Below are positions 1 through 64,000 of a stretch of DNA of 64,000 nucleotides, in pieces (positions within the stretch are counted from its first letter, which is position 1; every line of letters begins with the position of its first letter). The notes beneath the pieces were generated by a model, which was not told the origin of the DNA, did no database searches, and was given only the letters and a program-made list of their open reading frames with translations. Both the position numbers and the translations under genes were made by a program. Source of the DNA: Acidimicrobiales bacterium (lineage in GTDB: Bacteria > Actinomycetota > Acidimicrobiia > Acidimicrobiales > MedAcidi-G1); the NCBI GenBank assembly GCA_029577135.1, contig JARQPW010000008.1, positions 1-64,000 of the forward strand. The letters are read 5' to 3'.

Positions 1-2854
1 CTTCGCCCATGCCCATGCCTTCGCCCATGCCCATGCCTTCGCCCATGCCCATGCCTTCGCCCATGCCCATGCCTTCGCCCATGCCCATGCCTTCGCCCAT
101 GCCCATGCCGGGTTCGTCCCATTCGGTGACCTCGCCGTCGAGGCCGACGTGGGTGCTGGTGACCGAGCCGTCCGGGTTCTGGCAGCGCTGGCCGGTGGAA
201 CCGTCGTCGAAGGTGACGATCTCGCACCCTGTCGCCTCGTCGAACCGCATCTCGACGGGCTGCAGGTCGCGCAACTCCTCGGGCACATTGTCGGGCATCA
301 TGTCGCCGGGCATCATGTCCCCGGGCATGTTCATTCCCATGCCCATGCCTTCGCCCATCCCCATGCCACCCATGTCCACGGGCATGCGGCGCTGCATCAT
401 GGGTGGAGGTTCCTCCTCCCACTCCTGGACCTCGCCCGATTCATCCGTGAAAGTGTTGGTGAAGGTGCCGTCCCGGTTCATGCAGCGGGAACTGACCGTC
501 CCGTCCTCGAAGATGACCTCCTCACAGCCGGTCTCCGGGTCGAACGTCACGATTGCCGGGATCTTGTCCCGCATCTCGTCGGGCATGTCAATACTGCCCG
601 GCATCATCTCGTCCATGAAGTCCTCGGGACGCATGCCCTCCTCGAAGTTGCCGAAGCGGGCGGCGTCCTCGGGACGCATCTGTTCGTCGGGCGATCTTCG
701 TCCCATCATCATCGGATCCTGGAAGCCGGGCTCCTCCCACTCCTGGGTCTCGCCGTCGGCGCCCGTGAACGTGTTGGTGAAGGAGCCGTCCTCGTTGCGG
801 CAGCGCGTTCCTGTGGAGCCGTCCTCGAACGTGACCGACTCACAGCCGGTCGCCTCGTCGAACTCGAACGACGTCGGCTGGAGGTCGCGCATCTCCTCGG
901 GCATGTCGTCGGGGAACTGCTCGTCGGGCCCGCCCATGCCGAAGCCCTCGTCGGGTGCGGTCATGCCGGAGAAGAGCTCTGCCGGGTCGGGCGTTCGGCC
1001 GGGGCCCCACCTCTGGACGCCCCCTCGTCCGTCGACCCATTCACCGCTGCCGTCCGGGCAGAGCTGGCCGCGGGTGCCGTTCGCGTAGACGACACGCGAG
1101 CAGCCGCTGTTCGGGTCGACGAACTGGTCGACGGGATCACCCCCGAAGAAGTCGGAGGCGATCGTTTGTTCCGTGGTCCGGTCACGGGACGGGTCGAAGT
1201 CCTGGAAGCCGAGGTCGACCACCTGTGCCTTGAACTCCCAGTTGTCGAGTTCGTCGACCTGGGTCTCGTCGAGCACGTCGTAGAACGAGGCGCCCTCCGC
1301 GCTGACAACCTGTTCGACGAAGTCCGCGAGGTACACCTCCTGGGTCTCGGTCTCGAGTTCGAGTACCTCCTCCCGGATCTGCTCCGGCAACTCGATGGGC
1401 TTGGTGTACTCGACCTCGAAGGTCGTGTCGATCTGCACGTCCTGCTGCTCGGCGCTGCGCTCGATCTCGACCTGTTGGGTCACGGTGCCCGCCTCGTCCT
1501 TGTAGTCGAACTGCGTCGCCTCTTCGGTGACGGCGACCTCGATCTCAAGGTCCGCCGCCTTCTCGACGACGATGTGCTCGGTTGCGGTGGCGATCGAAAT
1601 GGTGGCGTCCGTGCCGGTGGCGACATCGAGGGACAGGTCCTGGGTCTCCTCCGAGACCTCGAAGCCAATCGATCCGGCCGCTTCCAGTTCCACGGATGCG
1701 ACTCCTGTGTCCGTCTTTACGGCGACGAATACCTCGGACCCCGTCTCGATGTCGACCTCTGGCGCGTCGACCCGGATGATGGCGGTCGAGACGCCGAACG
1801 AACCCCGGATCGACGCGACGACGCCGCCTTGGCCGGGCACGGCCTCGTCGCCCTCCAATGACGTGCCGTCGGCCTGGTTGAGGGTCCAGTTTCGATCAGA
1901 GCTCGTGATGGAGAGGAGGAGTCCGCCGCCGCTGTCGCCGCTGCCGGCTCCAGAGAACGGTTCGGGGAACGGCGCCTCCCGGGAGCTGATGGGCGTCAGG
2001 TCGATGGTGCCCAGCCCGCCACTCCAGGCGTCGGCGGCCTCGTCGGGATTGGTGGCGGCGAAGGCGAACACCCAGGTGCCCTCCTTGACGTCCATGTCGA
2101 TCCAGCGGATCTCACCTGGCCAGTTGGGATCGTAGATGTAGACCCGGACGTTGGTCCTGTCGACCCACTCGAGCCGGTAGGGGAGGACGCTGTGACCGCC
2201 GTGCGAGGAGTAGATGCCGATCGTGTACTGCTCGTTGCGCGGGTCCGCGAGGGAGTGGCCCAACTCGGCGACGATCGCCTTGATCGGCTGCGCCCGCCAC
2301 TGGGCGGTGGCGTCGATGACGTCGCCGAGGAACTGGGTGGCGAAGAGGCGGGAGAGCGAACGTTCGACCAGGCGGTCCTTGCGCACGTCGAATGCGCCGG
2401 GATCGGTGCGCACGAGGAACCTGTCGAGGATCGCAACGGTCATGCCTTCGCAGACGCCGCCGGACATGGCCTGGGCGACCATGTTGATCCACTCCTTGGC
2501 GGCTGGCGTCGGCGTGCAGGCGCCTTCGGTGGAGTCGCAGACGGCCTCGGCTCCGAACAGGGCGATGGCATCGGCGGTGCTGAACTGCTGCGTGGTGTTG
2601 GCGGCGTAGTTGGCGAAGGACCAGGCGTGCTGCTCGATCTCGAAGCCGAGGGAGCGCCCGCCGTCGTCGGTCTCGGTGGCGACCTCGGTCTCCTCCCAGA
2701 GTTTCTCGAGGACCTGGTCGGCCTCTGCCTCGCTCATGACTTCGATCGTCACGGTGACGTCGCTGCCGCTGCCACCCCCGCCACAACTCGCAGCCACGAG
2801 GGCGCACGCCACCACTGCGTGCCGTGTCCGGCCCCACACTCCGCCCCTGCGCAC
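1..2854 (-). CDS. Large repeat-bearing lipoprotein with a papain-like Cys/His/Asn pattern (3' end outside window)
   Basis: Partial gene of about 951 codons that continues past the left edge with no stop. The start is GTG at 2854, preceded by a GGGGGGAGG ribosome site. Residues 1-24 form a lipoprotein signal ending VAASC (Cys24), so it is probably anchored on the outer face of the membrane. C135 (context GGVCEGM), H221 (GGHSV) and N244 (YDPNWPG) have the order and context of a papain-fold peptidase catalytic triad. After about residue 280 the chain becomes acidic. From there to the edge it carries diverged repeats of the form FDxxTGCExVTFEDGSTG...C...DGxxTxT, each with two Cys, and ends in a GMGMGE repeat. 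The exact family is unknown to me. The peptidase-like fold is inferred from motifs and peptidase activity is unproven. Confidence 0.8.
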   Translation of the reverse strand, partial: MRRGGVWGRTRHAVVACALVAASCGGGGSGSDVTVTIEVMSEAEADQVLEKLWEETEVATETDDGGRSLGFEIEQHAWSFANYAANTTQQFSTADAIALFGAEAVCDSTEGACTPTPAAKEWINMVAQAMSGGVCEGMTVAILDRFLVRTDPGAFDVRKDRLVERSLSRLFATQFLGDVIDATAQWRAQPIKAIVAELGHSLADPRNEQYTIGIYSSHGGHSVLPYRLEWVDRTNVRVYIYDPNWPGEIRWIDMDVKEGTWVFAFAATNPDEAADAWSGGLGTIDLTPISSREAPFPEPFSGAGSGDSGGGLLLSITSSDRNWTLNQADGTSLEGDEAVPGQGGVVASIRGSFGVSTAIIRVDAPEVDIETGSEVFVAVKTDTGVASVELEAAGSIGFEVSEETQDLSLDVATGTDATISIATATEHIVVEKAADLEIEVAVTEEATQFDYKDEAGTVTQQVEIERSAEQQDVQIDTTFEVEYTKPIELPEQIREEVLELETETQEVYLADFVEQVVSAEGASFYDVLDETQVDELDNWEFKAQVVDLGFQDFDPSRDRTTEQTIASDFFGGDPVDQFVDPNSGCSRVVYANGTRGQLCPDGSGEWVDGRGGVQRWGPGRTPDPAELFSGMTAPDEGFGMGGPDEQFPDDMPEEMRDLQPTSFEFDEATGCESVTFEDGSTGTRCRNEDGSFTNTFTGADGETQEWEEPGFQDPMMMGRRSPDEQMRPEDAARFGNFEEGMRPEDFMDEMMPGSIDMPDEMRDKIPAIVTFDPETGCEEVIFEDGTVSSRCMNRDGTFTNTFTDESGEVQEWEEEPPPMMQRRMPVDMGGMGMGEGMGMGMNMPGDMMPGDMMPDNVPEELRDLQPVEMRFDEATGCEIVTFDDGSTGQRCQNPDGSVTSTHVGLDGEVTEWDEPGMGMGEGMGMGEGMGMGEGMGMGEGMGMGEGMGMGE
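2..109. repeat. 18-bp tandem repeat, six copies, coding (GMGMGE)n
   Basis: Six perfect copies of an 18-bp unit lie in frame inside the lipoprotein gene and encode Gly-Met-Gly-Met-Gly-Glu. The array reaches the window edge, so its real length is unknown. Perfect copies suggest recent expansion or frequent length change. Confidence 0.95.
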
Positions 2855-3086
2855 CTTCGCCTCCCCCCTGGATGTCCGGTGGGCACATCCTTGCAGACAG
2901 AATCGGTGTCGGCCACCGCAGCGCACCGGCCGGCGTTCTGGTGCAAACGACGACGATTGTGACCGCATTCACCCCCACATCGTGGGAAAGACCCGATCCA
3001 GAGGCCGCTCATTGGTAGGATGACGGGTACGTCCTCGAGACTGTCGTGGCAGATCGCTGCAGCCTGCAGCCGCCGATGTCCTCCGA

Positions 3087-3728
3087 ATGACCCTCATGTC
3101 CTTGACGCCTTTCCTCCGCCTGTTCGCCGCGCTGACGGCTGTGCTGGTCCTGGCGACCGGCTGCCGGTCGGCGGACCACGGCACCCCGGTCTCCGGTGGC
3201 CTCAGTGCTCCCGCCACGACCACGGTCGCACCCGCCACCACCACGGTCGCACCCGCCACCACCACGGTCGCACCCGCCACCACCACGGTCGCACCCGCCA
3301 CCACCACGGTCGCACCCGCCACGACGACCACCTTCCCCAAGATGGAGTTTGTCGCACACCGTCCTGCGGTGAAGCCCGACGAGGTCGACCGACCTACGGG
3401 ACCACCCACGCTGCGCGAGTTGATCCAGGCCTACCTCAAGCCCGAGGACCACGCCTGGGCCGAAGAGGTGGCGTTCTGCGAGTCCAGCGCCCAGCCCGGC
3501 GACGTGTTCAGCTTCGCCGTCAACCGGTCGAGTCGTGCCGCTGGCTGGTTCCAGCACCTTCCCAAGTTCTGGGAGGAACGGACCGAGGCGGCGGGCATCG
3601 CCGGTGCCTCGATCGCTGACCCGGTCGCCCAGGTGCAGGTTGCCGCCTACCTCCTCTACGAGACCTCTGGCGGACGGTACCACTGGGTGCAGTCGAAGGG
3701 CTGCTGGGGCAGTAGCCACAGCCACTAG
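3087..3728 (+). CDS. Lipoprotein with Rpf/transglycosylase-like domain
   Basis: A 213-aa exported protein. Residues 1-26 are a lipoprotein signal with lipobox LATGC (Cys26). A Thr/Pro/Ala-rich linker of seven-residue repeats (TTTVAPA) follows at about 42-80. The C-terminal domain (about 105-213) has the pattern of actinobacterial resuscitation-promoting/lysozyme-like domains: a CESS motif with the presumed catalytic Glu, then WFQHLPKFW, and a terminal W..SKGCWG. It would cleave or remodel peptidoglycan outside the cell. ATG at 3096 is an alternative start, and no strong ribosome site is visible. Domain identity is by motif only. Confidence 0.85.
   Translation: MTLMSLTPFLRLFAALTAVLVLATGCRSADHGTPVSGGLSAPATTTVAPATTTVAPATTTVAPATTTVAPATTTVAPATTTTFPKMEFVAHRPAVKPDEVDRPTGPPTLRELIQAYLKPEDHAWAEEVAFCESSAQPGDVFSFAVNRSSRAAGWFQHLPKFWEERTEAAGIAGASIADPVAQVQVAAYLLYETSGGRYHWVQSKGCWGSSHSH
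3210..3314. repeat. 21-bp tandem repeat, five copies, Thr/Pro linker
   Basis: Five near-identical 21-bp units in frame encode PATTTVA. They form the linker between the lipid anchor and the lysozyme-like domain. Changes in copy number would alter linker length without breaking the frame. Confidence 0.95.
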
Positions 3729-3766
3729 CATCGCCGACCCGACCTGAGTCGTCGAACGTCGGGCGT

Positions 3767-3772
3767 TAGGGT
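3767..3772 (+). promoter_or_regulatory. -10 box (TAGGGT) for leaderless start at 3780
   Basis: TAGGGT sits 7 nt upstream of GTG at 3780, the spacing expected when transcription starts on the start codon. No clear -35 box is visible. Confidence 0.5.
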
Positions 3773-3779
3773 GCCCGCC

Positions 3780-3827
3780 GTGACCGTGCTCGACCTGTCG
3801 GGGTTCCGCAAGAAGGTAGGCGAGTGA
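3780..3827 (+). CDS. Possible 15-codon upstream ORF coupled to the ABC ATPase
   Basis: GTG at 3780 opens a 15-residue frame (MTVLDLSGFRKKVGE). Its TGA (3825-3827) overlaps the GTG start of the ATPase gene at 3824 (GTGA). The -10-like TAGGGT seven bases upstream suggests a leaderless start. It could couple translation into the ABC operon, be a short regulatory ORF, or be the remnant of a lost gene. No homology is recognised. Confidence 0.4.
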   Translation: MTVLDLSGFRKKVGE

Positions 3828-4786
3828 AGGCAGGGGCACAGCCGTTGGTTCGGTTGTCGTCACTCACCAAGCAGTACCCGGAAGTGGCGGCGTTACGTGG
3901 AATAACACTCGAAGTTTCGCATGGCGTTGTGGGTTTGGTGGGACCAAACGGTGCCGGCAAGAGCACGTTGATGAAGATCCTCCTGGGTTTGATCACTCCG
4001 ACGAGCGGAACCGCGGAGGTGCTCGGGTTTGACGCGCAGACCGAGGGGCTGCGCATTCGTGAGCGGGTCGGCTACATGCCCGAGCACGACTGTCTGCCTA
4101 CCGATCTGTCCGCCACCCAGTTCGTAATCCACATGGCTCGCATGAGCGGCCTCCCTGCGACTGTGGCACGGGAACGGGCGGCGGAGACGCTGCGCCACGT
4201 CGGCCTGTTCGAGGAGCGCTATCGGCACATCGGTGGCTACTCCACTGGCATGAAGCAGCGGGTGAAGTTGGCCCAGGCCTTGGTGCACGATCCGAAACTG
4301 TTGTTTCTCGACGAGCCGACCAATGGTCTCGACCCGGATGGACGGGACGACATGTTGGGCCTGATTGAGCGCACCGGCACGGACTTTGGCATTTCGGTCA
4401 TCATGTCGTCGCATCTTCTTGGAGAAATCGAGAGTGTGTGCGACTCGCTGGTTCTCATCGAGGAAGGCAAGTTGGATCGTGCCGGAGCTGTGACTCAGTT
4501 CACCGGATTAGGCGATGTTCTGGTCGTGGAGGTCGATCGAGACCCGGAACTTCTTGTCAGTCGAATGATCACCCACGACGTGAATGCCCGGGTTGACGGG
4601 CGAATCATCGAAGTTGAGATGTCGGATGGGAGCGCAACGGCTGAGGCTGCGCTCATGCGACTGGTGGTCGACTCGGTGGTCGATCTGGGCCTGCCCCTGG
4701 TGAGGGTGGCTCGGCAACGTCACACGCTCCGTGACATGTTTCGCAACGATGGTCCCTCGGCAAGCGGCAACGGGGAAGTGGTCTGA
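3824..4786 (+). CDS. ABC transporter ATP-binding protein (ABC-2 exporter type)
   Basis: A 320-aa cytoplasmic ATPase that would power the adjacent permease. Walker A is GPNGAGKST (40-48), the signature is YSTGMKQR (139-146), Walker B is LLFLDEP (159-165) and the switch His is H197. This is the DrrA/CcmA-like arrangement. The GTG start at 3824 follows an AAGGTAGG ribosome site. It is the first gene of a four-gene operon whose starts and stops all overlap. The substrate is unknown. This operon looks slightly less G+C-rich than its neighbours by eye. Confidence 0.95.
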   Translation: MKAGAQPLVRLSSLTKQYPEVAALRGITLEVSHGVVGLVGPNGAGKSTLMKILLGLITPTSGTAEVLGFDAQTEGLRIRERVGYMPEHDCLPTDLSATQFVIHMARMSGLPATVARERAAETLRHVGLFEERYRHIGGYSTGMKQRVKLAQALVHDPKLLFLDEPTNGLDPDGRDDMLGLIERTGTDFGISVIMSSHLLGEIESVCDSLVLIEEGKLDRAGAVTQFTGLGDVLVVEVDRDPELLVSRMITHDVNARVDGRIIEVEMSDGSATAEAALMRLVVDSVVDLGLPLVRVARQRHTLRDMFRNDGPSASGNGEVV

Positions 4787-5702
4787 TGGAGAGCCTCGAC
4801 GAGGTACCTCAGCCGCGAGGCGTGGTCTACGACCTGGGCTACCGCAACTACGACGGACCCCGTCTGGGGCGCCGCTACGCGATCCGTTCCCTCTACGTGT
4901 TGAGCCTGCGCAACACATTCGGACTCGGACGCGGCACTTTGCCCAAGGTCCTCGCGTTCGGCCTTGCCCTCATCGCCCTTCTGCCTGCCATCTTCACAGT
5001 GGCCTTCGGTGCGCTAGCTGGAGAGAACTTCGAGCTTGTCGAACACCACGACTACTTCGGACTCATTCAGATCATCATCGTTTTGTTCGTAGCCGCCATG
5101 GCATCAGATCTGGTTGGCAACGATCGCAAGAACAACACTCTTCCTCTCTACTTCTCCCGCCCCATCAAACGCGACGACTACCTGCTGGCCAAGATCGCCG
5201 CCCTGGCCACGGCCCTGATGTCGCTCACGCTGGTTCCCCAACTCCTTGTTTTCATAGGTAATTGGCTCGGTGCTAGCGACGGTCCCGGATGGTTGGGTGA
5301 CAACATCTCGGACATATGGCGTATTGGGGCAACTTCGACACTTGCGAGCGTGCAGCTCGCCGTAATTGGTCTGGCCATCGCGATGTTCACGACTCGACGG
5401 GCATTCGCCCTCATCAGCGTGCTCGCCGCACTGTGGTTCTCGGTCGTCTTCACTGGCGTTTTGGTGGCTTTTGTGGGTCCCGGATGGGCAGCAGTTGCCA
5501 TGCTCGCCACTCCGCTCTATGTAACGGGGGCCGCCACATATGTCATCTTCGACGCTGTGCCAGCGCGTGGAGATCAGGCGGGCGAAATGGCCGATCAGGT
5601 CGCTTACGCTGACCTTCCTGGCTGGACGTGGATTGCGGCGCTCGTCGCTCAGACTGCCGTTGCTCTGTTCTTTGCCATCCGCCGCTATCGCAAGGTCACG
5701 CT

Positions 5703-5706
<4 letters not shown>
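4786..5706 (+). CDS. ABC-2 type membrane permease
   Basis: A 306-aa integral membrane protein with about six hydrophobic spans after an N-terminal cytoplasmic segment of about 55 residues. The stretch VGNDRKNNTLPLYFSRPIKRDDYLLAK is cut here to its key part, LPLYFSRPIKR, which is characteristic of ABC-2 permeases: a cytoplasmic loop just before a membrane span. Its ATG overlaps the stop of the preceding ATPase (TGATG), indicating translational coupling. It should pair with one of the two ATPases in the operon to export an unknown substrate. Confidence 0.9.
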
Positions 5707-6646
<940 letters not shown>

Positions 6647-6650
<4 letters not shown>

Positions 6651-7396
6651 ACAAGGTCCTGATCTCACTCACCGCACGCCAACTTCTAGGAAGGCGCCGC
6701 ACCCTGGTGATCGGACTGTTGCTCGCGCTCCCGATCCTGATTGCAGTGATCTACCGGTTCTCCGACGAAGCGGGCTCAGGGGAGGCCACCGAGAAGTTCG
6801 CACTCGGCTTGGTCAGCGTAATGATCTTTACCATGTTGCTTCCCTTGGTGGCCCTCGTATTCGGAACCGCCTCACTGGGTGCCGAGATTGAGGATGGCAC
6901 CGCCGTCTTCCTGCTCACCAAACCGATCGAACGATGGCGCATCATCGCCATCAAGATCGGAGTTGCCTCGGTGGCTGCAGCCCTCTTTGTCGTGCCGGTC
7001 ACCATGGCCACCACCTGGATCATCCACGAGAGCCCCACCGCCGACGGCCTCATGCTCGGGCTCGGACTCGGCGCCCTGGTCGCGTCTGTCCTGTACTGCG
7101 CCGCTTTCGTTGCCCTCAGCGCCGTCACCAGCCGAGCCCTGATCTTCGGCCTCGTCTACGTCTTCGTTTGGGAGACTTTCGCCACCCGTATCTTTGACTC
7201 CCTGCGCTGGGTCTCCATCCGTGAGTACGCCTATGGATGGAGTGACGCCATCATCTCCATCAACGACAATGGCGCCTTCTACGACCCCCACCTTGGTGTC
7301 ACCACCGCGATTGTCGGCACCATGGTCGTCATCGCCGCAGCCTGTGTCGGTGGTACCCGGGCCCTGACCAGATTCGAGATCGGCGAACGAGCCTAA
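6647..7396 (+). CDS. ABC-2 type membrane permease, second of the operon
   Basis: A 249-aa protein with about six membrane spans. Its ATG overlaps the ATPase stop (ATGA). FLLTKPIERWRIIAIK in the first half is the ABC-2 permease loop that precedes a span, matching the equivalent loop in the first permease. It lacks the longer N-terminal segment of the first permease. It closes the operon. The substrate is unknown, and the pair of permeases suggests a heterodimeric channel. Confidence 0.9.
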
Positions 7397-7517
7397 GATT
7401 GGTTGGCGGACCGTAAAGGAGGCGCAGCGCAAGGATCGTTGAGGTCCCCGCAACGCCGTGTTCTGCTACCTTCCGATGGGTCAGTGGGGGCTCGCCCAAA
7501 CAGGAGAGGTATACGCC

Positions 7518-7627
7518 GTGCTTGGACTGCCTTTTGTCTACTCAGTAATTCTGTTCTGGCTCACGCCTATGTGGTCTTCTTCGCGGTGATCGGCTTCGTC
7601 GTCTTCCGTCGCTGGGACGTGACCTGA
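7518..7627 (+). pseudogene. Small membrane-protein ORF, apparently frameshifted
   Basis: An AGGAGAGG ribosome site (7502-7509) precedes GTG 7518, which opens MLGLPFVYSVILFWLTP and then stops at 7589. One frame over, a hydrophobic stretch (AYVVFFAVIGFVVFRRWDVT) runs to a TGA at 7625-7627 that overlaps the ATG of the next gene (TGATG). The two halves joined would give a membrane protein of about 36 residues, coupled to the DUF2237 gene. A one-base frameshift, natural or from sequencing, is the simplest reading. No family is recognised. Confidence 0.4.
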
Positions 7628-7992
7628 TGGCTGTGAACGTGCTCGGCGGCGAACTGGTGGACTGCAGCCACGATCCGCTCACCGGCTTCTACCGGGACGG
7701 CTGCTGCAACACCGGTGCCGACGACCTGGGCGTCCACACCGTGTGCGCCGTCATGACCGCAGAGTTCCTCGAATTCTCGGCACGGGCCGGCAACGACCTG
7801 TCGACGCCGCGCCCCGGGTTCGCAGGCCTCCAACCGGGGGACCGCTGGTGCCTCTGCGCCTCACGGTGGCAGGAGGCCCACGAGGCCGGACACGCCCCGA
7901 AGGTGCTCCTCGAGGCCACCCACATCCTCACCCTCGAATGGGTCGACGCCGACGCCCTGCGTGCGGCCGGCGTCGACGCGCCAACGCCCTAG
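7627..7992 (+). CDS. DUF2237 family protein
   Basis: A 121-aa soluble protein. NVLGGELVDCSHDPLTGFYRDGCC at the N-terminus (key part: CSHDPLTGFYRDGCC), then GVHTVCAVMTAEFL and GDRWCLCASRW, are the conserved blocks of DUF2237, whose function is unknown. Cys-rich positions (the CC pair and CLC) stand out and may bind metal, but that is inference. The ATG overlaps the stop of the broken small membrane ORF upstream. Confidence 0.9.
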   Translation: MAVNVLGGELVDCSHDPLTGFYRDGCCNTGADDLGVHTVCAVMTAEFLEFSARAGNDLSTPRPGFAGLQPGDRWCLCASRWQEAHEAGHAPKVLLEATHILTLEWVDADALRAAGVDAPTP

Positions 7993-7996
7993 CCGG

Positions 7997-9751
7997 TCAG
8001 GCCAGACGCTCAACCAGGGCCGGGAGTGCCTCGCGCCAGTCGGCCACGAGGCCGATGTCGCAACCCTCCCAGAGCTCGCAGTCCGGGTCGGTGTTGACGC
8101 CCACGATCGTCCCCGCCTGGCGGACGCCGATCATGTGGTTGAAGCGACCCGAGATGCCGATCGCCACGTAGAGGCGCGGCGCGATCGAGTGGCCGGTGAT
8201 GCCGACCTGTCGGGCCCTCGGCATCCAACCGGCGTCGGTGACCTTGCGGGTGGCGCACAGTTCGGCACCGAGGTCCTCGGCGCACTGCCGCACGAGCGGG
8301 AGGTCGTCGGGATCCACGCCCACCCCGACGCCGACCACGACCTCGGCGTTGGCGAGCAGGTCGGCGTCGTCGTCCCGCCAGCGTTCGAGCATACGGACTC
8401 GGCCTCGAACGTCGCCGTGGAGGTGTTGGACCTCGATCCGGCGGAGCGCACGTGGCTCTGGGAGCGGAAGGACGCCGGGTCGCACTGTCGCCATCTGGAT
8501 CGGTGACGAGCAGGTGATCTCGGCGACGAGGCGTCCTCCGAAGGCGGGCTTGAGGGCCACCAGTCGGTCGTCGCGTCGCTCAAGGCCGACGGCGTCGCCG
8601 GTGAGTCCGGCGCAGAGTCGGGCCGCCAGCCGGGAGGCGACGTGTCGACCCCATGCGGTGCCGGGGACGAGCACGGCCCAGGGCGGGTCGTCGGCCAGCC
8701 ACTGGGCGAGCAGAGCCGCAAGGGCGTCCTCGTGAAGCGTCCCGTCCACGTTCAGCACCCGGTCGGCGCCCCGTGCCGAAAGGTTGGCGGCGGCGCCGAT
8801 CCCGATGGCGGTCACCCGGCCGCCCAGTCCGGCTGCGGCGGCGAGGAGCTCGGCGGCCACCCGTTCGCGGTCGGGTTCGACCAGCACGACGACCTCGGGG
8901 CCGTCCGGTGAAGGTTCGGGGACACGACCAGATGGACGGTCGTCAGCGACGAGTGCACCTCGGTCACGCAGCACCTCGACGACCCGGCCGATCTGCTCGG
9001 CTCCAGCTCCCTCGAGACGCTCGCCTATGCGCAGTACCTCCAGGACCCGGACCACGCCCACTGAGGTCGGGCTGCCCGCCTGTCCCCACGGGCCCGGCCC
9101 GATCTCGGCGGCCGTGATCGTCGTGAGCAGCCGGACGTCGACGGTGGCCCACGCCTCGGGCTCCTTGACCTTGCACGGGTCGCACAGTCGCTCGGCGCAC
9201 GACAGCACCGCCGGCAGGTCCACCTCGGCTCGCACCCACTCGTCGTCGTGCTCGAGAAGCACGCGCACGGTCCCTTCGACGAGGTCCAACTCCCGGACGC
9301 CCGACTGGAAGGGCAGGCCCAGAAGCTCCGCCACTTGGGCGGGCACCTGACCGGTGTCCGCATCGACCGAGTTGCGACCGCACAGCACCAGGTCCCAGGG
9401 GCCGTGGACCTCGAGGGCGCCGGCCAGTGCCCGGGCCGTCGCCAACGTGTCGCTTCCGGCGAACGCCGGGTCGGAAACGTGCAGGCCACCGACGCAGCCG
9501 CACAGGATCGCCTCGCGTAGGACGGTGTGGGCCTCGGGGGGCCCGAGCGTGATCGCCGTGCAGGTGCCTCCCGTGGCCTCGGCAAGGTCGCAGCCGGTGC
9601 GAACGGCCCGTCGGCAGTAGTCGTTCATGTGGAGCTCGACGCCGCTTCGCACGAGGCGCCCGTCGTCGCCTAGGCGCATCTCCTCGAACTTGGGGATCTG
9701 CTTGACCAGGGCGGCGATGCGCAGGGGGCGGTCGGCAGCAGGGGCGGGCAC
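7997..9751 (-). CDS. Fused electron transfer flavoprotein, EtfB-EtfA
   Basis: 584 aa carrying both ETF subunits in one chain. Residues 1 to about 265 match EtfB (LVKQIP near the start, the NSVDADTGQVP segment, DLPAVLSCAE). Residues from about 290 to the end match EtfA, with the FAD-binding C-terminus (ATRKVTDAGWMPRARQVG, GITGHSIAPRLYVAIGISG, HMIGVRQAGTIVGVNTDP). ETF normally exists as two adjacent genes and passes electrons from acyl-CoA and related dehydrogenases to the respiratory chain. No frameshift or stop separates the halves. It lies convergent to the DUF2237 gene. Confidence 0.93.
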   Translation of the reverse strand: MPAPAADRPLRIAALVKQIPKFEEMRLGDDGRLVRSGVELHMNDYCRRAVRTGCDLAEATGGTCTAITLGPPEAHTVLREAILCGCVGGLHVSDPAFAGSDTLATARALAGALEVHGPWDLVLCGRNSVDADTGQVPAQVAELLGLPFQSGVRELDLVEGTVRVLLEHDDEWVRAEVDLPAVLSCAERLCDPCKVKEPEAWATVDVRLLTTITAAEIGPGPWGQAGSPTSVGVVRVLEVLRIGERLEGAGAEQIGRVVEVLRDRGALVADDRPSGRVPEPSPDGPEVVVLVEPDRERVAAELLAAAAGLGGRVTAIGIGAAANLSARGADRVLNVDGTLHEDALAALLAQWLADDPPWAVLVPGTAWGRHVASRLAARLCAGLTGDAVGLERRDDRLVALKPAFGGRLVAEITCSSPIQMATVRPGVLPLPEPRALRRIEVQHLHGDVRGRVRMLERWRDDDADLLANAEVVVGVGVGVDPDDLPLVRQCAEDLGAELCATRKVTDAGWMPRARQVGITGHSIAPRLYVAIGISGRFNHMIGVRQAGTIVGVNTDPDCELWEGCDIGLVADWREALPALVERLA

Positions 9752-9795
9752 GACATCAACGTACCGGTACCGCCTTGGGACGCCCCGGCCGGGAG

Positions 9796-9801
9796 TAGCG
9801 T
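9796..9801 (+). promoter_or_regulatory. -10 box (TAGCGT) for leaderless start at 9808
   Basis: TAGCGT is followed by exactly 6 nt and GTG 9808, the recurring leaderless arrangement in this window. Confidence 0.5.
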
Positions 9802-9807
9802 CGCCCC

Positions 9808-10278
9808 GTGGCCCGTCACGACATCGAGATCCTGCACGTCGACGACGACCACAGCCCCTTGGTTGATGCGGTCGCCGTGCTCGCCTCGGAGGGGGGCGGC
9901 TGGATGAACGTCGAACCGGGGGTCGACGACGAGGATCGTGTCGAGCCGCCGGGGATGTTCACCTGGTTCACGGCCCGCGGCCCGAGGGTTCCCATCGGGA
10001 CGTTCGTGCCCGGTTCAGACCGCGAACCCGCCTCGGTCGGACTGTCCCACGGTGCGGGTCGGGATGCGGGTGAGCGACTGGCCGACGCCGGTGTCGTCGC
10101 GCCCGCCGACTGGGCTGCCCGGCAGGATCACCCCAAGCGCGGCCTCGTGTGGGAGGTCCATCCGGAGCGGGTCGACGCAGAGGCGGTGGTGCGGCTGCTG
10201 CTCGAGGGGACCGTCGTACTCGCCACGGTCCCGACCACCGGCGGCTGGGTGGCGACCATCCACCGCCCGAGGCGCTGA
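9808..10278 (+). CDS. Conserved hypothetical protein, 156 aa
   Basis: A soluble protein of 156 residues that I do not recognise. There is no signal peptide, membrane span or catalytic motif. The start is GTG 9808, directly downstream of a -10-like box. It is divergent from the fused ETF and convergent with the nucleoside hydrolase. Codon use matches neighbouring genes, so it is very probably real. Confidence 0.75.
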   Translation: MARHDIEILHVDDDHSPLVDAVAVLASEGGGWMNVEPGVDDEDRVEPPGMFTWFTARGPRVPIGTFVPGSDREPASVGLSHGAGRDAGERLADAGVVAPADWAARQDHPKRGLVWEVHPERVDAEAVVRLLLEGTVVLATVPTTGGWVATIHRPRR

Positions 10279-10282
10279 GGGC

Positions 10283-11215
10283 TCAGCAGCCGGAGGCCTC
10301 CCGGATTGCCTGGAGGATCAGTTCCAACGCCCGCCCGGCGTCGGCCTCGTAGGCGACCCGGCAGTTCGCCTCGCGAGACATCGGCCCACGCTCGTCGACG
10401 AGGGTCTGGCCGCGGGTGTGCGTGCCGTCGACCTCGACCACGACGTGCCGTGGCTCCGAGCGGACCACCTCCGGGTGGGAGACCGCCAGCACGGCACACG
10501 GGTCGTGCATCGCCCCGCTGCCCGGCAGGCCGCCACCCCGGTGGACGGAGACGTTGAAGTCGATCAACTTCGCCGCAACGTCACCTACGCGGTGGCCGAA
10601 CGAGCGGCACGAATCGGCGTGGCCGGCGTCCATGCGGACCTGGTGGGTGAGGTTCAGGCCCACCATAAGGAGCGGCGCACCGGACCGGAAGACCTCGTCG
10701 GCCGCCTCTGCGTCGGCATAGATGTTGAACTCGGCGGCGGCGGTCACGTTTCCGCCGTTCGCACCGCCGCCCATGAGGGTGATGGAGGCGACCCGGTCGG
10801 CAATCCCCGGGTCTGAGCGGAGAGCAAGGGCGATGTTGGTGAGCGGACCCACCGGAACCAGGTGGAGCCCCTCCTCCGCCCGTGTCGCCTCGAGAATAGC
10901 CTCGACGGCGTCCTCGGAGTCGGGGGCCAGGTCCGCCAACGGGAGGTCGACGTCGGCGAGTCCGGTCATGCCGTGCACGTGCCTCGCATGGAAGGGTTCG
11001 GCGACGAGCGGACGGGAGGCTCCCCGGTGGACCGGCACGTCGATGCCCAGGAGATTGCGCATCCGGAGAGCGTTGGAGGTGGTGTGCTCGACGCCGACGT
11101 TCCCCGAGACCGTGGTGATGGCGACGAGGTCGGTCCAGCGAGCGGCCGTGATGATGGCGATTGCGTCGTCGACGCCGGGGTCGCAGTCGAGGATGATCCG
11201 GGGACGGTCGTTCAT
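10283..11215 (-). CDS. Inosine/uridine-preferring nucleoside hydrolase
   Basis: 310 aa. The N-terminal ILDCDPGVDDAIAI is the Ca-binding DxDPGxDD signature of the nucleoside hydrolase family. The blocks GPLTNIALAL and ITLMGGGANGGNVTAAAEFNIYADAEAA (key: MGGG..GN.T..AEFN..AD.EA) complete the active site. It hydrolyses ribonucleosides to base and ribose. It lies 18 nt downstream of a ribokinase on the same strand, which fits a salvage role in which the ribose freed is phosphorylated at once. Confidence 0.95.
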   Translation of the reverse strand: MNDRPRIILDCDPGVDDAIAIITAARWTDLVAITTVSGNVGVEHTTSNALRMRNLLGIDVPVHRGASRPLVAEPFHARHVHGMTGLADVDLPLADLAPDSEDAVEAILEATRAEEGLHLVPVGPLTNIALALRSDPGIADRVASITLMGGGANGGNVTAAAEFNIYADAEAADEVFRSGAPLLMVGLNLTHQVRMDAGHADSCRSFGHRVGDVAAKLIDFNVSVHRGGGLPGSGAMHDPCAVLAVSHPEVVRSEPRHVVVEVDGTHTRGQTLVDERGPMSREANCRVAYEADAGRALELILQAIREASGC

Positions 11216-11233
11216 GGACGCAGTCTTACCGGG

Positions 11234-12115
11234 TCAGTCGCCGAAGGCCGCGACCAGGTCGGCGGCGGTGGGGAGGGAGGTCTGTGCACCGTGCCGGGTG
11301 GCCGTGAGGGCGCCCACGTGCACGGCACGCGTGACGGCGTCCCGAAGGTCGACACCGCATGCCAGTGCCTCGGCCAGCGCACCGCAGAAGGCGTCGCCGC
11401 AGGCGGTCGTGTCGATGGCCTCGACCTCCGGGGCGGGAACGCGGATGACTTCCGATCCGGTGACGACGAGCGCGCCCTCGGCGCCGAGCGTCACCACGAC
11501 GGTGGGCACGCCGAGCGACCGCGCCTGGTCGACCGGGTCTCCGTCGCCGGCCAGTGCCGTCAACTCGAGTCGATTGGGGACGAGGACGTCGATGTCATCG
11601 AGGAGCCCGTCAGGGAGGGGAACGGCCGGGGCTGGGTTCAGCACGACGAGCCCCCCGGCGGCGCGGGCCGCTGCACGGACGGTGTCGACGGGGACCTCGA
11701 GTTGCAGCAGCGTGACCGAAGCGTCCGCCAACAGGCCCTGGTCGAGATCCGTCGGGGACAACCGGGAGTTCGCCCCGGGACTCACGACGATGGCGTTGTC
11801 GCCTTCCTCGTCGACGCCGATCAGGGCGATGCCGCTGGGCGCCCCGTCGTCGACGTGCAGTCGGGAGACGTCGACCCCTGCGGCCTCCAACGACGCCCGG
11901 AGCCGGGCGCCGGCGTCGTCGTCACCGACCCGCCCCACGAAGGCGACATCGCCGCCGAGGAGGGCGGCCGCCACCGCCTGGTTGGCGCCCTTGCCGCCGG
12001 GCACCAGCACGTGGTCGCCTCCGAGCACAGTCTCGCCGGTGGCCGGATGGTGGGGAACCGGCACGACGATGTCGAGGTTGGCCGACCCGACCACGGCGAC
12101 CCGCGCAGAGGTCAC
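11234..12115 (-). CDS. rbsK: Ribokinase (PfkB family)
   Basis: 293 aa. The start is GTG 12115, overlapping the stop of the EthD-domain gene (GTGA); the open frame extends further upstream only as overlap. GSANLDIVVPVPHHPATGET and PGGKGANQAVAAALLGG are the N-terminal PfkB motifs. IDTTACGDAFCGALAEAL is the C-terminal DTxGxGD anion-hole motif in which the central Gly is replaced by Ala-Cys, as is seen in some ribokinases. It converts ribose to ribose-5-phosphate and is followed by the nucleoside hydrolase. Confidence 0.92.
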   Translation of the reverse strand: MTSARVAVVGSANLDIVVPVPHHPATGETVLGGDHVLVPGGKGANQAVAAALLGGDVAFVGRVGDDDAGARLRASLEAAGVDVSRLHVDDGAPSGIALIGVDEEGDNAIVVSPGANSRLSPTDLDQGLLADASVTLLQLEVPVDTVRAAARAAGGLVVLNPAPAVPLPDGLLDDIDVLVPNRLELTALAGDGDPVDQARSLGVPTVVVTLGAEGALVVTGSEVIRVPAPEVEAIDTTACGDAFCGALAEALACGVDLRDAVTRAVHVGALTATRHGAQTSLPTAADLVAAFGD

Positions 12116-12669
12116 GGCCGCACCACCTTCTCCGCGACGAGCGCCGAGGACGTCGCCCGGAGGTCGATGAACCCGCGCACGTCCTTCCGCACGACCTCGG
12201 CGGAGTCCGCCAGCAGGTAGAAGTCGTCGACCCAGGACCGCTCCGATTCGAAGCTGAGCTCCGACACGGCGTCGAGCCCGTGAGGCCCGTCGACGACCGG
12301 ATTCTGGACATACCGGGCCATGCCGTGGTGGGCCTCGGCGACTGCGGCGTGGCGCCGGTAGCGGTCGGCGAACCCTTCGGCGTCGAGCCCTTCGAGCCGG
12401 ACGACCAGTGAGACCTGCTTCACGGCGGCCCGCCCCGGCTCGCCCCATGCGATGAACGTGTCGACCAGCCAGGAACCGTCGCCCTCGGGGGACGGGTCGT
12501 CGGGGTCGGTCCAGGCGATGGCCGCCCAACCGGGTTCGGCCACGGGGCCGCCGCGGATGCCGAACAGGGACTGGTCGGCCAGAACGGCGTCAACCGTCGC
12601 CGGCCCGGTTCCCGAAAATTCGTCGGGCGTCGGCACCCGGTCGCGATACAGCGTGAAGCGGCGGTGCAT
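12112..12669 (-). CDS. EthD-domain protein, 185 aa
   Basis: The start is taken as ATG 12669; the frame upstream overlaps the divergent promoter region. The centre (VKQVSLVVRLEGLDAEGFADRY, then H..VAEAHHGMARYVQNPV) resembles an EthD/ferredoxin-like dimeric alpha-beta barrel domain. EthD proteins are small and their role varies. Here it is the first gene of an EthD-ribokinase-nucleoside hydrolase operon, so a role around nucleoside or sugar breakdown is possible but unproven. Its duplicated look suggests two half-domains. Confidence 0.75.
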   Translation of the reverse strand: MHRRFTLYRDRVPTPDEFSGTGPATVDAVLADQSLFGIRGGPVAEPGWAAIAWTDPDDPSPEGDGSWLVDTFIAWGEPGRAAVKQVSLVVRLEGLDAEGFADRYRRHAAVAEAHHGMARYVQNPVVDGPHGLDAVSELSFESERSWVDDFYLLADSAEVVRKDVRGFIDLRATSSALVAEKVVRP

Positions 12670-12730
12670 GCCGGCACGGTAGTGGCGACGGGGATTGGCG
12701 TCGGGAGCGGGTGGCGAGCATGCTCGACGG

Positions 12731-13480
12731 ATGCTGTTGACCGAGGACCACGACCGGGTCCGGCTGCTCACCTTCGACCGGCCGGAGGCACTCAATGCCT
12801 TCGGCGAGGATCTCTACGATGCCGCCACCGACGCCCTCCTGGCAGCAGACGGCGACCCCGGCATCTCGGTCGTCGTCCTGACCGGCCGGGGGCGAGCCTT
12901 CTGCGCAGGCCAGGACCTGGGGGAGTTGCGCCTGCGAACCACGGACCCGGACGGCTTCACGCCGGGTCGACACGGATTCGTCGGGTACATCGAGTGCCTC
13001 ACGAACTTCTCGAAGCCGTTGATCTGTGCGGTCAACGGCCTCGGGGTCGGTCTCGGCGCGACGATGCTCGGCTATGCGGACCTCGTCTTCATGTCGTCAG
13101 AGGCCCGACTCAGGTGTCCGTTCACCAGCCTCGGCGTCGCACCGGAGGCGGGGTCCTCTTTCCTGTTCCCCCGCATGCTCGGCCGTCAGGAGGCGTCCTG
13201 GCTGCTGCTCTCGAGCGAATGGATCGGCGCCGACCGATGTCGTGAGGTCGGCCTGGCCTGGAAGGTGTGCGAACCGGACGAGTTGCTCGATATCGCCCTC
13301 GAACACGCCCGTCATCTCGCCGGGTTCCCCCTGGAGTCGCTGGTCGAGGGCAAGCGCCTCATCGTCGAACCACTGCTGGCGGGACTGGCCGACGCCCGCG
13401 CCCGGGAGGGTGCGGCGTTCGGTCGGCTGCTGGGGTCACCCGCCAGTTCGGGAGCCCTGGAGGACTTCGCCGGGGACTGA
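12731..13480 (+). CDS. Enoyl-CoA hydratase/isomerase (crotonase)
   Basis: 249 aa from ATG 12731 (the frame is open upstream to 12695). GRGRAFCAGQDLGEL is the oxyanion-hole block, and AVNGLGVGLGATMLGYADLVFMS and FTSLGVAPEAGSSFLFPRMLG are typical of crotonases. Glu in APEAGSS sits where the catalytic Glu is expected. It probably hydrates or isomerises an acyl-CoA in beta-oxidation or a related pathway. CATGCT at 12719-12724 followed by 6 nt suggests a leaderless start. It is divergent from the EthD operon. Confidence 0.92.
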   Translation: MLLTEDHDRVRLLTFDRPEALNAFGEDLYDAATDALLAADGDPGISVVVLTGRGRAFCAGQDLGELRLRTTDPDGFTPGRHGFVGYIECLTNFSKPLICAVNGLGVGLGATMLGYADLVFMSSEARLRCPFTSLGVAPEAGSSFLFPRMLGRQEASWLLLSSEWIGADRCREVGLAWKVCEPDELLDIALEHARHLAGFPLESLVEGKRLIVEPLLAGLADARAREGAAFGRLLGSPASSGALEDFAGD

Positions 13481-13487
13481 CCCCGGG

Positions 13488-13916
13488 TCAGTCGGCCGGC
13501 CCGTGGTCGACGACGTGCAGGCGACGGATGGCGCCGACCATGACCTTGCGGGCGAGGCGGGGGCTCCCGTCGAGCAGGCTCGCGAACTCACGTCGGTTGA
13601 GTGCCTCGACCGCCAGGTCGGTGTCGGCGGTGACGGTGGCGGTGCGGGGGACGCCCGCGAGCATGCTGAGCTCGCCGACGAAGTCGCCGGTGCCGAGGGT
13701 GGCGATCACCCGGCCCTGACGGCGCACCGTAGCGGTGCCGTCGACGATGATCATGAACTCGCGTCCCGTCTCGCCCTCGCGGGTCAGGTCGCGGCCGGCC
13801 CGGATCCGAACGGGGGTCATGAGCCGTTGGACGGCACGCAGCTCGGACTTCGAGAAGCCGGCGAAAAGGTCGAGGTCGGTGAGGGGGGTCGGGGTGGTGG
13901 AAGTGTCCGTGGGCAT
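13488..13916 (-). CDS. Cyclic nucleotide-binding domain protein (Crp-like sensor without HTH)
   Basis: 142 aa from ATG 13916 with GGAG upstream; the frame is open further to 14006. Residues 17-130 form a cNMP-binding fold: LDLFAGFSKSELRAVQRL, GREFMIIVDGTATV, LGTGDFVGELSML and PRTATVTADTDL. The Glu in FVGEL and Arg in PRTA are the phosphate-binding positions. There is no DNA-binding domain, so it may bind cAMP/cGMP and act through a partner, or be a structural relic. Its stop faces the crotonase stop 7 nt away. Confidence 0.88.
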   Translation of the reverse strand: MPTDTSTTPTPLTDLDLFAGFSKSELRAVQRLMTPVRIRAGRDLTREGETGREFMIIVDGTATVRRQGRVIATLGTGDFVGELSMLAGVPRTATVTADTDLAVEALNRREFASLLDGSPRLARKVMVGAIRRLHVVDHGPAD

Positions 13917-14021
13917 GTCGTTCTCCGCGTGGGTCGGTTGCTCCCCCGAGTGTGACGGTGGCCGGGTCGTGTACCTCGGCTCGGTGACCGCTTTCACCGG
14001 TGCCAACCGTCACGGCGGGCG

Positions 14022-14978
14022 CTACTTGATGGCGACGGGCGCCACCGGCGAGCCCACGCAGCCTACGAACGGCTCGGGCGTGGCGGCGAGGAAGAACTCG
14101 TAGACGCCGTCGGCCGCACAGTCATCTGCCAGCGCCTCGAGGTCCCAGTTCTGGCCCTGCGTGAGGCCCATGTCCACGACGTGGAGCATGTGGACCGCCA
14201 GGTTCACCTCCTCGGAGGGGTACACCTCGAAGGTGAGCGTGTCGTTGGCGACGGCGGCGACGTCGCGCTCGTGGAACCAAGACACCGTCGACAGCGAAAG
14301 CCCGGCATTCGAGCCGTCCTGGCCCGGGCCGAGGCAGTAAGCCATGCCACCCGACTCGTGGTACAACCGCATCCGTCCCGTGCGGACGAGCACGATGTCG
14401 CCGGCCCGGACCTCGACGCCGCCCATCGTCGCTGCCTCGTCGAGATCCTCGGCGGTGATGGCGTAGGGGCAGTCGAGCAGGTCGACGCCCTTGGCCCGGG
14501 CCACGTCGAGCAGCACGCCGCGCGAGCACAGCGAGCCGACCATTTCGATCCCGCAGCGGGTCGCACCGTCCTCAGCGGTGATCGTGGAGGCGTCGAAGCC
14601 GTTGTAGACGCTGCCCGAGTACGAGACGTGGCAGAGGCCGTCCCAGTGGGTACCCGCCTGGAGTCCGAACTGGACGGCGTCGTCGCTGGTGTGGAACAGG
14701 TCCGGATCACCGTCGGGGTCCATGCCCTGATCGACCATCAGCATCGTGCGCGTCGGGTTGTCGCGGCCGGGGATGAACCCGACCTGGATTCCGTCATGCT
14801 CGAGCGGTACGGCCAATGCGAAGGAGCGGCCGGTGCGGATGCAGTCCCGGGCGGCCAGCAACACCTCGGGCGTGATCAGGTTGAGCGTACCGAGCTCGTC
14901 GTCGTCGCCCCAGCGGCCCCAGTTGCGTACTCGGCCCTGCAGGTCGAGGAAGCCTTCGGTCAACGGCATTTCGGTCAC
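14022..14978 (-). CDS. Cyclase family (kynurenine formamidase-like) hydrolase
   Basis: 318 aa. GTHWDGLCHVSYSG is the metal-binding HxDxxxH motif of the cyclase/KynB superfamily, and RAGDIVLVRTGRM and LHVVDMGLTQGQNWDLEALA are further family blocks. These Mn/Zn enzymes hydrolyse amides or lactone-like bonds, and the exact substrate here is unknown. The start is GTG 14978 with GGGGGTGA just upstream (ATG 14969 is possible). It is the last of four same-strand catabolic genes. Confidence 0.88.
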   Translation of the reverse strand: MTEMPLTEGFLDLQGRVRNWGRWGDDDELGTLNLITPEVLLAARDCIRTGRSFALAVPLEHDGIQVGFIPGRDNPTRTMLMVDQGMDPDGDPDLFHTSDDAVQFGLQAGTHWDGLCHVSYSGSVYNGFDASTITAEDGATRCGIEMVGSLCSRGVLLDVARAKGVDLLDCPYAITAEDLDEAATMGGVEVRAGDIVLVRTGRMRLYHESGGMAYCLGPGQDGSNAGLSLSTVSWFHERDVAAVANDTLTFEVYPSEEVNLAVHMLHVVDMGLTQGQNWDLEALADDCAADGVYEFFLAATPEPFVGCVGSPVAPVAIK

Positions 14979-15039
14979 CCCCGGGTCGTCCGGATGGCGA
15001 ACCTAGCCCCGGATCGCACGGCGAACCGAAGGGGGCGCC

Positions 15040-15975
15040 TCAGTAGCCTGCGTCGCGGTCGACGACGTCTTCGAGGGGGCGGCCGTCCAGCCACCGTCCG
15101 AGGTTGGAGGCGAAGTAGGCACCCATCTGCGCGAACGAGTTCGGGCTGCACCACGAGATGTGGGGGCTGAGGCGGACCGACGGGTGGGTGTAGAGCCAGT
15201 GCCCCTCGGGAAGCGGCTCGGGGTCGCACACGTCGAGCGAGGCGAGGCCGACCTGTCCCGAGTCGAGGGCCGTCCGGAGGGCGTCCTGGTCGACCACAGA
15301 TCCACGCGAGACATTGACGAGGTGGATACCGCTCCGACAGCCGGCCAGGAGGTCGGCGTCGACGAGGTTCTGGGTCCCGGGTGTCGAGGGCACGCCGACC
15401 ACCACGTGGTCGGCCTCGGCGACCGCGGTCGCGGCGTCGGCCACGACCACGACCCCGGGGTCGTCGACCGGGGCGCCCGTGCGCCGGACGGCGAGCAGGC
15501 GGCATCCGAACGGTGCCAGCCGGGCGGCGACGGCCCGGTTGATCGATCCGTAGCCGAGCAGTGCGACCGTGGTGCCCTCGAGCGTGCCGAGGCGGGTGAG
15601 GAACCATCGCTCCGGCGGTTCGTCGATCCAGCTCCCGGGGAGTCGCTTGGCGGCGGTGAGGAGCATCGCCACGACCCACTCGGCGATCGGCACGGCGGTG
15701 GCACCACGGGCGCAAGTCAGGATCCGATTGCCGACCGTCTCGAGTGACATCTCGTCGACGCCGTGGCCGGTGCAGTGCACCCACTCGACGCCCCGTTCGA
15801 GCACCTCGGCGAAGTTGGGAGAGTCCACGCCGCGCGTGACCACGACCTCACCACGGACAGCGGGGTCCACCGGCCCATCGGGATCGACGTGGACGAACCG
15901 CACGCCGGGGAAGCGGTCTCCCATCCGGTCGGTGCCGAGGTAGTCGACCTTGAGGTGGACGAGCACCGTGGTCAT
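15040..15975 (-). CDS. D-2-hydroxyacid dehydrogenase (NAD-binding)
   Basis: 311 aa from ATG 15975, overlapping the thioesterase stop (ATGA); the frame upstream is overlap only. The Rossmann block VALLGYGSINRAVAARLAPFG carries GxGxxxx with Ser in place of one Gly. Active-site residues occur in VNVSRGSVVD (Arg), LDVCDPEPLPEGHWLY (Glu) and LSPHISW (His). It reduces 2-oxoacids or oxidises D-2-hydroxyacids. It may act with the neighbouring amidohydrolase and thioesterase on an unknown carboxylic acid. Confidence 0.9.
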   Translation of the reverse strand: MTTVLVHLKVDYLGTDRMGDRFPGVRFVHVDPDGPVDPAVRGEVVVTRGVDSPNFAEVLERGVEWVHCTGHGVDEMSLETVGNRILTCARGATAVPIAEWVVAMLLTAAKRLPGSWIDEPPERWFLTRLGTLEGTTVALLGYGSINRAVAARLAPFGCRLLAVRRTGAPVDDPGVVVVADAATAVAEADHVVVGVPSTPGTQNLVDADLLAGCRSGIHLVNVSRGSVVDQDALRTALDSGQVGLASLDVCDPEPLPEGHWLYTHPSVRLSPHISWCSPNSFAQMGAYFASNLGRWLDGRPLEDVVDRDAGY

Positions 15976-16781
15976 CGCGTGCGCTCCCGGAGCAGGGCCT
16001 CCTGGGCGACGGTCGCCACGTGGGTGCCGTCGGCTGCGAAGACCTCGCCGATCGACAGCCCCCGGCCGCCGTTGAGGCCGTGTGAGCGGAACTCGTGCAA
16101 CTGCCACTCGTCGGCCGGGGCCGGCCGGTGGAACCAGATGGAGTGGTCGAGGCTGGCGCCGATGAATACATCGCCGTACGTGGTGTGGCCGAGTTCCACC
16201 TCGTCGATGCGCGGGTGCGAACTGCTCACCGCCGTGGTGGGGATGTCATCGGAGGCGTAGGCCAGGGCGCAGGCCTGGAGGATCGGGTCGTCGCCGAGCG
16301 GACCCGCCACCTTCAGCCAGAGGGCTGCCCGACCAGCGCCCCGGTGGGCGACTCGCCGGGACAGTAGGTCCCAGTCCTCGTCGGCGCCGGACCCCGGCTC
16401 GCCAACGTCGGTGGGCAGCGACGATTCCTGGACGTCGGCCTGGTCCTCTACGACCTGGAACGAACAGGACAGGTTGAGGATGGCGCCCTCCGACTGGCGG
16501 GCGACCACGCGGCGGGTGATGAACGACCGGCCGTTGCGGATGCGGTCGACCTCGAACCGGATGGGCTCGTCGCTGGTACCGCCGCGGATGAAGTAGGCGT
16601 GGACCGAGTGGACGAAGTGGTCGGGATCGACGGTCGCCATCGCTGCCCGGAGGCCCTGGGCGACTACCTGGCCACCGTAGACGCGCCCCCACGAATAGTC
16701 GGGGCTGAGGCCGACGAACACGTCCGGTCCGTGCGGCTCGAGCGCCATCAGTGTGGCGAAGTCGTCGATCTGAACTCCCAT
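15972..16781 (-). CDS. Acyl-CoA thioesterase II (TesB-like, double hotdog)
   Basis: 269 aa, close to the usual TesB length. YSWGRVYGGQVVAQGLRAA and HSVHAYFIRGG belong to the first hotdog, and SLDHSIWFHRP and GLNGGRGLSIGEVFAADG to the second. The Asp of SLDHSIWFH and the downstream Ser/Gln region match the catalytic triad area. It hydrolyses acyl-CoA to free acid and CoA. It is 9 nt downstream of the M20 amidohydrolase and overlaps the next gene. GAAGG 5 nt upstream is its ribosome site. Confidence 0.93.
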   Translation of the reverse strand: MGVQIDDFATLMALEPHGPDVFVGLSPDYSWGRVYGGQVVAQGLRAAMATVDPDHFVHSVHAYFIRGGTSDEPIRFEVDRIRNGRSFITRRVVARQSEGAILNLSCSFQVVEDQADVQESSLPTDVGEPGSGADEDWDLLSRRVAHRGAGRAALWLKVAGPLGDDPILQACALAYASDDIPTTAVSSSHPRIDEVELGHTTYGDVFIGASLDHSIWFHRPAPADEWQLHEFRSHGLNGGRGLSIGEVFAADGTHVATVAQEALLRERTR

Positions 16782-16790
16782 GTCGGCCTT

Positions 16791-17963
16791 CTAGCGGTCG
16801 AGCGCCATCGCAACGTGGAGGGCGATGCCGTGCCGCAGGCCCGTCTCGTCGATGCGCATCCGGTTCGAGTGGCAGGGTGGCGCCTCGCGTGAGTCGGCGA
16901 TGTCAGCCGGACACACGCCCAGCAGCGCCATGGCACCAGGCACCCGCTGGAGCAGCATCGAGAAGTCCTCGCCGCCCATGACCGGCGAGGGGAGCGTCAC
17001 GTGCGACTTCTCGCCGAGCGTGGCAGCACAGACCTGGGCGAACCGGGCGGCCTCGTCGGCGTCGTTCACCGTGACCGGATAGCCCTCGACCAGGTCGACC
17101 TCGGCGGAACAGTCGTGTGCGGCGGCGATCTGCGTGCAGACCCGCTCGACCGCCGCTCGGATCCGTCGACGGGTCTGTTCGGACACGCAGCGGATGGTGC
17201 CCTCGAAGAAGGCCGTCTCGGGGATCACGTTGGTGGTGGTGCCGGCCCGGACGTGCGCCACGGTCACGAGCGCCGGGTCGAAGGCGTCGATCTCGCGGGT
17301 GACCGCCGTCTGGATCGCCGTGATCATGGCGGCCATCGCCGGAACCGGGTCGGTGCAGTAGTGGGGCATCGAGGCGTGGCCGCCGCGGCCCCGGACCGTC
17401 ACGTGCAACTCGTCGGTCGAAGCCATCAGCGGACCGGCACGGCAGGCAGCCCTGCCCACCGGGAGATTCGGCGTGATGTGGATGGCGAAGGCCCGGTCGA
17501 CGCCGTCGAGGACGCCCTCGTCGAGCATGACGCCGGCGCCGCCGCCACCCTCCTCGCCGGGCTGGAACATGAAGCGCACCCGGCCATGGAGGTCCGAGCG
17601 TCGATCCGCCAGCAGCCTTGCGGCGCCGACGAGCATCGCCGTGTGTGCGTCGTGGCCGCAGGCGTGGGCGCGCCCCTCGACCTGAGAGCAGAACGACTCG
17701 CCGCTCTCCTCGGGCATCGGCAGGGCGTCGGTGTCGGCACGTAGCAGGACCGTGGGCCCGTCCAATGCTCCATCGAGGTCGGCGACCACGGACGTGAGGC
17801 CGCTACCCGTGTGGATGTCGAGCGGGAGTCCGTCGAGGGCGTCGAGGATGCGCTGCTGGGTGCGTGGGTTGTCGAGGCCGAGTTCGGGGTGCTGGTGCAG
17901 TTGGCGTCGCAGTGCCACCACGTCGTCGACGACAGCCGAGGCGGAATCCAACAGGTCGTGCAC
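16791..17963 (-). CDS. M20-family amidohydrolase (hippurate/IAA-amino acid hydrolase type)
   Basis: 390 aa from GTG 17963; an in-frame GTG lies a few codons upstream and no clear ribosome site favours either. HACGHDAHTAM holds Cys102 and the metal-binding His residues at 104-107. FQPGEEGGGGAGVM supplies the catalytic Glu pair, and GRGGHASMPH the lid-domain His. Members cleave amide bonds of N-acyl amino acids, and the true substrate is unknown. It is the first gene of the thioesterase/dehydrogenase/cyclase run. Confidence 0.93.
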   Translation of the reverse strand: MHDLLDSASAVVDDVVALRRQLHQHPELGLDNPRTQQRILDALDGLPLDIHTGSGLTSVVADLDGALDGPTVLLRADTDALPMPEESGESFCSQVEGRAHACGHDAHTAMLVGAARLLADRRSDLHGRVRFMFQPGEEGGGGAGVMLDEGVLDGVDRAFAIHITPNLPVGRAACRAGPLMASTDELHVTVRGRGGHASMPHYCTDPVPAMAAMITAIQTAVTREIDAFDPALVTVAHVRAGTTTNVIPETAFFEGTIRCVSEQTRRRIRAAVERVCTQIAAAHDCSAEVDLVEGYPVTVNDADEAARFAQVCAATLGEKSHVTLPSPVMGGEDFSMLLQRVPGAMALLGVCPADIADSREAPPCHSNRMRIDETGLRHGIALHVAMALDR

Positions 17964-18028
17964 GGTGACATCATGGCCGAGCACGGGTTGGTTGTCGGAA
18001 CCGGACCCCGAGGGGCCACAATGCGACC

Positions 18029-19216
18029 GTGACGCTGACCGACGACCAGATCCACGACGCCCTCTCGTCGATCCTCGAGCGGCGCGACCCCGACGGTTCT
18101 GCAACGGTGCTCGGCGCCGGCAGCGACGACCTCGATGTCGGCCTGCGGTACCTCGAGGCGCTCGTGGGCGGAGGCTGGATGGTGCCCACCTGGCCGGTCG
18201 AGCACGGCGGCCGCGGCGCAACCGACGACGAGGCCAGGCGCATCTCCGCGGCGTTGGGCGCCTACGAGTCGGCAGACCTGTACCCCTACGGCGTGGGGAT
18301 CAGCCTCGTGGGGCCGGTCCTCCGAGATCGCGGCACCCCCGAACAGCAGGATCGCTGGCTGCGTCCGATCGCCGACGGCTCGGAGATCTGGTGTCAGATG
18401 TTCAGCGAGCCCGACGCCGGCTCTGACCTCGCCAACGTCGGCACGAAGGCCGTGCGCGACGGCGACGGGTGGGTCCTCGCGGGTTCCAAGGTCTGGACGT
18501 CGAGGGGCGCCTACTCGAAGTGGGGCATGTGCCTTGCCCGCACCGACCCCGACGTGCCCAAGCACCGCGGCCTCACGATGTTCGCCGTCGACATGCACGA
18601 CCAGGGGATCGAGGTTCGTCCCCTGGTTCAGGTCAACGGCGACCGGCACTTCACCGAGGTGTTCGTGTCGGAGGTCCGGGTTCCGGACACCGACCGGATC
18701 GGCGACCTCGGTGGGGGATGGGGGATCACCATCGAGACCCTCGCCCACGAGCGGGCCTCCCTCGGTGGCCGGGCCTTCGGCGGGTCCGACGAAGACGAGA
18801 GGGCGGTTCCTGCCTGGCTGGCCGGACTGGAGGCCTCCGGCCGACTTGCCGATGCGGTGGCCCGCGATCGTGCGATGCGCGCCTATGTCCTGGACCGGGT
18901 CAACAGGTTCAGCACTGCTCGCTCCGCGGCATTGGCGAAGAATGGCGTCCCCGGCCCGGAGGGGTCCGTCGCCAAGCTCTGCAGCGTCGCCGCCTTCAAG
19001 GTCAGGGCCTACCTGGTCAAGGACCTTTCCGGGGCGGCCGGGATGCTCGACGGGTCTCCGGGGCACCTGGCCTTCCTCACCGCACCGTCGATGTCCATCC
19101 GCGGCGGTACCGACGAGGTGCAGCGCAACATCGTGGGGGAGCGGGTGCTGGGCCTTCCGCCCGAGCCCCGGGTCGACAAGGACGTCCCGTACTCGGAACT
19201 GAAGAAGCGCTGCTGA
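18029..19216 (+). CDS. Acyl-CoA dehydrogenase
   Basis: 395 aa from GTG 18029. WCQMFSEPDAGSDLANVGTKA is the flavin/substrate block (key: FSEPDAGSDLA). VWTSRGAYSKWGMCLART and the C-terminal SIRGGTDEVQRNIVGERVLGLP (key: GGTDEVQRNIVGERVLG) complete the family signature. It is a flavoenzyme that oxidises an acyl-CoA to the enoyl-CoA and passes electrons to ETF, presumably the fused ETF nearby. A CACAAT box 6 nt upstream suggests a leaderless start. It is divergent from the M20 gene. Confidence 0.95.
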   Translation: MTLTDDQIHDALSSILERRDPDGSATVLGAGSDDLDVGLRYLEALVGGGWMVPTWPVEHGGRGATDDEARRISAALGAYESADLYPYGVGISLVGPVLRDRGTPEQQDRWLRPIADGSEIWCQMFSEPDAGSDLANVGTKAVRDGDGWVLAGSKVWTSRGAYSKWGMCLARTDPDVPKHRGLTMFAVDMHDQGIEVRPLVQVNGDRHFTEVFVSEVRVPDTDRIGDLGGGWGITIETLAHERASLGGRAFGGSDEDERAVPAWLAGLEASGRLADAVARDRAMRAYVLDRVNRFSTARSAALAKNGVPGPEGSVAKLCSVAAFKVRAYLVKDLSGAAGMLDGSPGHLAFLTAPSMSIRGGTDEVQRNIVGERVLGLPPEPRVDKDVPYSELKKRC

Positions 19217-19222
19217 GGGAGG

Positions 19223-19693
19223 TCAGTCCTCGTTGACCGTCGAGACCGGCTGGTCCGGATCACCGGAGGTCTCGCGTGGGGGATCCGGTTCGACGTATTC
19301 GATGAGGATGGTTCCCCCACGGGCAGATGTCAGTGTGGCAGTCGAGCCCTCGACAACAACGGAGAGCTCGCCGCTCAGGACCTCGAACAGGGCGAACCAG
19401 TCGGCACGGTCGACGCAGGCCATCTCGGTGATGCCGATCGGGCCGATGTCGACGCGGTCCTCCCCGATTCCCAGGTCGCCGAAGAAGCCGTTGCAACCGG
19501 CATTTCCCGTGATCCGGCCATCGCTTCGAAACGTCAACGACGCTTCGTGTGGACGGTCGGGTTCTGCAGCATCGACGCCGGTGAGGCCGACGACACGCCA
19601 CTCGACGTCGATCAACGGGTCGATCCCACCGGCCGTGCCGGATGAGGAGCAGGCGGCGGTGAACAGCAGGACGGAGAGGGCCAGGTTGCGCAT
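19223..19693 (-). CDS. META-domain lipoprotein (HslJ-like)
   Basis: 156 aa from ATG 19693 with GGAG 8 nt upstream; the frame upstream overlaps the quinone reductase. Residues 1-15 are a lipoprotein signal ending FTAAC (Cys15). The mature part has the META domain pattern: WRVVGLTGV, ASLTFRSDGRITGNAGCNGFFGDL (key: GRITGNAGCNGFFG), ITEMACV and the C-terminal strand. META domains occur in envelope-stress and motility-linked proteins with no proven activity. It is convergent with the acyl-CoA dehydrogenase. Confidence 0.88.
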   Translation of the reverse strand: MRNLALSVLLFTAACSSSGTAGGIDPLIDVEWRVVGLTGVDAAEPDRPHEASLTFRSDGRITGNAGCNGFFGDLGIGEDRVDIGPIGITEMACVDRADWFALFEVLSGELSVVVEGSTATLTSARGGTILIEYVEPDPPRETSGDPDQPVSTVNED

Positions 19694-19774
19694 CAGGTTC
19701 TCCAAACGTAGGGGTCTGCGGGATCTGACGCCGCGGACACCTGTGGCGGTTCCCGACTGGGGCATGATCTCGCC

Positions 19775-20758
19775 ATGCGCGCCGTGGTCATCGAGTCGTA
19801 CGGCGGCCCCGAGGTGCTGGCGATCTGCGAGGTACCGGCACCGGAGCCCGGGCCGGGAGAGGTTCTCGTCGACGTGGTCGCCAGCGCCCTGAACCGTGCG
19901 GACCTGCTCCAGCGCATGGGCCTCTACCCGGGGCCGTCCATGGAGTACGAGGTGCCGGGCCTCGAGTTCGCCGGGCGGGTCGCCTCCGTCGGCGAGGCCG
20001 TCGGGCAATGGTTGGTCGGAGACGAGGTCATGGCGATCACCAGCGGTGGAGCGCACGCCGAGCAGGCTGTCGTCCACGCCGACCAGGCGATGGCAGTGCC
20101 CGCCGGGATGTCGTTGGCGGACGCCGGCGCCCTGCCCGAGGTCTTCATCACCGCCTGGGACGCACTCGTCCTCCAGGGGGGCCTCCAGCCCCGAGGTACG
20201 GCGCTCGTCCACGCCGGAGCCTCCGGCGTCGGTACCGCCGCCATCCAACTCTGCCGGTCGATGGGCGCCGAGGTCGTCGTGACCGCTTCGGGGTCCAAGT
20301 GCGCAGCCTGCACCGAACTTGGTGCCTCGCTGGCAGTCGACTACACGACCGACGACTGGCTGGCAGCCGTGCGCGACCACACTGCTGGCCGCGGGGTCGA
20401 CGTGGTGCTCGACGTGGTGGGCGGCGACTACCTCGACAGGAACGTCGACGCCCTCGCCGTGGGTGGCACGATCGTACAGGTCGGGATCATGGGCGGCGGA
20501 AAGGCCACCTTCGGCCTCGGCAAGCTGCTTCCCAAGCGGGCGACGATCGTGGGCACCGTTCTGCGGGGCCGGTCGCTCGCCGAGAAGGTGGCGGTCAGCC
20601 GGGCGTTTGCCAACGAGGTCGTGCCACGCTTCGAGGACGGGACGCTACGGGTGGTGGTGGACCGCCGTTTCGACCTGGACGACATCGCCGCCGCACACGC
20701 CCACATGGAGGACAACGCCAACGTCGGGAAGATCGCCCTCGACGTGCGGCCCGGTTGA
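19775..20758 (+). CDS. NADPH:quinone reductase-type zinc-independent MDR
   Basis: 327 aa. NRADLLQRMGLYPGP and VPGLEFAGRV belong to the GroES-like half. VHAGASGVGTAAIQLCRSMGAEVVVTASG (key: GASGVGTAAIQL) is the nucleotide-binding half. The length and the lack of structural-zinc cysteines fit the PIG3/quinone oxidoreductase branch. It reduces quinones or reactive carbonyls with NADPH. A CATGAT box 6 nt upstream of the ATG fits a leaderless start. It is divergent from the META lipoprotein and convergent with citrate synthase. Confidence 0.93.
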   Translation: MRAVVIESYGGPEVLAICEVPAPEPGPGEVLVDVVASALNRADLLQRMGLYPGPSMEYEVPGLEFAGRVASVGEAVGQWLVGDEVMAITSGGAHAEQAVVHADQAMAVPAGMSLADAGALPEVFITAWDALVLQGGLQPRGTALVHAGASGVGTAAIQLCRSMGAEVVVTASGSKCAACTELGASLAVDYTTDDWLAAVRDHTAGRGVDVVLDVVGGDYLDRNVDALAVGGTIVQVGIMGGGKATFGLGKLLPKRATIVGTVLRGRSLAEKVAVSRAFANEVVPRFEDGTLRVVVDRRFDLDDIAAAHAHMEDNANVGKIALDVRPG

Positions 20759-20765
20759 GGGCCGC

Positions 20766-22034
<1,269 letters not shown>

Positions 22035-22089
22035 GGGTGGCGGCCTCGAATCACGTGGGGACAGATCGGGCGTCTTCGTTGACGTTTCG

Positions 22090-22095
22090 ACCCTA
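22090..22095 (-). promoter_or_regulatory. Candidate -10 box for citrate synthase
   Basis: TAGGGT on the minus strand, about 56 nt upstream of the gltA GTG. The rest of the 22035-22210 gap shows no ORF or clear terminator. Confidence 0.3.
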
Positions 22096-22210
22096 CCGGG
22101 CGCCGGCAGGTAGGAAACAGCCAGACCGAGGCCGAAAAACGTGGATTCTTCGGAATCGGACGCGATCCGCCCGATGTGCCGCGCTCCGATCCGGGCCGAC
22201 GCCCGAGAAT

Positions 22211-23572
22211 CTAGAGCGGCGTGTTGTCGTGGTGCCGCCTCGGGAGGCGCTCGCGCTTGCCGATCAGCGCATCGAGTGCGGCAGCCAGCGCGCTCCGGGT
22301 GTCCGCGGGTTCGATCACCTGGTCGACCGACCCGCGTTCGGCGGCGACGTAGGGGTTGAGGAGGCGCTCTTCGTAGGCCGCCACGAGCGCCACCCGTTCC
22401 TCCTCGGAGGCCATTCGGTGGAGGATCTCGACGGCTCCCTTGGCGCCCATGACGGCGATCTCAGCGGAAGGCCAGGCGAGCATCAGGTCGTTGCCGATGT
22501 ACCGGGAGTCCATGACGATGTACGCCCCGCCGTACGACTTGCGCAGGATGACGCAGACCCTCGGCACGGTGGCCCGGGCGTAGGCGAACGCCAGCTGGGC
22601 GCCGTAGCGGATCATGCCCCGCCACTCGAGGTCCTTGCCGGGGTAGAAGCCCGAGGTGTCGACGAAGGTGATGAGGGGCAGGTTGAAAGCGTCGCAGAAG
22701 GCCACGAACCGACCTCCCTTCTGGGAGGAGGGGATGTCGAGGGTGCCGGCTACCGACTGGGGTTGGTTGGCGACGATGCCGACCGGCCGGCCACCGATCG
22801 TCGCGAAGGCGGTGACCAGGTTCGTGGCGAATGCGGCCCGGGGCTCGAGCAGGTGCCCGTCGTCAACGATGCACTCGATCACGTTCCGGACGTCGTAGCT
22901 GCCCGTGGCAGTGTCGGGGATGAGGTCGCCGGCCTCGGGGGTCGGGCGATCGACGGGATCGGGGCACGGAACCGGTGCCGGGAGGGCATCGGCGTGGTCG
23001 GGAAGGTAGCCCAGGAGTTCGGTGACCAGTTCGAAGGCCTCGTCGCGGTCGGCGACGTTGAAGTGGGCGACACCCGAGGTGCGGGCGTGCATCGAGGCGC
23101 CGCCGAGGCCCTCGTTGCTCAACTCCTCACCCGTGAACCGTTCGACCATCTGAGGGCCGCCCACAAAGGCGTAGGCAGCGTCGACCATCAAGACCAGGTC
23201 GGCGAGGCCGAGGAGGAGCGCCGGACCGGACACAGCAGGGCCGTCCACGCAGAAGATCATCGGGACGATGCCCGAACAGGCCACCAACTCGCGGGCGGCG
23301 GTGCCCCAGCCGTGGATGGCCGCCACCCCCTCGGACAGGTCGGCTCCGCTCGACGCCACGAAGCAGACCAGCGGGATGCGTTGTTGGCGCGCCGTTCGGG
23401 CGGCGACCGCCAGGTTCTCGCCGTCCTCGGAACGCAGGGCGCCGCGGTTCTCCCCACCGACCTCGACCACCATCACCCTGCGGCCGCCGAGCTCCTCGAT
23501 ACGGAAGGTGACCGTGCCTCCCGTGCGGGCACGCAAGGTGAGGGGCGTCCTCGGGGCATCGACGGCGGTCAC
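22211..23572 (-). CDS. Acyl-CoA carboxylase carboxyltransferase subunit
   Basis: 453 aa, shorter than the usual PccB/AccD of about 520. It transfers CO2 from biotin to acetyl- or propionyl-CoA. The N-terminal half has ASSGADLSEGVAAI and CVDGPAVSGPALLLGLADLVLMV. The C-terminal half has FVDTSGFYPGKDLEWRGMIRYGAQL (key: FVDTSGFYPG), RKSYGGAYIVMDSRYIG and AWPSAEIAVMGAKGAVEI, the canonical transferase blocks. The start is GTG 23572, overlapping the stop of the LysR gene (GTGA). No biotin carboxylase gene lies in this window. Confidence 0.92.
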   Translation of the reverse strand: MTAVDAPRTPLTLRARTGGTVTFRIEELGGRRVMVVEVGGENRGALRSEDGENLAVAARTARQQRIPLVCFVASSGADLSEGVAAIHGWGTAARELVACSGIVPMIFCVDGPAVSGPALLLGLADLVLMVDAAYAFVGGPQMVERFTGEELSNEGLGGASMHARTSGVAHFNVADRDEAFELVTELLGYLPDHADALPAPVPCPDPVDRPTPEAGDLIPDTATGSYDVRNVIECIVDDGHLLEPRAAFATNLVTAFATIGGRPVGIVANQPQSVAGTLDIPSSQKGGRFVAFCDAFNLPLITFVDTSGFYPGKDLEWRGMIRYGAQLAFAYARATVPRVCVILRKSYGGAYIVMDSRYIGNDLMLAWPSAEIAVMGAKGAVEILHRMASEEERVALVAAYEERLLNPYVAAERGSVDQVIEPADTRSALAAALDALIGKRERLPRRHHDNTPL

Positions 23573-24516
23573 GGTGTCCTTCCGGGGCGGGACGCTGGTT
23601 CCTCCGTCATCGTGACATGGATTCCTGGCTGGTGGGGTCCGATGTCACGGATGACCTCGCGCAGTTGGTCGCAGGTGGCCTGCACGGCGAGAGACGGTGT
23701 GGTGCGCCGGTTGTGGGCCAGCACCACCGTTCGCCGGTCGAGGCCCTCGATGCGCACCAGTGCCCAGTCACCGGCTGGGAAGCCGGACGCAGCGCTGGCC
23801 GGAAGCAGGGCGGGGGCGTAGCCCTGGTAGGCGAGCGAGGTGAGCAGGCGGAGGCCGTCGATCTCCACCTTCGGCCGGAGGCGGATGCCTGCGACGGCGA
23901 GTTCGGCGTCGAGCGTGTCGCGGAACGTGGTGCCGGTCGGTGTGAGCATCACCTCGTGTTCGGCGAGTTCCTCAATGGTCACCGCCTCGTGTTCGGCCAG
24001 TGCATGGTCCTTGGTCGTGACCACGATCAGCTCCTCGTCGAAGAGCGGCTCGGTGACGAAGTCGGGGTCCAGGACCGGGCCGTTGAAAATGGCGAAGTCG
24101 ACCTCACCGGAACGGAGGAGGGGGTACAGCGAGCCCGAGGTCGCATCGACGAGGATCGGGTGGAGGCCCGGGTAATGGCTCCCCAGACGTTCCAGCAGGG
24201 GGGTGGCCATCCAGCGGGCGGTGGTGCCGATGCAGCCGATCCGAACCGTTCCGCCGATCTCCTCGCGCATGGACGAGATGTCGTCCATGAGGGACTTCAG
24301 CTCGGTGCGGATCCGCTGTGCCCGCTCGATGACCGCCTCGCCCTCGGCGGTGGGGAGCATGGACCGTCGGTCGATGAGCACGGCGTCCAACTCCTTTTCG
24401 AGCCGTGCGACGTGTGTCGACACGTTGGACTGCACGGTGTGGAGCGAGCGGGCAGCTGCGGAGAAGCTCCCGTGCTCGGCCACGGCCAGCAGGTGGGTGA
24501 GTTGGCGGAGGTCCAT
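23569..24516 (-). CDS. LysR-type transcriptional regulator
   Basis: 315 aa from ATG 24516 (MDLRQLTHLLAVAEHGSF, the usual LysR start); an in-frame ATG 30 nt upstream is possible. Residues 1-60 are the winged HTH and about 90-300 the effector-binding domain (IGCIGTTARWMATPLLERL, then VDFAIFNGPVLDPDF). Its stop overlaps the start of the carboxyltransferase, so regulator and enzyme are made together. It probably senses a metabolite linked to that carboxylase and may act on this promoter or on the divergent gene at 24684. The effector is unknown. Confidence 0.93.
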   Translation of the reverse strand: MDLRQLTHLLAVAEHGSFSAAARSLHTVQSNVSTHVARLEKELDAVLIDRRSMLPTAEGEAVIERAQRIRTELKSLMDDISSMREEIGGTVRIGCIGTTARWMATPLLERLGSHYPGLHPILVDATSGSLYPLLRSGEVDFAIFNGPVLDPDFVTEPLFDEELIVVTTKDHALAEHEAVTIEELAEHEVMLTPTGTTFRDTLDAELAVAGIRLRPKVEIDGLRLLTSLAYQGYAPALLPASAASGFPAGDWALVRIEGLDRRTVVLAHNRRTTPSLAVQATCDQLREVIRDIGPHQPGIHVTMTEEPASRPGRTP

Positions 24517-24683
24517 CGCTGATGAGGATGCCACGAGGATCTCCATCAGCGTCGCGGATGGGACTCCGGCGTCTGTTCCCGGTGCACCCGCACCCCGTGG
24601 GCGTCGACCCGAACGGGGTGGCGAGGCTCTAGGGTCGCCCGCGAGGACTACCCGCCCACTCCCGATCGTCCCGCCCGAGGCCA

Positions 24684-26327
24684 ATGACCGACGCCCCCAG
24701 CGCCCCGAGCATCCTCGTCCTGCACCTCGGGCTGCTCGAGGCCTACGCCGCAGTCGACCGGGCGGGCCGGATCGACCTCGTCGCCCTCGGCGGCGACCGG
24801 TCCGGAATGCCGATGGTGCTGCACGTCTCGACCGGAGGGGACGTGACCGTCGGTGAGGAGGCCCTGCAGCGAGCCGTCGACGAGCCCGAGGGCTTCGTCG
24901 ACGATGTGATGGGACACCTCCTCGACGACGGAGTCGTCGAGGCATCTGGTCGCGCGCTCAATGCCGAGACCGTCCTCGCCTACCTCATGGCCCAGTCCTA
25001 CGCCCGCTGCCTCCGGATTCTCGACGGGGCACCCGACCAGGTTGTCGTCGTACGTGCCGCCGGGGGACCGGACGAGGCGACCTACGAGGCCGCTGCCGGT
25101 CGGGGCCTCGTCGGCGACATCCTGATCCTCGACGAGACCAGGGCGTGGTCGGCCTTCAGCGGCCATGCCCCTCCGGGGACCAAGGGGATGGACCCGGAGC
25201 GCACCGGGGTGTTGGGGGCACTGCTGTGGCTCCGGCACGGCGACGCACCGACCGGACCCAAGCCGATCGTCACCCGGGAGGACCTCGAGGGGGCCGCCCC
25301 CTCGCAGGTTCGCCAACCGGCGCCACCGAGCGTCGCCTCGGTGGGGCCCCGCTCCGTCTTCGACGCCCCACAATCGAAGCCGTCGGTCCTGGCCGATCCT
25401 GCATCGCAGCGTCGTCGACCGCGACGCACGCCGGTGCCCCTGTTGGTCGTCCTCCTGGTCGCCGCTCTGGCGGTCCTCGGGTACCTGTTCTTCATCGACG
25501 ATGAGGAGCGGACACCGCTGGTCACGACACTGAGCCCCACCACCACGACCGAGGTGCCGGCCACGACCGAGGTGCCGGCCACGACCGAGGTGCCGGCCAC
25601 GACCGAGGTGCCGGCCACGACCGAGGTGCCGGCCACGACCGAGGTGCCGGCCACGACCGAGGTGCCGACCACGACCGAGGTGCCGGCCACGACCGAGGTG
25701 CCGACCACGACCCGGCCGCCGCTCGGCCCCGTGAGCATCTCCGATGTGGGCCTCCTCCTCTTCGCCGCCAGCGACGACTCCACGCTCCTGGACCTGGGCA
25801 GACCGGCGGACGCCGTCCTCGACGCCATGGCCGCGGTGCTCGGCGCCCCCGATCGGGACAGTGGCTGGGGGCCGGACCCGAGGTGTGACGCCCCCCTCGT
25901 CCGGCGGGTCGGCTTCGGCGGTCTCGAGTTGGTTCTGGTCGACCCGGATCCGACCGACTTCCCACCTGCCGGGGATGCGGCAGCTGGCGAAGCCGAGACG
26001 ACGACGACCGGGGTACCGCCGGGCGAGCCGGGGTTCGGCGCCACGTTCGACCAGTGGTTCCTGAGTGGCGCCGATTCCGTCGACTCCGGCTTCTGGACCC
26101 TCGAGCGGATCGGCGTCGGCTCGACCGTGGCCGACATGCGCACGGCCTACTCCGGCGGCTTTTCCATCGTCCAGGCGGTCGAGACCGATCCCGCCGGCTT
26201 CTTCGACCTCGACGCGGTCGGCCTCGACGGGGGGATCTCCGGGGCCACGAGCAACACCACCGACTCGGGCCGCGTCCTCCAACTGTGGGCAGGCGAGGCC
26301 TGCTCCCGGCTCTTCGGACGGACCTGA
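24684..26327 (+). CDS. Membrane-anchored degenerate Hsp70-like protein with Thr/Pro stalk
   Basis: 547 aa, and I do not recognise the whole. Residues 10-165 align by eye with the N-terminal Hsp70 ATPase lobe: LHLGLLEAYAAV stands where IDLGTTNS is expected, followed by TVGEEALQRAVDEPEGFV and ILILDETRAWSAFSG. The phosphate-loop Gly-Thr-Thr is lost. A transmembrane span (about 250-271) precedes nine TEVPAT repeats (about 288-345) and an outside domain of about 200 residues with two Cys. The N-terminus should be cytoplasmic and the C-terminus outside. A TAGGGT box at 24630-24635 may serve as promoter. The function is unknown; it could transmit a signal across the membrane. Confidence 0.8.
   Translation: MTDAPSAPSILVLHLGLLEAYAAVDRAGRIDLVALGGDRSGMPMVLHVSTGGDVTVGEEALQRAVDEPEGFVDDVMGHLLDDGVVEASGRALNAETVLAYLMAQSYARCLRILDGAPDQVVVVRAAGGPDEATYEAAAGRGLVGDILILDETRAWSAFSGHAPPGTKGMDPERTGVLGALLWLRHGDAPTGPKPIVTREDLEGAAPSQVRQPAPPSVASVGPRSVFDAPQSKPSVLADPASQRRRPRRTPVPLLVVLLVAALAVLGYLFFIDDEERTPLVTTLSPTTTTEVPATTEVPATTEVPATTEVPATTEVPATTEVPATTEVPTTTEVPATTEVPTTTRPPLGPVSISDVGLLLFAASDDSTLLDLGRPADAVLDAMAAVLGAPDRDSGWGPDPRCDAPLVRRVGFGGLELVLVDPDPTDFPPAGDAAAGEAETTTTGVPPGEPGFGATFDQWFLSGADSVDSGFWTLERIGVGSTVADMRTAYSGGFSIVQAVETDPAGFFDLDAVGLDGGISGATSNTTDSGRVLQLWAGEACSRLFGRT
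25551..25712. repeat. 18-bp tandem repeat, nine copies, Thr/Pro stalk
   Basis: Nine in-frame 18-bp units encode EVPATT (two units carry Thr for Ala). They form the extracytoplasmic stalk after the membrane span. Confidence 0.95.
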
Positions 26328-26339
26328 GGGCCTTCCCGG

Positions 26340-27245
26340 CTAGCGCCCGGCGACCATCGCGCCCAGCGCAGGTCCCAGTTCCGGATCGGAGAAGGCGAAG
26401 CCGCCGTCCTCTAGGACCCGTGGCCGGACCCTGGTGCTGGCCAGCATGAGTTCGCGGACGAGATCCCGGCCGAACAGCACCATCGGCATCGCCGCCGGGA
26501 CGGGGAGCCGGGCGGGACGACCCAGTGCGCTCCCGAGGGATCGGGCGAACCCGGCATTGGTGACGGGTGACGGTGCGACCAGGTTGACGGGTCCCTCGAC
26601 CTCCCGGTCGACCAGCCAGAGGAGCGCCGCCACCTCGTCTTGCAGCGAGATCCAACTCAGGTACTGGCGCCCGCTCCCGAGACGCCCTCCGAGGCCGAGT
26701 CGGAAGAGGGGAAGTTGCTTGGCCAGCAGGCCGCCCACCGGGGTGAGCACGACGCCCGTCCTGGCGTGGGCGACCCGGACTCCGGCGCTCCCGGCGCGCT
26801 CCGTGGCCTGCTCCCAGGCAACGCAGACGTCGGCGAGGAACCCGGTGCCCCGGGGTCCGGACTCGTCGAGGATACGGTCGCCGGCGTCACCGTAGATCCC
26901 GATGGCGGAGCCGCTGACGAGGGTCGAGGGTCCACCGTCGTCCCGGATCTCGGCCAGCACACCGGCAAGGAGCGCCGTACCACGGCTGCGGCTCTCTCGG
27001 ATCCGGTCGCGTTGGGCCGGCGTCCAGCGCCGGTCGGCGATGCCCGCTCCGGCCAGGTGGACAACGGCATCCGTGCCCCGCAGGTCCGACGGGTCGAGGA
27101 CGCCGCCGGCCGGGTCCCAGTGGATCTCGTCACGCCCACTCGGGGCGCGTCGCAGGATGCGCACCACGCGGTCACCACGTGCCACGAGTGCGGTGCACAG
27201 CGCCGAGCCGATCAGTCCCGTCGATCCGGTGACTGCCACGTCCAT
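26340..27245 (-). CDS. TIGR01777-type NAD-dependent epimerase (YfcH-like)
   Basis: 301 aa. VAVTGSTGLIGSALCTALVARG is the nucleotide-binding start (key: TGSTGLIG). AVVHLAGAGIADRRWTPAQ and LVSGSAIGIYGD are family blocks in which the usual SDR Tyr-x3-Lys is replaced. FDxxSWISLQDEV-type sequence (here YLSWISLQDEV) is diagnostic of the YfcH/TIGR01777 group, related to the divisome-associated SulA of cyanobacteria. The substrate is unknown. A GATGAT box 6 nt upstream suggests a leaderless start. It is convergent with the Hsp70-like gene. Confidence 0.9.
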   Translation of the reverse strand: MDVAVTGSTGLIGSALCTALVARGDRVVRILRRAPSGRDEIHWDPAGGVLDPSDLRGTDAVVHLAGAGIADRRWTPAQRDRIRESRSRGTALLAGVLAEIRDDGGPSTLVSGSAIGIYGDAGDRILDESGPRGTGFLADVCVAWEQATERAGSAGVRVAHARTGVVLTPVGGLLAKQLPLFRLGLGGRLGSGRQYLSWISLQDEVAALLWLVDREVEGPVNLVAPSPVTNAGFARSLGSALGRPARLPVPAAMPMVLFGRDLVRELMLASTRVRPRVLEDGGFAFSDPELGPALGAMVAGR

Positions 27246-27308
27246 CGCACCATCATCGCAGGTGTGGCCGCTCGTGGCCGGGCGACGGGGCTCGGGGCAA
27301 TCGCGCTC

Positions 27309-28211
27309 TCAGCCCTCCGTGACCGCGTCGAGCGCTCTGCGAAGTGCGGGGAGGAAGCGGTCGGGTGCGGTGACACAGGCCAGGTGGTCGGCAGCGACCT
27401 CCTCCACGTGCAATGCGGGTAGGGCCTCGGCGAGGCGCCGCTGGTCGGCTGTGGGAATGACCCCGTCCATGGTGCAGACGACGACGGCGGATGCGACGGT
27501 GAGGTCCGGCACCCAGTCACGGGCGTCGAAGCCGCCGAGTGCTGCACCGGCGCCGAGGAGCAGACGCAGGTCACCCTGTCTGATGACGCCACGCGCCAAG
27601 CAGTCGACGTCGTCATCGCCGATGCCGAGGCCACCACGGAGGTCGGCGATGCGCCAGACCAACTTCCAGGTCACGTCCCCGACCAGGCGGGCGGCTGGCG
27701 CCACCAGGCGCAGCATGCGGAGTTGCCGGCGGAGTCCGGGCGTCGAAGCGAAGGTCAACGCCGTCGCACAGAGGATGAGGCCCGAGATCCGCTGTGGGTG
27801 TCGCCGGGCGACGAGTTGGGCGACGGCACCCCCCAACGAATAGCCGACCACGGTGAAGGTCTCGATACCGAGGGCGTCGGCCACCGCCACGGCGTCGTCC
27901 GCGCAGTCCTCCAACCGGAACCTGCGACCACCGCGAAGGCCGTGGCGCCCGTGGCCACGGTGGTCCCAGGCGACGACGCGGAACCGGTCCGTCAGGGACC
28001 CGAAGGACCGGCACCAGTTGAGGTCGGCATCGACCCACCAGCCGTGAAGGAGGAACACCACCGGGGCGTCCGGGCGGTCGGTGGGCGGCCCCGAGTCGCG
28101 GACCACCAGGCTCCCGAGTCCGGTGAGGTCGAGCGTGCGCAGTGGCGGCGCACCCTCGAGGAGGCCGACCGGCGTCGGCGCGTGGTGCTGCGCGGAACGG
28201 GCCACGTCCAT
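27309..28211 (-). CDS. Alpha/beta hydrolase
   Basis: 300 aa from ATG 28211; the frame upstream overlaps greA. FLLHGWWVD provides the oxyanion HG motif and VGYSLGGAVAQ the nucleophile elbow GYSLGG with the catalytic Ser. AADHLACV near the C-terminus holds the His, and the acid is probably in CTMDGVI. It is likely an esterase, lipase or lactonase of unknown substrate. It lies 7 nt downstream of greA on the same strand, so it is probably co-transcribed with that elongation factor. Confidence 0.9.
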   Translation of the reverse strand: MDVARSAQHHAPTPVGLLEGAPPLRTLDLTGLGSLVVRDSGPPTDRPDAPVVFLLHGWWVDADLNWCRSFGSLTDRFRVVAWDHRGHGRHGLRGGRRFRLEDCADDAVAVADALGIETFTVVGYSLGGAVAQLVARRHPQRISGLILCATALTFASTPGLRRQLRMLRLVAPAARLVGDVTWKLVWRIADLRGGLGIGDDDVDCLARGVIRQGDLRLLLGAGAALGGFDARDWVPDLTVASAVVVCTMDGVIPTADQRRLAEALPALHVEEVAADHLACVTAPDRFLPALRRALDAVTEG

Positions 28212-28218
28212 GTGGTCC

Positions 28219-28692
28219 TCAGTCGTCGATGGAGATGACCGAGGCCGTGAGGGTGCCACCCGGCGCCTCGAACGAGACCTTGTCGCCCGGGGTGCTGCCC
28301 AACAGGGCCTCGCCGAGCGGTGACCCCGGCGACACGACGGTGAGGCCGTCGCGCTGTTCCTCGATCGAGCCGACCAGGAGCTGCTCGGGTTCGTCGTCGC
28401 CGTCGTAGAGCACGGTGACCACTGTGCCGGTCGTGACCGTGTCGCCGTTCCCGGTGGGTGCCTCGACGATCACGGCGTCGAGCAGGATTGCCTCGAGGTG
28501 CAGGATCCGGCCCTCCATCTTGCCCTGCTCCTCCTTGGCGGCGTGGTAGTCGCCGTTCTCGGAGAGGTCGCCGAGCTCTCGGGCCGTCTCGATCTTGCGG
28601 GCGATGTCGATGCGTCCGCGGGTGGTGAGGTCCTCGAGCTCTGCGGCGAGGCGCCCATGCGCGTCGGGGGAGAACTGCTGCGGTTCGGGCAT
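28219..28692 (-). CDS. greA: Transcription elongation factor GreA
   Basis: 157 aa, normal for GreA, from ATG 28692. The N-terminal coiled coil (L..EL..LTTRGRIDIARKIETAREL, key: RIDIARKIETARELGDLSEN) ends in GDLSENGDYHAAKEEQ, the acidic tip that helps RNA polymerase cleave backtracked RNA. The C-terminal domain ends SPLGEALLGSTPGDKVSFEAPGG (key: SPLGEALLG). A TACGCT box (28699-28704) exactly 6 nt before the ATG indicates a leaderless start. It is divergent from leuB. Confidence 0.96.
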   Translation of the reverse strand: MPEPQQFSPDAHGRLAAELEDLTTRGRIDIARKIETARELGDLSENGDYHAAKEEQGKMEGRILHLEAILLDAVIVEAPTGNGDTVTTGTVVTVLYDGDDEPEQLLVGSIEEQRDGLTVVSPGSPLGEALLGSTPGDKVSFEAPGGTLTASVISIDD

Positions 28693-28698
28693 GTCAGG

Positions 28699-28704
28699 AG
28701 CGTA
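28699..28704 (-). promoter_or_regulatory. -10 box (TACGCT) for leaderless greA
   Basis: On the minus strand TACGCT is followed by 6 nt and the greA ATG at 28692. Confidence 0.55.
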
Positions 28705-28738
28705 GCCACGCCTTGGTGTGGTGTCGCCTCGGGGCCGG

Positions 28739-28769
28739 TTGACCCGCCTCCGGGGGGGCTTGGTACACT
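28739..28769 (+). promoter_or_regulatory. Promoter of the branched-chain amino acid operon
   Basis: TTGACC (28739-28744) and TACACT (28764-28769) form a -35/-10 pair with a 19-nt spacer, slightly long. The expected start site is at or next to 28776, the first base of the leader ORF. So the transcript would be leaderless. Confidence 0.6.
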
Positions 28770-28775
28770 GCACCC

Positions 28776-28811
28776 GTGCACAGTCCCCACCCGGTGATCC
28801 TGATTTCGTAG
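28776..28811 (+). CDS. Leader peptide with Val-Ile-Leu-Ile codons
   Basis: GTG 28776 to TAG 28811 encodes [11 protein letters not shown]. Codons 7-10 (GTG ATC CTG ATT) specify Val, Ile, Leu, Ile, the end products of the operon downstream. The -10 box ends 6 nt before the GTG, so it appears to be translated from a leaderless message. Its stop codon touches the first hairpin. By analogy with the ilv and leu leaders of other bacteria, ribosome stalling here when charged Val/Ile/Leu tRNA is scarce would control termination at 28839-28863. This is inference from layout and has not been tested. Confidence 0.7.
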
Positions 28812-28833
28812 CGCACGCGCTTCCGGCGTGCGC
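28811..28833 (+). promoter_or_regulatory. Leader hairpin 1 of the attenuator
   Basis: A perfect 8-bp stem, GCGCACGC (28811-28818) with GCGTGCGC (28826-28833), and a 7-nt loop. Its 5' arm begins at the last base of the leader stop codon, so a ribosome stalled on the Val-Ile-Leu-Ile codons would cover part of it. Confidence 0.65.
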
Positions 28834-28838
28834 CCCGA

Positions 28839-28863
28839 CCGTCCACCTCGGTGGGCGGTTTTT
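28839..28863 (+). terminator. Intrinsic terminator (attenuator) upstream of leuB
   Basis: The stem CCGTCCAC/GTGGGCGG (28839-28846 with 28851-28858, one G-U pair) closes a CTCG loop and is followed at once by five T (28859-28863). It lies between the promoter and leuB on the coding strand, so it would stop transcription before the operon unless overridden. Confidence 0.75.
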
Positions 28864-28935
28864 CCGTTCCGGGGCACACTCGTACCCACCAGAACCCACC
28901 AGTCCGACGACACGACACCCGAGGAGCAGTCACAC

Positions 28936-29913
28936 GTGGCCTATCGCATCGGCGTCATGGGAGGCGACGGCATCGGCCCCGAGGTCGTCGCCGAGGGCCT
29001 CAAGGTCGTCGCGGCCACGGGCGTCGAGCTCGAGACCGTGGACTACGACCTCGGCGGCGACCGCTACCTCCGCGACGGCACCGTCCTCCCCGACGAGGTC
29101 ATCGAGGAATGGCGTGTGCTCGACGCCCTCTATGTGGGCGCAGTCGGCACCCCCGACGTCCCTCCGGGGATCATCGAGCGTGGCCTGTTGCTAAAGATGC
29201 GCTTCGCCCTCGACCTCTACGTCAACCTCCGACCCTTCGTGCTCGCCGAGGACGACATCGACTTCTGCGTCGTCCGTGAGAACACCGAGGGCGCCTATGC
29301 CGGCGAGGGTGGCTTCCTGCGCAGGGGCACGATGCACGAGATCGCCACCCAGGGCTCGGTCAACACGCGCCGGGGCGTCGAGCGCTGCATCCGCTTCGCC
29401 TTCGACCTGTCCCGGAGCCGCCGGAACCACCTCACGCTCGTCCACAAGACCAACGTGCTCACGTTCTCGGGCGACCTCTGGGAGCGCACCTTCGACGAGG
29501 TGTCCGCCGACTACCCCGACGTGGAGACTGCCTACAACCACGTCGACGCCGCCTGCATCTACTTCGTGCAGGATCCGCAACGCTACGACGTCATCGTCAC
29601 CGACAACCTCTTCGGCGACATCCTCACCGATCTCGGCGGCGCCGTGTCGGGGGGCATCGGCTTCGCCTCGTCGGCGAACCTCAACCCGGCACGCACCGGA
29701 GCGTCGATGTTCGAGCCGGTCCACGGCTCCGCGCCCGACATCACGGGTAGGGGCATCGCCAATCCGACCGCCGCGATCCTCTCCGCTGCGATGATGCTCG
29801 ACTTCCTCGGCGAAGAGGACGCCGCCCGACGCATCACCGCCGCCTGCGCCGACCCGGCCACCCAGGTCGAGGGCACGGTCGCGATCGGCGATGCCATCGC
29901 AGCGCGGGTCTAG
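28936..29913 (+). CDS. leuB: 3-isopropylmalate dehydrogenase
   Basis: 325 aa from GTG 28936 with GAGGAG about 9 nt upstream; the frame is open further but covers the attenuator. [13 protein letters not shown] is the N-terminal motif. [16 protein letters not shown] and [22 protein letters not shown] (key: [13 protein letters not shown]) are the family signatures for NAD and metal binding. It oxidatively decarboxylates 3-isopropylmalate for leucine, and 3-methylmalate when the citramalate route makes isoleucine. The presence of cimA in the same operon suggests both uses. The closest confusion is isocitrate dehydrogenase. Confidence 0.92.
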
Positions 29914-29916
29914 GGC

Positions 29917-29956
29917 ACGCACACCACGACACGCACACCACGACACGCACACAATC
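29917..29956. repeat. 14-bp tandem repeat between leuB and ilvE
   Basis: About 2.8 copies of ACGCACACCACGAC fill most of the leuB-ilvE gap. It lies between genes, just upstream of the ilvE ribosome site (AGGAGCAGG). No function is apparent. Confidence 0.8.
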
Positions 29957-29979
29957 AGAGGAAGCCAGGAGCAGGCGCT

Positions 29980-30897
29980 ATGCCGATCGAGAAGGTTGAC
30001 AAGATCTGGATGAACGGCGAACTCGTCGACTGGGACGATGCCACGATCCACGTGCTGACGCACACCCTCCACTACGGCAACGGCGTCTTCGAGGGCATCC
30101 GTGCCTACGAGACCGACCGCGGGCCGGCGGTGTTCCGGCTCACCCCCCACATCGAGCGCCTGTTCCGCTCGGCGAAGATCCTCTACATCGACATCCCGTG
30201 GACGGTCGACGACCTGGTGTCGGCCGTCAAGGACACCGTGCGCGTCAACGACATCTCGTCCTGCTACATCCGGCCACTGGCCTACCTGGGCTACGGCGAG
30301 ATGGGGCTCAACCCGATCCTGTGCAAGGTCGACGTCTCGGTCGCCTGTTGGCCGTGGGGCTCCTACCTCGGCGACGACGGCATCGCCCAGGGCGTGCGTA
30401 CCATGATCTCCTCTTGGCAGCGCCACGACCCCAACGCCATGCCGCCGGCCGCCAAGGGCTGTGGCCACTACATCAACTCGCAGATGGCCAAGGTCCAGGC
30501 GCTCAAGTCGGGCTACGACGAGGCGATCCTGCTCTCCCCACAGGGCTACGTGTCCGAGTGCAGTGGCGAGAACATTTTCGTGGTGCGCGACGGCACGATC
30601 GTCACACCGCCGGCCAGCGCCGGCGCCCTCGAGGGCATCACCCAGAACGCCGTGCGGCGCATCGCCGAGGACCTCGGCTACGACTACGTTCAGGGCAACA
30701 TCCTGCGCAGCGACCTCTACACCGCCGACGAGGCCTTCCTGTCGGGCACCGCCGCCGAGGTGGTGCCGATCCGGTCGGTCGACGACCGCGAGATCGGCGA
30801 CCCCGGCCCCGTCACATGCGCCATCCAGGAGGTCTTCTACGAAGCGGTCCGTGGGAAGCGTCCCGAGTATGCGGAATGGAACGAGTATGTCGACTGA
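29980..30897 (+). CDS. ilvE: Branched-chain amino acid aminotransferase
   Basis: 305 aa, PLP fold type IV. HYGNGVFEGIRAYET near residue 31 and ECSGENIFVVRDG are class IV signatures, and K159 in AAKGCGHYINSQ is the expected PLP lysine. EGITQNAVRRIAEDLG and FLSGTAAEVVPIRSVD (key: FLSGTAAEVVPI) bind the cofactor phosphate. It carries out the last step of Val, Leu and Ile synthesis with glutamate. It lies 66 nt after leuB and its end overlaps the cimA start, placing it in the attenuated operon. Confidence 0.96.
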   Translation: MPIEKVDKIWMNGELVDWDDATIHVLTHTLHYGNGVFEGIRAYETDRGPAVFRLTPHIERLFRSAKILYIDIPWTVDDLVSAVKDTVRVNDISSCYIRPLAYLGYGEMGLNPILCKVDVSVACWPWGSYLGDDGIAQGVRTMISSWQRHDPNAMPPAAKGCGHYINSQMAKVQALKSGYDEAILLSPQGYVSECSGENIFVVRDGTIVTPPASAGALEGITQNAVRRIAEDLGYDYVQGNILRSDLYTADEAFLSGTAAEVVPIRSVDDREIGDPGPVTCAIQEVFYEAVRGKRPEYAEWNEYVD

Positions 30898-32515
30898 CTC
30901 CGTCCCGTCCTCGGGGGTGCTGCCGGCCGCAGTCGAGATCTACGACACGACGCTGCGAGATGGCGCCCAGTTGGAGGGCATCTCGCTCACGGTCGACGAC
31001 AAGTTGCGCATCGCCGATCAGCTCGACCGGCTCGGCGTCCACTACATCGAGGGCGGCTGGCCGGGCGCCAACCCGAAGGACGAGGAGTTCTTCGAGCGCG
31101 CCCGTAAAGAGCTCGATCTGACCACCTCGAAGCTGGTTGCCTTCGGCTCGACCCGCAGCGTCAAGGGCAGGGCCGACGACGACCCCACGCTCGCCAACCT
31201 GGTCGCCGCCGGCACCGAAGTGGTGTGCATCGTTGGCAAGGCGTGGGATTTTCACGTCACCGAGGCGCTGCGCACCACGCTCGAGGAGGGCGTGGCGATG
31301 GTGGCCGACTCGGTGCGGTTCCTGAAGGACCAGGGGCTCACGGTCTTCTTTGACGCCGAGCACTTCTTCGACGGCTACGACGCCAATCCCGAGTTCTCGC
31401 TTGCCGTCCTCGAGGGCGCTGCCATGGCCGGTGCGGACTGTCTGGTGCTGTGCGACACCAACGGCGGCTCGCTGCCCGGGCGGGTGGAGGCGACGGTTCG
31501 CGCCGTCGTCGCCCACCTCGACACCCCGGTCGGTGTGCACCTCCACAACGACACCGGATGCGGCATCGCCAACGCCCTCGCCGGAGTGGCCGGAGGCGCC
31601 ACCCACGTCCAGGGCACGATCAACGGCTACGGCGAGCGGGTCGGCAACTGCGACCTCGTGCCGATCATCGCCAACCTGAGCCTCAAGATGGGCGTCGAGA
31701 CCCTCCCCGAGGGCCGGCTGGCCCACCTCACGTCGGTGGCGCACCACGTCGCGGAACTGGTCAACTTCGCCGCCGACCCGCAGCAGCCCTACGTCGGCAC
31801 GAAGGCCTTCGCCCACAAGGCCGGCCTCCACGCCAGTGCGATCGCTCGCCGCTCCGACGCCTACGAGCACGTGTCCCCGGAACTCGTCGGGAACGGCACC
31901 CGCTTCGTGGTTTCGGAGATGGCCGGCAAGTCCACGATCGCCCTCAAGGCCACCGAACTCGGGCTGGACCTCGACGCCGCCACGATGGGCGACATCGTCG
32001 AGACCCTGAAGGAACTCGAGTACGTCGGCTACCACTTCGAGGCGGCCGACGCCTCCCTCGAACTGCTCATGCGGGCGGCCGCCGGCTGGGAGCAGGACTA
32101 CTTCCGCCTCGAGTCGTTCTCGGTCAACGTCGGCCATCGTTCGGGCAGCGGCAGCCGGGCCTGGAACGAGGTTGCCGTCGATGTCGAGACCGAGGCCACC
32201 GTCAAGCTCTGGATCGACGACGAGCGGATCATCGCCACCGGCGAGGGCAACGGGCCCGTCAACGCCCTCGACGCGGCGCTTCGCCAGGCACTCGGCGCAC
32301 GGCATCCGAGCCTCGAGCGCCTGCACCTCACCGACTACAAGGTGCGCGTCCTCGAGACCAGCAGGGGCACCGGCGCCGTGACCCGCGTGCTGATCGACTC
32401 GACCGACGGCTCGCGCACCTGGTCGACCATCGGCGTGTCGGAGAACATCATCGAGGCCTCCTGGCAGGCGCTCGTCGACGCCATCGTCTACAGCCTCCTC
32501 CACGCCGCCGACTGA
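30887..32515 (+). CDS. cimA: Citramalate synthase
   Basis: 542 aa from ATG 30887, overlapping the ilvE stop; the long open frame upstream is overlap. IYDTTLRDGAQLEGI is the metal/substrate motif of the alpha-isopropylmalate synthase family. Other blocks are FFDAEHFFDGY, LHNDTGCGIANALAG, GTINGYGERVGNCDL and a C-terminal regulatory domain (about 400-542). The AEHFFDGY and GYGERVGN forms match the CimA (TIGR00977) branch, as opposed to LeuA. It condenses pyruvate and acetyl-CoA to citramalate, giving a threonine-independent route to isoleucine. Confidence 0.92.
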   Translation: MSTDSVPSSGVLPAAVEIYDTTLRDGAQLEGISLTVDDKLRIADQLDRLGVHYIEGGWPGANPKDEEFFERARKELDLTTSKLVAFGSTRSVKGRADDDPTLANLVAAGTEVVCIVGKAWDFHVTEALRTTLEEGVAMVADSVRFLKDQGLTVFFDAEHFFDGYDANPEFSLAVLEGAAMAGADCLVLCDTNGGSLPGRVEATVRAVVAHLDTPVGVHLHNDTGCGIANALAGVAGGATHVQGTINGYGERVGNCDLVPIIANLSLKMGVETLPEGRLAHLTSVAHHVAELVNFAADPQQPYVGTKAFAHKAGLHASAIARRSDAYEHVSPELVGNGTRFVVSEMAGKSTIALKATELGLDLDAATMGDIVETLKELEYVGYHFEAADASLELLMRAAAGWEQDYFRLESFSVNVGHRSGSGSRAWNEVAVDVETEATVKLWIDDERIIATGEGNGPVNALDAALRQALGARHPSLERLHLTDYKVRVLETSRGTGAVTRVLIDSTDGSRTWSTIGVSENIIEASWQALVDAIVYSLLHAAD

Positions 32516-32526
32516 TCCAGGTCGAG

Positions 32527-33210
32527 GTGTCGATCGTGTCCGGGGAACGCCGCCGCGGCCTGTTGGCCGAGGGGATCGGGACCTGCTTCCTGCTCATCGG
32601 GGTGGTCGGGTCGGGGATCATGGCCGAGCGGCTCAGCCCCGACGACGTGGGGCTGCAGTTGCTGGAGAACGCCGCGGCCACCGCTGTGGTGCTCATCGCC
32701 ATCATCTCGATCTTCGGGACGATCTCGGCCGACTTCAACCCGGCGGTCACCCTTGCGGCGTGGATGCTGGGCCACCGGTCGGGACGGGAGGTGCCTGGGA
32801 TGGTCGTCGTTCAGGTGCTGGGCGGCTGTGTCGGCACCGTGCTCGCCAACATCATGTTCGACCTGTCGTGGGTTGATGCATCAACGCAGGTCCGCAGCGG
32901 CGGGAACCTCTGGCTGGCCGAGGTGGTGGCGACGATCGGGCTGCTGCTCGTGGTCTTCTCCCTCGTGCGCACCGCCCGCATGTCGGCCATGCCGTACGTG
33001 GTCGGCGCCTACATCGGCGGCGCCTACTTCTTCACGTCGTCAACCAGCTTCGCCAACCCTGCGGTCACCGTGGCCCGCACGCTGTCGGACACCTTCGCCG
33101 GCATCGAGCCCTCGTCGGCACCGATGTTCGTGCTGATGCAGGTGGTCGGGGTCGGCGTGGCGGTCGCCCTCGTCCAGGTGCTCTTCCCCGATCGGGGGTC
33201 AGGCTCCTGA
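32527..33210 (+). CDS. MIP/aquaporin-family channel
   Basis: 227 aa from GTG 32527 (GTG 32536 is possible). It has six membrane spans and two half-helices with NPA boxes: FNPAVTLAAW (NPA 71-73) and FANPAVTVART (NPA 177-179), with the selectivity Arg at 183. It conducts water or small neutral solutes. The ORF lies 11 nt downstream of cimA on the same strand, so it may be read from the same transcript. The selectivity (water, glycerol or metalloid) cannot be told from what I see. Confidence 0.92.
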   Translation: MSIVSGERRRGLLAEGIGTCFLLIGVVGSGIMAERLSPDDVGLQLLENAAATAVVLIAIISIFGTISADFNPAVTLAAWMLGHRSGREVPGMVVVQVLGGCVGTVLANIMFDLSWVDASTQVRSGGNLWLAEVVATIGLLLVVFSLVRTARMSAMPYVVGAYIGGAYFFTSSTSFANPAVTVARTLSDTFAGIEPSSAPMFVLMQVVGVGVAVALVQVLFPDRGSGS

Positions 33211-35691
33211 TCCGCACTGGTCGAGTGCCGGGTCGCCCGCCACACGGGCCTCCAGCCAGGCGATCAGGTCGTCCTGGTAGGCGACAACCGAAGACCCGTG
33301 GTTGGTGCCCGGGTAGACGCGGCGCTCCAACGGGGCATGACCCTCCAGGGCGCAGAGTTGGGCCAGGAGCACCTCACTCGACGCCACGGGGATCTGTTCG
33401 TCCTCGTCGCCGTGCAGGATGATCGTCGGTACCTCATTGGGTCGCTGGTTCGTGTCGTTCTCGAGCAGCCGGGCGTTCCACTCGGGGAGGGCGAAGATGT
33501 CGTCGACGGTCAGCAGGTCCTCGTACGGGATCGGATTGAACACGTCGAAGATGTGTCCGGTACAGCCGTTCTCGAGCTCGTCGAGCAGGGACCGGTACTC
33601 CGGGGCGACGAGCGACGCTAGGTCCAACTCGTCGTAGGCGGCGGCGAGGCCGGCACCAGCCATCGTGAGGTAGCCCTGGAAGTCGCCGCCCCGCAGGAAG
33701 GTGCTCAGGAGTGGGAACTGTGAGGGGGGCGCCCCGGCGGCCACGCCGACGAGGTCCAGTTCGGGGGCCAGGTCGGTCCAGCGCTCGGCGACGTGCATCG
33801 CTGCGTGGCCACCCTGTGAATGGCCCCAGACGACGAGTGGGCCATCGGCGCCGAGGCCGGGCACCTTCTGGGCCGCACGGACGATGTCGAAGGCCCCACG
33901 TGCCTCGCTCTCGCCCACGATGTAGGGGTGCAGGCCCGGGCCTCCGAGTCCCTCGTAGTCGGTGGCGACGACGACCCAGCCCTGTTCGAGCAGGGGAGCG
34001 ATGAATCCGAGGACGTAGTCGTTGGGGAATTCGAGCGAGGGGGCGCAGGCGTCGGCGAGGCCCGTCGTGCCGTGGGTGATCGACAGCACCGGCCGGGGGC
34101 CGTCGGCGCTCTCAGCGGGAGCGATGATCACGCCGGTCACTTCGATCGGGTTCCCGTTCACCGCCTGTGAACGGTAGACGACGCGCCAGGCCTTACCCAG
34201 GTGGAGCCATCCACCCAGGTCAACCGGTTCGCTGTCCAGGATCGCACCGAGGGCGTCGGAATCTTCCGAGGCGGGGAGTGGTTCGAGTTCCGCTTCGTTC
34301 AGGAGCGCTCCGAGGATCCTCTCTGCCAACTCACCGACATCGGGATCGGCGGGAAGGACGTTCGCTGACACGGCGATGGCGATGTCGTGGTCGGGGTAGT
34401 AGGCGGCGTGGCTTCGGAAGCCGGGCACGCCGCCACCGTGCGACCAACTGGTCGTACCTGCGGTCGTGCCGACGCTGATCCCCAGGCCGTAGTCGCTGAA
34501 CTCGCTGGTGGTCAGGAACTTGGTGACCGCTGCGTCGTCGAGGAGCGTGCCGTCGAACATGGCCCGGAAGGTGCGTGCCACGTCGGCGACCTGCGCTTCG
34601 ATGCTGCCGCCGGTCCAGCCGGCCGAACGGATGGCCTCCTGAGGGACGACGGAGATGTCGTAGACATCGCCAAGGTCGGCCTCGGGGTAGGAGGCGGTCG
34701 CCGGGATGGCGTCGAGGGCCGCCTTGAGGATGGTGGCGGCGTAGCCGTGGACGACGGATTCCGGCGGTTCCTCGGCAGGCGGCAGGAAGATGTCGTCGAG
34801 GCCGAGCGGGTCGAAGATGCGTTCCCGCAGGACCTCGTGGGCGGGTTGTCCGGTCACCGACTCGATGATGAGGCCGACGACGTTGTGGCCGACCGTGTTG
34901 TAGGAGTAGGAGGTGCCCGGCACGTACTGCGGCCCCCTGGAGAGCGCCCAGTCGACGATCTCCTCCGGTTCGACCACGGTCTCGAGGCGTGTCGACATGA
35001 GCAGGTAGAACTCCAGGTCGAAGGCGTACTCGGCGAAGCCGTCCGTGTGGTTCAGGACCTGGCGGACCGTGACCTGGTTGCCGTAGTCGACGCCGTCGAG
35101 GACGTAGCCGTTGAGGAGGTCGCCCACGTAGGTGGCCACGGGCTCGTCGAGGTCGACGAGGCCCTCCGACACGAGTTGGAGCATGGCGACCGAGGTGATC
35201 GTCTTCGAGATCGAACCGATTCGGAAGTAGTCGTCCGTGGCCACCGGCACCTCGGCCACGAGGTCGGCCAGGCCCCGTGCCACGAGGACCTCGGTGCCGT
35301 CGGGGAGGAGGACGGCGACGCTGACCCCGGGAGTGACCGGCGTGCCCTCCGACAGCCACACGTCGGCGACCTCGGTGACGATCCCCTCCCAGTCGGGCGG
35401 CGGGAGTGTGGTGGTGGTCGTGGTGGTGGTCGTGGTGGTGGTCGTGGTGGGGGGGGCGGCCGTGGTGGTGGTCGTGGTGGTGGTCGTGGTGGGGGGAGCA
35501 GTCGTGGTGGTGGTCGTGGTGGGGGGAGCAGTCGTGGTGGTGGTCGTGGTGGTGGTCGTGGTGGTGGGGGCGGCCGTGGTGGTGGTCGTGGTGGTGGTCG
35601 TGGTGGTGGGGACGACCCGTTCCGGCGTCGAACCGGAGCATGCGGCGCCCACGAGTGCGATCGCCAGGAGGACGACGTGGTGCCTGCGCAT
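33199..35691 (-). CDS. Beta-lactamase-fold serine hydrolase fused to secreted lipase-like domain (lipoprotein)
   Basis: 830 aa from ATG 35691; the much longer open frame upstream overlaps the DMT exporter and is not coding. Residues 1-18 are a lipoprotein signal (VGAAC, Cys18), and 28-95 are almost pure Thr. A beta-lactamase/PBP-like domain follows: SISK (S160 to K163), YSYNTVGH with the Tyr-x-Asn element, and SWSHGGGVPGF near its end. From about residue 450 a secretory-lipase-like alpha/beta hydrolase begins: SITHGTTG, then VVWGHSQGGHAAM with the nucleophile Ser, and PTIILHGDEDE and GTNHGSS supplying acid and His. Two hydrolases in one anchored chain is unusual. Confidence 0.88.
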   Translation of the reverse strand: MRRHHVVLLAIALVGAACSGSTPERVVPTTTTTTTTTTTAAPTTTTTTTTTTTTAPPTTTTTTTAPPTTTTTTTTTTAAPPTTTTTTTTTTTTTTLPPPDWEGIVTEVADVWLSEGTPVTPGVSVAVLLPDGTEVLVARGLADLVAEVPVATDDYFRIGSISKTITSVAMLQLVSEGLVDLDEPVATYVGDLLNGYVLDGVDYGNQVTVRQVLNHTDGFAEYAFDLEFYLLMSTRLETVVEPEEIVDWALSRGPQYVPGTSYSYNTVGHNVVGLIIESVTGQPAHEVLRERIFDPLGLDDIFLPPAEEPPESVVHGYAATILKAALDAIPATASYPEADLGDVYDISVVPQEAIRSAGWTGGSIEAQVADVARTFRAMFDGTLLDDAAVTKFLTTSEFSDYGLGISVGTTAGTTSWSHGGGVPGFRSHAAYYPDHDIAIAVSANVLPADPDVGELAERILGALLNEAELEPLPASEDSDALGAILDSEPVDLGGWLHLGKAWRVVYRSQAVNGNPIEVTGVIIAPAESADGPRPVLSITHGTTGLADACAPSLEFPNDYVLGFIAPLLEQGWVVVATDYEGLGGPGLHPYIVGESEARGAFDIVRAAQKVPGLGADGPLVVWGHSQGGHAAMHVAERWTDLAPELDLVGVAAGAPPSQFPLLSTFLRGGDFQGYLTMAGAGLAAAYDELDLASLVAPEYRSLLDELENGCTGHIFDVFNPIPYEDLLTVDDIFALPEWNARLLENDTNQRPNEVPTIILHGDEDEQIPVASSEVLLAQLCALEGHAPLERRVYPGTNHGSSVVAYQDDLIAWLEARVAGDPALDQCGSGA
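35406..35610. repeat. Poly-Thr tract of the fused hydrolase
   Basis: A GGT/GGTGGTCGT-type low-complexity run encodes five Thr blocks of 7-14 residues each, separated by AAP or APP. It makes a long glycosylation-prone or extended linker. Length change by slippage is likely. Confidence 0.9.
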
Positions 35692-35739
35692 GAGCGGAGT
35701 CTGGCTGCAACCGGTGACGGACACCCACCCCGGCACCAC

Positions 35740-35745
35740 TACGTT
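35740..35745 (+). promoter_or_regulatory. -10 box (TACGTT) for leaderless DMT gene
   Basis: TACGTT is followed by 6 nt and ATG 35752. Confidence 0.5.
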
Positions 35746-35751
35746 GCGACA

Positions 35752-36639
35752 ATGCCCGAGCAGTCGGAGGCCCCCGAGTCGCGTCCGTTCCTCCCCTTCG
35801 ACTGGCTGCTCCTGGTCACGGCCGCCGGAATCTGGGGTGCGTCGTTCCTGTTCATGGACGTGGCCCTCGACCACGAGCACCCGGGCCTCGTCGCCTTCCT
35901 CCGGCCGGCCCTCGGCCTCCTCGCCCTGCTCGCCTTCCCGGCCGCCCGCCGCCCGGTCGACCGGGCCGACCACGGTCGCCTCGTGGTGCTCGGCATCACC
36001 TGGATGGCGTTCCCGCTCACGATGTTCCCCCTCGCCCAGCAGTGGATCGATTCCTCGGTGGCGGGGATGCTCAACAGCGGGATGCCCGTGTCGACGGTGC
36101 TCGTCGCGGCGCTCGCCTTCGGCGTACGCAGCAGTCGCCTCCAGGTGGCGGGCATCCTCACCGGGATCGTCGGGATCCTGCTGATCGGACTGCCCACTGC
36201 CACGACGGGGGACACGAGCGCCCTCGGCGTGCTGTTCGTGCTCCTCGCCGTGACGTCCTACGGGATCGCCGCAAACCTCGCCGGCCCGTTGCAGAGGCGC
36301 TACGGCTCGCCGGCGGTCCTGAGTCGAGTGCTGGCGGTCGCCACCGTCGCGACCCTGCCCTTCGGGCTGTTCGGGCTGGCCGACTCCTCGTGGTCGACAC
36401 AGGCCTTCGCCGCCAACCTGGCGGTCGGCCTGGGAGGCACCGGCGTGGCCTACCTCGCCGCCGCCACCCTCGTCGGCAGGGTCGGTCCGGTCCGGATGTC
36501 GGTCGTGACCTATCTCGTGCCCGTGGTCGCCGCCGTCCTGGGCGTGGTGGTCCTCGGGGAGGCCCTCGTCGCATGGCAGGTGCTGGGCGCAGCGGTCCTC
36601 ATCGGCGGTGCCTGGCTCACCACAGGAACGTCCCGCTGA
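35752..36639 (+). CDS. EamA/DMT-family transporter
   Basis: 295 aa with about ten membrane spans in two EamA repeats. GIWGASFLFMDVAL begins span 1. The second half contains LLAVTSYGIAANLAG and ends in PVVAAVLGVVVLGEAL (a typical P-G-E element before the last spans). The start is ATG 35752. Family members export amino acids, sugars or metabolites, and the substrate here is unknown. It is divergent from the beta-lactamase-lipase gene. The stretch 35692-35739 between them holds only promoter-like sequence. Confidence 0.93.
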   Translation: MPEQSEAPESRPFLPFDWLLLVTAAGIWGASFLFMDVALDHEHPGLVAFLRPALGLLALLAFPAARRPVDRADHGRLVVLGITWMAFPLTMFPLAQQWIDSSVAGMLNSGMPVSTVLVAALAFGVRSSRLQVAGILTGIVGILLIGLPTATTGDTSALGVLFVLLAVTSYGIAANLAGPLQRRYGSPAVLSRVLAVATVATLPFGLFGLADSSWSTQAFAANLAVGLGGTGVAYLAAATLVGRVGPVRMSVVTYLVPVVAAVLGVVVLGEALVAWQVLGAAVLIGGAWLTTGTSR

Positions 36640-36649
36640 ATCGGGCGCC

Positions 36650-38689
36650 TCAGAGCGCCTGGCAGAGGCGTCGGGCGTCGTGGATGGCGGCGTGAACGTT
36701 CCGACTGGCGAGAGCGTCGCCGACCAGATGCACGTCGAATCCGCCACTCGACTCCGGCTGCGGCTCGAACGCGAGCAGGGCGTCGAGGTCGGTCACGCCA
36801 CCGTTGGCCGAGCGGGCCGCCAGGTCGTGGAAGATCCCGTCGTCGGGCACGGTGCCGTGCTCGACGGCGACGGTGTCGACGGTCCGCCGCTGTTCGACGC
36901 CGGTGTAGGCGTTCGCCAGCACGGCCTCGAGGCCACCGTCGACCCGGTGGACGGCGACGAGGCGGTGGTCGGGGGTGAGGACGACGCCCGCAGCGTGGAA
37001 CCGCTCGAGGTAGGCGGGGTACACGGTGCCGATGAGCTCGGGCCCGACCATGCGGTCCGGCGTGGCCAGTTCGACGCGGTGGCCGCGATCGAGCAGGTAC
37101 TCGACGCAGGAGAGTGCTTCGACGTTGCCGTGGTCGTCGTAGACGAGGACGCTCGACCCGGCGCCGGCTTGGCCGGCGATCACGTCCGCCACGCTGACGA
37201 GGAGGGCGTTGCCCTCGGCACCCGTCGGCAGCACCTCGGTGTCCGGCCAGCCGCCGCTGGCCACGACCACGACGTGAGGCGACTCGGAGACCACGTCGTC
37301 GGCGTCGACGGGCGTGTCCAGCCGGAGGTCGACCCCGGCGAGGCGGACCTCGGCCTCCAGCCAGTCGACGATGCCGAGCAGGTCGCGCTGACGTGCCGAC
37401 GCCCGGGCGGCGAGCCGCAGTTGGCCTCCCGTCTCTGACCGGGCCTCGACGAGGACGACGTCGTGGCCGCGTCCGGCACACACTCGGGCCGCCTCGAGTC
37501 CCGCCGGGCCGGCGCCGACGACGACGACCCGACGGGCCGGTCCCCTCCCGGGGGGCGTGATCTGGGGGATCGTGGCCTCCCGGCCCGTGGCGGGGTTCTG
37601 GATGCACAGCGCCTCGAGCCCCACATAGATCCGGCTGAGGCAGAACGAGGCACCGACGCAGGTGCGGATCCGGGTTTCCTCGCCCCGCTCCAGTTTGGCG
37701 ACGATGTGCGGATCGGCGATGTGGCCACGCGTCATGCCGATCAGGTCGACCAGTCCCTGCTCGATGGCGTGCCGGGCGGTGGCCAGGTCGGGGATGCGGC
37801 CTGCGTGGAAGACCGGCAGGTCCACGGCCTCCTTGATCGCTGCGGCCACCGGCAACTGGGCGCCGATCGGGGTGCCCATGGGTGGAATGACCTCGGCGAG
37901 TGCCGGGTCCGTTGCCAGGTTGCCGCTGATCACGTTGACGAAGTCGAGCAACCCCGTCGTCGCCAGCCGCCGGGCGATGTCCGTGCACTCCTCCCGGCTG
38001 AGGCCGTCGTCGAGGCGCTCGTCGCCCGAGAGCCTGATGCCGAGCAGGACCCGGTCGCCGATCGCGTCGCGGATCGCCTCGAGCACCTCGAGGCCGAAGC
38101 GCAGACGGTTGTCCAGGGAGCCGCCGTAGCGGTCGGTGCGTCGGTTCACCGCCGGGCTCCAGAACTGGTCGATCAGGTGGCCGTAGGCGATGACCTCGAC
38201 CCCGTCGAGCCCCGCCTCTGCGACGCGTCGGGCCCCGGCCGCATAGGCGGCGACCACCCGGCGGATGTCCGGTTCCTCCATGACCCGGGGGAAGCTCCGA
38301 TGGGCGGGCTCCCGGACCCGGGAAGGGGCGATCGTCGGCAACCAGTCGCCGTCGTCCCAGATCGTGCGCCGGCCCATGTGGGTGATCTGGCACATCACCG
38401 CTGCCCCGAGGGCGTGGACGGCGTCGGCCAACTCGCGCAGGCCGGGCACGACGTCATCATCCCCGGCGTAGAGCTGCCCCCAGATCGACGGCGAGTCGGG
38501 CGCCACGTTGGTCGAGCCGCCGACCATGGTCAGGCCGATTCCGCCACGCGCCTTCTCCTCGTGGTAGCGGACGTAGCGGTCGGTGACCTTGCCGTCGACG
38601 CAGTAGCCCGGGGTGTGGCTGCTCGAGAACACCCGGTTGCGCAGCGTGAGCCCGCCGACGGTGAGCGGAGTGAGGAGTGGATCGGTCAT
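36650..38689 (-). CDS. Old yellow enzyme/FAD oxidoreductase (DgcA/2,4-dienoyl-CoA reductase type)
   Basis: 679 aa from ATG 38689. Residues 1-370 form the FMN-binding barrel (LRNRVFSSSHTPGY, GGSLDNRLRFGLEV). The Fe-S segment follows: C344, C350, C362 in RTCVGASFCLSRIY and ALCIQN, but A347 replaces the second ligand Cys. Residues from about 388 form an FAD/NAD domain (VVVVGAGPAGLEAA). Enzymes of this size include 2,4-dienoyl-CoA reductase, trimethylamine dehydrogenase and N-methyl amino acid demethylases. From memory the GASFC form resembles the demethylase (DgcA-like) branch. The substrate is not established. Confidence 0.9.
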   Translation of the reverse strand: MTDPLLTPLTVGGLTLRNRVFSSSHTPGYCVDGKVTDRYVRYHEEKARGGIGLTMVGGSTNVAPDSPSIWGQLYAGDDDVVPGLRELADAVHALGAAVMCQITHMGRRTIWDDGDWLPTIAPSRVREPAHRSFPRVMEEPDIRRVVAAYAAGARRVAEAGLDGVEVIAYGHLIDQFWSPAVNRRTDRYGGSLDNRLRFGLEVLEAIRDAIGDRVLLGIRLSGDERLDDGLSREECTDIARRLATTGLLDFVNVISGNLATDPALAEVIPPMGTPIGAQLPVAAAIKEAVDLPVFHAGRIPDLATARHAIEQGLVDLIGMTRGHIADPHIVAKLERGEETRIRTCVGASFCLSRIYVGLEALCIQNPATGREATIPQITPPGRGPARRVVVVGAGPAGLEAARVCAGRGHDVVLVEARSETGGQLRLAARASARQRDLLGIVDWLEAEVRLAGVDLRLDTPVDADDVVSESPHVVVVASGGWPDTEVLPTGAEGNALLVSVADVIAGQAGAGSSVLVYDDHGNVEALSCVEYLLDRGHRVELATPDRMVGPELIGTVYPAYLERFHAAGVVLTPDHRLVAVHRVDGGLEAVLANAYTGVEQRRTVDTVAVEHGTVPDDGIFHDLAARSANGGVTDLDALLAFEPQPESSGGFDVHLVGDALASRNVHAAIHDARRLCQAL

Positions 38690-38850
38690 CGCGCGTCGAA
38701 AACTAGTGTGGACGCGGTTCGGACGCAGACCAACAGAGTAGCGGCATCCGAGCCATAGAGCCTGGACCTTTCGGAACAGGGCGAGGAGGATTGGCCAGAT
38801 ATGGAGTCGACAAGGAGGTGGTGAGTCCGGACCACCTGGGTGGGTTAGTC

Positions 38851-39963
38851 GTGAGACTGCTGATCGGAATTGGCTTCTGCACACTGCTCACGTGCTGCGG
38901 CGACGGGCCGACCGTGGGCGTCCAGAGTGGCCTGTTGGCAACCACCTTGGCGAGTTCGACGACGACCTCCACAACCACCTCGGCGAGTTCGACGACGACC
39001 TCCACAACCACCTTGGCGAGTTCGACTACGACCTCCACAACCACCTTGGAGAGTTCGACTACGACCTCCACAACCACCTTGGCGAGTTCGACGACGACCT
39101 CCACCACGAGCGTGGCGAGTTCGACGACGACCTCCACCACGAGCGTGGCGAGTTCGACGACGACCTCCACCACGAGCGTGGCGAGTTCGACGACGACCTC
39201 CACCACGACCTTGCCTCTACCAAGAGGACGAATTCCGACAGTTGACGATCCGCTTCGCGTCTTGGTGCTTGGCGACAGCGGCACTTATGAGATCGAGCCC
39301 GGATTGACGGCCGCACTGGAGTACACGGGGCTCGTCGACTCGGCCGACCGTACGCAGATGAGTTTGGGGCTCAGTCGCTGGCCGGAGTTCCCTTGGTGGG
39401 AGGCCTGGGCTGGGTATGTGGCCGAGATCCGTCCGGATGCTGTGGTGCTTCAGGTGGGCATCTGGGACGTTGAGGAGGACGTCTTCGGCGGAGCTATCCG
39501 GCGCCCCGTGCCGACTGATTCAGACTGGGAGCAGCAGTTCGCTTTCCTGATGGACGTTGCTGTCGAGGTCCTCACCGTCGACGGAGCCGACCTCTATTGG
39601 CTCACGATGCTGCCGGCACCTCCTGATGAGGCATCACCCGAGCGGCTCAACCGCCTTGTCGTCGAACTCGCCAATCGGGATGAGCGGGTGTCCGTCGTGG
39701 ACCTCACACCCGCGTTCAGCCGAGATGGTGAGTATGTGCGCGTGGTCGAGCGAAATGGCGTGGTCTGGCCCATACGCAAGGTTGACGGTGTCCACTTGTG
39801 CCGGGAAGGTGCGGAGTTGGCCGGCAGAGTCGTCGCCGAGGCAATTGCTGCGGACCATGGAGTCATAGTGGATGTCGGCTGGGAGGACGGGGCTTGGCGC
39901 TCGAATCCGAAGTTCGACCTCGATCCCTGCTCGGACCCTCTGCCTCCCGGCGACGCCTCCTGA
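38851..39963 (+). CDS. SGNH/GDSL-type lipoprotein with Thr/Ser repeat linker
   Basis: 370 aa from GTG 38851 (the frame is open from 38791 with TTG/GTG alternatives, and an AAGGAGG sits at 38812-38818). The signal LLIGIGFCTLLTCC ends in a CC pair, suggesting a lipobox. Eight 11-residue repeats (ASSTTTSTTT-type) form the linker. The domain from about residue 130 has VLVLGDSGTY (GDS, nucleophile Ser) and DGVHLCREG (the D-x-x-H block). The usual Gly-x-Asn-Asp block appears as VGIWDVEE, lacking Asn. It is likely an esterase or acyltransferase-like enzyme outside the cell. Confidence 0.82.
   Translation: MRLLIGIGFCTLLTCCGDGPTVGVQSGLLATTLASSTTTSTTTSASSTTTSTTTLASSTTTSTTTLESSTTTSTTTLASSTTTSTTSVASSTTTSTTSVASSTTTSTTSVASSTTTSTTTLPLPRGRIPTVDDPLRVLVLGDSGTYEIEPGLTAALEYTGLVDSADRTQMSLGLSRWPEFPWWEAWAGYVAEIRPDAVVLQVGIWDVEEDVFGGAIRRPVPTDSDWEQQFAFLMDVAVEVLTVDGADLYWLTMLPAPPDEASPERLNRLVVELANRDERVSVVDLTPAFSRDGEYVRVVERNGVVWPIRKVDGVHLCREGAELAGRVVAEAIAADHGVIVDVGWEDGAWRSNPKFDLDPCSDPLPPGDAS
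38947..39210. repeat. 33-bp tandem repeat, eight copies
   Basis: Eight 33-bp units, with small differences in the first and last codons, encode an 11-residue Thr/Ser unit. It links the lipid anchor and the SGNH domain. Confidence 0.95.
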
Positions 39964-39992
39964 CCCTGGCTCGCGTCCTAGGCAAGGCGCAG

Positions 39993-39998
39993 TAGGTT
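39993..39998 (+). promoter_or_regulatory. -10 box (TAGGTT) for leaderless VIT gene
   Basis: TAGGTT is followed by 7 nt and ATG 40006. Confidence 0.5.
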
Positions 39999-40005
39999 CC
40001 GACCC

Positions 40006-40710
40006 ATGTCGCCGTCGATGGTCCACCGCCACCGGGATGTGCAGGGCGGGTCGGCACGGGCCGCCGTGTTCGGGGTCAGCGACGGCCTCGTCTCGAACGT
40101 GGCACTGATCCTGGGCTTCGCCGGAGCGAGCACCGACCCTTCCCTCATCCGGTTGGCCGGCATCACCGGCCTGTTGGCCGGAGCGATCTCGATGGCATCG
40201 GGGGAGTACGTGTCCCTCAAGGCCCAGGCCGAACTGGTCGAACGCGAGCTCGAGATCGAGCGCATCTCCATCCGGGAGAACCCCGAGATGGAAACCCAGG
40301 AGCTCGCCTCGATCTACCGGGAGCGCGGCCTCGACCCGGAGCAGGCGGAGCGCGTGGCGGCCGAATTCATGTCCGACCCCGAGGTGGCCCTCGACGTGCA
40401 CGCCCGTGAGGAACTCGGCGTCAACCCGACGCAGTTGGGCGATCCGGTGAGGGCGGCGCTCACCAGCTTCGTGTTTTTCGCCCTGGGGGCCTTCATCCCG
40501 CTGGTGCCATGGCTCGGCGGCCGGGGCACGGCTGCCATCTGGGCTTCGATCGGGCTCGGTGTCGGCACTGCGGCACTGGTCGGCGTTGTCCTGGCCCGGT
40601 TGACGGAACGGCCGTCGTGGCGCATGGTGCTGCGCCAGACGGTGGTGGCCTGTGGTGCCTGCGGTTCGACCTACCTGATCGGCAGCCTGTTGGGAGCCTC
40701 GGTGACCTGA
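40006..40710 (+). CDS. VIT1/CCC1-family iron/manganese transporter
   Basis: 234 aa. AAVFGVSDGLVSNVALILGFAGA is the characteristic first span (key: DGLVSNVALILG), and SMASGEYVSLKAQAELVERELE is the second span with the charged exit. A cytoplasmic metal-binding loop (about 75-145) rich in Glu, with Met at EMETQEL and EFMSDPEVAL, precedes three more spans. It would carry Fe2+ or Mn2+ out of the cytoplasm. The direction and metal are inferred from the family. Confidence 0.92.
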   Translation: MSPSMVHRHRDVQGGSARAAVFGVSDGLVSNVALILGFAGASTDPSLIRLAGITGLLAGAISMASGEYVSLKAQAELVERELEIERISIRENPEMETQELASIYRERGLDPEQAERVAAEFMSDPEVALDVHAREELGVNPTQLGDPVRAALTSFVFFALGAFIPLVPWLGGRGTAAIWASIGLGVGTAALVGVVLARLTERPSWRMVLRQTVVACGACGSTYLIGSLLGASVT

Positions 40711-40784
40711 GGTCTGACGATCATCGACGGCCATCCGGTTCCGTCTGGATACGGGCATGGTCGAACTGGTAGGCAGGACGGCGA

Positions 40785-41654
40785 ATGTCGGTCGATCGGG
40801 GGATCCTGAGCATGCAGTCATCGGATGTTGCAGCGATGGTCTCCCTGGCGGAAACCACGGCCGTGGTGACCGGTGGTGGGGGCGGCATCGGGGGAGGCAC
40901 GTCCCGCCTCTTCGCCGCGGCAGGTGCCACCGTGGTGCTCAACGACATCGATGCCGAACTGGCCGAATCCGCCGTCGCCGACATCGAGGCGGACGGGGGA
41001 ACGGCCGTCGCCGTCGTGGGCGACATCCGGGAGGCGTCGACCGTCGAAGAACTCCACGCCACCGCCACCGAGGTTGCGGGCGGCGCGGTCGACGTGCTCG
41101 TCAACAACGTGGGCGACTACCGGCCGAACGGGCTCTTCGCCGAAACCGACGAGGAGCAGTGGGCCGCGCAGTACGAGATCCAACTCCACCACGTGTTCCG
41201 CTGCACCCGTACCTTTCTGCCCGCCATGCAGGAGCGGGGGCGAGGCGTCATCATCAACGTCTCGACGGTCGAGGCGTTCCGGGGCGTGCCCCACAACAGC
41301 GCCTATTCGGCGTTCAACGCCGGCGTGTCGGCGTTCACCAGGTCACTGGCCGTCGAGGTCGGGAGGGACGGCATCCGCGTCAACTGCATCGCCCCCGACA
41401 TGGCCGACACGCTCCAGACACCCGGGGACAGCATGCTGCGCGGCCGGGACCCGCAACTGATCCGCTCCTGGATCCCGCTCGGCCGCTGGGGGCAACCGCT
41501 CGACTACGCCAAGGTGATGCTGTTCCTCGCCGGCGACCTTTCGTCGTTCATGACGGGCAACACGCTCATGGTCGACGGGGGGACGATGGCCGCAAGCGGC
41601 TGGTACGGCCGTGCGAGCGGTAGCGGGTGGACGAACCTGCCCGACCAGCCCTGA
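40785..41654 (+). CDS. Short-chain dehydrogenase/reductase with Asn in place of catalytic Lys
   Basis: 289 aa (start 40785; ATG 40812 is possible). VVTGGGGGIGGGTSRLF is the cofactor motif, VLVNNVGDYRPNG the NNxG block and INVSTVEAF the catalytic Ser (S160). The active-site Tyr is Y174, but the Lys four residues on is replaced: the motif reads Y174-S-A-F-N178 (AAC). Loss of this Lys usually lowers or changes dehydrogenase activity. It may be a divergent enzyme, a non-catalytic homologue, or use another base. The C-terminus (VDGGTM) is intact. Confidence 0.9.
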   Translation: MSVDRGILSMQSSDVAAMVSLAETTAVVTGGGGGIGGGTSRLFAAAGATVVLNDIDAELAESAVADIEADGGTAVAVVGDIREASTVEELHATATEVAGGAVDVLVNNVGDYRPNGLFAETDEEQWAAQYEIQLHHVFRCTRTFLPAMQERGRGVIINVSTVEAFRGVPHNSAYSAFNAGVSAFTRSLAVEVGRDGIRVNCIAPDMADTLQTPGDSMLRGRDPQLIRSWIPLGRWGQPLDYAKVMLFLAGDLSSFMTGNTLMVDGGTMAASGWYGRASGSGWTNLPDQP

Positions 41655-41661
41655 CCGGGAA

Positions 41662-42582
41662 TCAGTCGGCTGGTGGCTCCTCGAGCGCCGGCTCCACGTA
41701 CATGGGGTGCGCCGCCGGCACCACGGCCCGGACGCGCGCCTCGAGGTCGTCGATGGCAGCGGCTACCCCGGTCGTGTCGAGCGTCGAGTCGAAGAGGACC
41801 TTGACGGCGACCAGGATCTCCTCGGGTCCAAGGTGCTGGGTACGGAGGTGGATGATGCGCCGCACAGAGGGCGCCGACTCGATCGCCTCGACGATCGCCT
41901 GCCGGTCATCGGGGTCGGCGGCCTCTCCGATCAGCAGGCTCTTCATCTCGTAGGCGAGGACCAGGGCGATCACCCCGAGAAGAAGGCCGATGAGGAGGGT
42001 GCCTGCCCCGTCCCATCGGGACTCCCCCGTGACCTCGGTCATAGTCACCGCCGAGAGGGCGATCACCAGGCCGATCAGCGCCCCGAGGTCCTCGAGGAGC
42101 ACAACCGGAAGTTCGGGATGCTTGGTGCGGCGGACGAATTGACTCCAGGACGAACCGTCCCGCAACCGGTTCGACTCGATGACCGCGGTTCGAAACGACC
42201 AGCTCTCGAGGACGATGCCGAACATGAGGATGCCGATCGCCCAGCCCAGTCCAGTCATCTCATGGGGGTGGCGGAGCTTGTCGATGCCCTCGTACAGGGC
42301 GAACGCGGACCCCAGCGTGAAGAGTACGAGGGAAACCACGAACGACCAGAAGTAGCGCTCCCGGGCGTAGCCGAACGGGTGCGTCGTGGTGGCGGGGCGA
42401 CGGGAGCGACGGCCGCCCAGCAGCAGGAGCGCCTGGTTCGTCGAGTCGGCGACGGAGTGGACGCTCTCCGCCAGCATCGCTGACGAACGCGTGATCAGGA
42501 ATCCGACGAACTTGGCTACGGAGATCCCGAGGTTGGCAAACAGGGCCGCCACGACGGCACGGGTGCCTCCGGTTGTAGCCAT
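41662..42582 (-). CDS. Cation diffusion facilitator family transporter
   Basis: 306 aa from ATG 42582; the upstream frame overlaps the MaoC promoter region. Six spans: span 2 carries MLAESVHSVADSTNQALLLLG (key: AESVHSVADSTNQ), where H and D form the metal site, and span 5 has LLGVIALVLAYEMKSLLIGEA. A cytoplasmic C-terminal domain (about 215-306) includes RRIIHLRTQHLGPEEILV. It exports Zn2+ or a similar divalent metal by proton exchange. It is convergent with the SDR and divergent from MaoC. Confidence 0.93.
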   Translation of the reverse strand: MATTGGTRAVVAALFANLGISVAKFVGFLITRSSAMLAESVHSVADSTNQALLLLGGRRSRRPATTTHPFGYARERYFWSFVVSLVLFTLGSAFALYEGIDKLRHPHEMTGLGWAIGILMFGIVLESWSFRTAVIESNRLRDGSSWSQFVRRTKHPELPVVLLEDLGALIGLVIALSAVTMTEVTGESRWDGAGTLLIGLLLGVIALVLAYEMKSLLIGEAADPDDRQAIVEAIESAPSVRRIIHLRTQHLGPEEILVAVKVLFDSTLDTTGVAAAIDDLEARVRAVVPAAHPMYVEPALEEPPAD

Positions 42583-42686
42583 GGGACGGCCTCCGCTTGC
42601 AGGTCGGGGTTTCGGGTCGGGGCGCAGCGTAGTGTCGGCGTGCGCTCCCGATCCGGAGGCAACGAGATCGACGAGGAGAAGCATCC

Positions 42687-43142
42687 ATGGCGACCACCTT
42701 TACCAGTCCCGACGAACTCCCGGGCGCCGTCGGCAGCCACCTGGGACACAGCGAGTGGCTTGAGATCGACCAGGACCGGATCAACCTGTTCGCCGACGCG
42801 ACAGGGGACCACCAGTGGATCCACGTCGACCCCGAGATGGCCGCTGCCGGCCCGTTCGGTGCGACGATCGCCCACGGCTACCTGACCCTGGCGCTCACCA
42901 ACTTCCTCCTGCCCCAGGTGGTCCAGGTGGAGGGCATCTCGATGGGTATCAACTACGGGACCAACCGGATGCGGTTTCCCTCACCGGTCCCCGTGGGCTC
43001 CCGGGTCCGCGTCTCAGCGGAACTCGTCGAGGTTGACGAGGTACCGGGTGGCTACCAGACCGTGATCCGGGCGACGGTCGAGATCGAGGGCAGTGACCGT
43101 CCCGCCTGCGTGGTCGACGCGGTCAGCCGTTTCCTCCGCTGA
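42687..43142 (+). CDS. MaoC-family (R)-enoyl-CoA hydratase
   Basis: 151 aa, a single hotdog domain. LFADATGDHQWIHVDPEMA contains the hydratase Asp/His motif (key: ATGDHQWIHVDP), and GPFGATIAHGYLTLAL the second block (key: IAHGYLTL). GTNRMRFPSPVPVGSRVR is the substrate tunnel region. It adds water to an enoyl-CoA to give the (R)-3-hydroxyacyl-CoA. A GAGGAGAAG ribosome site lies 7 nt before ATG 42687. Confidence 0.93.
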   Translation: MATTFTSPDELPGAVGSHLGHSEWLEIDQDRINLFADATGDHQWIHVDPEMAAAGPFGATIAHGYLTLALTNFLLPQVVQVEGISMGINYGTNRMRFPSPVPVGSRVRVSAELVEVDEVPGGYQTVIRATVEIEGSDRPACVVDAVSRFLR

Positions 43143-43162
43143 GTTCGGCGGGAAGCCGCCGG

Positions 43163-43168
43163 TAGCCT
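43163..43168 (+). promoter_or_regulatory. -10 box (TAGCCT) for leaderless map
   Basis: TAGCCT is followed by 6 nt and ATG 43175. Confidence 0.5.
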
Positions 43169-43174
43169 CGCCGG

Positions 43175-44104
43175 ATGGTGAAGCGTAAGCGGCGGAGGGT
43201 CACCGACGCTCCGGTCTCTGAACCTGCGGTGCGTCCGGGGCTGCTCAGCCCGACCCGTTCCGTTCCGTCCGGGATCGGTCGGCCCCCCTACGCCGTCAGC
43301 GGAGATCCGGGACCTGCACGGTCGTCGTCGGTGCGCACCGCCGACGAGGTCGAGCGGATGCGCCGGGCGGGAGCGGCAGCAGCCGAGATCCTCGTCGAGG
43401 CCGGCCGTGCCGTGCAGCCCGGCGTCACCACCGACCGGATCGACGCCCTCGTCCACGAGGCCACCATCGTCCGGGGCGGCTATCCGAGCCCGCTCAACTA
43501 CCGCGGCTACCCCAAGTCGGTGTGCACCTCGGTCAACGAGGTCATCTGCCACGGCATCCCCGACAGCCGACCACTGTCCGACGGCGACATCGTCAACATC
43601 GACGTCACGATCTTCCTCGACGGGGTCCACGGCGACACTTCGGTGACCGTCCTGGTCGGCGACGTCGACGACCACTCCCGGCGCCTCGTCGCCGAGACCC
43701 GAATCGCCATGGACCTGGGCATCGACGCCGTTCGGCCCACCCAGCCGCTCCACGCCATCGGCCACACCATCGAGCGCCACGCCCACAGGCACGGCCTCGG
43801 TGTCGTCCGGGAGTTCATCGGCCACGGAATCGGCACCGAGTTCCACAGTGGGCTCCAGGTGAAGCACTACTTCGACCCGCGCGACGACACCCTGCTGGTT
43901 GCGGGGATGACGTTCACGATCGAGCCCATGCTTACCCTCGGGGATCCGTCGTGTGCCCTCTGGGACGATGCCTGGACCGCCGTGACCCTCGACGGCCGGC
44001 GTACCGCCCAGTTCGAGCACACGCTGCTGGTCACCGAGGACGGGGTCGAACGGCTCACCGTCCTCCCCGACGGCACAGTGCCCGCCGACCTGTTCGCCGG
44101 TTGA
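43175..44104 (+). CDS. map: Methionine aminopeptidase, type I
   Basis: 309 aa, with an N-terminal extension of about 55 residues before the catalytic core. The metal ligands sit in NIDVTIFLDGVHGDTSVT (two Asp), IGHGIGTEFH (His), TIEPML (Glu) and DGRRTAQFEHTLLVTEDG (Glu). NEVICHGIPD supplies the substrate His. It removes initiator Met from nascent proteins. The extension is longer than in E. coli and resembles that of some actinobacterial MetAPs. Confidence 0.96.
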   Translation: MVKRKRRRVTDAPVSEPAVRPGLLSPTRSVPSGIGRPPYAVSGDPGPARSSSVRTADEVERMRRAGAAAAEILVEAGRAVQPGVTTDRIDALVHEATIVRGGYPSPLNYRGYPKSVCTSVNEVICHGIPDSRPLSDGDIVNIDVTIFLDGVHGDTSVTVLVGDVDDHSRRLVAETRIAMDLGIDAVRPTQPLHAIGHTIERHAHRHGLGVVREFIGHGIGTEFHSGLQVKHYFDPRDDTLLVAGMTFTIEPMLTLGDPSCALWDDAWTAVTLDGRRTAQFEHTLLVTEDGVERLTVLPDGTVPADLFAG

Positions 44105-44129
44105 CCGGCGGACAGGCACCGGCCTTCGG

Positions 44130-45890
44130 TCAGCGCCAGGCGACGTTCCCGGGCCGGGCGGCGTCGGCGAGAGCCACCCAGGTGCGGCCGGGCTGCAGCA
44201 GGACCGGTTCGCCGTCGATGGTGATCGTGGCCGGACGGCCGGGGTCGGGACGATTCCACTCGGCCACGATCAGGTGGCCGGCTGTGAACACCCAAGCCGT
44301 CCCGGAACCCGTCGTCCGGGCTTCCGGAGAGCGATTGTCCGCCGGGCTCTTGCCGTAGGTCGTGAACTGGACCACGACGTTGGTGGGAGCCACCCGGACG
44401 CCCTCGGCGTCGCTATGGGCCTCCCCGTTCGTCGATCGTTGCCAACCGGAGCCGTCCCACGCGTAGTCGGCGACCAACCGGCCGAAGTCGATTGTGACGC
44501 CCTCGGCCGCGATCGCCGAGTCGGGGAGGGGCTGTCCCTCCCAGCCGAAGGTGAACGGCGCCGGCGACACGTCGGTGCGGCCGGCATGGAGTGCCCAGAG
44601 GCTGTCGGTGGACGCATACAGGTTGTGCGGTGCCCGCCGTGACGAGGAGCGCCAATAGGCGGACGCTGCGTCGTCGTAGCCGACGTCCACGAGCGGAGAG
44701 GCGTTGATGGCCTGGTTGGTACCACGGTTGGCGCCGGAGTAGGCGAACAGTGGTCGGTCGAACCCCTCGAGGAGGATGGGGTCGGAGGTCCGTCCCGAGC
44801 GGACCGGCCCGACCGTCCCCGGGCTGGTGGTCTGGAAGATGGCGACGAAGCGGGTGAGCCCCGCCTCCACGATCTCCTCGTAGACGACGTCCGCCGCGAT
44901 GATGCCCGTCTGGGGGCGTGCCGCCGATGCGTTGTCGATCTTCACCGCCAACGCCGGGCGGTCTGGGTCGCGCCCCTGGAGTCCCGTCCACGCCATCGAC
45001 ACGTTGAACGATTCGAGCCAGGCGATCTCCGCCAGCGTGTCGGCGATCGACTCGTGGATGCCCGCGATCTCGATCTGTGCCGCTGCGATGTCCGACCGAT
45101 CGGCAGCAATTTCGGTCCGCGCCGCTGCGATCTCGGTCCGTGCCGCCGCCATCTCGTCCTCGGACGAGGCGATGCGGCCCTCCACCGTGGGGATGGTGGC
45201 AATGCCCTCATCACGGTCGTTCACGGCGATCCGGTGTCGTTCCTCGGACGACGCCATGAGGTCGTAGAGCGTCAGCGCCCGGTCGCCGTCGAGGCGCAGG
45301 CGGGCGTATCGCCGGTGGAGGTCGTTGGTTGCCGAATCGATCACGGCCTCGTACAGCATCTGGGAGCGGAGGTTGTCGAGAGCCTCGCCGGTGACTTCGA
45401 CGGACTGGGTGAGGACGGCGTTCATGCGCTCGTCGTTCTTGACGTACGAGTCGATCGCCATGACGTGCCTGACCGTCGTGGGTTCGTCGAGGTCGACGTA
45501 GTGCTGGATCGTGAGGTCGGCCAGCAGTTCGATCCGGACCAGGAGCACTTCGAGTTCGTGGTCCTCGGAGGCCATGCGGGCCTCGGCCTCGGCGATCTCG
45601 GCCTCGAGGTTCACGATGGCCTGGTCGCCTTGGGCGACGAGGGCACGGAGGTCGGCGATCTGCTGCTCGATCGTCCCGATCTGCTGCTCGATCGTCCCGA
45701 TGTGCTGCTCGATCGTCCCGATGTGCTGCTCGATCGTCCCGACCTCGGCTTCCTCGGTCCCGATCTCGTCGTGCAGTGCGGCGATCGCCCCGTCGTTCGG
45801 GCCTGCGACGGCCACGTTGACGGCCGCCAGCGCGCCGAGGGCCACGCCCAGGGATGCGACGACGAGTCGACGGGGCAGGCGGGAATGCAC
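44130..45890 (-). CDS. Secreted coiled-coil protein with DUF3048 domain
   Basis: 586 aa from GTG 45890. Residues 1-29 form a signal peptide ending AVA. Residues 35-120 are a coiled coil, including exact heptads GTIEQxI, and a second coiled region (about 225-300) is rich in Ala-Arg-Thr-Glu repeats. The C-terminal half (about 320-586) is DUF3048: ALAVKIDNASAARPQTGI, DVVYEEIVEAGLTRFVAIF (key: VVYEEIVEAGLTR), GPVRSGR and FTAGHLIVAEW. DUF3048 proteins are cell-surface proteins of unknown activity. Coiled-coil plus catalytic-like domain resembles wall-hydrolase activators, but that is only analogy. Confidence 0.88.
   Translation of the reverse strand: MHSRLPRRLVVASLGVALGALAAVNVAVAGPNDGAIAALHDEIGTEEAEVGTIEQHIGTIEQHIGTIEQQIGTIEQQIADLRALVAQGDQAIVNLEAEIAEAEARMASEDHELEVLLVRIELLADLTIQHYVDLDEPTTVRHVMAIDSYVKNDERMNAVLTQSVEVTGEALDNLRSQMLYEAVIDSATNDLHRRYARLRLDGDRALTLYDLMASSEERHRIAVNDRDEGIATIPTVEGRIASSEDEMAAARTEIAAARTEIAADRSDIAAAQIEIAGIHESIADTLAEIAWLESFNVSMAWTGLQGRDPDRPALAVKIDNASAARPQTGIIAADVVYEEIVEAGLTRFVAIFQTTSPGTVGPVRSGRTSDPILLEGFDRPLFAYSGANRGTNQAINASPLVDVGYDDAASAYWRSSSRRAPHNLYASTDSLWALHAGRTDVSPAPFTFGWEGQPLPDSAIAAEGVTIDFGRLVADYAWDGSGWQRSTNGEAHSDAEGVRVAPTNVVVQFTTYGKSPADNRSPEARTTGSGTAWVFTAGHLIVAEWNRPDPGRPATITIDGEPVLLQPGRTWVALADAARPGNVAWR
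45661..45744. repeat. 21-bp tandem repeat, four copies, heptad coiled coil
   Basis: Four 21-bp units encode the heptad GTIEQQI/GTIEQHI in the coiled-coil region. One unit equals one heptad, so copy number changes keep the coiled-coil register. Confidence 0.95.
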
Positions 45891-45951
45891 GGCGCCGAGC
45901 GTAGAGGGCGACCCTCCTCCAAAGGGGGCACCTCACGGATCTTCCGGTCGG

Positions 45952-46764
45952 TCAGTGGGCCTGGCAGGTCGGACAGTAGGTGCTGGTCCGCTGGTCGAGG
46001 ACCCTGCTGGTGAGTGTCGAACCGCACCGTCCACACGGCAGGCCGGAACGTCCGTAACAGTCGAGTCGGTCCTGGTTCGATCCCGTGGCGCCGTCCACCG
46101 TCCGGAAGTCGCGCAGGGTCGTGCCGTTGCGTGCCAGTGCCTCGGTGAGGACCTCCTGGAGGGCGGCGAGCAGTCGACCCGAGCGTTCGAGTCCGAGCCG
46201 GCGCACACCCGGGTGGATGCAGGCCCGCCAGAGCGCCTCGTCCGCATAGATGTTGCCCACTCCGGCAACGGGCCGCTGGGAGAGCAGGTGGGTCTTGATG
46301 CGACGACTGCTCCCTGCGAGGCGGGCATGGAACCCGGCGGCGTCGAGTCGGGGATCGAAGGGCTCGGGCCCGAGTTCGTGGAGCGTAGGCAGGGAACGAT
46401 GGTCACCGTGCGGAACGACTGCGATGCGGCCGAACCGCCGGACGTCGCGGAACAGCAGGTGCCGGCCGTCGTCGAGGCCCCAGCGGGCACGGCGGTAGGG
46501 GTCGTCGGTGGGCAATGGGACCACGTGGAGGCCGCCGGTCATGCCCAGGTGGACGATGAGTTGGCGCCGGCCGCCCCGATCGGGGAGCAGGTCGAAGAGG
46601 AGGTACTTCCCGCGCCGTCGTACCGCCTCCACGCTGTGGTCCACGGCATCCGGGGCCTGGCAGAACTTCGCCGAGGGATGGGAGTCGCCGTCGATGATCC
46701 GGGCTCCGACGAGGAGTGGTTCGAGCTGTGCTCGTACGGTCTCGACCTCCGGGAGCTCGGGCAT
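45952..46764 (-). CDS. mutM: Formamidopyrimidine-DNA glycosylase (Fpg)
   Basis: 270 aa from ATG 46764; a -10-like box precedes. MPELPEVETVR carries the catalytic Pro2 and Glu3. RRRGKYLLFDL has the beta-turn Lys, LIVHLGMTG follows, and GVGNIYADEALW (key: GNIYADEAL) is the helix-2-turn-helix. The C-terminal zinc finger is CYGRSGLPCGRCGSTL and CPTCQ (Cys-x8-Cys... form, ending in CxxC). It excises oxidised purines and nicks the abasic site. It lies divergent from the ParA gene. Confidence 0.96.
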   Translation of the reverse strand: MPELPEVETVRAQLEPLLVGARIIDGDSHPSAKFCQAPDAVDHSVEAVRRRGKYLLFDLLPDRGGRRQLIVHLGMTGGLHVVPLPTDDPYRRARWGLDDGRHLLFRDVRRFGRIAVVPHGDHRSLPTLHELGPEPFDPRLDAAGFHARLAGSSRRIKTHLLSQRPVAGVGNIYADEALWRACIHPGVRRLGLERSGRLLAALQEVLTEALARNGTTLRDFRTVDGATGSNQDRLDCYGRSGLPCGRCGSTLTSRVLDQRTSTYCPTCQAH

Positions 46765-46770
46765 GCTGCC

Positions 46771-46776
46771 ACCGTA
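46771..46776 (-). promoter_or_regulatory. -10 box (TACGGT) for leaderless mutM
   Basis: On the minus strand TACGGT is followed by 6 nt and the mutM ATG at 46764. Confidence 0.5.
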
Positions 46777-46820
46777 TCGACTGCCGGAACGGGGGTCTTC
46801 TGCCACCGGGTGGGTTCGGA

Positions 46821-46826
46821 TAGGTT
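46821..46826 (+). promoter_or_regulatory. -10 box (TAGGTT) for leaderless ParA-like gene
   Basis: TAGGTT is followed by 6 nt and ATG 46833, back to back with the mutM promoter. Confidence 0.5.
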
Positions 46827-46832
46827 GCCCCC

Positions 46833-47615
46833 ATGCCGGTGGTCGCGGTCGTGAACCAGAAGGGTGGAGTCGGGAAGACGACCGTGGTGCTCGGCCTGGC
46901 TTCGGCGGCGGCGGCCAGGGGCATCGAGGCACTCGTCGTCGACCTCGATCCCCAGGGAAACGCCTCGACGGGCCTCGGCGTCTTCGAGCCGACGCGGGGC
47001 ATCGACCTGGTCCTCGAACAGGAGCGACCCGGCGGCCTCCATGCGGCGGTCGAGTCCACGGGATGGCCGCACGAGTGCGGGCGCTGCCCGCTGTTGGCGG
47101 CGGCGTCCCCGGGACTCTTCGTCCGCGAGACCCAACTTGCCACCGACCCGCTGGGTGGCCAGGACCGGCTCCAGATGGCGATGAACGGCTCGTCATGGCC
47201 GCTCGTGCTGGTCGACTGCCCGCCGTCCCTCGGCCTGCTGACCATCAACGCGCTGTTCGCCGCCGACCGGGTGCTCCTGGTGACCGAGCCGGGCGCCTGG
47301 GCCGCGGACGGGGTTGCACGGATGCTCCAGACCATCGAACGGATCCGCCTTCGCCGCATCGACGAGCGCCCCCGCCTGGTGGGGATCGCCATCAACCGGC
47401 TGGGCCGAACCCGGGATGCCCGGTACTGGCACGAGCAACTGGCCGAGACCTATCCGGAGACCTGCCTGCCGCCCGTCCGCCTCCGGGCCGCCGTGGCGGA
47501 GGCAGCGGCCCAGTCGCTGCCGATCCACGGGCTGGGGAGCCGACCCGGCGCCTCCGAGGCCGCGGCGGAATTCGACGTCCTCTTGGACCGAGTGCTAGGA
47601 GACGAGACCACATGA
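46833..47615 (+). CDS. ParA-family ATPase (orphan)
   Basis: 260 aa. Deviant Walker A is KGGVGKTT (10-17), Walker A' is VDLDPQGNAS and Walker B is LVLVDCPPSLGLL. Between them lies HECGRCPLL, a CxxC pair not typical of classical ParA. There is no ParB or parS nearby. The next gene overlaps its stop and has a C-terminal membrane span. It could position something on the membrane or nucleoid. It is probably not a chromosome segregation ParA, given its neighbours. Confidence 0.92.
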   Translation: MPVVAVVNQKGGVGKTTVVLGLASAAAARGIEALVVDLDPQGNASTGLGVFEPTRGIDLVLEQERPGGLHAAVESTGWPHECGRCPLLAAASPGLFVRETQLATDPLGGQDRLQMAMNGSSWPLVLVDCPPSLGLLTINALFAADRVLLVTEPGAWAADGVARMLQTIERIRLRRIDERPRLVGIAINRLGRTRDARYWHEQLAETYPETCLPPVRLRAAVAEAAAQSLPIHGLGSRPGASEAAAEFDVLLDRVLGDETT

Positions 47616-47956
47616 ACGCCTACGACCCCCAGGCCCGCCGGGCCCGCAGCCGACCCGCTGCCGTGAGTCCGATCGACACCCTCCTCGGTGATGTAGAGGC
47701 GATCGACGAATCCGACTCGGCAGCGCCACCGGTCGGAGACGTCGTGGCCGATGACGAAGTGGCCGATGACGAAGTGGCCGAGGCCCCGGAGACGGCCCCC
47801 GATCGACCGGACGGCGAGGTGCGACCGTTCGAGGCGCCACCCATCGAGCTGACCGACGAGCATGCCGACCGGCTCCATCGCTTCGGGGTCCTCGTTGCCG
47901 TCGCCGCAATTCTGATGGTGCTGTTGGCTTTGCGGAAGCGTCGGCGGTCGCGTTGA
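47612..47956 (+). CDS. Small acidic tail-anchored protein
   Basis: 114 aa. The ATG overlaps the ParA stop (ATGA). The N-terminus (1-20) is Arg-rich, 25-80 is acidic with a VADDE duplication, and 91-107 is a single membrane span (FGVLVAVAAILMVLLAL) ending in a basic RKRRRSR tail. The tail predicts N-terminus-in or tail-anchor topology with the bulk in the cytoplasm. Coupling to the ATPase suggests it is its membrane partner or docking protein. I do not recognise a family. Confidence 0.75.
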   Translation: MNAYDPQARRARSRPAAVSPIDTLLGDVEAIDESDSAAPPVGDVVADDEVADDEVAEAPETAPDRPDGEVRPFEAPPIELTDEHADRLHRFGVLVAVAAILMVLLALRKRRRSR

Positions 47957-47972
47957 CGATCCGACCGATGTG

Positions 47973-48815
47973 TCAGCCGTCGGAGATCCCGAGCACCTGA
48001 CGGGCGGGGGCATCGGACTTGAGCCTTCCGGCCCCCGCACGCCTCCGGACCTCCTTGGCGCCGGTTTCACACCGGTCGACGTACGGGCACCACCCGCAGA
48101 GGGGACCGGGGTCCGGTTCGAACGAGTCGTTGGCACAGTCGGTGCCGAGCGCCTCCCAGGTCGCCGTCAGGTCCCCGGTGGTTGCGGCGAGTTGCTCGTC
48201 GTCGACTCGGGTCTCCACGATTCCCCGATTGCCGCCGAGGAACAGGAGTCGGGCCCGGACGGGTCGTTCGCCCGTGTCGGCCTCGACGGCAGCGGCGTAG
48301 AGGAGCACCTGGGCGAGCGCCTCCTTGCGGCGGTCCTGACGGGGCGGCCTGCCGGACTTGTAGTCGGTGATGACCAGCCCGTCGTCGGCATCGTCGAGCC
48401 GGTCGATGACCCCGCGGAAAGGCACGCCGTCGAGTGCCGTGGTGACGTGCTGTTCGGTGGCGCGTACCGCCACCCCTGAGGGGTCCTCGACCTGCCAGAG
48501 CGCCTCGATGGCCGACCATGCCTTCCAGCGGAACTGCAGTTCGGCTTCGGCATCGAGGCGGAGCGCCCGGAAGTCGCCCTGGGCGGCGGTCGAGGGCCAG
48601 ACTTCCCCGGCGAGTTGCCTGGCGCGGTGCGTGGTCCGGGCGTCGGCGGGCTCGTGGCAGAGGAGTTCGAGGACCCGGTGGGCGAAGCTGCCGACGAGGG
48701 CCGCCTCCCCGGGCGGGTCCGGCAACTTGTCGATGTACCGGTACTTCCACCGGAGCGGGCACTGCCGGTAGGTGCCGGCAGCGGTCGGTGAGAAGAAGCG
48801 GGGGAGGTCGGCCAT
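47973..48815 (-). CDS. RecB-like PD-(D/E)XK nuclease with Fe-S cysteines
   Basis: 280 aa. SPTAAGTYRQCPLRWKYRYID starts the RecB C-terminal fold with Cys19. GVPFRGVIDRLD and VITDYKSGRPP (Asp and Lys of the nuclease core) and LAQVLLYAAA follow. C240-G-W-C243 and C249 close the four-Cys set expected for a 4Fe-4S cluster as in AddB. Standalone members act in DNA repair or as exonucleases of uncertain partner. It lies 33 nt downstream of the topoisomerase genes on the same strand. Confidence 0.92.
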   Translation of the reverse strand: MADLPRFFSPTAAGTYRQCPLRWKYRYIDKLPDPPGEAALVGSFAHRVLELLCHEPADARTTHRARQLAGEVWPSTAAQGDFRALRLDAEAELQFRWKAWSAIEALWQVEDPSGVAVRATEQHVTTALDGVPFRGVIDRLDDADDGLVITDYKSGRPPRQDRRKEALAQVLLYAAAVEADTGERPVRARLLFLGGNRGIVETRVDDEQLAATTGDLTATWEALGTDCANDSFEPDPGPLCGWCPYVDRCETGAKEVRRRAGAGRLKSDAPARQVLGISDG

Positions 48816-48848
48816 GTTGCGTCTCGTCGAACCCGGGTGCTTGTCGTC

Positions 48849-50927
48849 TCAGATGTCGAGGGCGCCGGGATCGAGCAGCGCACTGTTCCTGATGAGGTAG
48901 CCGCGCCGCTGGGCGACGTCGCTGCCCATCAGCACGTCGAACAGGCGGGCGGCCTCCTTGGCCTGCTTGGCGTCCTCCATGGTGAGGCGTCGCAGGACCC
49001 GGCTGTCGCGGTCAAGGGCACACTCGGCCAGTTCGTCGACGTTCATCTCGCCGAGTCCCTTGAAACGGTTCCAGGTGAGGTTCGTCGCCTTGCGACGCCC
49101 CTTCGTGAGCTCGGCGGTGATGGCGTCGCGTTCCTCCTCCGTGAAGGCCCGGTGGAGGGTCTCGCCCACCCGACAACTGTAGAGGGGAGGCTGGGCGGCA
49201 TAGACGCGACCGGCCTCGAGCAGCGGGCGCATGTACTCGTGGATGAGGGTGAGGAGGAGGCAGCGGATGTGGCTGCCGTCGACGTCAGCGTCGCAGAGGA
49301 TGATGATCCTGCCGTAGCGGGCGTTGTCGAGTTCGAAGTCCTTTCCCTGGCCGGCACCGATCGCCGTGAACAGGGACTGGGCCTCTGCGTTGTCGAGCAC
49401 CTGCTTGAGCGTGGCCTTGCCGGCGTTCACCACCTTGCCCCGGAGGGGCAGGATCGCCGTGTTCTCCGAATTGCGGCCCAACTTGGCGGGGCCTGCCGCC
49501 GAGTCGCCCTCGACGATGACGAGTTCGGAATCGGGCCCGTGGACGCGACAGTCGGCCAACTTGTCGGGCATGCCCGTCGACCCCATGCTGGCCGCCTTGC
49601 GACGGTTCTCGAGCACCTGCTTTGAGGCGACCCGGTTCACGACCGCCGTGGCGATCTTTTCGCGTACGGCGTTGATGTGCGTCTTGGGACCCGAGCCCCC
49701 GAACCAGTCGGCGAGCCCCGACTTGACGATGTCGTAGACGATCTTCTCGACGGCGGGTGTGCCGAGCTCCTGCTTGGTCTGGCCGCGGAACTGGGGTTCG
49801 GGGAACTCGATCTTGAGGGCGGCGACGAGACCTTCCTGGATGTCCTCCTTCGTGGCACGGTGCTTGTTCGCCTTGGCCAGCTTGGCCAGCTTGCGGGCGT
49901 CTTTGAGGAGGACGTCGTTGACTGCACGGGTGAGGGCCCGGTCGAATCCGGCCACGTGCGTGCCGCCCTGGTCGGTGGGGATGGTGTTGACGAAGGACTG
50001 GAACGAGGTGTCGAAGCCCTTGACCCAGCGCAACGACACGTCGACGATGCACTCGCGTTCGACGTCGCGCATCTTGCCGTCGACGGGCACCCGTTCGGTG
50101 AAGGTCTCGATGCCGGAGAGCGAGATCACCTCGGACGCCCGGTCGCCCTCGGAGAGGTCGTTGACGAGGTCGGTGAGCCCACCGCGCGACACGAACTCGA
50201 ACGCCTCCCGGCGGCTCCCGGAGCGCTTGTCGTGGACGCGGACCTTCAGGCCCGGGACGAGGTAGCAGGAACGGGTGACCCGATCGCAGACCTCGTCGAC
50301 GTCGATGCCGGCTTCGGCGTCGAAGAGTTCGCGGTCGGGGAGGAAGCGGACGCGGGTGCCGGTCTTGGTCTTGGAGATCCGCTTGACCTTCCGGAGTCCG
50401 TGACCTGCCTTGAACTTGCCATTGTCCAACTGGCCGGCCACGCGGTTGCGGAATGCCAGTTCCCAGGTGTGGCCGTCGCGGTCGACCTGGGCGACCAACC
50501 GCGAGGCGAGGGCGTTGACCACCGAGGCGCCGACGCCGTGGAGGCCGCCCGATGCCCCGTAGGCCCCACCGCCGAACTTGCCTCCTGCATGGAGTTCGGT
50601 GAAGACGACCTCGAGCGCCGAGACCTTCCGCTTGGCGTGCTCGTCGATCGGGATGCCCCGGCCGTTGTCGGCGACTTCGACCGTTTGGTCGCGGTGCAAG
50701 GTGACGTCGATCCTGGTGGCGTGGCCGGCGGCCGCCTCGTCGACGGCGTTGTCGATCAACTCCCAGACCAGGTGCATCAGGCCCTGGCTGCCCGTGCCGC
50801 CGATGTACATGCCCGGCCGCTTCCGCACTGCTTCGAGGCCCTCGAGCGTCTGGATCGCATCGGCGTCGTAGCCGTTGCCGGAGGCCCTGGCCGAGGAGGC
50901 CTTCCTGGAGGGTGCCCTGGTCGCCAT
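48849..50927 (-). CDS. parE: Type IIA topoisomerase subunit B (ParE/ParH-like)
   Basis: 692 aa from ATG 50927, two nt after the subunit A stop with GAGGTGG upstream; an in-frame GTG at 50936 is possible. GMYIGGTGSQGLMHLVWELIDNAVDEA (key: WELIDNAVDE) is the GHKL ATP site, DNGRGIPIDEH and GGLHGVGASVVNAL follow. ELVIVEGDSAAG and ILCDADVDGSHIR form the Toprim metal site. The length is slightly shorter than GyrB. Whether it is gyrase or decatenase depends on what else the genome encodes. Downstream of, not upstream of, its A subunit. Confidence 0.93.
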   Translation of the reverse strand: MATRAPSRKASSARASGNGYDADAIQTLEGLEAVRKRPGMYIGGTGSQGLMHLVWELIDNAVDEAAAGHATRIDVTLHRDQTVEVADNGRGIPIDEHAKRKVSALEVVFTELHAGGKFGGGAYGASGGLHGVGASVVNALASRLVAQVDRDGHTWELAFRNRVAGQLDNGKFKAGHGLRKVKRISKTKTGTRVRFLPDRELFDAEAGIDVDEVCDRVTRSCYLVPGLKVRVHDKRSGSRREAFEFVSRGGLTDLVNDLSEGDRASEVISLSGIETFTERVPVDGKMRDVERECIVDVSLRWVKGFDTSFQSFVNTIPTDQGGTHVAGFDRALTRAVNDVLLKDARKLAKLAKANKHRATKEDIQEGLVAALKIEFPEPQFRGQTKQELGTPAVEKIVYDIVKSGLADWFGGSGPKTHINAVREKIATAVVNRVASKQVLENRRKAASMGSTGMPDKLADCRVHGPDSELVIVEGDSAAGPAKLGRNSENTAILPLRGKVVNAGKATLKQVLDNAEAQSLFTAIGAGQGKDFELDNARYGRIIILCDADVDGSHIRCLLLTLIHEYMRPLLEAGRVYAAQPPLYSCRVGETLHRAFTEEERDAITAELTKGRRKATNLTWNRFKGLGEMNVDELAECALDRDSRVLRRLTMEDAKQAKEAARLFDVLMGSDVAQRRGYLIRNSALLDPGALDI

Positions 50928-50929
50928 CG

Positions 50930-53347
50930 TCACCACCTCGCCGGGCCGAGGTCGAGGACCTGGCGCTCGGTTGCCGCGCTCGAGAGGTCGCGGCGGGTGG
51001 GCTCGAGCAGGAAGGGCACGGGGGACGGATCGGCCTTCTTCGGGTTGTCGTCGGCGGCCATGACGGCGAGGAGGCCGAGCGGCTGCCCGATCCTGACAAG
51101 GACGAGCGAGGATCCATCCGCGGCCTTCCCGACGCGGATGCCGACGCCGCCGCGGCCCTTGCTGTCGAAGTCGGAGATCGGCGTGGCCTTGGCGCTGCAG
51201 TCGTCGCCGATCGTGAAGAGCAGGTCGTCGCCGAGCACCGGTCCGGCGCCGATGACCGTGGAGCCGGGCCGCAGCTTCATGCCGGCCACGCCGCCTGCAC
51301 CGCGTCCCTGGATGCTGATGCCTTCGACAGGGGTTCGTAGCACCTGGCCGTCGCTGGCGACGATCACCACGTCGACACCTGCCGGGGCGCAGAAGGCTGC
51401 GGCCACTCGGTCGCTCGACTTGAGGGACAGCAGGGTCCTGCCGGACCTGGTCTCGCGAACCTCGTCGAGGCTGAGGCGCTTGGCGACGCCCTCGGCGGTG
51501 ACCAGCACGAGGTGCTCGTCGCCCCCGGCGACCACCGTGTGGATGGACTCACCCCGGTTGGTGCCGAACACCTGGGCGGCGCCACCACCCCGCGTGCGAC
51601 CGGTGGCCTCACCGAGTTCGGCGGCCAGCACCTGCAGGGCGCGGCCGTCGGAGGTGACGGCCGTGATCCGCTCGGCGGTACGGGTGACGAGCGATGTCAC
51701 CAGCACGTCGTGTCGGCCGGGGGTGGCCCGCCTGGCGCCGTCGACCCGGAGTCGGCCGATCTGGCCCGACGTCGAGAGCGTGACCACGCAGGCCTCTTCG
51801 ACGACGTCGTGGGCGACCTCGGTGGCCTCGAAGAGCGGGAGGTCGTCGGGATGGACGATCTCGGTGCGGCGGGGCCGTCCGAACCGGTCGACCGCCTCGG
51901 CGAACTCACGGAGCACGGTGGTGCGCTGGCGGTCCTTCGACTTCAGCAGCTTCTGCAGGTCGGCGATGGTCGCCGCCTGTTCGTCGCGCTCCTCTTCGAT
52001 GCGGAGCCTTTCGAGGGCGGTGAGGCGCTTGAGCGGCACGTCGAGGATGTGGTCCGTCTGCACCTGGCTCAGCGAGAAGCGCTTCATGAGGGCCTTGCGG
52101 GCTGCGGCCGTGTCCTCGGAGCCGCGGATGATGGCGACGACCTCGTCGATTGCGTCGAGGGCGGTCAACAGGCCCTCGACGATGTGGAGCCGGTCCTTGG
52201 CGCACTTCAGCCGGTGCCGGGTGCGTCGGACGAGGACCTCGAGGCGGTGGTCGACGTAGTGTCTGCAGAGGTCGCCGAAGCCGAGGGTGTGGGGCACCCC
52301 ATCGACGAGGACCACGTTGTTGATGCCGAACGTCTCCTCGAGCGGGGTGAGCCGGTAGAGCTCGCCGAGGACGGCCTGGGGGTTGTGCCCCTTGCGCACG
52401 AGGATCTGGATCCGAAGTCCGGTGGACCGGTCGGTGAGGTTCTTGAAGTCCTCGACGCCGGCCAGGCGCCCGGTCTCGTTGAGCTCCTTGAGCTTGGCGA
52501 TGATCCGTTCAGGACCGACGAGGTAGGGGAGCTCCGTGACGACGATCGCCTGCCTGCCACGGCCGACTGATTCGACCTCGGCCCGGGCCCGGATTCGGAT
52601 GCTGCCGCGACCGGTCTCGTAGGCCTCGCGGATGCCGTCGTCGACGACGATGCCGCCGCTCGGGAAGTCGGGTCCTGGACAGAGGGCCAGGAGTTCGTCG
52701 GTCGTCGGCCTGGGCCGGCGCTTGGTCATCACCAACTTGATGGCGGCGTACAGCTCGTCGAGGTTGTGGGTCGGCATGTTGGTCGCCATGCCCACTGCGA
52801 TGCCCGTGGTGCCGTTGAGCAGCAGGCCGGGGAGCAGGGCGGGAAGGACGACGGGCTCCTCCGATTCGCCGTCGTAGGTGGGGCGGAAGTCGACGGTGCC
52901 CTCGTCGAGCTCCCGAACCATGGCCATGGCGGCCTCGCTCAACCGGCACTCGGTGTAGCGCGGGGCGGCGGGCGGGTCGTCGAGGGACCCGAAGTTGCCC
53001 TGTGGGTCGACGAACGTGATTCCGCGGGAGAAGTCCTGGCCCATGCGGACCAGGGCGTCGTAGATGGCGGTGTCGCCGTGGGGGTGGTAGCGGCCCATCG
53101 TGTCGCCCACGACGCGGGCACTCTTGCGGTGCGGTGTGTCGGGGCGGACTCCCATGCGCAGCATCGAGTAGAGGATGCGTCGCTGTACGGGCTTGAGGCC
53201 GTCGCGGACATCGGGAATCGCACGCGAGGTGATGACCGAGAGCGAGTAGGCGAGGAACGACTCGCGCAGCTCCTCGGCGACCGGGACGTCGACGACCTCC
53301 CGGGCGAAGGGAGCCTCGTCGTCGAGCAGTTTCTGCTGCTGGGCCAT
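50930..53347 (-). CDS. parC: Type IIA topoisomerase subunit A (ParC/ParX-like)
   Basis: 805 aa from ATG 53347; the frame is open upstream but not ParC-like. The breakage-reunion domain has [21 protein letters not shown] and [19 protein letters not shown], with the active-site Tyr in [16 protein letters not shown] (AAPRYTE). From about 490 a six-bladed beta-pinwheel (repeats such as [40 protein letters not shown]) completes it. No clear GyrA box is seen, which favours a decatenase-type enzyme. It pairs with the B subunit directly downstream to pass DNA through double-strand breaks. Confidence 0.93.
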
Positions 53348-53414
53348 CGTGTTGGGATCCTCGGATTCGGGTGTGCTCGGGGGCGGATGCGTCGCTTTCC
53401 AACTGCTCACGACA

Positions 53415-53447
53415 GCATGCCGGGGCCCTGTGACAGGCCCCGCATGC
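53415..53447 (-). promoter_or_regulatory. Strong hairpin in the leader of parC
   Basis: Inverted arms GCATGCCGGGGCC and GGCCCCGCATGC (one base bulged) around an 8-nt loop, about 70-100 nt upstream of the parC ATG. There is no T run on either side, so it is not a classic terminator. It could be an operator, an mRNA structure, or a transcription block in either direction. The rest of the 53348-53525 gap shows nothing I can name. Confidence 0.5.
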
Positions 53448-53525
53448 CGTTGTGTCGACGGTAGTCGGGGGCACCGGGGAGCCGGGGTATGCCCTCGGGT
53501 TCGGTCGTCGTCCGCCGCCCGTGGC

Positions 53526-53834
53526 TCAGACCTGGGAGCGGCAACGGGCCAGTCCGGCCACCAGTTCGTCGATGGCGTCGAGGAGTGCGGCGCCGCCCAC
53601 GTTGCGCATGCGTGCGATGTCGCCGGCCGACCACTGGTGGTCGATCGCCGTCGGGGGGAGGCCGGCGGCCCGCCAGGTCTCGCCGACGACGCGTAGCGCC
53701 CGGTCGGCACCGGGGTCGCCACAGGCGACGACGATCTCGGCGGCCTCGTCCAGATCGAAGGGGAGGCCGACGCTCTTGTCCAGGGTGTCGAGGCGGAAGC
53801 GCAGTACCTCAGCGGCGATCCTGGTGTGGTTCAT
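53526..53834 (-). CDS. Hypothetical protein, 102 aa
   Basis: ATG 53834 to stop 53526. A soluble, Leu/Ala-rich, mainly helical protein with no signal or known motif. The sequence ends in two helices (SAGDIARMRNVGGAALLDAI, key: ARMRNVGGAALLDAIDEL). Codon use resembles the neighbours, so it is probably real. It lies between ferrochelatase and the topoisomerase genes on the same strand. No function can be assigned. Confidence 0.6.
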   Translation of the reverse strand: MNHTRIAAEVLRFRLDTLDKSVGLPFDLDEAAEIVVACGDPGADRALRVVGETWRAAGLPPTAIDHQWSAGDIARMRNVGGAALLDAIDELVAGLARCRSQV

Positions 53835-53908
53835 CGGCCCGTCCGAGTCCCTGCTCTGCCCACGAACCCGACGATACGTCCCGTCAGTTCGCGGCCCGGG
53901 GATGCCCC

Positions 53909-54937
53909 TCAGGATCGGGCGGGGGCCGGGCAGCAGTCGGCCGGACAGAGGTCGGGTCGGAGTCCGAGTCCGCCGAGCGACTTCTGCTCCACGGTCGGGT
54001 CCAGGCGTTCCTCGAAGAGGTCGACGACCATCGAGGCGAATCGGGGGTCGTCGTCGACCGCAGGTGCGCGGACGAAGGAGACCCCGGCGGACTCGGCGCG
54101 TCGTGCGGCCTCGAGGTCGAGGTCCCAGGCGATCTCGAAGTTCTCGACCGGCAGGCCGAGGGGTGACACGGCGACCGCCCGAACGCCCTCGGCTGCAAGG
54201 GACTCGATGCGGTCCCCGACGTCGGGTTCCAGCCAGGGCACGTGCGGGGATCCGCTCCGGGACTGCCACACCACCTCCCACGGGCGCCCGCCGCCGGGGT
54301 CGACCCGCTCGGCGACCAGGCGGGCGGCGTCCCGGAGTTGGTCCACGTAGCCACACGTCGCTGCCAGGGCGGTCGGAAGGCTGTGGGCGGAGAACAGCAG
54401 GTGGGCGCCTGCCCGTCTTTCCTCGGGAAGCCTCGCCAGCGCCTCGGCCAGCCGATCGGCGGCGGGCCCGATCAGGCCCGGGTGGTCGTGGTGGGGACGG
54501 ACCCGGTCGATGTGGGGCGCTCGGGATCCGACCGAACGGCAGGCGGCTTCGAGGTCCTCGCCGTACTGGCGACAGGTCGAGTACGAACTGTAGGGGGAGG
54601 CCACCCAGGCGAGGGCGCGTTCGATGCCGGCGTCGCGAAGCGAGGCCACGACGTCGGCGAGGAGGGGAGGGGCGTTCCGGTTCCCCCAGAAGACCGGGAG
54701 GTCGTGTTGTCTGGCCGCCAGCTCGTCGGTGACGGCAGCGGCCAGTGAGCGCATGCGGCCGTTGATCGGGGACACGCCGCCGAAGCGCTCATAGCGGGCA
54801 GCCACCTCGACGAGGCGCCCGGGCGGAACCTCCCGGCCCGCAGTGACGCGTTCGAGGAAGGGACCGACCTGGTCGGGGCCCTCGGGGCCGCCGAAGGCGA
54901 CCAGTAGCAGGGCGTCGTAGTCGGTCTCGTGGCCCAT
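53909..54937 (-). CDS. hemH: Ferrochelatase (coproporphyrin type)
   Basis: 342 aa from ATG 54937. LLLVAFGGPEGPDQVGPFL is the N-terminal signature, and RYERFGGVSPINGRM and SAHSLPTALAATC (His of the iron site) follow. VVWQSRSGSPHVPWLEPDV and SPLGLPVENFEIAWDLD (Glu of the metal site) complete it. The C-terminus LCPADCCPAPA holds clustered Cys, as in actinobacterial enzymes with a [2Fe-2S] cluster. Actinobacteria use coproporphyrin III and later decarboxylate, so the substrate is inferred. It overlaps no gene and precedes a crotonase on the same strand. Confidence 0.93.
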   Translation of the reverse strand: MGHETDYDALLLVAFGGPEGPDQVGPFLERVTAGREVPPGRLVEVAARYERFGGVSPINGRMRSLAAAVTDELAARQHDLPVFWGNRNAPPLLADVVASLRDAGIERALAWVASPYSSYSTCRQYGEDLEAACRSVGSRAPHIDRVRPHHDHPGLIGPAADRLAEALARLPEERRAGAHLLFSAHSLPTALAATCGYVDQLRDAARLVAERVDPGGGRPWEVVWQSRSGSPHVPWLEPDVGDRIESLAAEGVRAVAVSPLGLPVENFEIAWDLDLEAARRAESAGVSFVRAPAVDDDPRFASMVVDLFEERLDPTVEQKSLGGLGLRPDLCPADCCPAPARS

Positions 54938-54956
54938 GGTCGGTTGGGCGACGACG

Positions 54957-55682
54957 TCAGCCGCCCCCGACGGCGAAGTGGGAGAGGTCTTCCTCGAGTC
55001 CGGACCGGATCGCCTCGGCGATGGCGCCCCGTGCGGTCGTCCGGGTGCGCAGGAGTCCACCGCGGCTGATGCCGGTCAGGCCCTGCGCCCGGTCGACGGC
55101 CACGGCCACGGGGTCACCGTCGACGGCCTCGTCGAGGAAGCCGGCGTCGACGGCACCATCGGGGTCGTACATGGTGCCGAGGGCGGTCACCCGGGCGTAG
55201 TGGCGCTTCGAGATGCGGTCGCGGGCCAGCTCGGTGGCGAAGAAGGGCAGCGGCATTCCGATGGTCACCTCGGGAAGCCCGATCTTGTATTCGCCCCGGG
55301 TGCCGATCCGCAAATCACACGACATCAGGATGATCGCCCCGGCGGCGATGGCGTGCCCGGTGCAGGCGGCCACGACCGGGCGTGGATACAGGTAGAGGCG
55401 CAGGAACAGGTCGACGCCTCGTGCGAGCATCGCCTGGGCCGCATCGGGGCCCGACCTCATGACCCCCAGATCGAAGCCCGCCGAGAAGCGCCCGGGGCGG
55501 CCGGCCAGCACGATGGCGTCGGCGTTCCCGTCGACCCCGTCGAGGGCCGCCAGCAGGGCGTCGATCGTGTCGTTGCCGAGCGCATTGGCCTTGCCGTCGT
55601 CGAATTCGAGGATTGCTACGTCGCCTTCGCCACGGACGGTCACGATGTCGGACGGGGTTCCCTCGGGGGACGGTTCGGCCAT
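54957..55682 (-). CDS. Enoyl-CoA hydratase/isomerase (crotonase)
   Basis: 241 aa from ATG 55682. LAGRPGRFSAGFDLGVM is the CoA/oxyanion block and ACTGHAIAAGAIILMSCDLRIG the second block. KIGLPEVTIGMPLPFFA contains Glu in the expected position. GKANALGNDTI is a substitute for the usual ALN motif. It acts on an enoyl-CoA of unknown chain. A TAGGTT box 6 nt upstream suggests a leaderless start, facing the NfuA promoter 45 bp away. It lies 19 nt upstream of the ferrochelatase start. Confidence 0.92.
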   Translation of the reverse strand: MAEPSPEGTPSDIVTVRGEGDVAILEFDDGKANALGNDTIDALLAALDGVDGNADAIVLAGRPGRFSAGFDLGVMRSGPDAAQAMLARGVDLFLRLYLYPRPVVAACTGHAIAAGAIILMSCDLRIGTRGEYKIGLPEVTIGMPLPFFATELARDRISKRHYARVTALGTMYDPDGAVDAGFLDEAVDGDPVAVAVDRAQGLTGISRGGLLRTRTTARGAIAEAIRSGLEEDLSHFAVGGG

Positions 55683-55688
55683 GACGGC

Positions 55689-55694
55689 AACCTA
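55689..55694 (-). promoter_or_regulatory. -10 box (TAGGTT) for leaderless crotonase
   Basis: On the minus strand TAGGTT is followed by 6 nt and ATG at 55682. Confidence 0.55.
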
Positions 55695-55739
55695 CCGGCT
55701 CCCTGCTGGCCACTTCGAAGTGAGTCCGTGTGGTACCGG

Positions 55740-55745
55740 TAGGCT
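55740..55745 (+). promoter_or_regulatory. -10 box (TAGGCT) for leaderless nfuA
   Basis: TAGGCT is followed by 6 nt and ATG 55752. With the box at 55689 it makes a divergent leaderless pair. Confidence 0.55.
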
Positions 55746-55751
55746 CGTGGC

Positions 55752-56390
55752 ATGAGTGAGACCGACACCTACCACGAAGAGCGGGTCGACCAGGTGATGA
55801 CCGTCACCGAAGCAGCGCTCGCCAAGGTCCTCGAGGTCCGGAACGAGGAGGACGATCCCGTCGGGTTGGCCCTCCGCATCTCGATCACCGGCTCCCAGGG
55901 CGTCGACTACGTCTACGACCTGGCCTTCTTCGAGATCGCCGCCGCTCCGGACGACGACGTCCGTTGGGAGGTCGACGACCTCTCCTTCCTGGTCCCGGCC
56001 GAGGACCGCGAGAAGTTGGCCGGCGCCACCCTCGACCTGCCGAGCAACCCCACCCAGGGCGGGTTGGTCATCCGCAACCCCAATCGTCCCAACCCGCTGG
56101 GCGACATCGGCACCCTCGAACTCACCGGCGAGATCCCCGATCGGGTCGGCCAACTGATCACCGAGCGCATCAACCCCGCCCTGGCCTCCCACGGGGGCTA
56201 CGTCACGCTGGTCGGCGTCGAGGGCAGCACCGCCTACGTCACCATGGGCGGCGGCTGCCAGGGCTGTTCCATGAGTGCCGCCACGCTGACTGCGGGCATC
56301 CGGACCGCCATCCTCGAGGCGATCCCCGAGATCCTCGAGGTGATCGACGCCACCGACCACTCGGCCGGCGAGAACCCGTTCTACAGCTGA
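55752..56390 (+). CDS. nfuA: Fe-S biogenesis protein NfuA
   Basis: 212 aa. An N-terminal A-type-like domain (about 17-105, with ISITGSQGVDYVYDLAF) lacks the Cys ligands of true A-type proteins, as is usual for NfuA. A C-terminal NifU-like domain (about 130-205) carries GGCQGCSMSAATL, where CxxC holds the cluster at the dimer interface. It stores or delivers 4Fe-4S clusters to target enzymes. The next gene, dxs, is convergent and does not overlap. Confidence 0.95.
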   Translation: MSETDTYHEERVDQVMTVTEAALAKVLEVRNEEDDPVGLALRISITGSQGVDYVYDLAFFEIAAAPDDDVRWEVDDLSFLVPAEDREKLAGATLDLPSNPTQGGLVIRNPNRPNPLGDIGTLELTGEIPDRVGQLITERINPALASHGGYVTLVGVEGSTAYVTMGGGCQGCSMSAATLTAGIRTAILEAIPEILEVIDATDHSAGENPFYS

Positions 56391-56403
56391 GCCGCCGGGT
56401 CGC

Positions 56404-58224
56404 TCAGAGCGAGCGGCGCACCCGATCGGCCACGCCGGCGGCGTCGAGGCCGAAGGACGCCAGCAGGTCGTCGGGCCTTCCGTGGGCATGGTGGGCCACG
56501 GGAACCCCCAGGACCTCGACCCGGGTCCCTGGTGGCGTCTCGGCGAGCCTGGCGCGTACGGCCGTACCGAAGCCGCCGTCGCAGAAGCCGTCCTCGACGG
56601 TGACCACCAGCGGATGTCGGGCGGCGTCGGTCAGCATCGCCGGGTCGAGGGGTCGGATCACCCGTGGGTCCCAGACGGTGGCCGAGATCCCTTCGGCGGC
56701 CAACAGGTCGGCGGCGCCGGATGCGGCGGCAAGCATCTTCCCAGCACCGAGCAGGCACACGTCGGTGCCTTCGCGGACCTGTCGGCCCCGGAGGCCGGAG
56801 CCGGTCTCGTCCCAGCCCACGTGGGGAGCGGCGGTCTTCGGCCAGCGGATGGCGGCCGGGCCGTCGCAGAGGTCAAGGGCGTCCTCGAGCATCTGCTGGA
56901 GCTCCTGGTACGACGAAGGGGCGAAGATCGTCATCCCGGGGACCTTCGAGAGCAGTACGAGGTCGAGCAGGCCGTGGTGTGACGGGCCGTCGTCGCCGGT
57001 GATTCCGGCCCGGTCGATGCAGAAGACCACCGGCTGCCCGTGGAGGGAGACGTCGAGGTTGACTTGGTCGAGGGCCCGCGTGAGGAAGGTCGAGTAGACG
57101 GCCAGCACCGGCCGCAGCCCCCCCATCGCCATGCCCGCCGCCGAGGTGACGGCGTGCTGTTCGGCGATGCCGACGTCGAAGCAGCGGTCCGGGAAGCGCT
57201 CGCGGAACGGCAGCAGGCCGGTCGAGTCGGGCATGGCGGCAGTGATGGCGACCAGCTCGGGGCGCGACTCGGCGGCCTTCACCAGTGCCTCGGTGAAGGC
57301 CTCGGTATAGCTGCCGGGCTTGATCCCGGAGGTGTCGTGCATGTGCTTGATCGGGTCGAGTTCGGCCGGTTCGTAGCCGCGTCCCTTCTGGGTGAGGACG
57401 TGGACGACGACGGGGCCGTCGAACGACTTGGCGTTCTCGAGGGCCGCTTCGATCTCGTCGATGTCGTGGCCGTCGAACGGGCCGAGGTAGTGGACGCCGA
57501 GGGTCTCGAAGAACGCCGTCGGCTCGAGCATCTCGCGGATGGCGGCCTTGGTGGCGCTGATGCCCCGCTCGACGAGTTCGCCGACCCATGGCAGGTTTTC
57601 TGCCAGCTCCTCGAGGCGCCGCTGGCGGCGCATGTAGGTGGGGTTCGACCGGATCCGGATGAGGCTCTCGGAGAGCCGGCCGACGGTCGGGGCGTAGGAA
57701 CGGCCGTTGTCGTTGAGGACGATCGTGACGCCGACGCCGCTGTGCCCGAGGTTGTTGAGTCCCTCGAAGGCCATGCCGCCGGTCATGCCGCCGTCGCCGA
57801 TGACGGCGACGACCCGACGATTGCTGCCGCTGGCGGCCTGGGCGGTGGCCAGTCCGTGCGCGTAGGAGAGCACGGTCGAGGCGTGCGAGTTCTCGATCCA
57901 GTCATGGGCCGACTCGGAGCGGGAGGGATACCCCGACAGGCCGCCGGGCTGTCGCAGATTGTCGAAGTCGGCGAGGCGGCCGGTCAGCATTTTGTGGACG
58001 TAGGCCTGGTGGCCGACGTCCCAGAGGATGATGTCGTGGGGGCTGTTGAAGGTGCGGTGCAGGGCGATCGTCAACTCGACGGCGCCCAGGTTGGATCCCA
58101 GGTGTCCGCCGGTGCGTTCGACCGCCTCGACGAGGCGGGTGCGGATCTCGGCGGACAGGGAGCGCAACTCGGCGGGGCCGAGGTCACGCAGGTCTGCCGG
58201 GGTTCGGATCGAATCGAGGTGCAA
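56404..58224 (-). CDS. dxs: 1-deoxy-D-xylulose-5-phosphate synthase
   Basis: 606 aa from TTG 58224 (LHLDSIRTPADLRDLG, the usual DXS start) with GGAG upstream; the frame is open to a GTG at 58272. SNLGAVELTIALHRTF has the thiamine-binding region, VGHQAYVHK and VIGDGGMTGGMAFEGLNNLGH (key: GDGGMTGGMAFE) the cofactor site, and IAEQHAVTSAAGMAMGG the catalytic Glu. LLDLVLLSKVPGMTIFAP and the C-terminal domain are intact. It makes the first intermediate of the MEP isoprenoid route from pyruvate and glyceraldehyde-3-phosphate. Confidence 0.95.
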   Translation of the reverse strand: MHLDSIRTPADLRDLGPAELRSLSAEIRTRLVEAVERTGGHLGSNLGAVELTIALHRTFNSPHDIILWDVGHQAYVHKMLTGRLADFDNLRQPGGLSGYPSRSESAHDWIENSHASTVLSYAHGLATAQAASGSNRRVVAVIGDGGMTGGMAFEGLNNLGHSGVGVTIVLNDNGRSYAPTVGRLSESLIRIRSNPTYMRRQRRLEELAENLPWVGELVERGISATKAAIREMLEPTAFFETLGVHYLGPFDGHDIDEIEAALENAKSFDGPVVVHVLTQKGRGYEPAELDPIKHMHDTSGIKPGSYTEAFTEALVKAAESRPELVAITAAMPDSTGLLPFRERFPDRCFDVGIAEQHAVTSAAGMAMGGLRPVLAVYSTFLTRALDQVNLDVSLHGQPVVFCIDRAGITGDDGPSHHGLLDLVLLSKVPGMTIFAPSSYQELQQMLEDALDLCDGPAAIRWPKTAAPHVGWDETGSGLRGRQVREGTDVCLLGAGKMLAAASGAADLLAAEGISATVWDPRVIRPLDPAMLTDAARHPLVVTVEDGFCDGGFGTAVRARLAETPPGTRVEVLGVPVAHHAHGRPDDLLASFGLDAAGVADRVRRSL

Positions 58225-58305
58225 GGAAAGGGTCTCCGCGGCCGGGGAAGCGCACAACGGTAGCCGCCCCACCCGGCAGATGGTCCCCGGGCGCAGAGGA
58301 GCGTC

Positions 58306-59154
58306 TCAGGCGTTGCGGGAGCTCAAGCGGTGCCAGGCGTCGGCCAGCGTCTGACCGAGCAGCACGCCGACGCCGAGTACCACGACCGCACCCAGGGCGT
58401 CGGCCCAGTAGTGGTTGCCGGTGACGATCACGGCGAAGAGGGTGGCGAGCGGGTAGGCGGTGACCAGCACCCGGGCGAACGGGCTTCGGAGCACCTGCCA
58501 GAGGGCGAGTGTGCACCATGCGGCCCAGGCGAAGTGGAGGCTCGGCATGGCGGCGTACTGGTTGGAGAGCTTCTGCATTGTCCCGGAGTCGAACGACCAC
58601 AGGCCACCGGCCTCGGAGAGGGTGTCGACGAACGGGTAGGCGGCGAGGCATCCCCCGAACTCGCCGCAGTCGGCCAGCAGGCGGGGCGGCATCAGCGGGA
58701 ACAAGCTGAAGCCGACGAGCGCCAGGCCGGTCGTGCAGAGGAACGAGGACCGCCATCGGGGGTAGAGCACCGGGTAGCGGCGGTACAGCCACGCCAGGGT
58801 GAAGATCGTGAACGCGAAGTGGCCGGTGCCGTAGAAGAGGTTCCAGAACTGGAGGAAGGGCGTCCAGTCGAGGAACCACTCCTGGATCCGGAGTTCCGGG
58901 AACAGGCCGAGGGACTTCTCGAAATCGATGACGCGAATGGCGTTGCGAAGGGCCTCGTCGGGATGGACGGTTGCCGAGCCGAACTGGTTGCGGCTCCACG
59001 CGTAGATGACGTAGAAGGTGAAGACGAGCAGCGCCTCGGTCCACCAGTGGAGGCCCGTGCCGACGCCCTCCTTCGAGAGGCGACGGAGGCGATCGTCGAG
59101 TCGACTGCCGTCTTGATCCGTCCGGGCCTGAGCGTCGATGGTGTCGACGTTCAC
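58306..59154 (-). CDS. PAP2-superfamily membrane phosphatase/transferase
   Basis: 282 aa from GTG 59154, overlapping the thioesterase stop (GTGA). Six membrane spans. FPLMPPRLL, MPSLHFAWAAW and TGNHYWADALGAVV are the three PAP2 motifs, with the catalytic His in SLHF and GNHYW. The spacing and N-terminal WFLDWTPFLQFWNLFYGTGH (key: FWNLFYGTGH) fit the PAP2_3 branch that includes inositol phosphoceramide synthase and diacylglycerol-type phosphatases. It acts on a lipid phosphate at the outer face of the membrane. The substrate is unknown. Confidence 0.9.
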   Translation of the reverse strand: MNVDTIDAQARTDQDGSRLDDRLRRLSKEGVGTGLHWWTEALLVFTFYVIYAWSRNQFGSATVHPDEALRNAIRVIDFEKSLGLFPELRIQEWFLDWTPFLQFWNLFYGTGHFAFTIFTLAWLYRRYPVLYPRWRSSFLCTTGLALVGFSLFPLMPPRLLADCGEFGGCLAAYPFVDTLSEAGGLWSFDSGTMQKLSNQYAAMPSLHFAWAAWCTLALWQVLRSPFARVLVTAYPLATLFAVIVTGNHYWADALGAVVVLGVGVLLGQTLADAWHRLSSRNA

Positions 59155-59522
59155 GACACCCGCTCCAGGAAGCGGGATGTGTCGACGACGACCCGGGTGA
59201 TGGTGGCGGTGGCGACCGGGGTGTCGTCGTCGGTCGCCTCTGCGCTGAAGGTGAGTCGTCGGCCCTCTACCGCGTAGAGGGTGGCGGTGGCCCGGACCTC
59301 GGCGCCGATACCGGTCGGCGCCAGGTGGTCGATCTGGACCCGCATCCCGACGGTGGTCTGGTCGGCGTCGAGGTGGCCGGCGAGGGCGTCCACGGAAGCC
59401 TCCTCCAGCAGTGCGACCAGGCGCGGCGTGGCGAGCACCGGCACCTCGCCGGAGCGAAAGGCGATGGCGGTGTCGGCGTCGCCGACGTTCATGTGACTCT
59501 GCCCCTGCAGCCCTACGGTCAC
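59151..59522 (-). CDS. FlK-like hotdog thioesterase
   Basis: 123 aa from GTG 59522 (an upstream ATG at 59564 is possible). DADTAIAFRSGEVPVLATPRLVALLEEAS (key: SGEVPVLATPRLVALLEEA) is the signature of fluoroacetyl-CoA thioesterase-like proteins, with Glu in the catalytic place. TTVGMRVQIDHLAPTGIGAEV (key: VQIDHLAPTGIG) is the second strand. It hydrolyses an acyl-CoA that remains unidentified. It overlaps and is co-transcribed with the PAP2 gene, and is divergent from tldD. Confidence 0.88.
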   Translation of the reverse strand: MTVGLQGQSHMNVGDADTAIAFRSGEVPVLATPRLVALLEEASVDALAGHLDADQTTVGMRVQIDHLAPTGIGAEVRATATLYAVEGRRLTFSAEATDDDTPVATATITRVVVDTSRFLERVS

Positions 59523-59631
59523 TGGCACCCCGGTACCATACGCAACCGCCGGCAGCGTTGGCATGATCGGATTCGCAGGAGAAGGCAACGGGTGTTGCTG
59601 ACCACCAGGGCCCACGAGGAGAGCGGCAGGA

Positions 59632-61053
59632 ATGATGAGCGTCGATGATCGACCGGAACGTCTGCTGGACCCGTCGCTCCTGCATGACACCATCCACACC
59701 GCACTGCGGACCGGCGGCGACTTCGCCGAGGTTTTCGTCGAGGACCGCCGGTCGATGTCGGCCCTGTTCGACGACGGCCGGGTCGAGGAGTTGACGGGCG
59801 GGCGAAGCCGCGGTGCGGGCATCCGGGTCGTCTTTGGCGAGACCACCGGGTTCGCGCACACCGCTGACCTCTCGCCCGAGGGCCTCCGGTCGGCGGCCGA
59901 AGCGGCATCCGCCGCTGCCCGGGATGGACGTGGGGGCGACCGCAGCGTTGTTCTCGACGACGGTCAGGCACCGCGGCCGGGCGCCGTGGCCATGATGCCG
60001 GCCGACGTCCCGAAGGCTCGCAAGGTGGCGCTGCTCGAGGAGGCCGACCGGGTCGCCCGCGGCGAGGACGACGCCATCCGCCAGGTCACCGTCCGCTACG
60101 CGGACAGCCGCCGGCGCATTCAGGTCGCCAACTCGGACGGCCTCCTGACCGGTGACGACCAGGTCCGGACGCTCTTCTCGGTCTCGTGTGTCGCCGCCGG
60201 CGACGGCGGCATGCAGACCGGCCGCGAGTCGGTCGGCCACACCGTCGGCTTCGAACTCTTCGACCGTGTGGACGTGGCGGACCTGGCCCGTCGCGCGGCT
60301 CGCCGGGCCGTCACCAAGCTCGACGCCGTGCCCGCCCCCAGCGGCGAGATGCCGGTCGTGGTGGGCCCGGGCGGTGGTGGGGTCCTCTTCCACGAGGCCT
60401 GTGGCCACGGGCTCGAGGCCGACCTGGTCGCCAAGTCGGCGTCGGTGTTCGCCGGCCGGCGTGGGGAGGTCGTCGCTGCGCCGTTCGTGACCCTCGTCGA
60501 CGACGGCACGATGGCGGGGGAGTGGGGCTGCTACGCCATCGACGATGAGGGCCGTCCGGCCAGGCGCAACGTCCTCATCGAGGACGGCGTCCTCACCGAC
60601 TACATGTGGGACCACCTGCGGGCCCGCAAGGAGGGTCGCGACTCGTCGGGCAACGGGCGACGCCAGAGCTATCAGCACCTGCCGATGGTCCGGATGACCA
60701 ACACCTTCCTGGCCGGCGGCGACGCCGACCCGGACGAGATCCTGGCCGACACCGAACGGGGCGTGTACGTGGCCCAGTTGGGCGGCGGGCAGGTCAACAC
60801 TGCCACCGGCGATTTCGTCTTCGGCATGACCGAGGCGTACCTGATCGAGAACGGCCGGATCACGGCGCCGATCCGCGAGGGCAACCTCATCGGCAACGGC
60901 CCCGACGTCCTGCGCGACATCGACGTCATCGCCGGCGACTTCGCCATGGGTTCTCCGGGGACCTGCGGCAAGGACGGCCAGGGGGTCCCCGTCGGCGACG
61001 GCACGCCGACCCTGCGGGTGACCCGCCTGACGGTCGGCGGCACGGCGGCCTGA
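59632..61053 (+). CDS. tldD: TldD metalloprotease subunit
   Basis: 473 aa from ATG 59632 (59635 possible), AGGA upstream. HEACGHGLEADL at 254-265 holds the zinc HExxxH. VQNNGLLTGDDQ-type and the C-terminal TNTFLAGGDADPDEILADTERGVYVAQLGGGQVNTATGDF blocks (key: GGGQVNTATGDF) match TldD. With TldE it forms a heterodimer that degrades unfolded or modified peptides, and in some species matures microcins. The next gene follows after 35 nt, making a tldD-tldE operon. Confidence 0.95.
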   Translation: MMSVDDRPERLLDPSLLHDTIHTALRTGGDFAEVFVEDRRSMSALFDDGRVEELTGGRSRGAGIRVVFGETTGFAHTADLSPEGLRSAAEAASAAARDGRGGDRSVVLDDGQAPRPGAVAMMPADVPKARKVALLEEADRVARGEDDAIRQVTVRYADSRRRIQVANSDGLLTGDDQVRTLFSVSCVAAGDGGMQTGRESVGHTVGFELFDRVDVADLARRAARRAVTKLDAVPAPSGEMPVVVGPGGGGVLFHEACGHGLEADLVAKSASVFAGRRGEVVAAPFVTLVDDGTMAGEWGCYAIDDEGRPARRNVLIEDGVLTDYMWDHLRARKEGRDSSGNGRRQSYQHLPMVRMTNTFLAGGDADPDEILADTERGVYVAQLGGGQVNTATGDFVFGMTEAYLIENGRITAPIREGNLIGNGPDVLRDIDVIAGDFAMGSPGTCGKDGQGVPVGDGTPTLRVTRLTVGGTAA

Positions 61054-61088
61054 GGTGGTTCACCTCCCGGACATGTCGGTAGCCTGAG

Positions 61089-62429
61089 GTGCCCGAGCTC
61101 CTCGACATCGCCGACCACGTACTCGGCTGGGTGGACGACGGCGAACAGGTCGAGGTCTGCGCGGTCCATGAGCGCGAGACCGAGGTGCGCGCCTACGAGC
61201 GACAGGTCGAGGCATTGACCGTGGCCGAGTCGCAGGGCGTCGGCATCCGGGTGGTGCGGGATGGCCGGCAGGGATTCGCCCACGCCGGAACCCTCGACCT
61301 CGACGTCCTCGCCGAGACGCTGGCGGAGGCCCGCGACAACGTCGCCTTCGCGACACCGGACCAGTGGTGTGCTGTGGCCGAACCGGATGGTGTCGCCCCC
61401 GTCGAACTCGACCTTCACCGGGCATCTTTGGCCGACCACCCCACCGGGGCCAAGGTCGCCGCAGCCCTCGAGCTCGAACGCCTGGTGGGCGACGCCGACC
61501 CCCGTATCGTGGGCGTCGAGTCCGCCGAGTACGTCGACTCGATCACCGAGTCGGCCGTCGTGACGACGACGGGTATCCGCTCGACCAGCCGGGAGACAGG
61601 GTGCTACCTGTCGGCGTACGTGCTGGCTGGCGAGGATGGCGAGACCCAGACCGGCTTCGGGTTCTCGATCGGTCGTGAGCCCGGCGACCTCGACCCGGAG
61701 AGGGCGGCGGCCGACGCCGTCGAGCGGGCGACCCGCATGTTGGGGGCGGTCAAACCCGACTCGGCGCGACTGACCGTCGTCCTCGACCCCTGGGTCAGTG
61801 CACAGTTCCTCGGGATCGTGGGATCCACGCTCAACGGCGAGAGCGTGCTCAAGGGCCGCTCGCTGTTCGCCGACCGGCTCGGCGAGGAGGTAGGTGCCTC
61901 TTCGCTGACCCTCGTGGACGACCCGACCGATGTCGCTGCGTTCACGGCGACGGCCTCAGACGGGGAGGGCCTGGCGACCCGCCGCAACGTGCTGGTCGAG
62001 GATGGTCGCCTCCTGCGCTTCGTGCACAACAGCTACACGGGCCGCCGTTCGGGTGGAGCCTCGACGGGTTCGGCGGTGCGTGGCTACGCCTCGACTCCGG
62101 GGGTCGGCATCCAGGCACTGGCGCTCACCCCGGGCACCCGGACCCAGGCCGAGCTTGTGGCCGATGTCGCCGATGGCCTGCTCGTCCAGGGCGTGAGCGG
62201 TCTGCACTCCGGCGTCAACCCCGTGAGTGGCGACTTCTCCACCGGCGCCGAGGGCCTCCGCATCCGGGGGGGAGCACTGGCCGAGCCCGTCCGTGAGTTC
62301 ACGATCGCCTCGACCCTCCAGAAGATGCTCCAGGACGTCCTCGAGGTCGGCGGCGACCTCGAGTGGTTGCCGATGCGTACGGCCGGCGTGTCGCTGGTCA
62401 TCGGCGACGTGACCGTCTCCGGGGCCTGA
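61089..62429 (+). CDS. tldE: TldE/PmbA partner subunit
   Basis: 446 aa from GTG 61089. It is the non-zinc partner: the TldD HExxxH is absent. Family blocks include EVRAYERQVEALTVAESQGVGIRVV (key: SQGVGIRVV), LDPWVSAQFLGIVGSTLNGESVLKGRS (key: NGESVLKGRS), GLATRRNVLVEDGRLL and SGDFSTGAEGLRIRGG. It would close the active site of TldD to peptides only. A TAGCCT box at 61080-61085 lies only 3 nt before the start and is not counted as its promoter. Confidence 0.93.
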   Translation: MPELLDIADHVLGWVDDGEQVEVCAVHERETEVRAYERQVEALTVAESQGVGIRVVRDGRQGFAHAGTLDLDVLAETLAEARDNVAFATPDQWCAVAEPDGVAPVELDLHRASLADHPTGAKVAAALELERLVGDADPRIVGVESAEYVDSITESAVVTTTGIRSTSRETGCYLSAYVLAGEDGETQTGFGFSIGREPGDLDPERAAADAVERATRMLGAVKPDSARLTVVLDPWVSAQFLGIVGSTLNGESVLKGRSLFADRLGEEVGASSLTLVDDPTDVAAFTATASDGEGLATRRNVLVEDGRLLRFVHNSYTGRRSGGASTGSAVRGYASTPGVGIQALALTPGTRTQAELVADVADGLLVQGVSGLHSGVNPVSGDFSTGAEGLRIRGGALAEPVREFTIASTLQKMLQDVLEVGGDLEWLPMRTAGVSLVIGDVTVSGA

Positions 62430-62454
62430 CCGGGCATCGGCGAACGGGACGAGA

Positions 62455-63270
62455 ATGTCGCTGCTCCACGCACTCCTCCTCGGCATCGTCCAGGGGATCA
62501 CCGAGTTCCTGCCCGTCTCGTCGAGTGGCCACCTGGCGCTCGTTCCCTGGCTCTTCGGTTGGGACGACTTCGCAGGCGACCCGGCTCTCGAGAACGCCTT
62601 CGACGTGTCGTTGCACCTCGGTACGCTCGTCGGCGCCGCCGCCTACCTGCGTGACGACATCCGGCGCTATGGCGCGGCGCTGCTGGCGTCGGTCGCTGGT
62701 CGTTCGCACGATGCGACCGATGCCCGGATCGGGGGGATCCTCCTCGTGACGGTCCTGCCGACCGGCCTCATCGGCCTGCTGGTGCTGTCCTCGACGACGG
62801 ACCTCGGTGATCGGACATGGTTGGTTGCGGTGTGCCTGATCGGCTTCGGACTCCTGTTGGGGGCTGCCGATCGGCGGCCCGGCGACCGGGGTCCCGGGTC
62901 GCTGCGGGTCCGCGACGCGCTCTTCCTCGGGGCGGCGCAGGGCCTGGCGTTCCAGCCGGGCGTCTCCCGGGCGGGCGCGGCGCTGACCGCGGCGCGGGTG
63001 CTCGGCCTCGAGCGGGTTGCGGCGGCCCGAGTGGTGTTCCTGATGAGCCTCCCGGTGATCGCCGGAGCCGGCCTGGTGTCGGCTTTCGACGTCCGGGTGC
63101 CGTCGGGCTGGTGGTCGGCATTCGCCGTGGGGACACTGGCAGCAGCGGTGAGCGGCTGGTTCGCCGTCCATGGGATGTTGCGGCTGTTGGCGCGCCGGGG
63201 TGTGGGCGGGATCGTTGCCTACCGGGTCCTGGTCGGACTTGCGGTCCTGGTGGTCCTCGTCGCCCGCTGA
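62455..63270 (+). CDS. uppP: Undecaprenyl-diphosphatase (UppP/BacA)
   Basis: 271 aa with about eight membrane spans. LGIVQGITEFLPVSSSGHLALVP is the catalytic N-terminal block (key: QGITEFLPVSSSGH, Glu and Ser), and GLAFQPGVSRAGAALTAARVLGLER the second (key: QPGVSRAGA, catalytic Arg). It recycles the lipid carrier for peptidoglycan by removing one phosphate from undecaprenyl diphosphate. ATG 62455 follows GGGACGAGA. It lies 25 nt after tldE, so possibly in the same operon. Confidence 0.95.
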   Translation: MSLLHALLLGIVQGITEFLPVSSSGHLALVPWLFGWDDFAGDPALENAFDVSLHLGTLVGAAAYLRDDIRRYGAALLASVAGRSHDATDARIGGILLVTVLPTGLIGLLVLSSTTDLGDRTWLVAVCLIGFGLLLGAADRRPGDRGPGSLRVRDALFLGAAQGLAFQPGVSRAGAALTAARVLGLERVAAARVVFLMSLPVIAGAGLVSAFDVRVPSGWWSAFAVGTLAAAVSGWFAVHGMLRLLARRGVGGIVAYRVLVGLAVLVVLVAR

Positions 63271-63278
63271 ACAGGGCT

Positions 63279-63698
63279 TCAGTCGGGTGGCAACAGGGCG
63301 AGTGCAACGTCACCCCACCGTCGGGCGGTGGCCACCGGTCCCACGTCCCGACGGGCGACCGCGACCGTGACGGTCTCGTCGTCGAGGTCCAGCACCCGGG
63401 CCGCGCTCACGAGCAGTCGGCCGGAGTCCGTGAGGTCGTCGACGGCATAGAGGTCGACGCGGTCGCCGGGTTCGAGGGCGAGTTGGTCGGACCTCCGGTC
63501 GAGGGCGATGGCACGTTCCCCGGATCGCGGGGCAGTCCGATCGTCGGTGGAGAGGGCGTCGGCCGTCGGACAGGCGGGTGCAGACGCTGCAGCGTCGACG
63601 GCGAGGCCGGTGACCAGGGCGAGGACTCCGGCGGTCATCCACCAGGCCAGGCGGTGGTGTGCGGCCCACATGCGGATGCGGGCGAGGAGGTAGGCCAT
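63279..63698 (-). CDS. SAF/CpaB-like membrane-anchored protein
   Basis: 139 aa. One membrane span near the N-terminus (MTAGVLALVTGLAVDAAASA, about 21-40) is followed by an outside domain. There, AIALDRRSDQLALEPGDRVDLYAV resembles a SAF/CpaB-type beta-clip (key: ALEPGDRVDLYAV), as in pilus assembly proteins. The assignment is weak and based on this motif. It is convergent with uppP, and faces no other pilus genes in the window. Confidence 0.65.
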   Translation of the reverse strand: MAYLLARIRMWAAHHRLAWWMTAGVLALVTGLAVDAAASAPACPTADALSTDDRTAPRSGERAIALDRRSDQLALEPGDRVDLYAVDDLTDSGRLLVSAARVLDLDDETVTVAVARRDVGPVATARRWGDVALALLPPD

Positions 63699-63764
63699 GG
63701 CGCCTCCCGTTGGGAGCGGACTGCGGGGAAGCCGGGTCGACCGGGTCGGGCCCCGGCCGTGGGA

Positions 63765-64000
63765 TCAGTCGGAGGGGCTGCTGTTCGAACCGGAGGCCGG
63801 GGTCGCCACCTTCTCGGTGGTGCTGCCCGAACTGCCGGAGCTGTCCTTCGACGATTCGGAGCTGCCCTTCGACGATTCGGAGGTGTCCTTCGACGATTCG
63901 GAGGTGTCCGATGACGGGCGTCGGGTCTTCGAGGATGCCCCGTGGTCGTTCTTGTAGAAGCCGTCGCCCTTGAACGAGATGCCGACTCCCCGGAAGACCT
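63765..64000 (-). CDS. FmdB-family zinc ribbon protein (C-terminal part)
   Basis: The stop is TGA at 63767-63765, and the gene continues beyond the right edge. The visible 77 codons begin with VFRGVGISFKGDGFYKND, the typical end of the FmdB-type zinc ribbon domain, after which a Ser/Lys/Asp-rich tail contains three SSESSKD repeats and ends ATPASGSNSSPSD. The zinc-ribbon Cys residues lie outside the window. FmdB proteins are putative regulators of unknown specificity. The plus-strand open frame over the same bases is an overlap artefact. Confidence 0.8.
   Translation of the reverse strand, partial: VFRGVGISFKGDGFYKNDHGASSKTRRPSSDTSESSKDTSESSKGSSESSKDSSGSSGSTTEKVATPASGSNSSPSD
63844..63906. repeat. 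21-bp tandem repeat, three copies
   Basis: Three 21-bp units encode the Ser-rich SSESSKD tail of the FmdB-like protein. Confidence 0.9.

Follow-up and report, generated by a model that had tools for sequence, protein, structure and literature searches.

Probable surface cysteine hydrolase of an undescribed papain-like family, set on a repeat-built stalk, in an Acidimicrobiales bacterium

The stretch of DNA analysed here (the window, 64,000 nucleotides) begins at base 1 of contig C67 in an Acidimicrobiales assembly of 2.35 Mb and 68 contigs. Its first gene is a minus-strand lipoprotein ORF (bases 1–2854) that is still open at the contig end. The frame can be extended to an in-frame ATG at 2968 (bases 2–2968, minus strand; 989 aa counted from that codon), but GTG 2854 is the likely start: the preliminary description of this DNA had chosen it, and a strong ribosome-binding stretch upstream, GGGGGGAGG, bears that choice out. 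Named residues follow the numbering of that description, which equals the P0001 number of the window protein minus 38. The gene was also said to be cut by the window; it is indeed truncated, but because the assembled contig itself stops there, with no left flank. Close orthologues are present in five MAG records, three labelled Candidatus Microthrix and the others Acidimicrobiaceae or Actinomycetota. A divergently transcribed small lipoprotein gene (3087–3728, plus strand) lies beside the ORF and is also the neighbour in four of the five other orthologue loci (L003–L006; it was not called in L007). Its product had no Pfam match above the cut-off and contains A-F-C-E-S and G-W-F-Q stretches; within the gene, a 21-bp tandem (3210–3322; 5.4 copies, 98% matches) codes for PATTTVA.

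By inspection, the window protein starts with an arginine-rich segment; a short run of hydrophobic residues then leads to a lipobox, ...ALVAAS-C, ending in Cys24 (P0001 C62; signal peptide and lipobox at 2783–2854, minus strand). This arrangement, a signal peptide with a lipobox that ends in Cys, is that of a bacterial lipoprotein, as had been proposed, and the [A/G]-C-GGGG sequence is kept in the orthologues L003–L007.

The signal is followed by a cysteine-peptidase-like domain (P0001 105–339; 1952–2656, minus strand) with profile matches in phylum and class genomes. The preliminary description had placed Cys135, His221 and Asn244 of this domain in papain order, and all three residues are there. 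Conservation was assessed in 47 homologous domain rows, 46 of them covering each site (L014 is cut before the His part, and L044, also cut, lacks the Cys part); these rows are not independent, as they include the window with its L003–L007 orthologues and the near duplicates L015/L016 and L019/L065. The proposed nucleophile Cys135 (P0001 C173; 2450–2452) and the proposed base His221 (P0001 H259; 2192–2194) are kept in 46/46 covering rows, and Asn244 (P0001 N282; 2123–2125) in 45/46, with Glu in L043. Two residues before this Asn, Asp242 (P0001 D280; 2129–2131; all four codons on the minus strand) is kept in every one of the 46 covering rows, and because of this stricter conservation it is the likelier third catalytic residue, displacing the Asn named earlier. 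Alignment A5 comprises 40 rows, the most distant sharing 20% identity with the window, and has six invariant columns: Asn, Gly, Cys, Gly, His and Asp. Judged from the alignments, the conservation of the triad is beyond chance, its columns being invariant or nearly so down to this level of identity. The order typical of papain-like (clan CA) enzymes, in which the Cys comes first, the His second and a polar residue third, is present and kept in the homologues, and loss of the triad among them, the outcome set beforehand as the test of the peptidase proposal, was not seen.

The cysteines of the mature protein comprise Cys24 of the lipobox, a 106/113 pair, Cys135 and four C-x13-C pairs in the C-terminal part. 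Cys135 is the only one that lacks an evident partner, which is what a nucleophile would do in a protein that is exported; the paired cysteines would form disulfides. Other features count against a papain-like reading. An Asn 53 residues before Cys135 (conserved in 46/46) and a Gln 39 residues after it (45/46) were taken in this sense. A Gln a few residues ahead of the Cys is common, if not universal, in the papain-like superfamily; no conserved Gln stands just before Cys135, the window's Gln at −7 being Gln in 15/46 covering rows, and in these alignments its absence likewise argues against the assignment.

No significant match to the domain was found in Pfam or NCBIfam, in which 40 members were scanned singly, or among PDB sequences, where the queries were the protein and two profiles. 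The weak matches obtained were taken as chance: the best had E-values of 0.021 in Pfam and 0.013 in NCBIfam, Toxin_15 (E 0.4) appeared in one of 12 members and Peptidase_C30 (E 0.14) in one of 40, and the best PDB profile match (0.22) was a prenyl synthase subunit with G-H-C-x-G-M. The whole-protein PDB matches (best 0.0087) fell mostly in the repeats and the low-complexity part and were set aside in the same way. Peptidase_C39_2 (PF13529) had no Pfam match in the 40 members at E 1, neither Peptidase_C1 (PF00112) nor Transglut_core (PF01841) had one, and family searches of the window's own genome with these three returned none.

Profile–profile comparison gave a partial resemblance. With hhalign, A5 aligned to Peptidase_C39_2 (28 sequences) with a score of 27.6 and E 0.0018, at a probability of only 14.9%, pairing the two His residues and matching Asp242 to the Asp of the N-D-P motif. 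Two reversed controls scored 12.8 and 11.9. Of 200 column permutations none reached the observed value, the highest scoring 19.5; a positive control, Peptidase_C39_2 against Peptidase_C1, scored 45.2. The Cys half gave no alignment to Peptidase_C39_2 (global 9.5; N-terminal part 8.1). The likeness to this family comprises the succession of Cys, His and Asp along the chain and a His–Asp region similar above permuted controls, with a His-to-Asp spacing of 21 residues in the window domain and 18 in L075. The missing Pfam match, the unalignable Cys half, the lack of a conserved Gln just before the Cys and an extra Asn two residues after the Asp set the domain apart. Papain proper shares the Cys-His-Asn order, and, according to PMC10318531, the third residue of papain-like enzymes may be Asn, Gln, Asp or Glu. 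As the closest family, Peptidase_C1 (7 sequences) was unsupported, its score of 20.4 being at the level of controls (best of 100 permutations 20.2); the domain also differs from it in having no Pfam match, in the stricter conservation of its Asp column and, by inspection, in lacking an N-S-W motif. The papain-like assignment draws on which residues are conserved, on the order in which they stand and on a profile match to one half of the domain, from which we infer the fold itself. The domain probably represents a new family, and most likely one related to the well-known papain-type enzymes.

The chemistry need not be proteolytic. A papain-like domain of this kind might transfer or hydrolyse another amide, as transglutaminases, deamidases and cell-wall amidases do, with the wall or surface proteins of the cell itself as targets, and we regard this as unlikely but worth weighing. 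The C-E-S and G-W-F-Q stretches of the divergent neighbour, which we take to recall resuscitation-promoting factors or lytic transglycosylases, would favour such a role, and PMC10318531 describes transglutaminase-, deamidase- and amidase-type enzymes with related catalytic sets within the papain-like superfamily. On the other side, the Pfam scans of the domain contained no NlpC/P60, CHAP or amidase family, and the hhalign score against Transglut_core was noise (12.3; reversed controls 12.7 and 14.7), a weak objection given that Peptidase_C39_2 against Transglut_core is itself noise (10.4) and that this score therefore excludes nothing. By the same test, with the same reservation, transglutaminase was unsupported as the closest family.

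A papain-like fold has its Cys where the core helix begins. A structure model of the catalytic domain, built from six near-identical sequences (A3), reached a pLDDT of only 36.6; in it a helix begins three residues after Cys135, and the model is too poor to weigh. Of the earlier proposal of a papain-type peptidase, the conserved Cys, His and polar residue stand. The fold does not gain support from the model, and the likeness to Peptidase_C39_2 is confined to the His/Asp half. The poor model would be compatible with a quite improbable alternative, in which the conserved Cys, His, Asp and Asn serve a structural role or bind a metal within some unrelated fold and the protein is a non-catalytic adhesin or binding protein; the adhesion-type or propeller modules (fn3, Big_2, RCC1) of some relatives point the same way. 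This alternative sits poorly with the behaviour of the individual residues, since Cys135, His and Asp are invariant in the covering rows while the 106/113 pair is absent in 8/46, all of them in family f45, and with the His/Asp half beating 200/200 permuted controls.

Beyond the catalytic-like domain lies a very acidic middle region (P0001 341–600; 1169–1948, minus strand), strand-rich by inspection, with 60 D/E, 12 K/R and 0 Cys in 260 residues. It is also found in L003–L007 and, in diverged form, in L015. The remainder of the protein (P0001 601–989) is again acidic (86 D/E versus 22 K/R) and, as the preliminary description had it, repeat-built with paired cysteines. Four C-x13-C pairs (P0001 C623/637, C709/723, C815/829 and C915/929) mark four units, delimited as 65 aa and placed in a 17-row alignment together with units from L003, L006 and L007: U0 (974–1168), the most divergent, U1 (716–910), U2 (398–592) and U3 (98–292), all on the minus strand. 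The unit, modelled on U1, is predicted to form a beta meander of five strands (pLDDT 87.3, pTM 0.67) with its two cysteines in strands 2 and 3.

A Foldseek search with the unit model returned 0/631 matches at E 0.001 or better, with polo-box and EspG chains leading. In a structural comparison, the CPAP G-box/TCP10 chains 4lzf, 4ld3, 4bxp and 4bxr were among the best 25, alongside many other meanders, with Z 5.1–5.8 and rmsd 1.9–2.5 over 44–48 residues, where Z below 8 may reflect a common arrangement only. The repeats resemble the Tcp10_C/CPAP G-box sheet (PF07202), which is an open beta sheet of a single layer, in being a predicted beta meander with D-G turns. Against the window protein Tcp10_C scored 15.7 bits, below its cut-off of 36, and assignment of the repeats to a known Pfam repeat was accordingly dropped.

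A simple motif search showed Cys-paired DG units in three further large ORFs of this genome. In the 1821-aa ORF L164 (4317–9779, minus strand) all 28 motif pairs have the x13 spacing, as do 20/20 in the 1364-aa L165 (1–4095), which is cut by its contig start and lacks its N-terminus, and 9/10 in the 525-aa L166 (3828–5402); L164 and L166 begin with a signal-like peptide by inspection. A homology search of the genome with the window protein gave E 6.2e-6 for the 1821-aa ORF and 0.0012 for the 1364-aa ORF. The 525-aa ORF reached only 0.22, and its link to the repeats therefore comes from the motif. L165 passes Tcp10_C (84.8 bits, 3e-24), its best stretch (1134–1161) lying in the C-terminal part that has no Cys, so this match does not place the C-x13-C units themselves in Tcp10_C. 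From their sequence pattern, the stapled beta repeats look like a shared module that is not special to the window gene.

Units are joined by short-unit linkers. At the contig end, the 18-bp expansion noted earlier at the edge was found as a perfect tandem of 6.06 copies encoding the GMGMGE linker (bases 1–109, minus strand). Unit numbers and linker types differ between different species-level genomes, which is the level of this comparison, as distinct from strains of one species: six units are present in L003, six in L006 (five upstream of an N gap and a single one beyond it), at least three in L007 and at least four in the window, and the orthologues carry GGD-, GPG- and QPDD-type linkers in place of GMGMGE. 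For this reason, metal binding by the Met-rich GMGMGE linker was set aside as a general function. The variable acidic surface region of the preliminary description is thus acidic and does vary in unit number and linkers, while the units themselves are a conserved C-x13-C repeat.

In the window, L004, L005, L006 and L007 the contig runs out within the ORF, and in L003 the ORF is interrupted by a 12-N gap; these breaks fit a hard-to-assemble region and make the copy number provisional. The position of the 18-bp array exactly at the contig end, together with these five loci and the gapped L003, might be read to mean that the array is an assembly product and that the true copy number differs much. 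We consider this very unlikely, as short-unit linkers of a related but different kind occur within contigs in the orthologues, and a further orthologue, L014, is cut already inside the catalytic domain, so that not every break is due to repeats. Past the gap in L003, whose true size is not fixed, one frame ends ...PPPDGGNPGP-stop, which would mean that the protein has no second anchor.

Protein or profile searches gave matches in 11/61 relatives, 14/296 phylum genomes and 21/395 class genomes, the window's own genome being counted each time. Three viral_contigs scans found no relative of the domain, and it had no match in the phage records. Two Rhodococcus plasmids carry a member, 21% identical and annotated as a hypothetical protein; one of these distant members (L047 5911–7416), on plasmid p4 of Rhodococcus sp. 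DN22, lies upstream of genes annotated as Mu transposase C-terminal domain, TniB and TniQ. Family f45 comprises short members in nine genomes (frames of 229–307 aa plus one of 116 aa); its eight members covering the region are those without the 106/113 pair, and L046 is the only member in which a crude lipobox motif was seen. The head is followed by fn3 in L019 and L058, by Big_2 in L068, by Big_2 and RCC1 in L035 (L158 is the same gene) and, in some relatives, by threonine–proline linkers, and L156 holds two head copies side by side. In L158 (2675–6199, minus strand) the cysteine-peptidase-like head precedes Big_2 and then six to seven RCC1 repeats. No Pfam family was found in 7/10 relatives scanned for architecture, several of which are cut by the fetched flank. 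Among the matches listed, the open-licence literature contained no paper on the catalytic-like domain or the C-x13-C repeat. The domain probably represents a family of papain-like cysteine hydrolases at the surface of Actinomycetota that is so far undescribed.

On balance, we think it reasonably probable that the window gene encodes a lipid-anchored surface cysteine hydrolase, probably a peptidase, of an undescribed papain-superfamily family with a Cys-His-Asp site and a stapled beta stalk. The protein would be exported by the Sec route and lipid-anchored, holding the hydrolase domain near the membrane, where a Cys106/Cys113 disulfide may brace it. Cys135 would attack a peptide or other amide bond of the substrate, activated by His221, which Asp242 (or Asn244) would orient. 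The acidic region and, beyond it, the disulfide-stapled meander units with their flexible linkers could then serve as a stalk or binding surface, and slippage in the linker DNA may alter the spacing of the units.

The window protein thus probably bears a protein-cutting or protein-modifying domain, of a family unnamed in the libraries searched, on a repeat-built stalk. In the small genome that carries it, one Cys-stapled beta repeat of fixed spacing is common to several large ORFs. The evidence is evenly balanced as to whether the relatives together make up a new, unnamed Cys-His-Asp hydrolase family distinct from the catalogued papain-like families, in which an Actinomycetota surface enzyme head is mounted on stalks that can be exchanged, be they stapled beta repeats, fn3, Ig-like or RCC1 modules. 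Such a family would include a branch of short, apparently unanchored proteins and a Rhodococcus branch carried on plasmids. The gene and its relatives show a single surface head domain combined with several kinds of repeat stalk, and the conserved catalytic-looking domain, unnamed in Pfam and NCBIfam and present in several Actinomycetota families and on two Rhodococcus plasmids, is a concrete target for activity probing and structural work.

Follow-up and report, generated by a model that had tools for sequence, protein, structure and literature searches.

The ilvB1NC attenuator of Mycobacterium tuberculosis comprises a short branched-chain amino acid (BCAA) upstream ORF (uORF) with four sensor codons and an intrinsic terminator in a 166-nt leader (PMC13236596). 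Mutational experiments demonstrated that the LVVI codons of the ilvB1 leader are needed for induction, and a ribosome residing on the stop codon was proposed to block the antiterminator (PMC13236596). Leader peptides with Ile, Val and Leu (I/L/V) codons, together with terminators, were predicted upstream of actinobacterial ilvB genes in 2005 (PMC1262725), and a Leu-codon leader lies upstream of leuA in the actinobacterial LEU element, which is characterized by a pseudoknot and a base stem to the Shine-Dalgarno (SD) box (PMC1262725). The Corynebacterium ilvB-II motif consists of an I/L/V-codon uORF and two stem-loops, the second of which is the terminator (PMC10272879, PMC11857589); its uORF spans the first stem (P1), its antiterminator shares bases with the terminator, and its description gives a single copy per genome, confined to the ilvB upstream region. 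In C. glutamicum, the transcription start site lies 1 nt from the start of the ilvB leader (PMC11857589), and in Streptomyces lividans the leaderless BCAA leaders ilvL, leuL1 and leuL2, of 12–15 residues, precede ilvBHC, leuA and leuS (PMC8079986). Mycobacterial polycysteine uORFs are likewise short leaderless ORFs sensing the product amino acid, with the differences that this is cysteine and that the citing paper describes them as translation attenuation (Canestrari 2020, cited in PMC13236596). Counting against codon sensing, codon changes in the S. coelicolor ilvB leader had no effect, as cited in PMC1262725.

We analyzed a 64,000-nt stretch of an Acidimicrobiales contig (the window), which derives from a metagenome-assembled genome (MAG) whose nearest named relative is the MAG Actinomycetota bacterium NIOZ-UU63, and in which a candidate attenuator lies in front of leuB, ilvE and cimA. 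The family to which this element belongs resembles the M. tuberculosis attenuator, and its ilvB paralogues often carry LVV(I), comparable to LVVI; however, it also occurs at leuB, leuA, cimA and ilvE, and its stop-anchored hairpin has no base overlap with the terminator. This hairpin begins at the stop codon, in contrast to P1 of ilvB-II, and the order of a hairpin and then a terminator would set the family apart from the LEU element. The S. lividans leaders encode different peptides, and PMC8079986 does not describe a family-wide stop-anchored hairpin. A literature search of largely open-access papers returned no report of leuB-ilvE-cimA or cimA attenuators, of this stop-anchored attenuator family or of any Acidimicrobiia attenuator, and no paper in it joined the truncated terms Acidimicrobi and attenuat with leader peptide.

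A preliminary description of the locus had proposed a promoter closely followed by a GTG-initiated leader ORF with a Val-Ile-Leu-Ile run, and a perfect hairpin at its stop codon; all of these features were confirmed (Table 1), and hairpin 1 was found to start with a base pair formed by the G of UAG. The second hairpin with its T run indeed represents a strong terminator, located 72 nt upstream of leuB, but the gap separating it from hairpin 1 is ~3–4 nt rather than the claimed 5 nt. Folding yielded a minimum free energy of −39 kcal/mol (z −2.7), and the terminator scan found 2 terminators versus 0.2 expected. At 19 nt the promoter spacer is long, and a strict sigma-70 scan did not list this pair of boxes; nevertheless, each of the 14 members of the family used for comparison has similar boxes at equal distance, with variants such as TAGGCT. 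NCBIfam models confirmed the three downstream genes named previously, with an uncertain exact start of cimA that could lie up to ~30 nt further upstream. No Rfam family, T-box or other, matched the region at the gathering threshold, and at E up to 5 there was only a chance-level match (E 0.78). The transcription elongation factor gene greA (28222-28692, − strand) is divergent from leuB in the window and seemingly also in several relatives of the order. Elsewhere in the window, PATTEV repeats follow one another in an ORF at 24684-26327 (+ strand), and a long ORF at 33199-36747 (− strand) has a Thr-rich stretch.

Table 1 Features of the leuB-ilvE-cimA leader region in the window, and the two further candidate elements of the same genome.
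Feature	Coordinates	Strand	Details	Basis
Promoter	28739..28769	+	−35 TTGACC 28739-28744; 19-nt spacer; −10 TACACT 28764-28769	Sequence; kept in relatives
Leader ORF	28776..28811	+	11 codons + UAG stop: GTG CAC AGT CCC CAC CCG GTG ATC CTG ATT TCG TAG	GTG start 6 nt past −10 box
Sensor codons −5 to −2	28794..28805	+	GTG ATC CTG ATT (Val-Ile-Leu-Ile)	
Hairpin 1	28811..28833	+	Perfect 8 bp; arms GCGCACGC 28811-28818 / GCGTGCGC 28826-28833	
Intrinsic terminator	28837..28863	+	10 bp, GACCGTCCAC-CTCG-GTGGGCGGTT + T run; hairpin 28837-28860, T run 28859-28863	Folding, terminator scan
leuB ribosome-binding site	28921..28926	+	GAGGAG	Sequence
leuB	28936..29913	+	3-isopropylmalate dehydrogenase; GTG start 28936	NF002898, 482.9 bits, above cut-off
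ilvE	29980..30897	+	Branched-chain aminotransferase	TIGR01122, 415 bits, above cut-off
cimA	30914..32515	+	Citramalate synthase	TIGR00977, 671.7 bits, above cut-off
leuA attenuator candidate (L193)	G000:C9:19110-19193	−	Leader MRQNFDLLLLT	Window's own genome
ilvB attenuator candidate (L194)	G000:C1:18211-18288	−	Leader MTTAHEVLVLR	Window's own genome

The element is real and conserved, well above chance. Comparison of the leuB upstream regions from ~90 genomes of the order revealed it in 55, nearly all of them of different genera, with a common layout of a −10 box, a short ORF, a Val/Ile codon run, a stop codon, a stop-anchored hairpin and a terminator, the latter mostly of the form CCGTCCAC/GTGGGCGG. 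The pattern search gave no element in the other ~35 regions, some of which lay at contig ends or preceded a leuB that was not the first gene of its operon. A second set of named genomes, drawn by leuB similarity and partly overlapping the first, showed the layout in 31 or 32 of 80. In the family to which the window's leader belongs, each of the 14 leaders compared had exactly 11 codons, with variable residues 2–6, an invariant Val at codon −5 and an invariant Ile at codon −2 (codons are numbered backward from the stop). A T-G wobble pair in the middle of the stem of the leuB-class terminators (28842/28855 in the window) was present in 39 of 48 aligned sequences, and was retained though a Watson-Crick pair is one change away.

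A covariance model built from the leuB elements (R1) gave matches in 75/99 genomes of the order, second copies among them, and a second model (R2) matched 92/99 genomes of the order, 111/148 of the class and 75/296 of the phylum. The paralogues were positioned upstream of ilvB, leuA, cimA, ilvE and one leuS-like gene, and all classified copies except the leuS-like one were found at branched-chain biosynthesis genes; the classes were assigned from sequence motifs, with an NCBIfam check of the window genes, of leuA and ilvB in the window's genome (G000) and of one cimA. This genome has three copies, each with an 11-codon leader: VILI-S at leuB, LLLL-T at leuA and VLVL-R at ilvB. One ilvE was preceded by a VILLV leader (L155). 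Outside the class, copies were located upstream of ilvB, cimA and leuA; the R2 matches L332 and L339 from this group look like chance. In other classes of the phylum, elements with Ile/Val codons were noted upstream of cimA (L329, RIIGS; L330, TVIID; L331, TVIIT). The leuS-like copy (L226, G037:C141) has a Leu-codon leader, TLLLM, a UGA stop, a hairpin and a terminator, the leuS (leucyl-tRNA synthetase) label being our own reading of the protein. A search of the trpE upstream regions in 25 relatives (L349-L373) gave no Trp-rich leader.

The codons in front of the stop were strongly biased in position, in frame and in meaning. Among the 55 leuB elements, I/L/V codons occupied positions −5 to −2 in 75–93%, compared to 13–20% at −10 to −6 and 16% at −1. 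Over the elements as a whole, the I/L/V share of the sensor codons was 81–92% in frame versus 1–7% in the two shifted frames. This overall share is partly built in, as I/L/V codons before the stop were required by the leuB rule and its results served to train the models; no such circularity affects how Leu, Ile and Val are divided among the classes of downstream gene. At codons −5 to −2, the leuA class contained 87 Leu, 0 Val and 1 Ile of 96, with Leu-only leaders in 23 of 24 elements; the cimA class had Ile at 15/16, with Ile only reported for 4/4 elements; the ilvB class had 58 Leu, 106 Val and 15 Ile of 200; and the leuB class had 3 Leu, 70 Val and 105 Ile of 220. Codon identity depended on the downstream gene across 134 elements, with a chi-square of 366 (6 d.f.), a value that treats codons as independent, which they are not strictly, although the contrast per element was equally sharp. 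Synonymous codons exchanged at the sensor positions (ATC/ATT, GTA/GTC/GTG, CTC/CTT/CTG), leaving only the amino-acid meaning conserved. As in attenuators of the trp/his/ilv type, the leader carries codons for the product of the pathway, in a composition that tracks the downstream gene, and a terminator precedes the first structural gene. The order-wide conservation and the operon-matched codon switching lend strong support to the branched-chain leader-peptide attenuator predicted in the preliminary description, and the element is very probably an amino-acid sensor.

The position of the leader start pointed to leaderless translation. With start codons assigned independently of the promoter, −10-like hexamers in 135 elements were concentrated 5–11 nt before the leader start, ending there ~11 times at each position compared to 0.8 times outside this range, a spacing that would place the transcription start at, or a few nucleotides from, the start codon. 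SD-like cores preceded the leader ORF in just 17 of the 135 elements, in agreement with the ribosome site that had been noted as missing. The window leader, with its GTG 6 nt after the −10 box, is probably leaderless and would begin at or near the 5′ RNA end, as suggested previously. This property is not the novelty for which it was taken, as it had already been reported in Streptomyces and Corynebacterium (PMC8079986, PMC11857589).

Comparison of the relatives showed that the Val/Ile run of the leader is conserved across the order and that hairpin 1 covaries. In the leuB class, pairing within hairpin 1 covered 7.8 of 8 positions when both arms came from one species and 4.0 when arms of different species were combined; hairpin 1 was defined as the best stem that follows the stop codon, which favors the 7.8/8 value, while the swapped control used identical stems. 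These stems were determined per sequence, since several sequences were aligned wrongly at hairpin 1 by MAFFT and RNAalifold counts understate it. In 87 of 93 elements, the start of hairpin 1 lay 1–3 nt into the stop codon, and across the family the gap to the terminator was mostly 2–6 nt, with no overlap of bases.

This layout resembles the 1:2 and 3:4 helices of the classical attenuators, in which, as in trp and his, a stalled ribosome would mask the 5′ arm of hairpin 1 and free the 3′ arm to act as the antiterminator. Consistent with such a mechanism, masking up to +9 made the 5′ arm of the terminator less accessible in the leuB class, with a drop from ~0.9 to 0.5; however, this effect was weak or absent in the ilvB and leuA classes. 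We searched for the antiterminator by folding with the ribosome masked at several positions, by comparison to shuffled sequences, and by own-versus-swapped duplexes, and none of the three detected one. The RNA left free by masking (up to +12) folded no better than shuffles (z 0.14 for leuB and 0.97 for ilvB), and occlusion of the ribosome-covered bases, the approach suggested for revealing a conventional antiterminator, left terminator folding unchanged, with a mean helix probability of 0.88–0.97 in the leuB, ilvB and leuA classes at every tested ribosome position. The weak competitor pairing initially noted between 28831-28835 and 28853-28857 fared no better: the 3′ arm of hairpin 1 paired with either terminator arm no better within than between species. 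By these calculations there was neither a competing structure mutually exclusive with the terminator nor coevolution with it, and the sensor codons do not include codon −1, the best location for masking hairpin 1. We consider the classical three-element switch unlikely, though still deserving serious consideration, and an antiterminator of this type may possibly fall below the sensitivity of our calculations.

Three other explanations were considered. Conserved hairpins would be expected of an RNA that binds a protein or a ligand, such as a LEU element or a riboswitch, where the codons matter as RNA sequence alone, and mutations of Streptomyces leuA/ilvB codons had little effect, as far as PMC1262725 relates; but synonymous exchange at the sensor codons, the varying sequence of hairpin 1 and the lack of an Rfam match make this very unlikely. 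The short conserved C terminus, VIxI, might suggest that the peptide itself arrests the ribosome upon sensing a small molecule. Such nascent-chain arrest appears extremely improbable for a peptide of just 10–12 residues, which would stay inside the exit tunnel, with variable N-terminal residues and sensor residues that switch with the pathway. Intergenic terminators are common and the terminator-like site is real, yet the notion of plain terminator or processing hairpins between greA and leuB with a coincidental ORF carries practically no weight: order-wide in-frame Ile/Val/Leu codons and their matching to the pathway rule out coincidence.

We favor, with a probability of roughly 0.86 and on the strength of comparative sequence evidence, a ribosome-mediated transcription attenuator of leuB-ilvE-cimA sensing charged Val and Ile tRNA (with one Leu codon in the window); that the codons match the pathway speaks for sensing by ribosome stalling. 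We infer the following course of events. Transcription would begin at or a few nucleotides from GTG 28776, and a ribosome would initiate on the leaderless 11-codon ORF, cross about six variable codons and read the four sensor codons. Where charged tRNA is available, this ribosome would reach the UAG at the base of hairpin 1 and be released, and the adjacent terminator would stop transcription; upon starvation, the ribosome would stall at a sensor codon and RNA polymerase would read through to leuB. Because codons −5 to −2 sense and codon −1 does not, the stalled ribosome would mostly spare hairpin 1 or fray its base. The switch best fitting this geometry is one in which the state of hairpin 1, folded while the ribosome waits upstream and melted with the ribosome on UAG, acts on the terminator 2–6 nt away by sterics or timing, requiring no shared bases. 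A folded hairpin 1 would then signify read-through, a logic that, by analogy, suggests a resemblance to the M. tuberculosis ilvB1 proposal; as ribosome footprint sizes are uncertain by several nucleotides, this logic is something we infer. Tentatively, and as a possibility that we rate below even odds, the stop-anchored hairpin may report ribosome arrival and tune the terminator directly without a shared-base antiterminator, in a cassette reused with sensor codons swapped for each branch of the pathway.

The codon content points to control of leuB-ilvE-cimA as a Val/Ile operon and hardly by Leu, which would fit the citramalate route to isoleucine. The missing shared-base antiterminator poses a concrete, testable puzzle on how such short attenuators switch. 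The family represents a natural codon-swap experiment, in which the codons of one cassette change with the downstream gene (Leu, Ile, Val/Leu or Val/Ile), and the match of these codons to the gene behind the cassette makes the sensed amino acid readable from sequence in uncultured bacteria.
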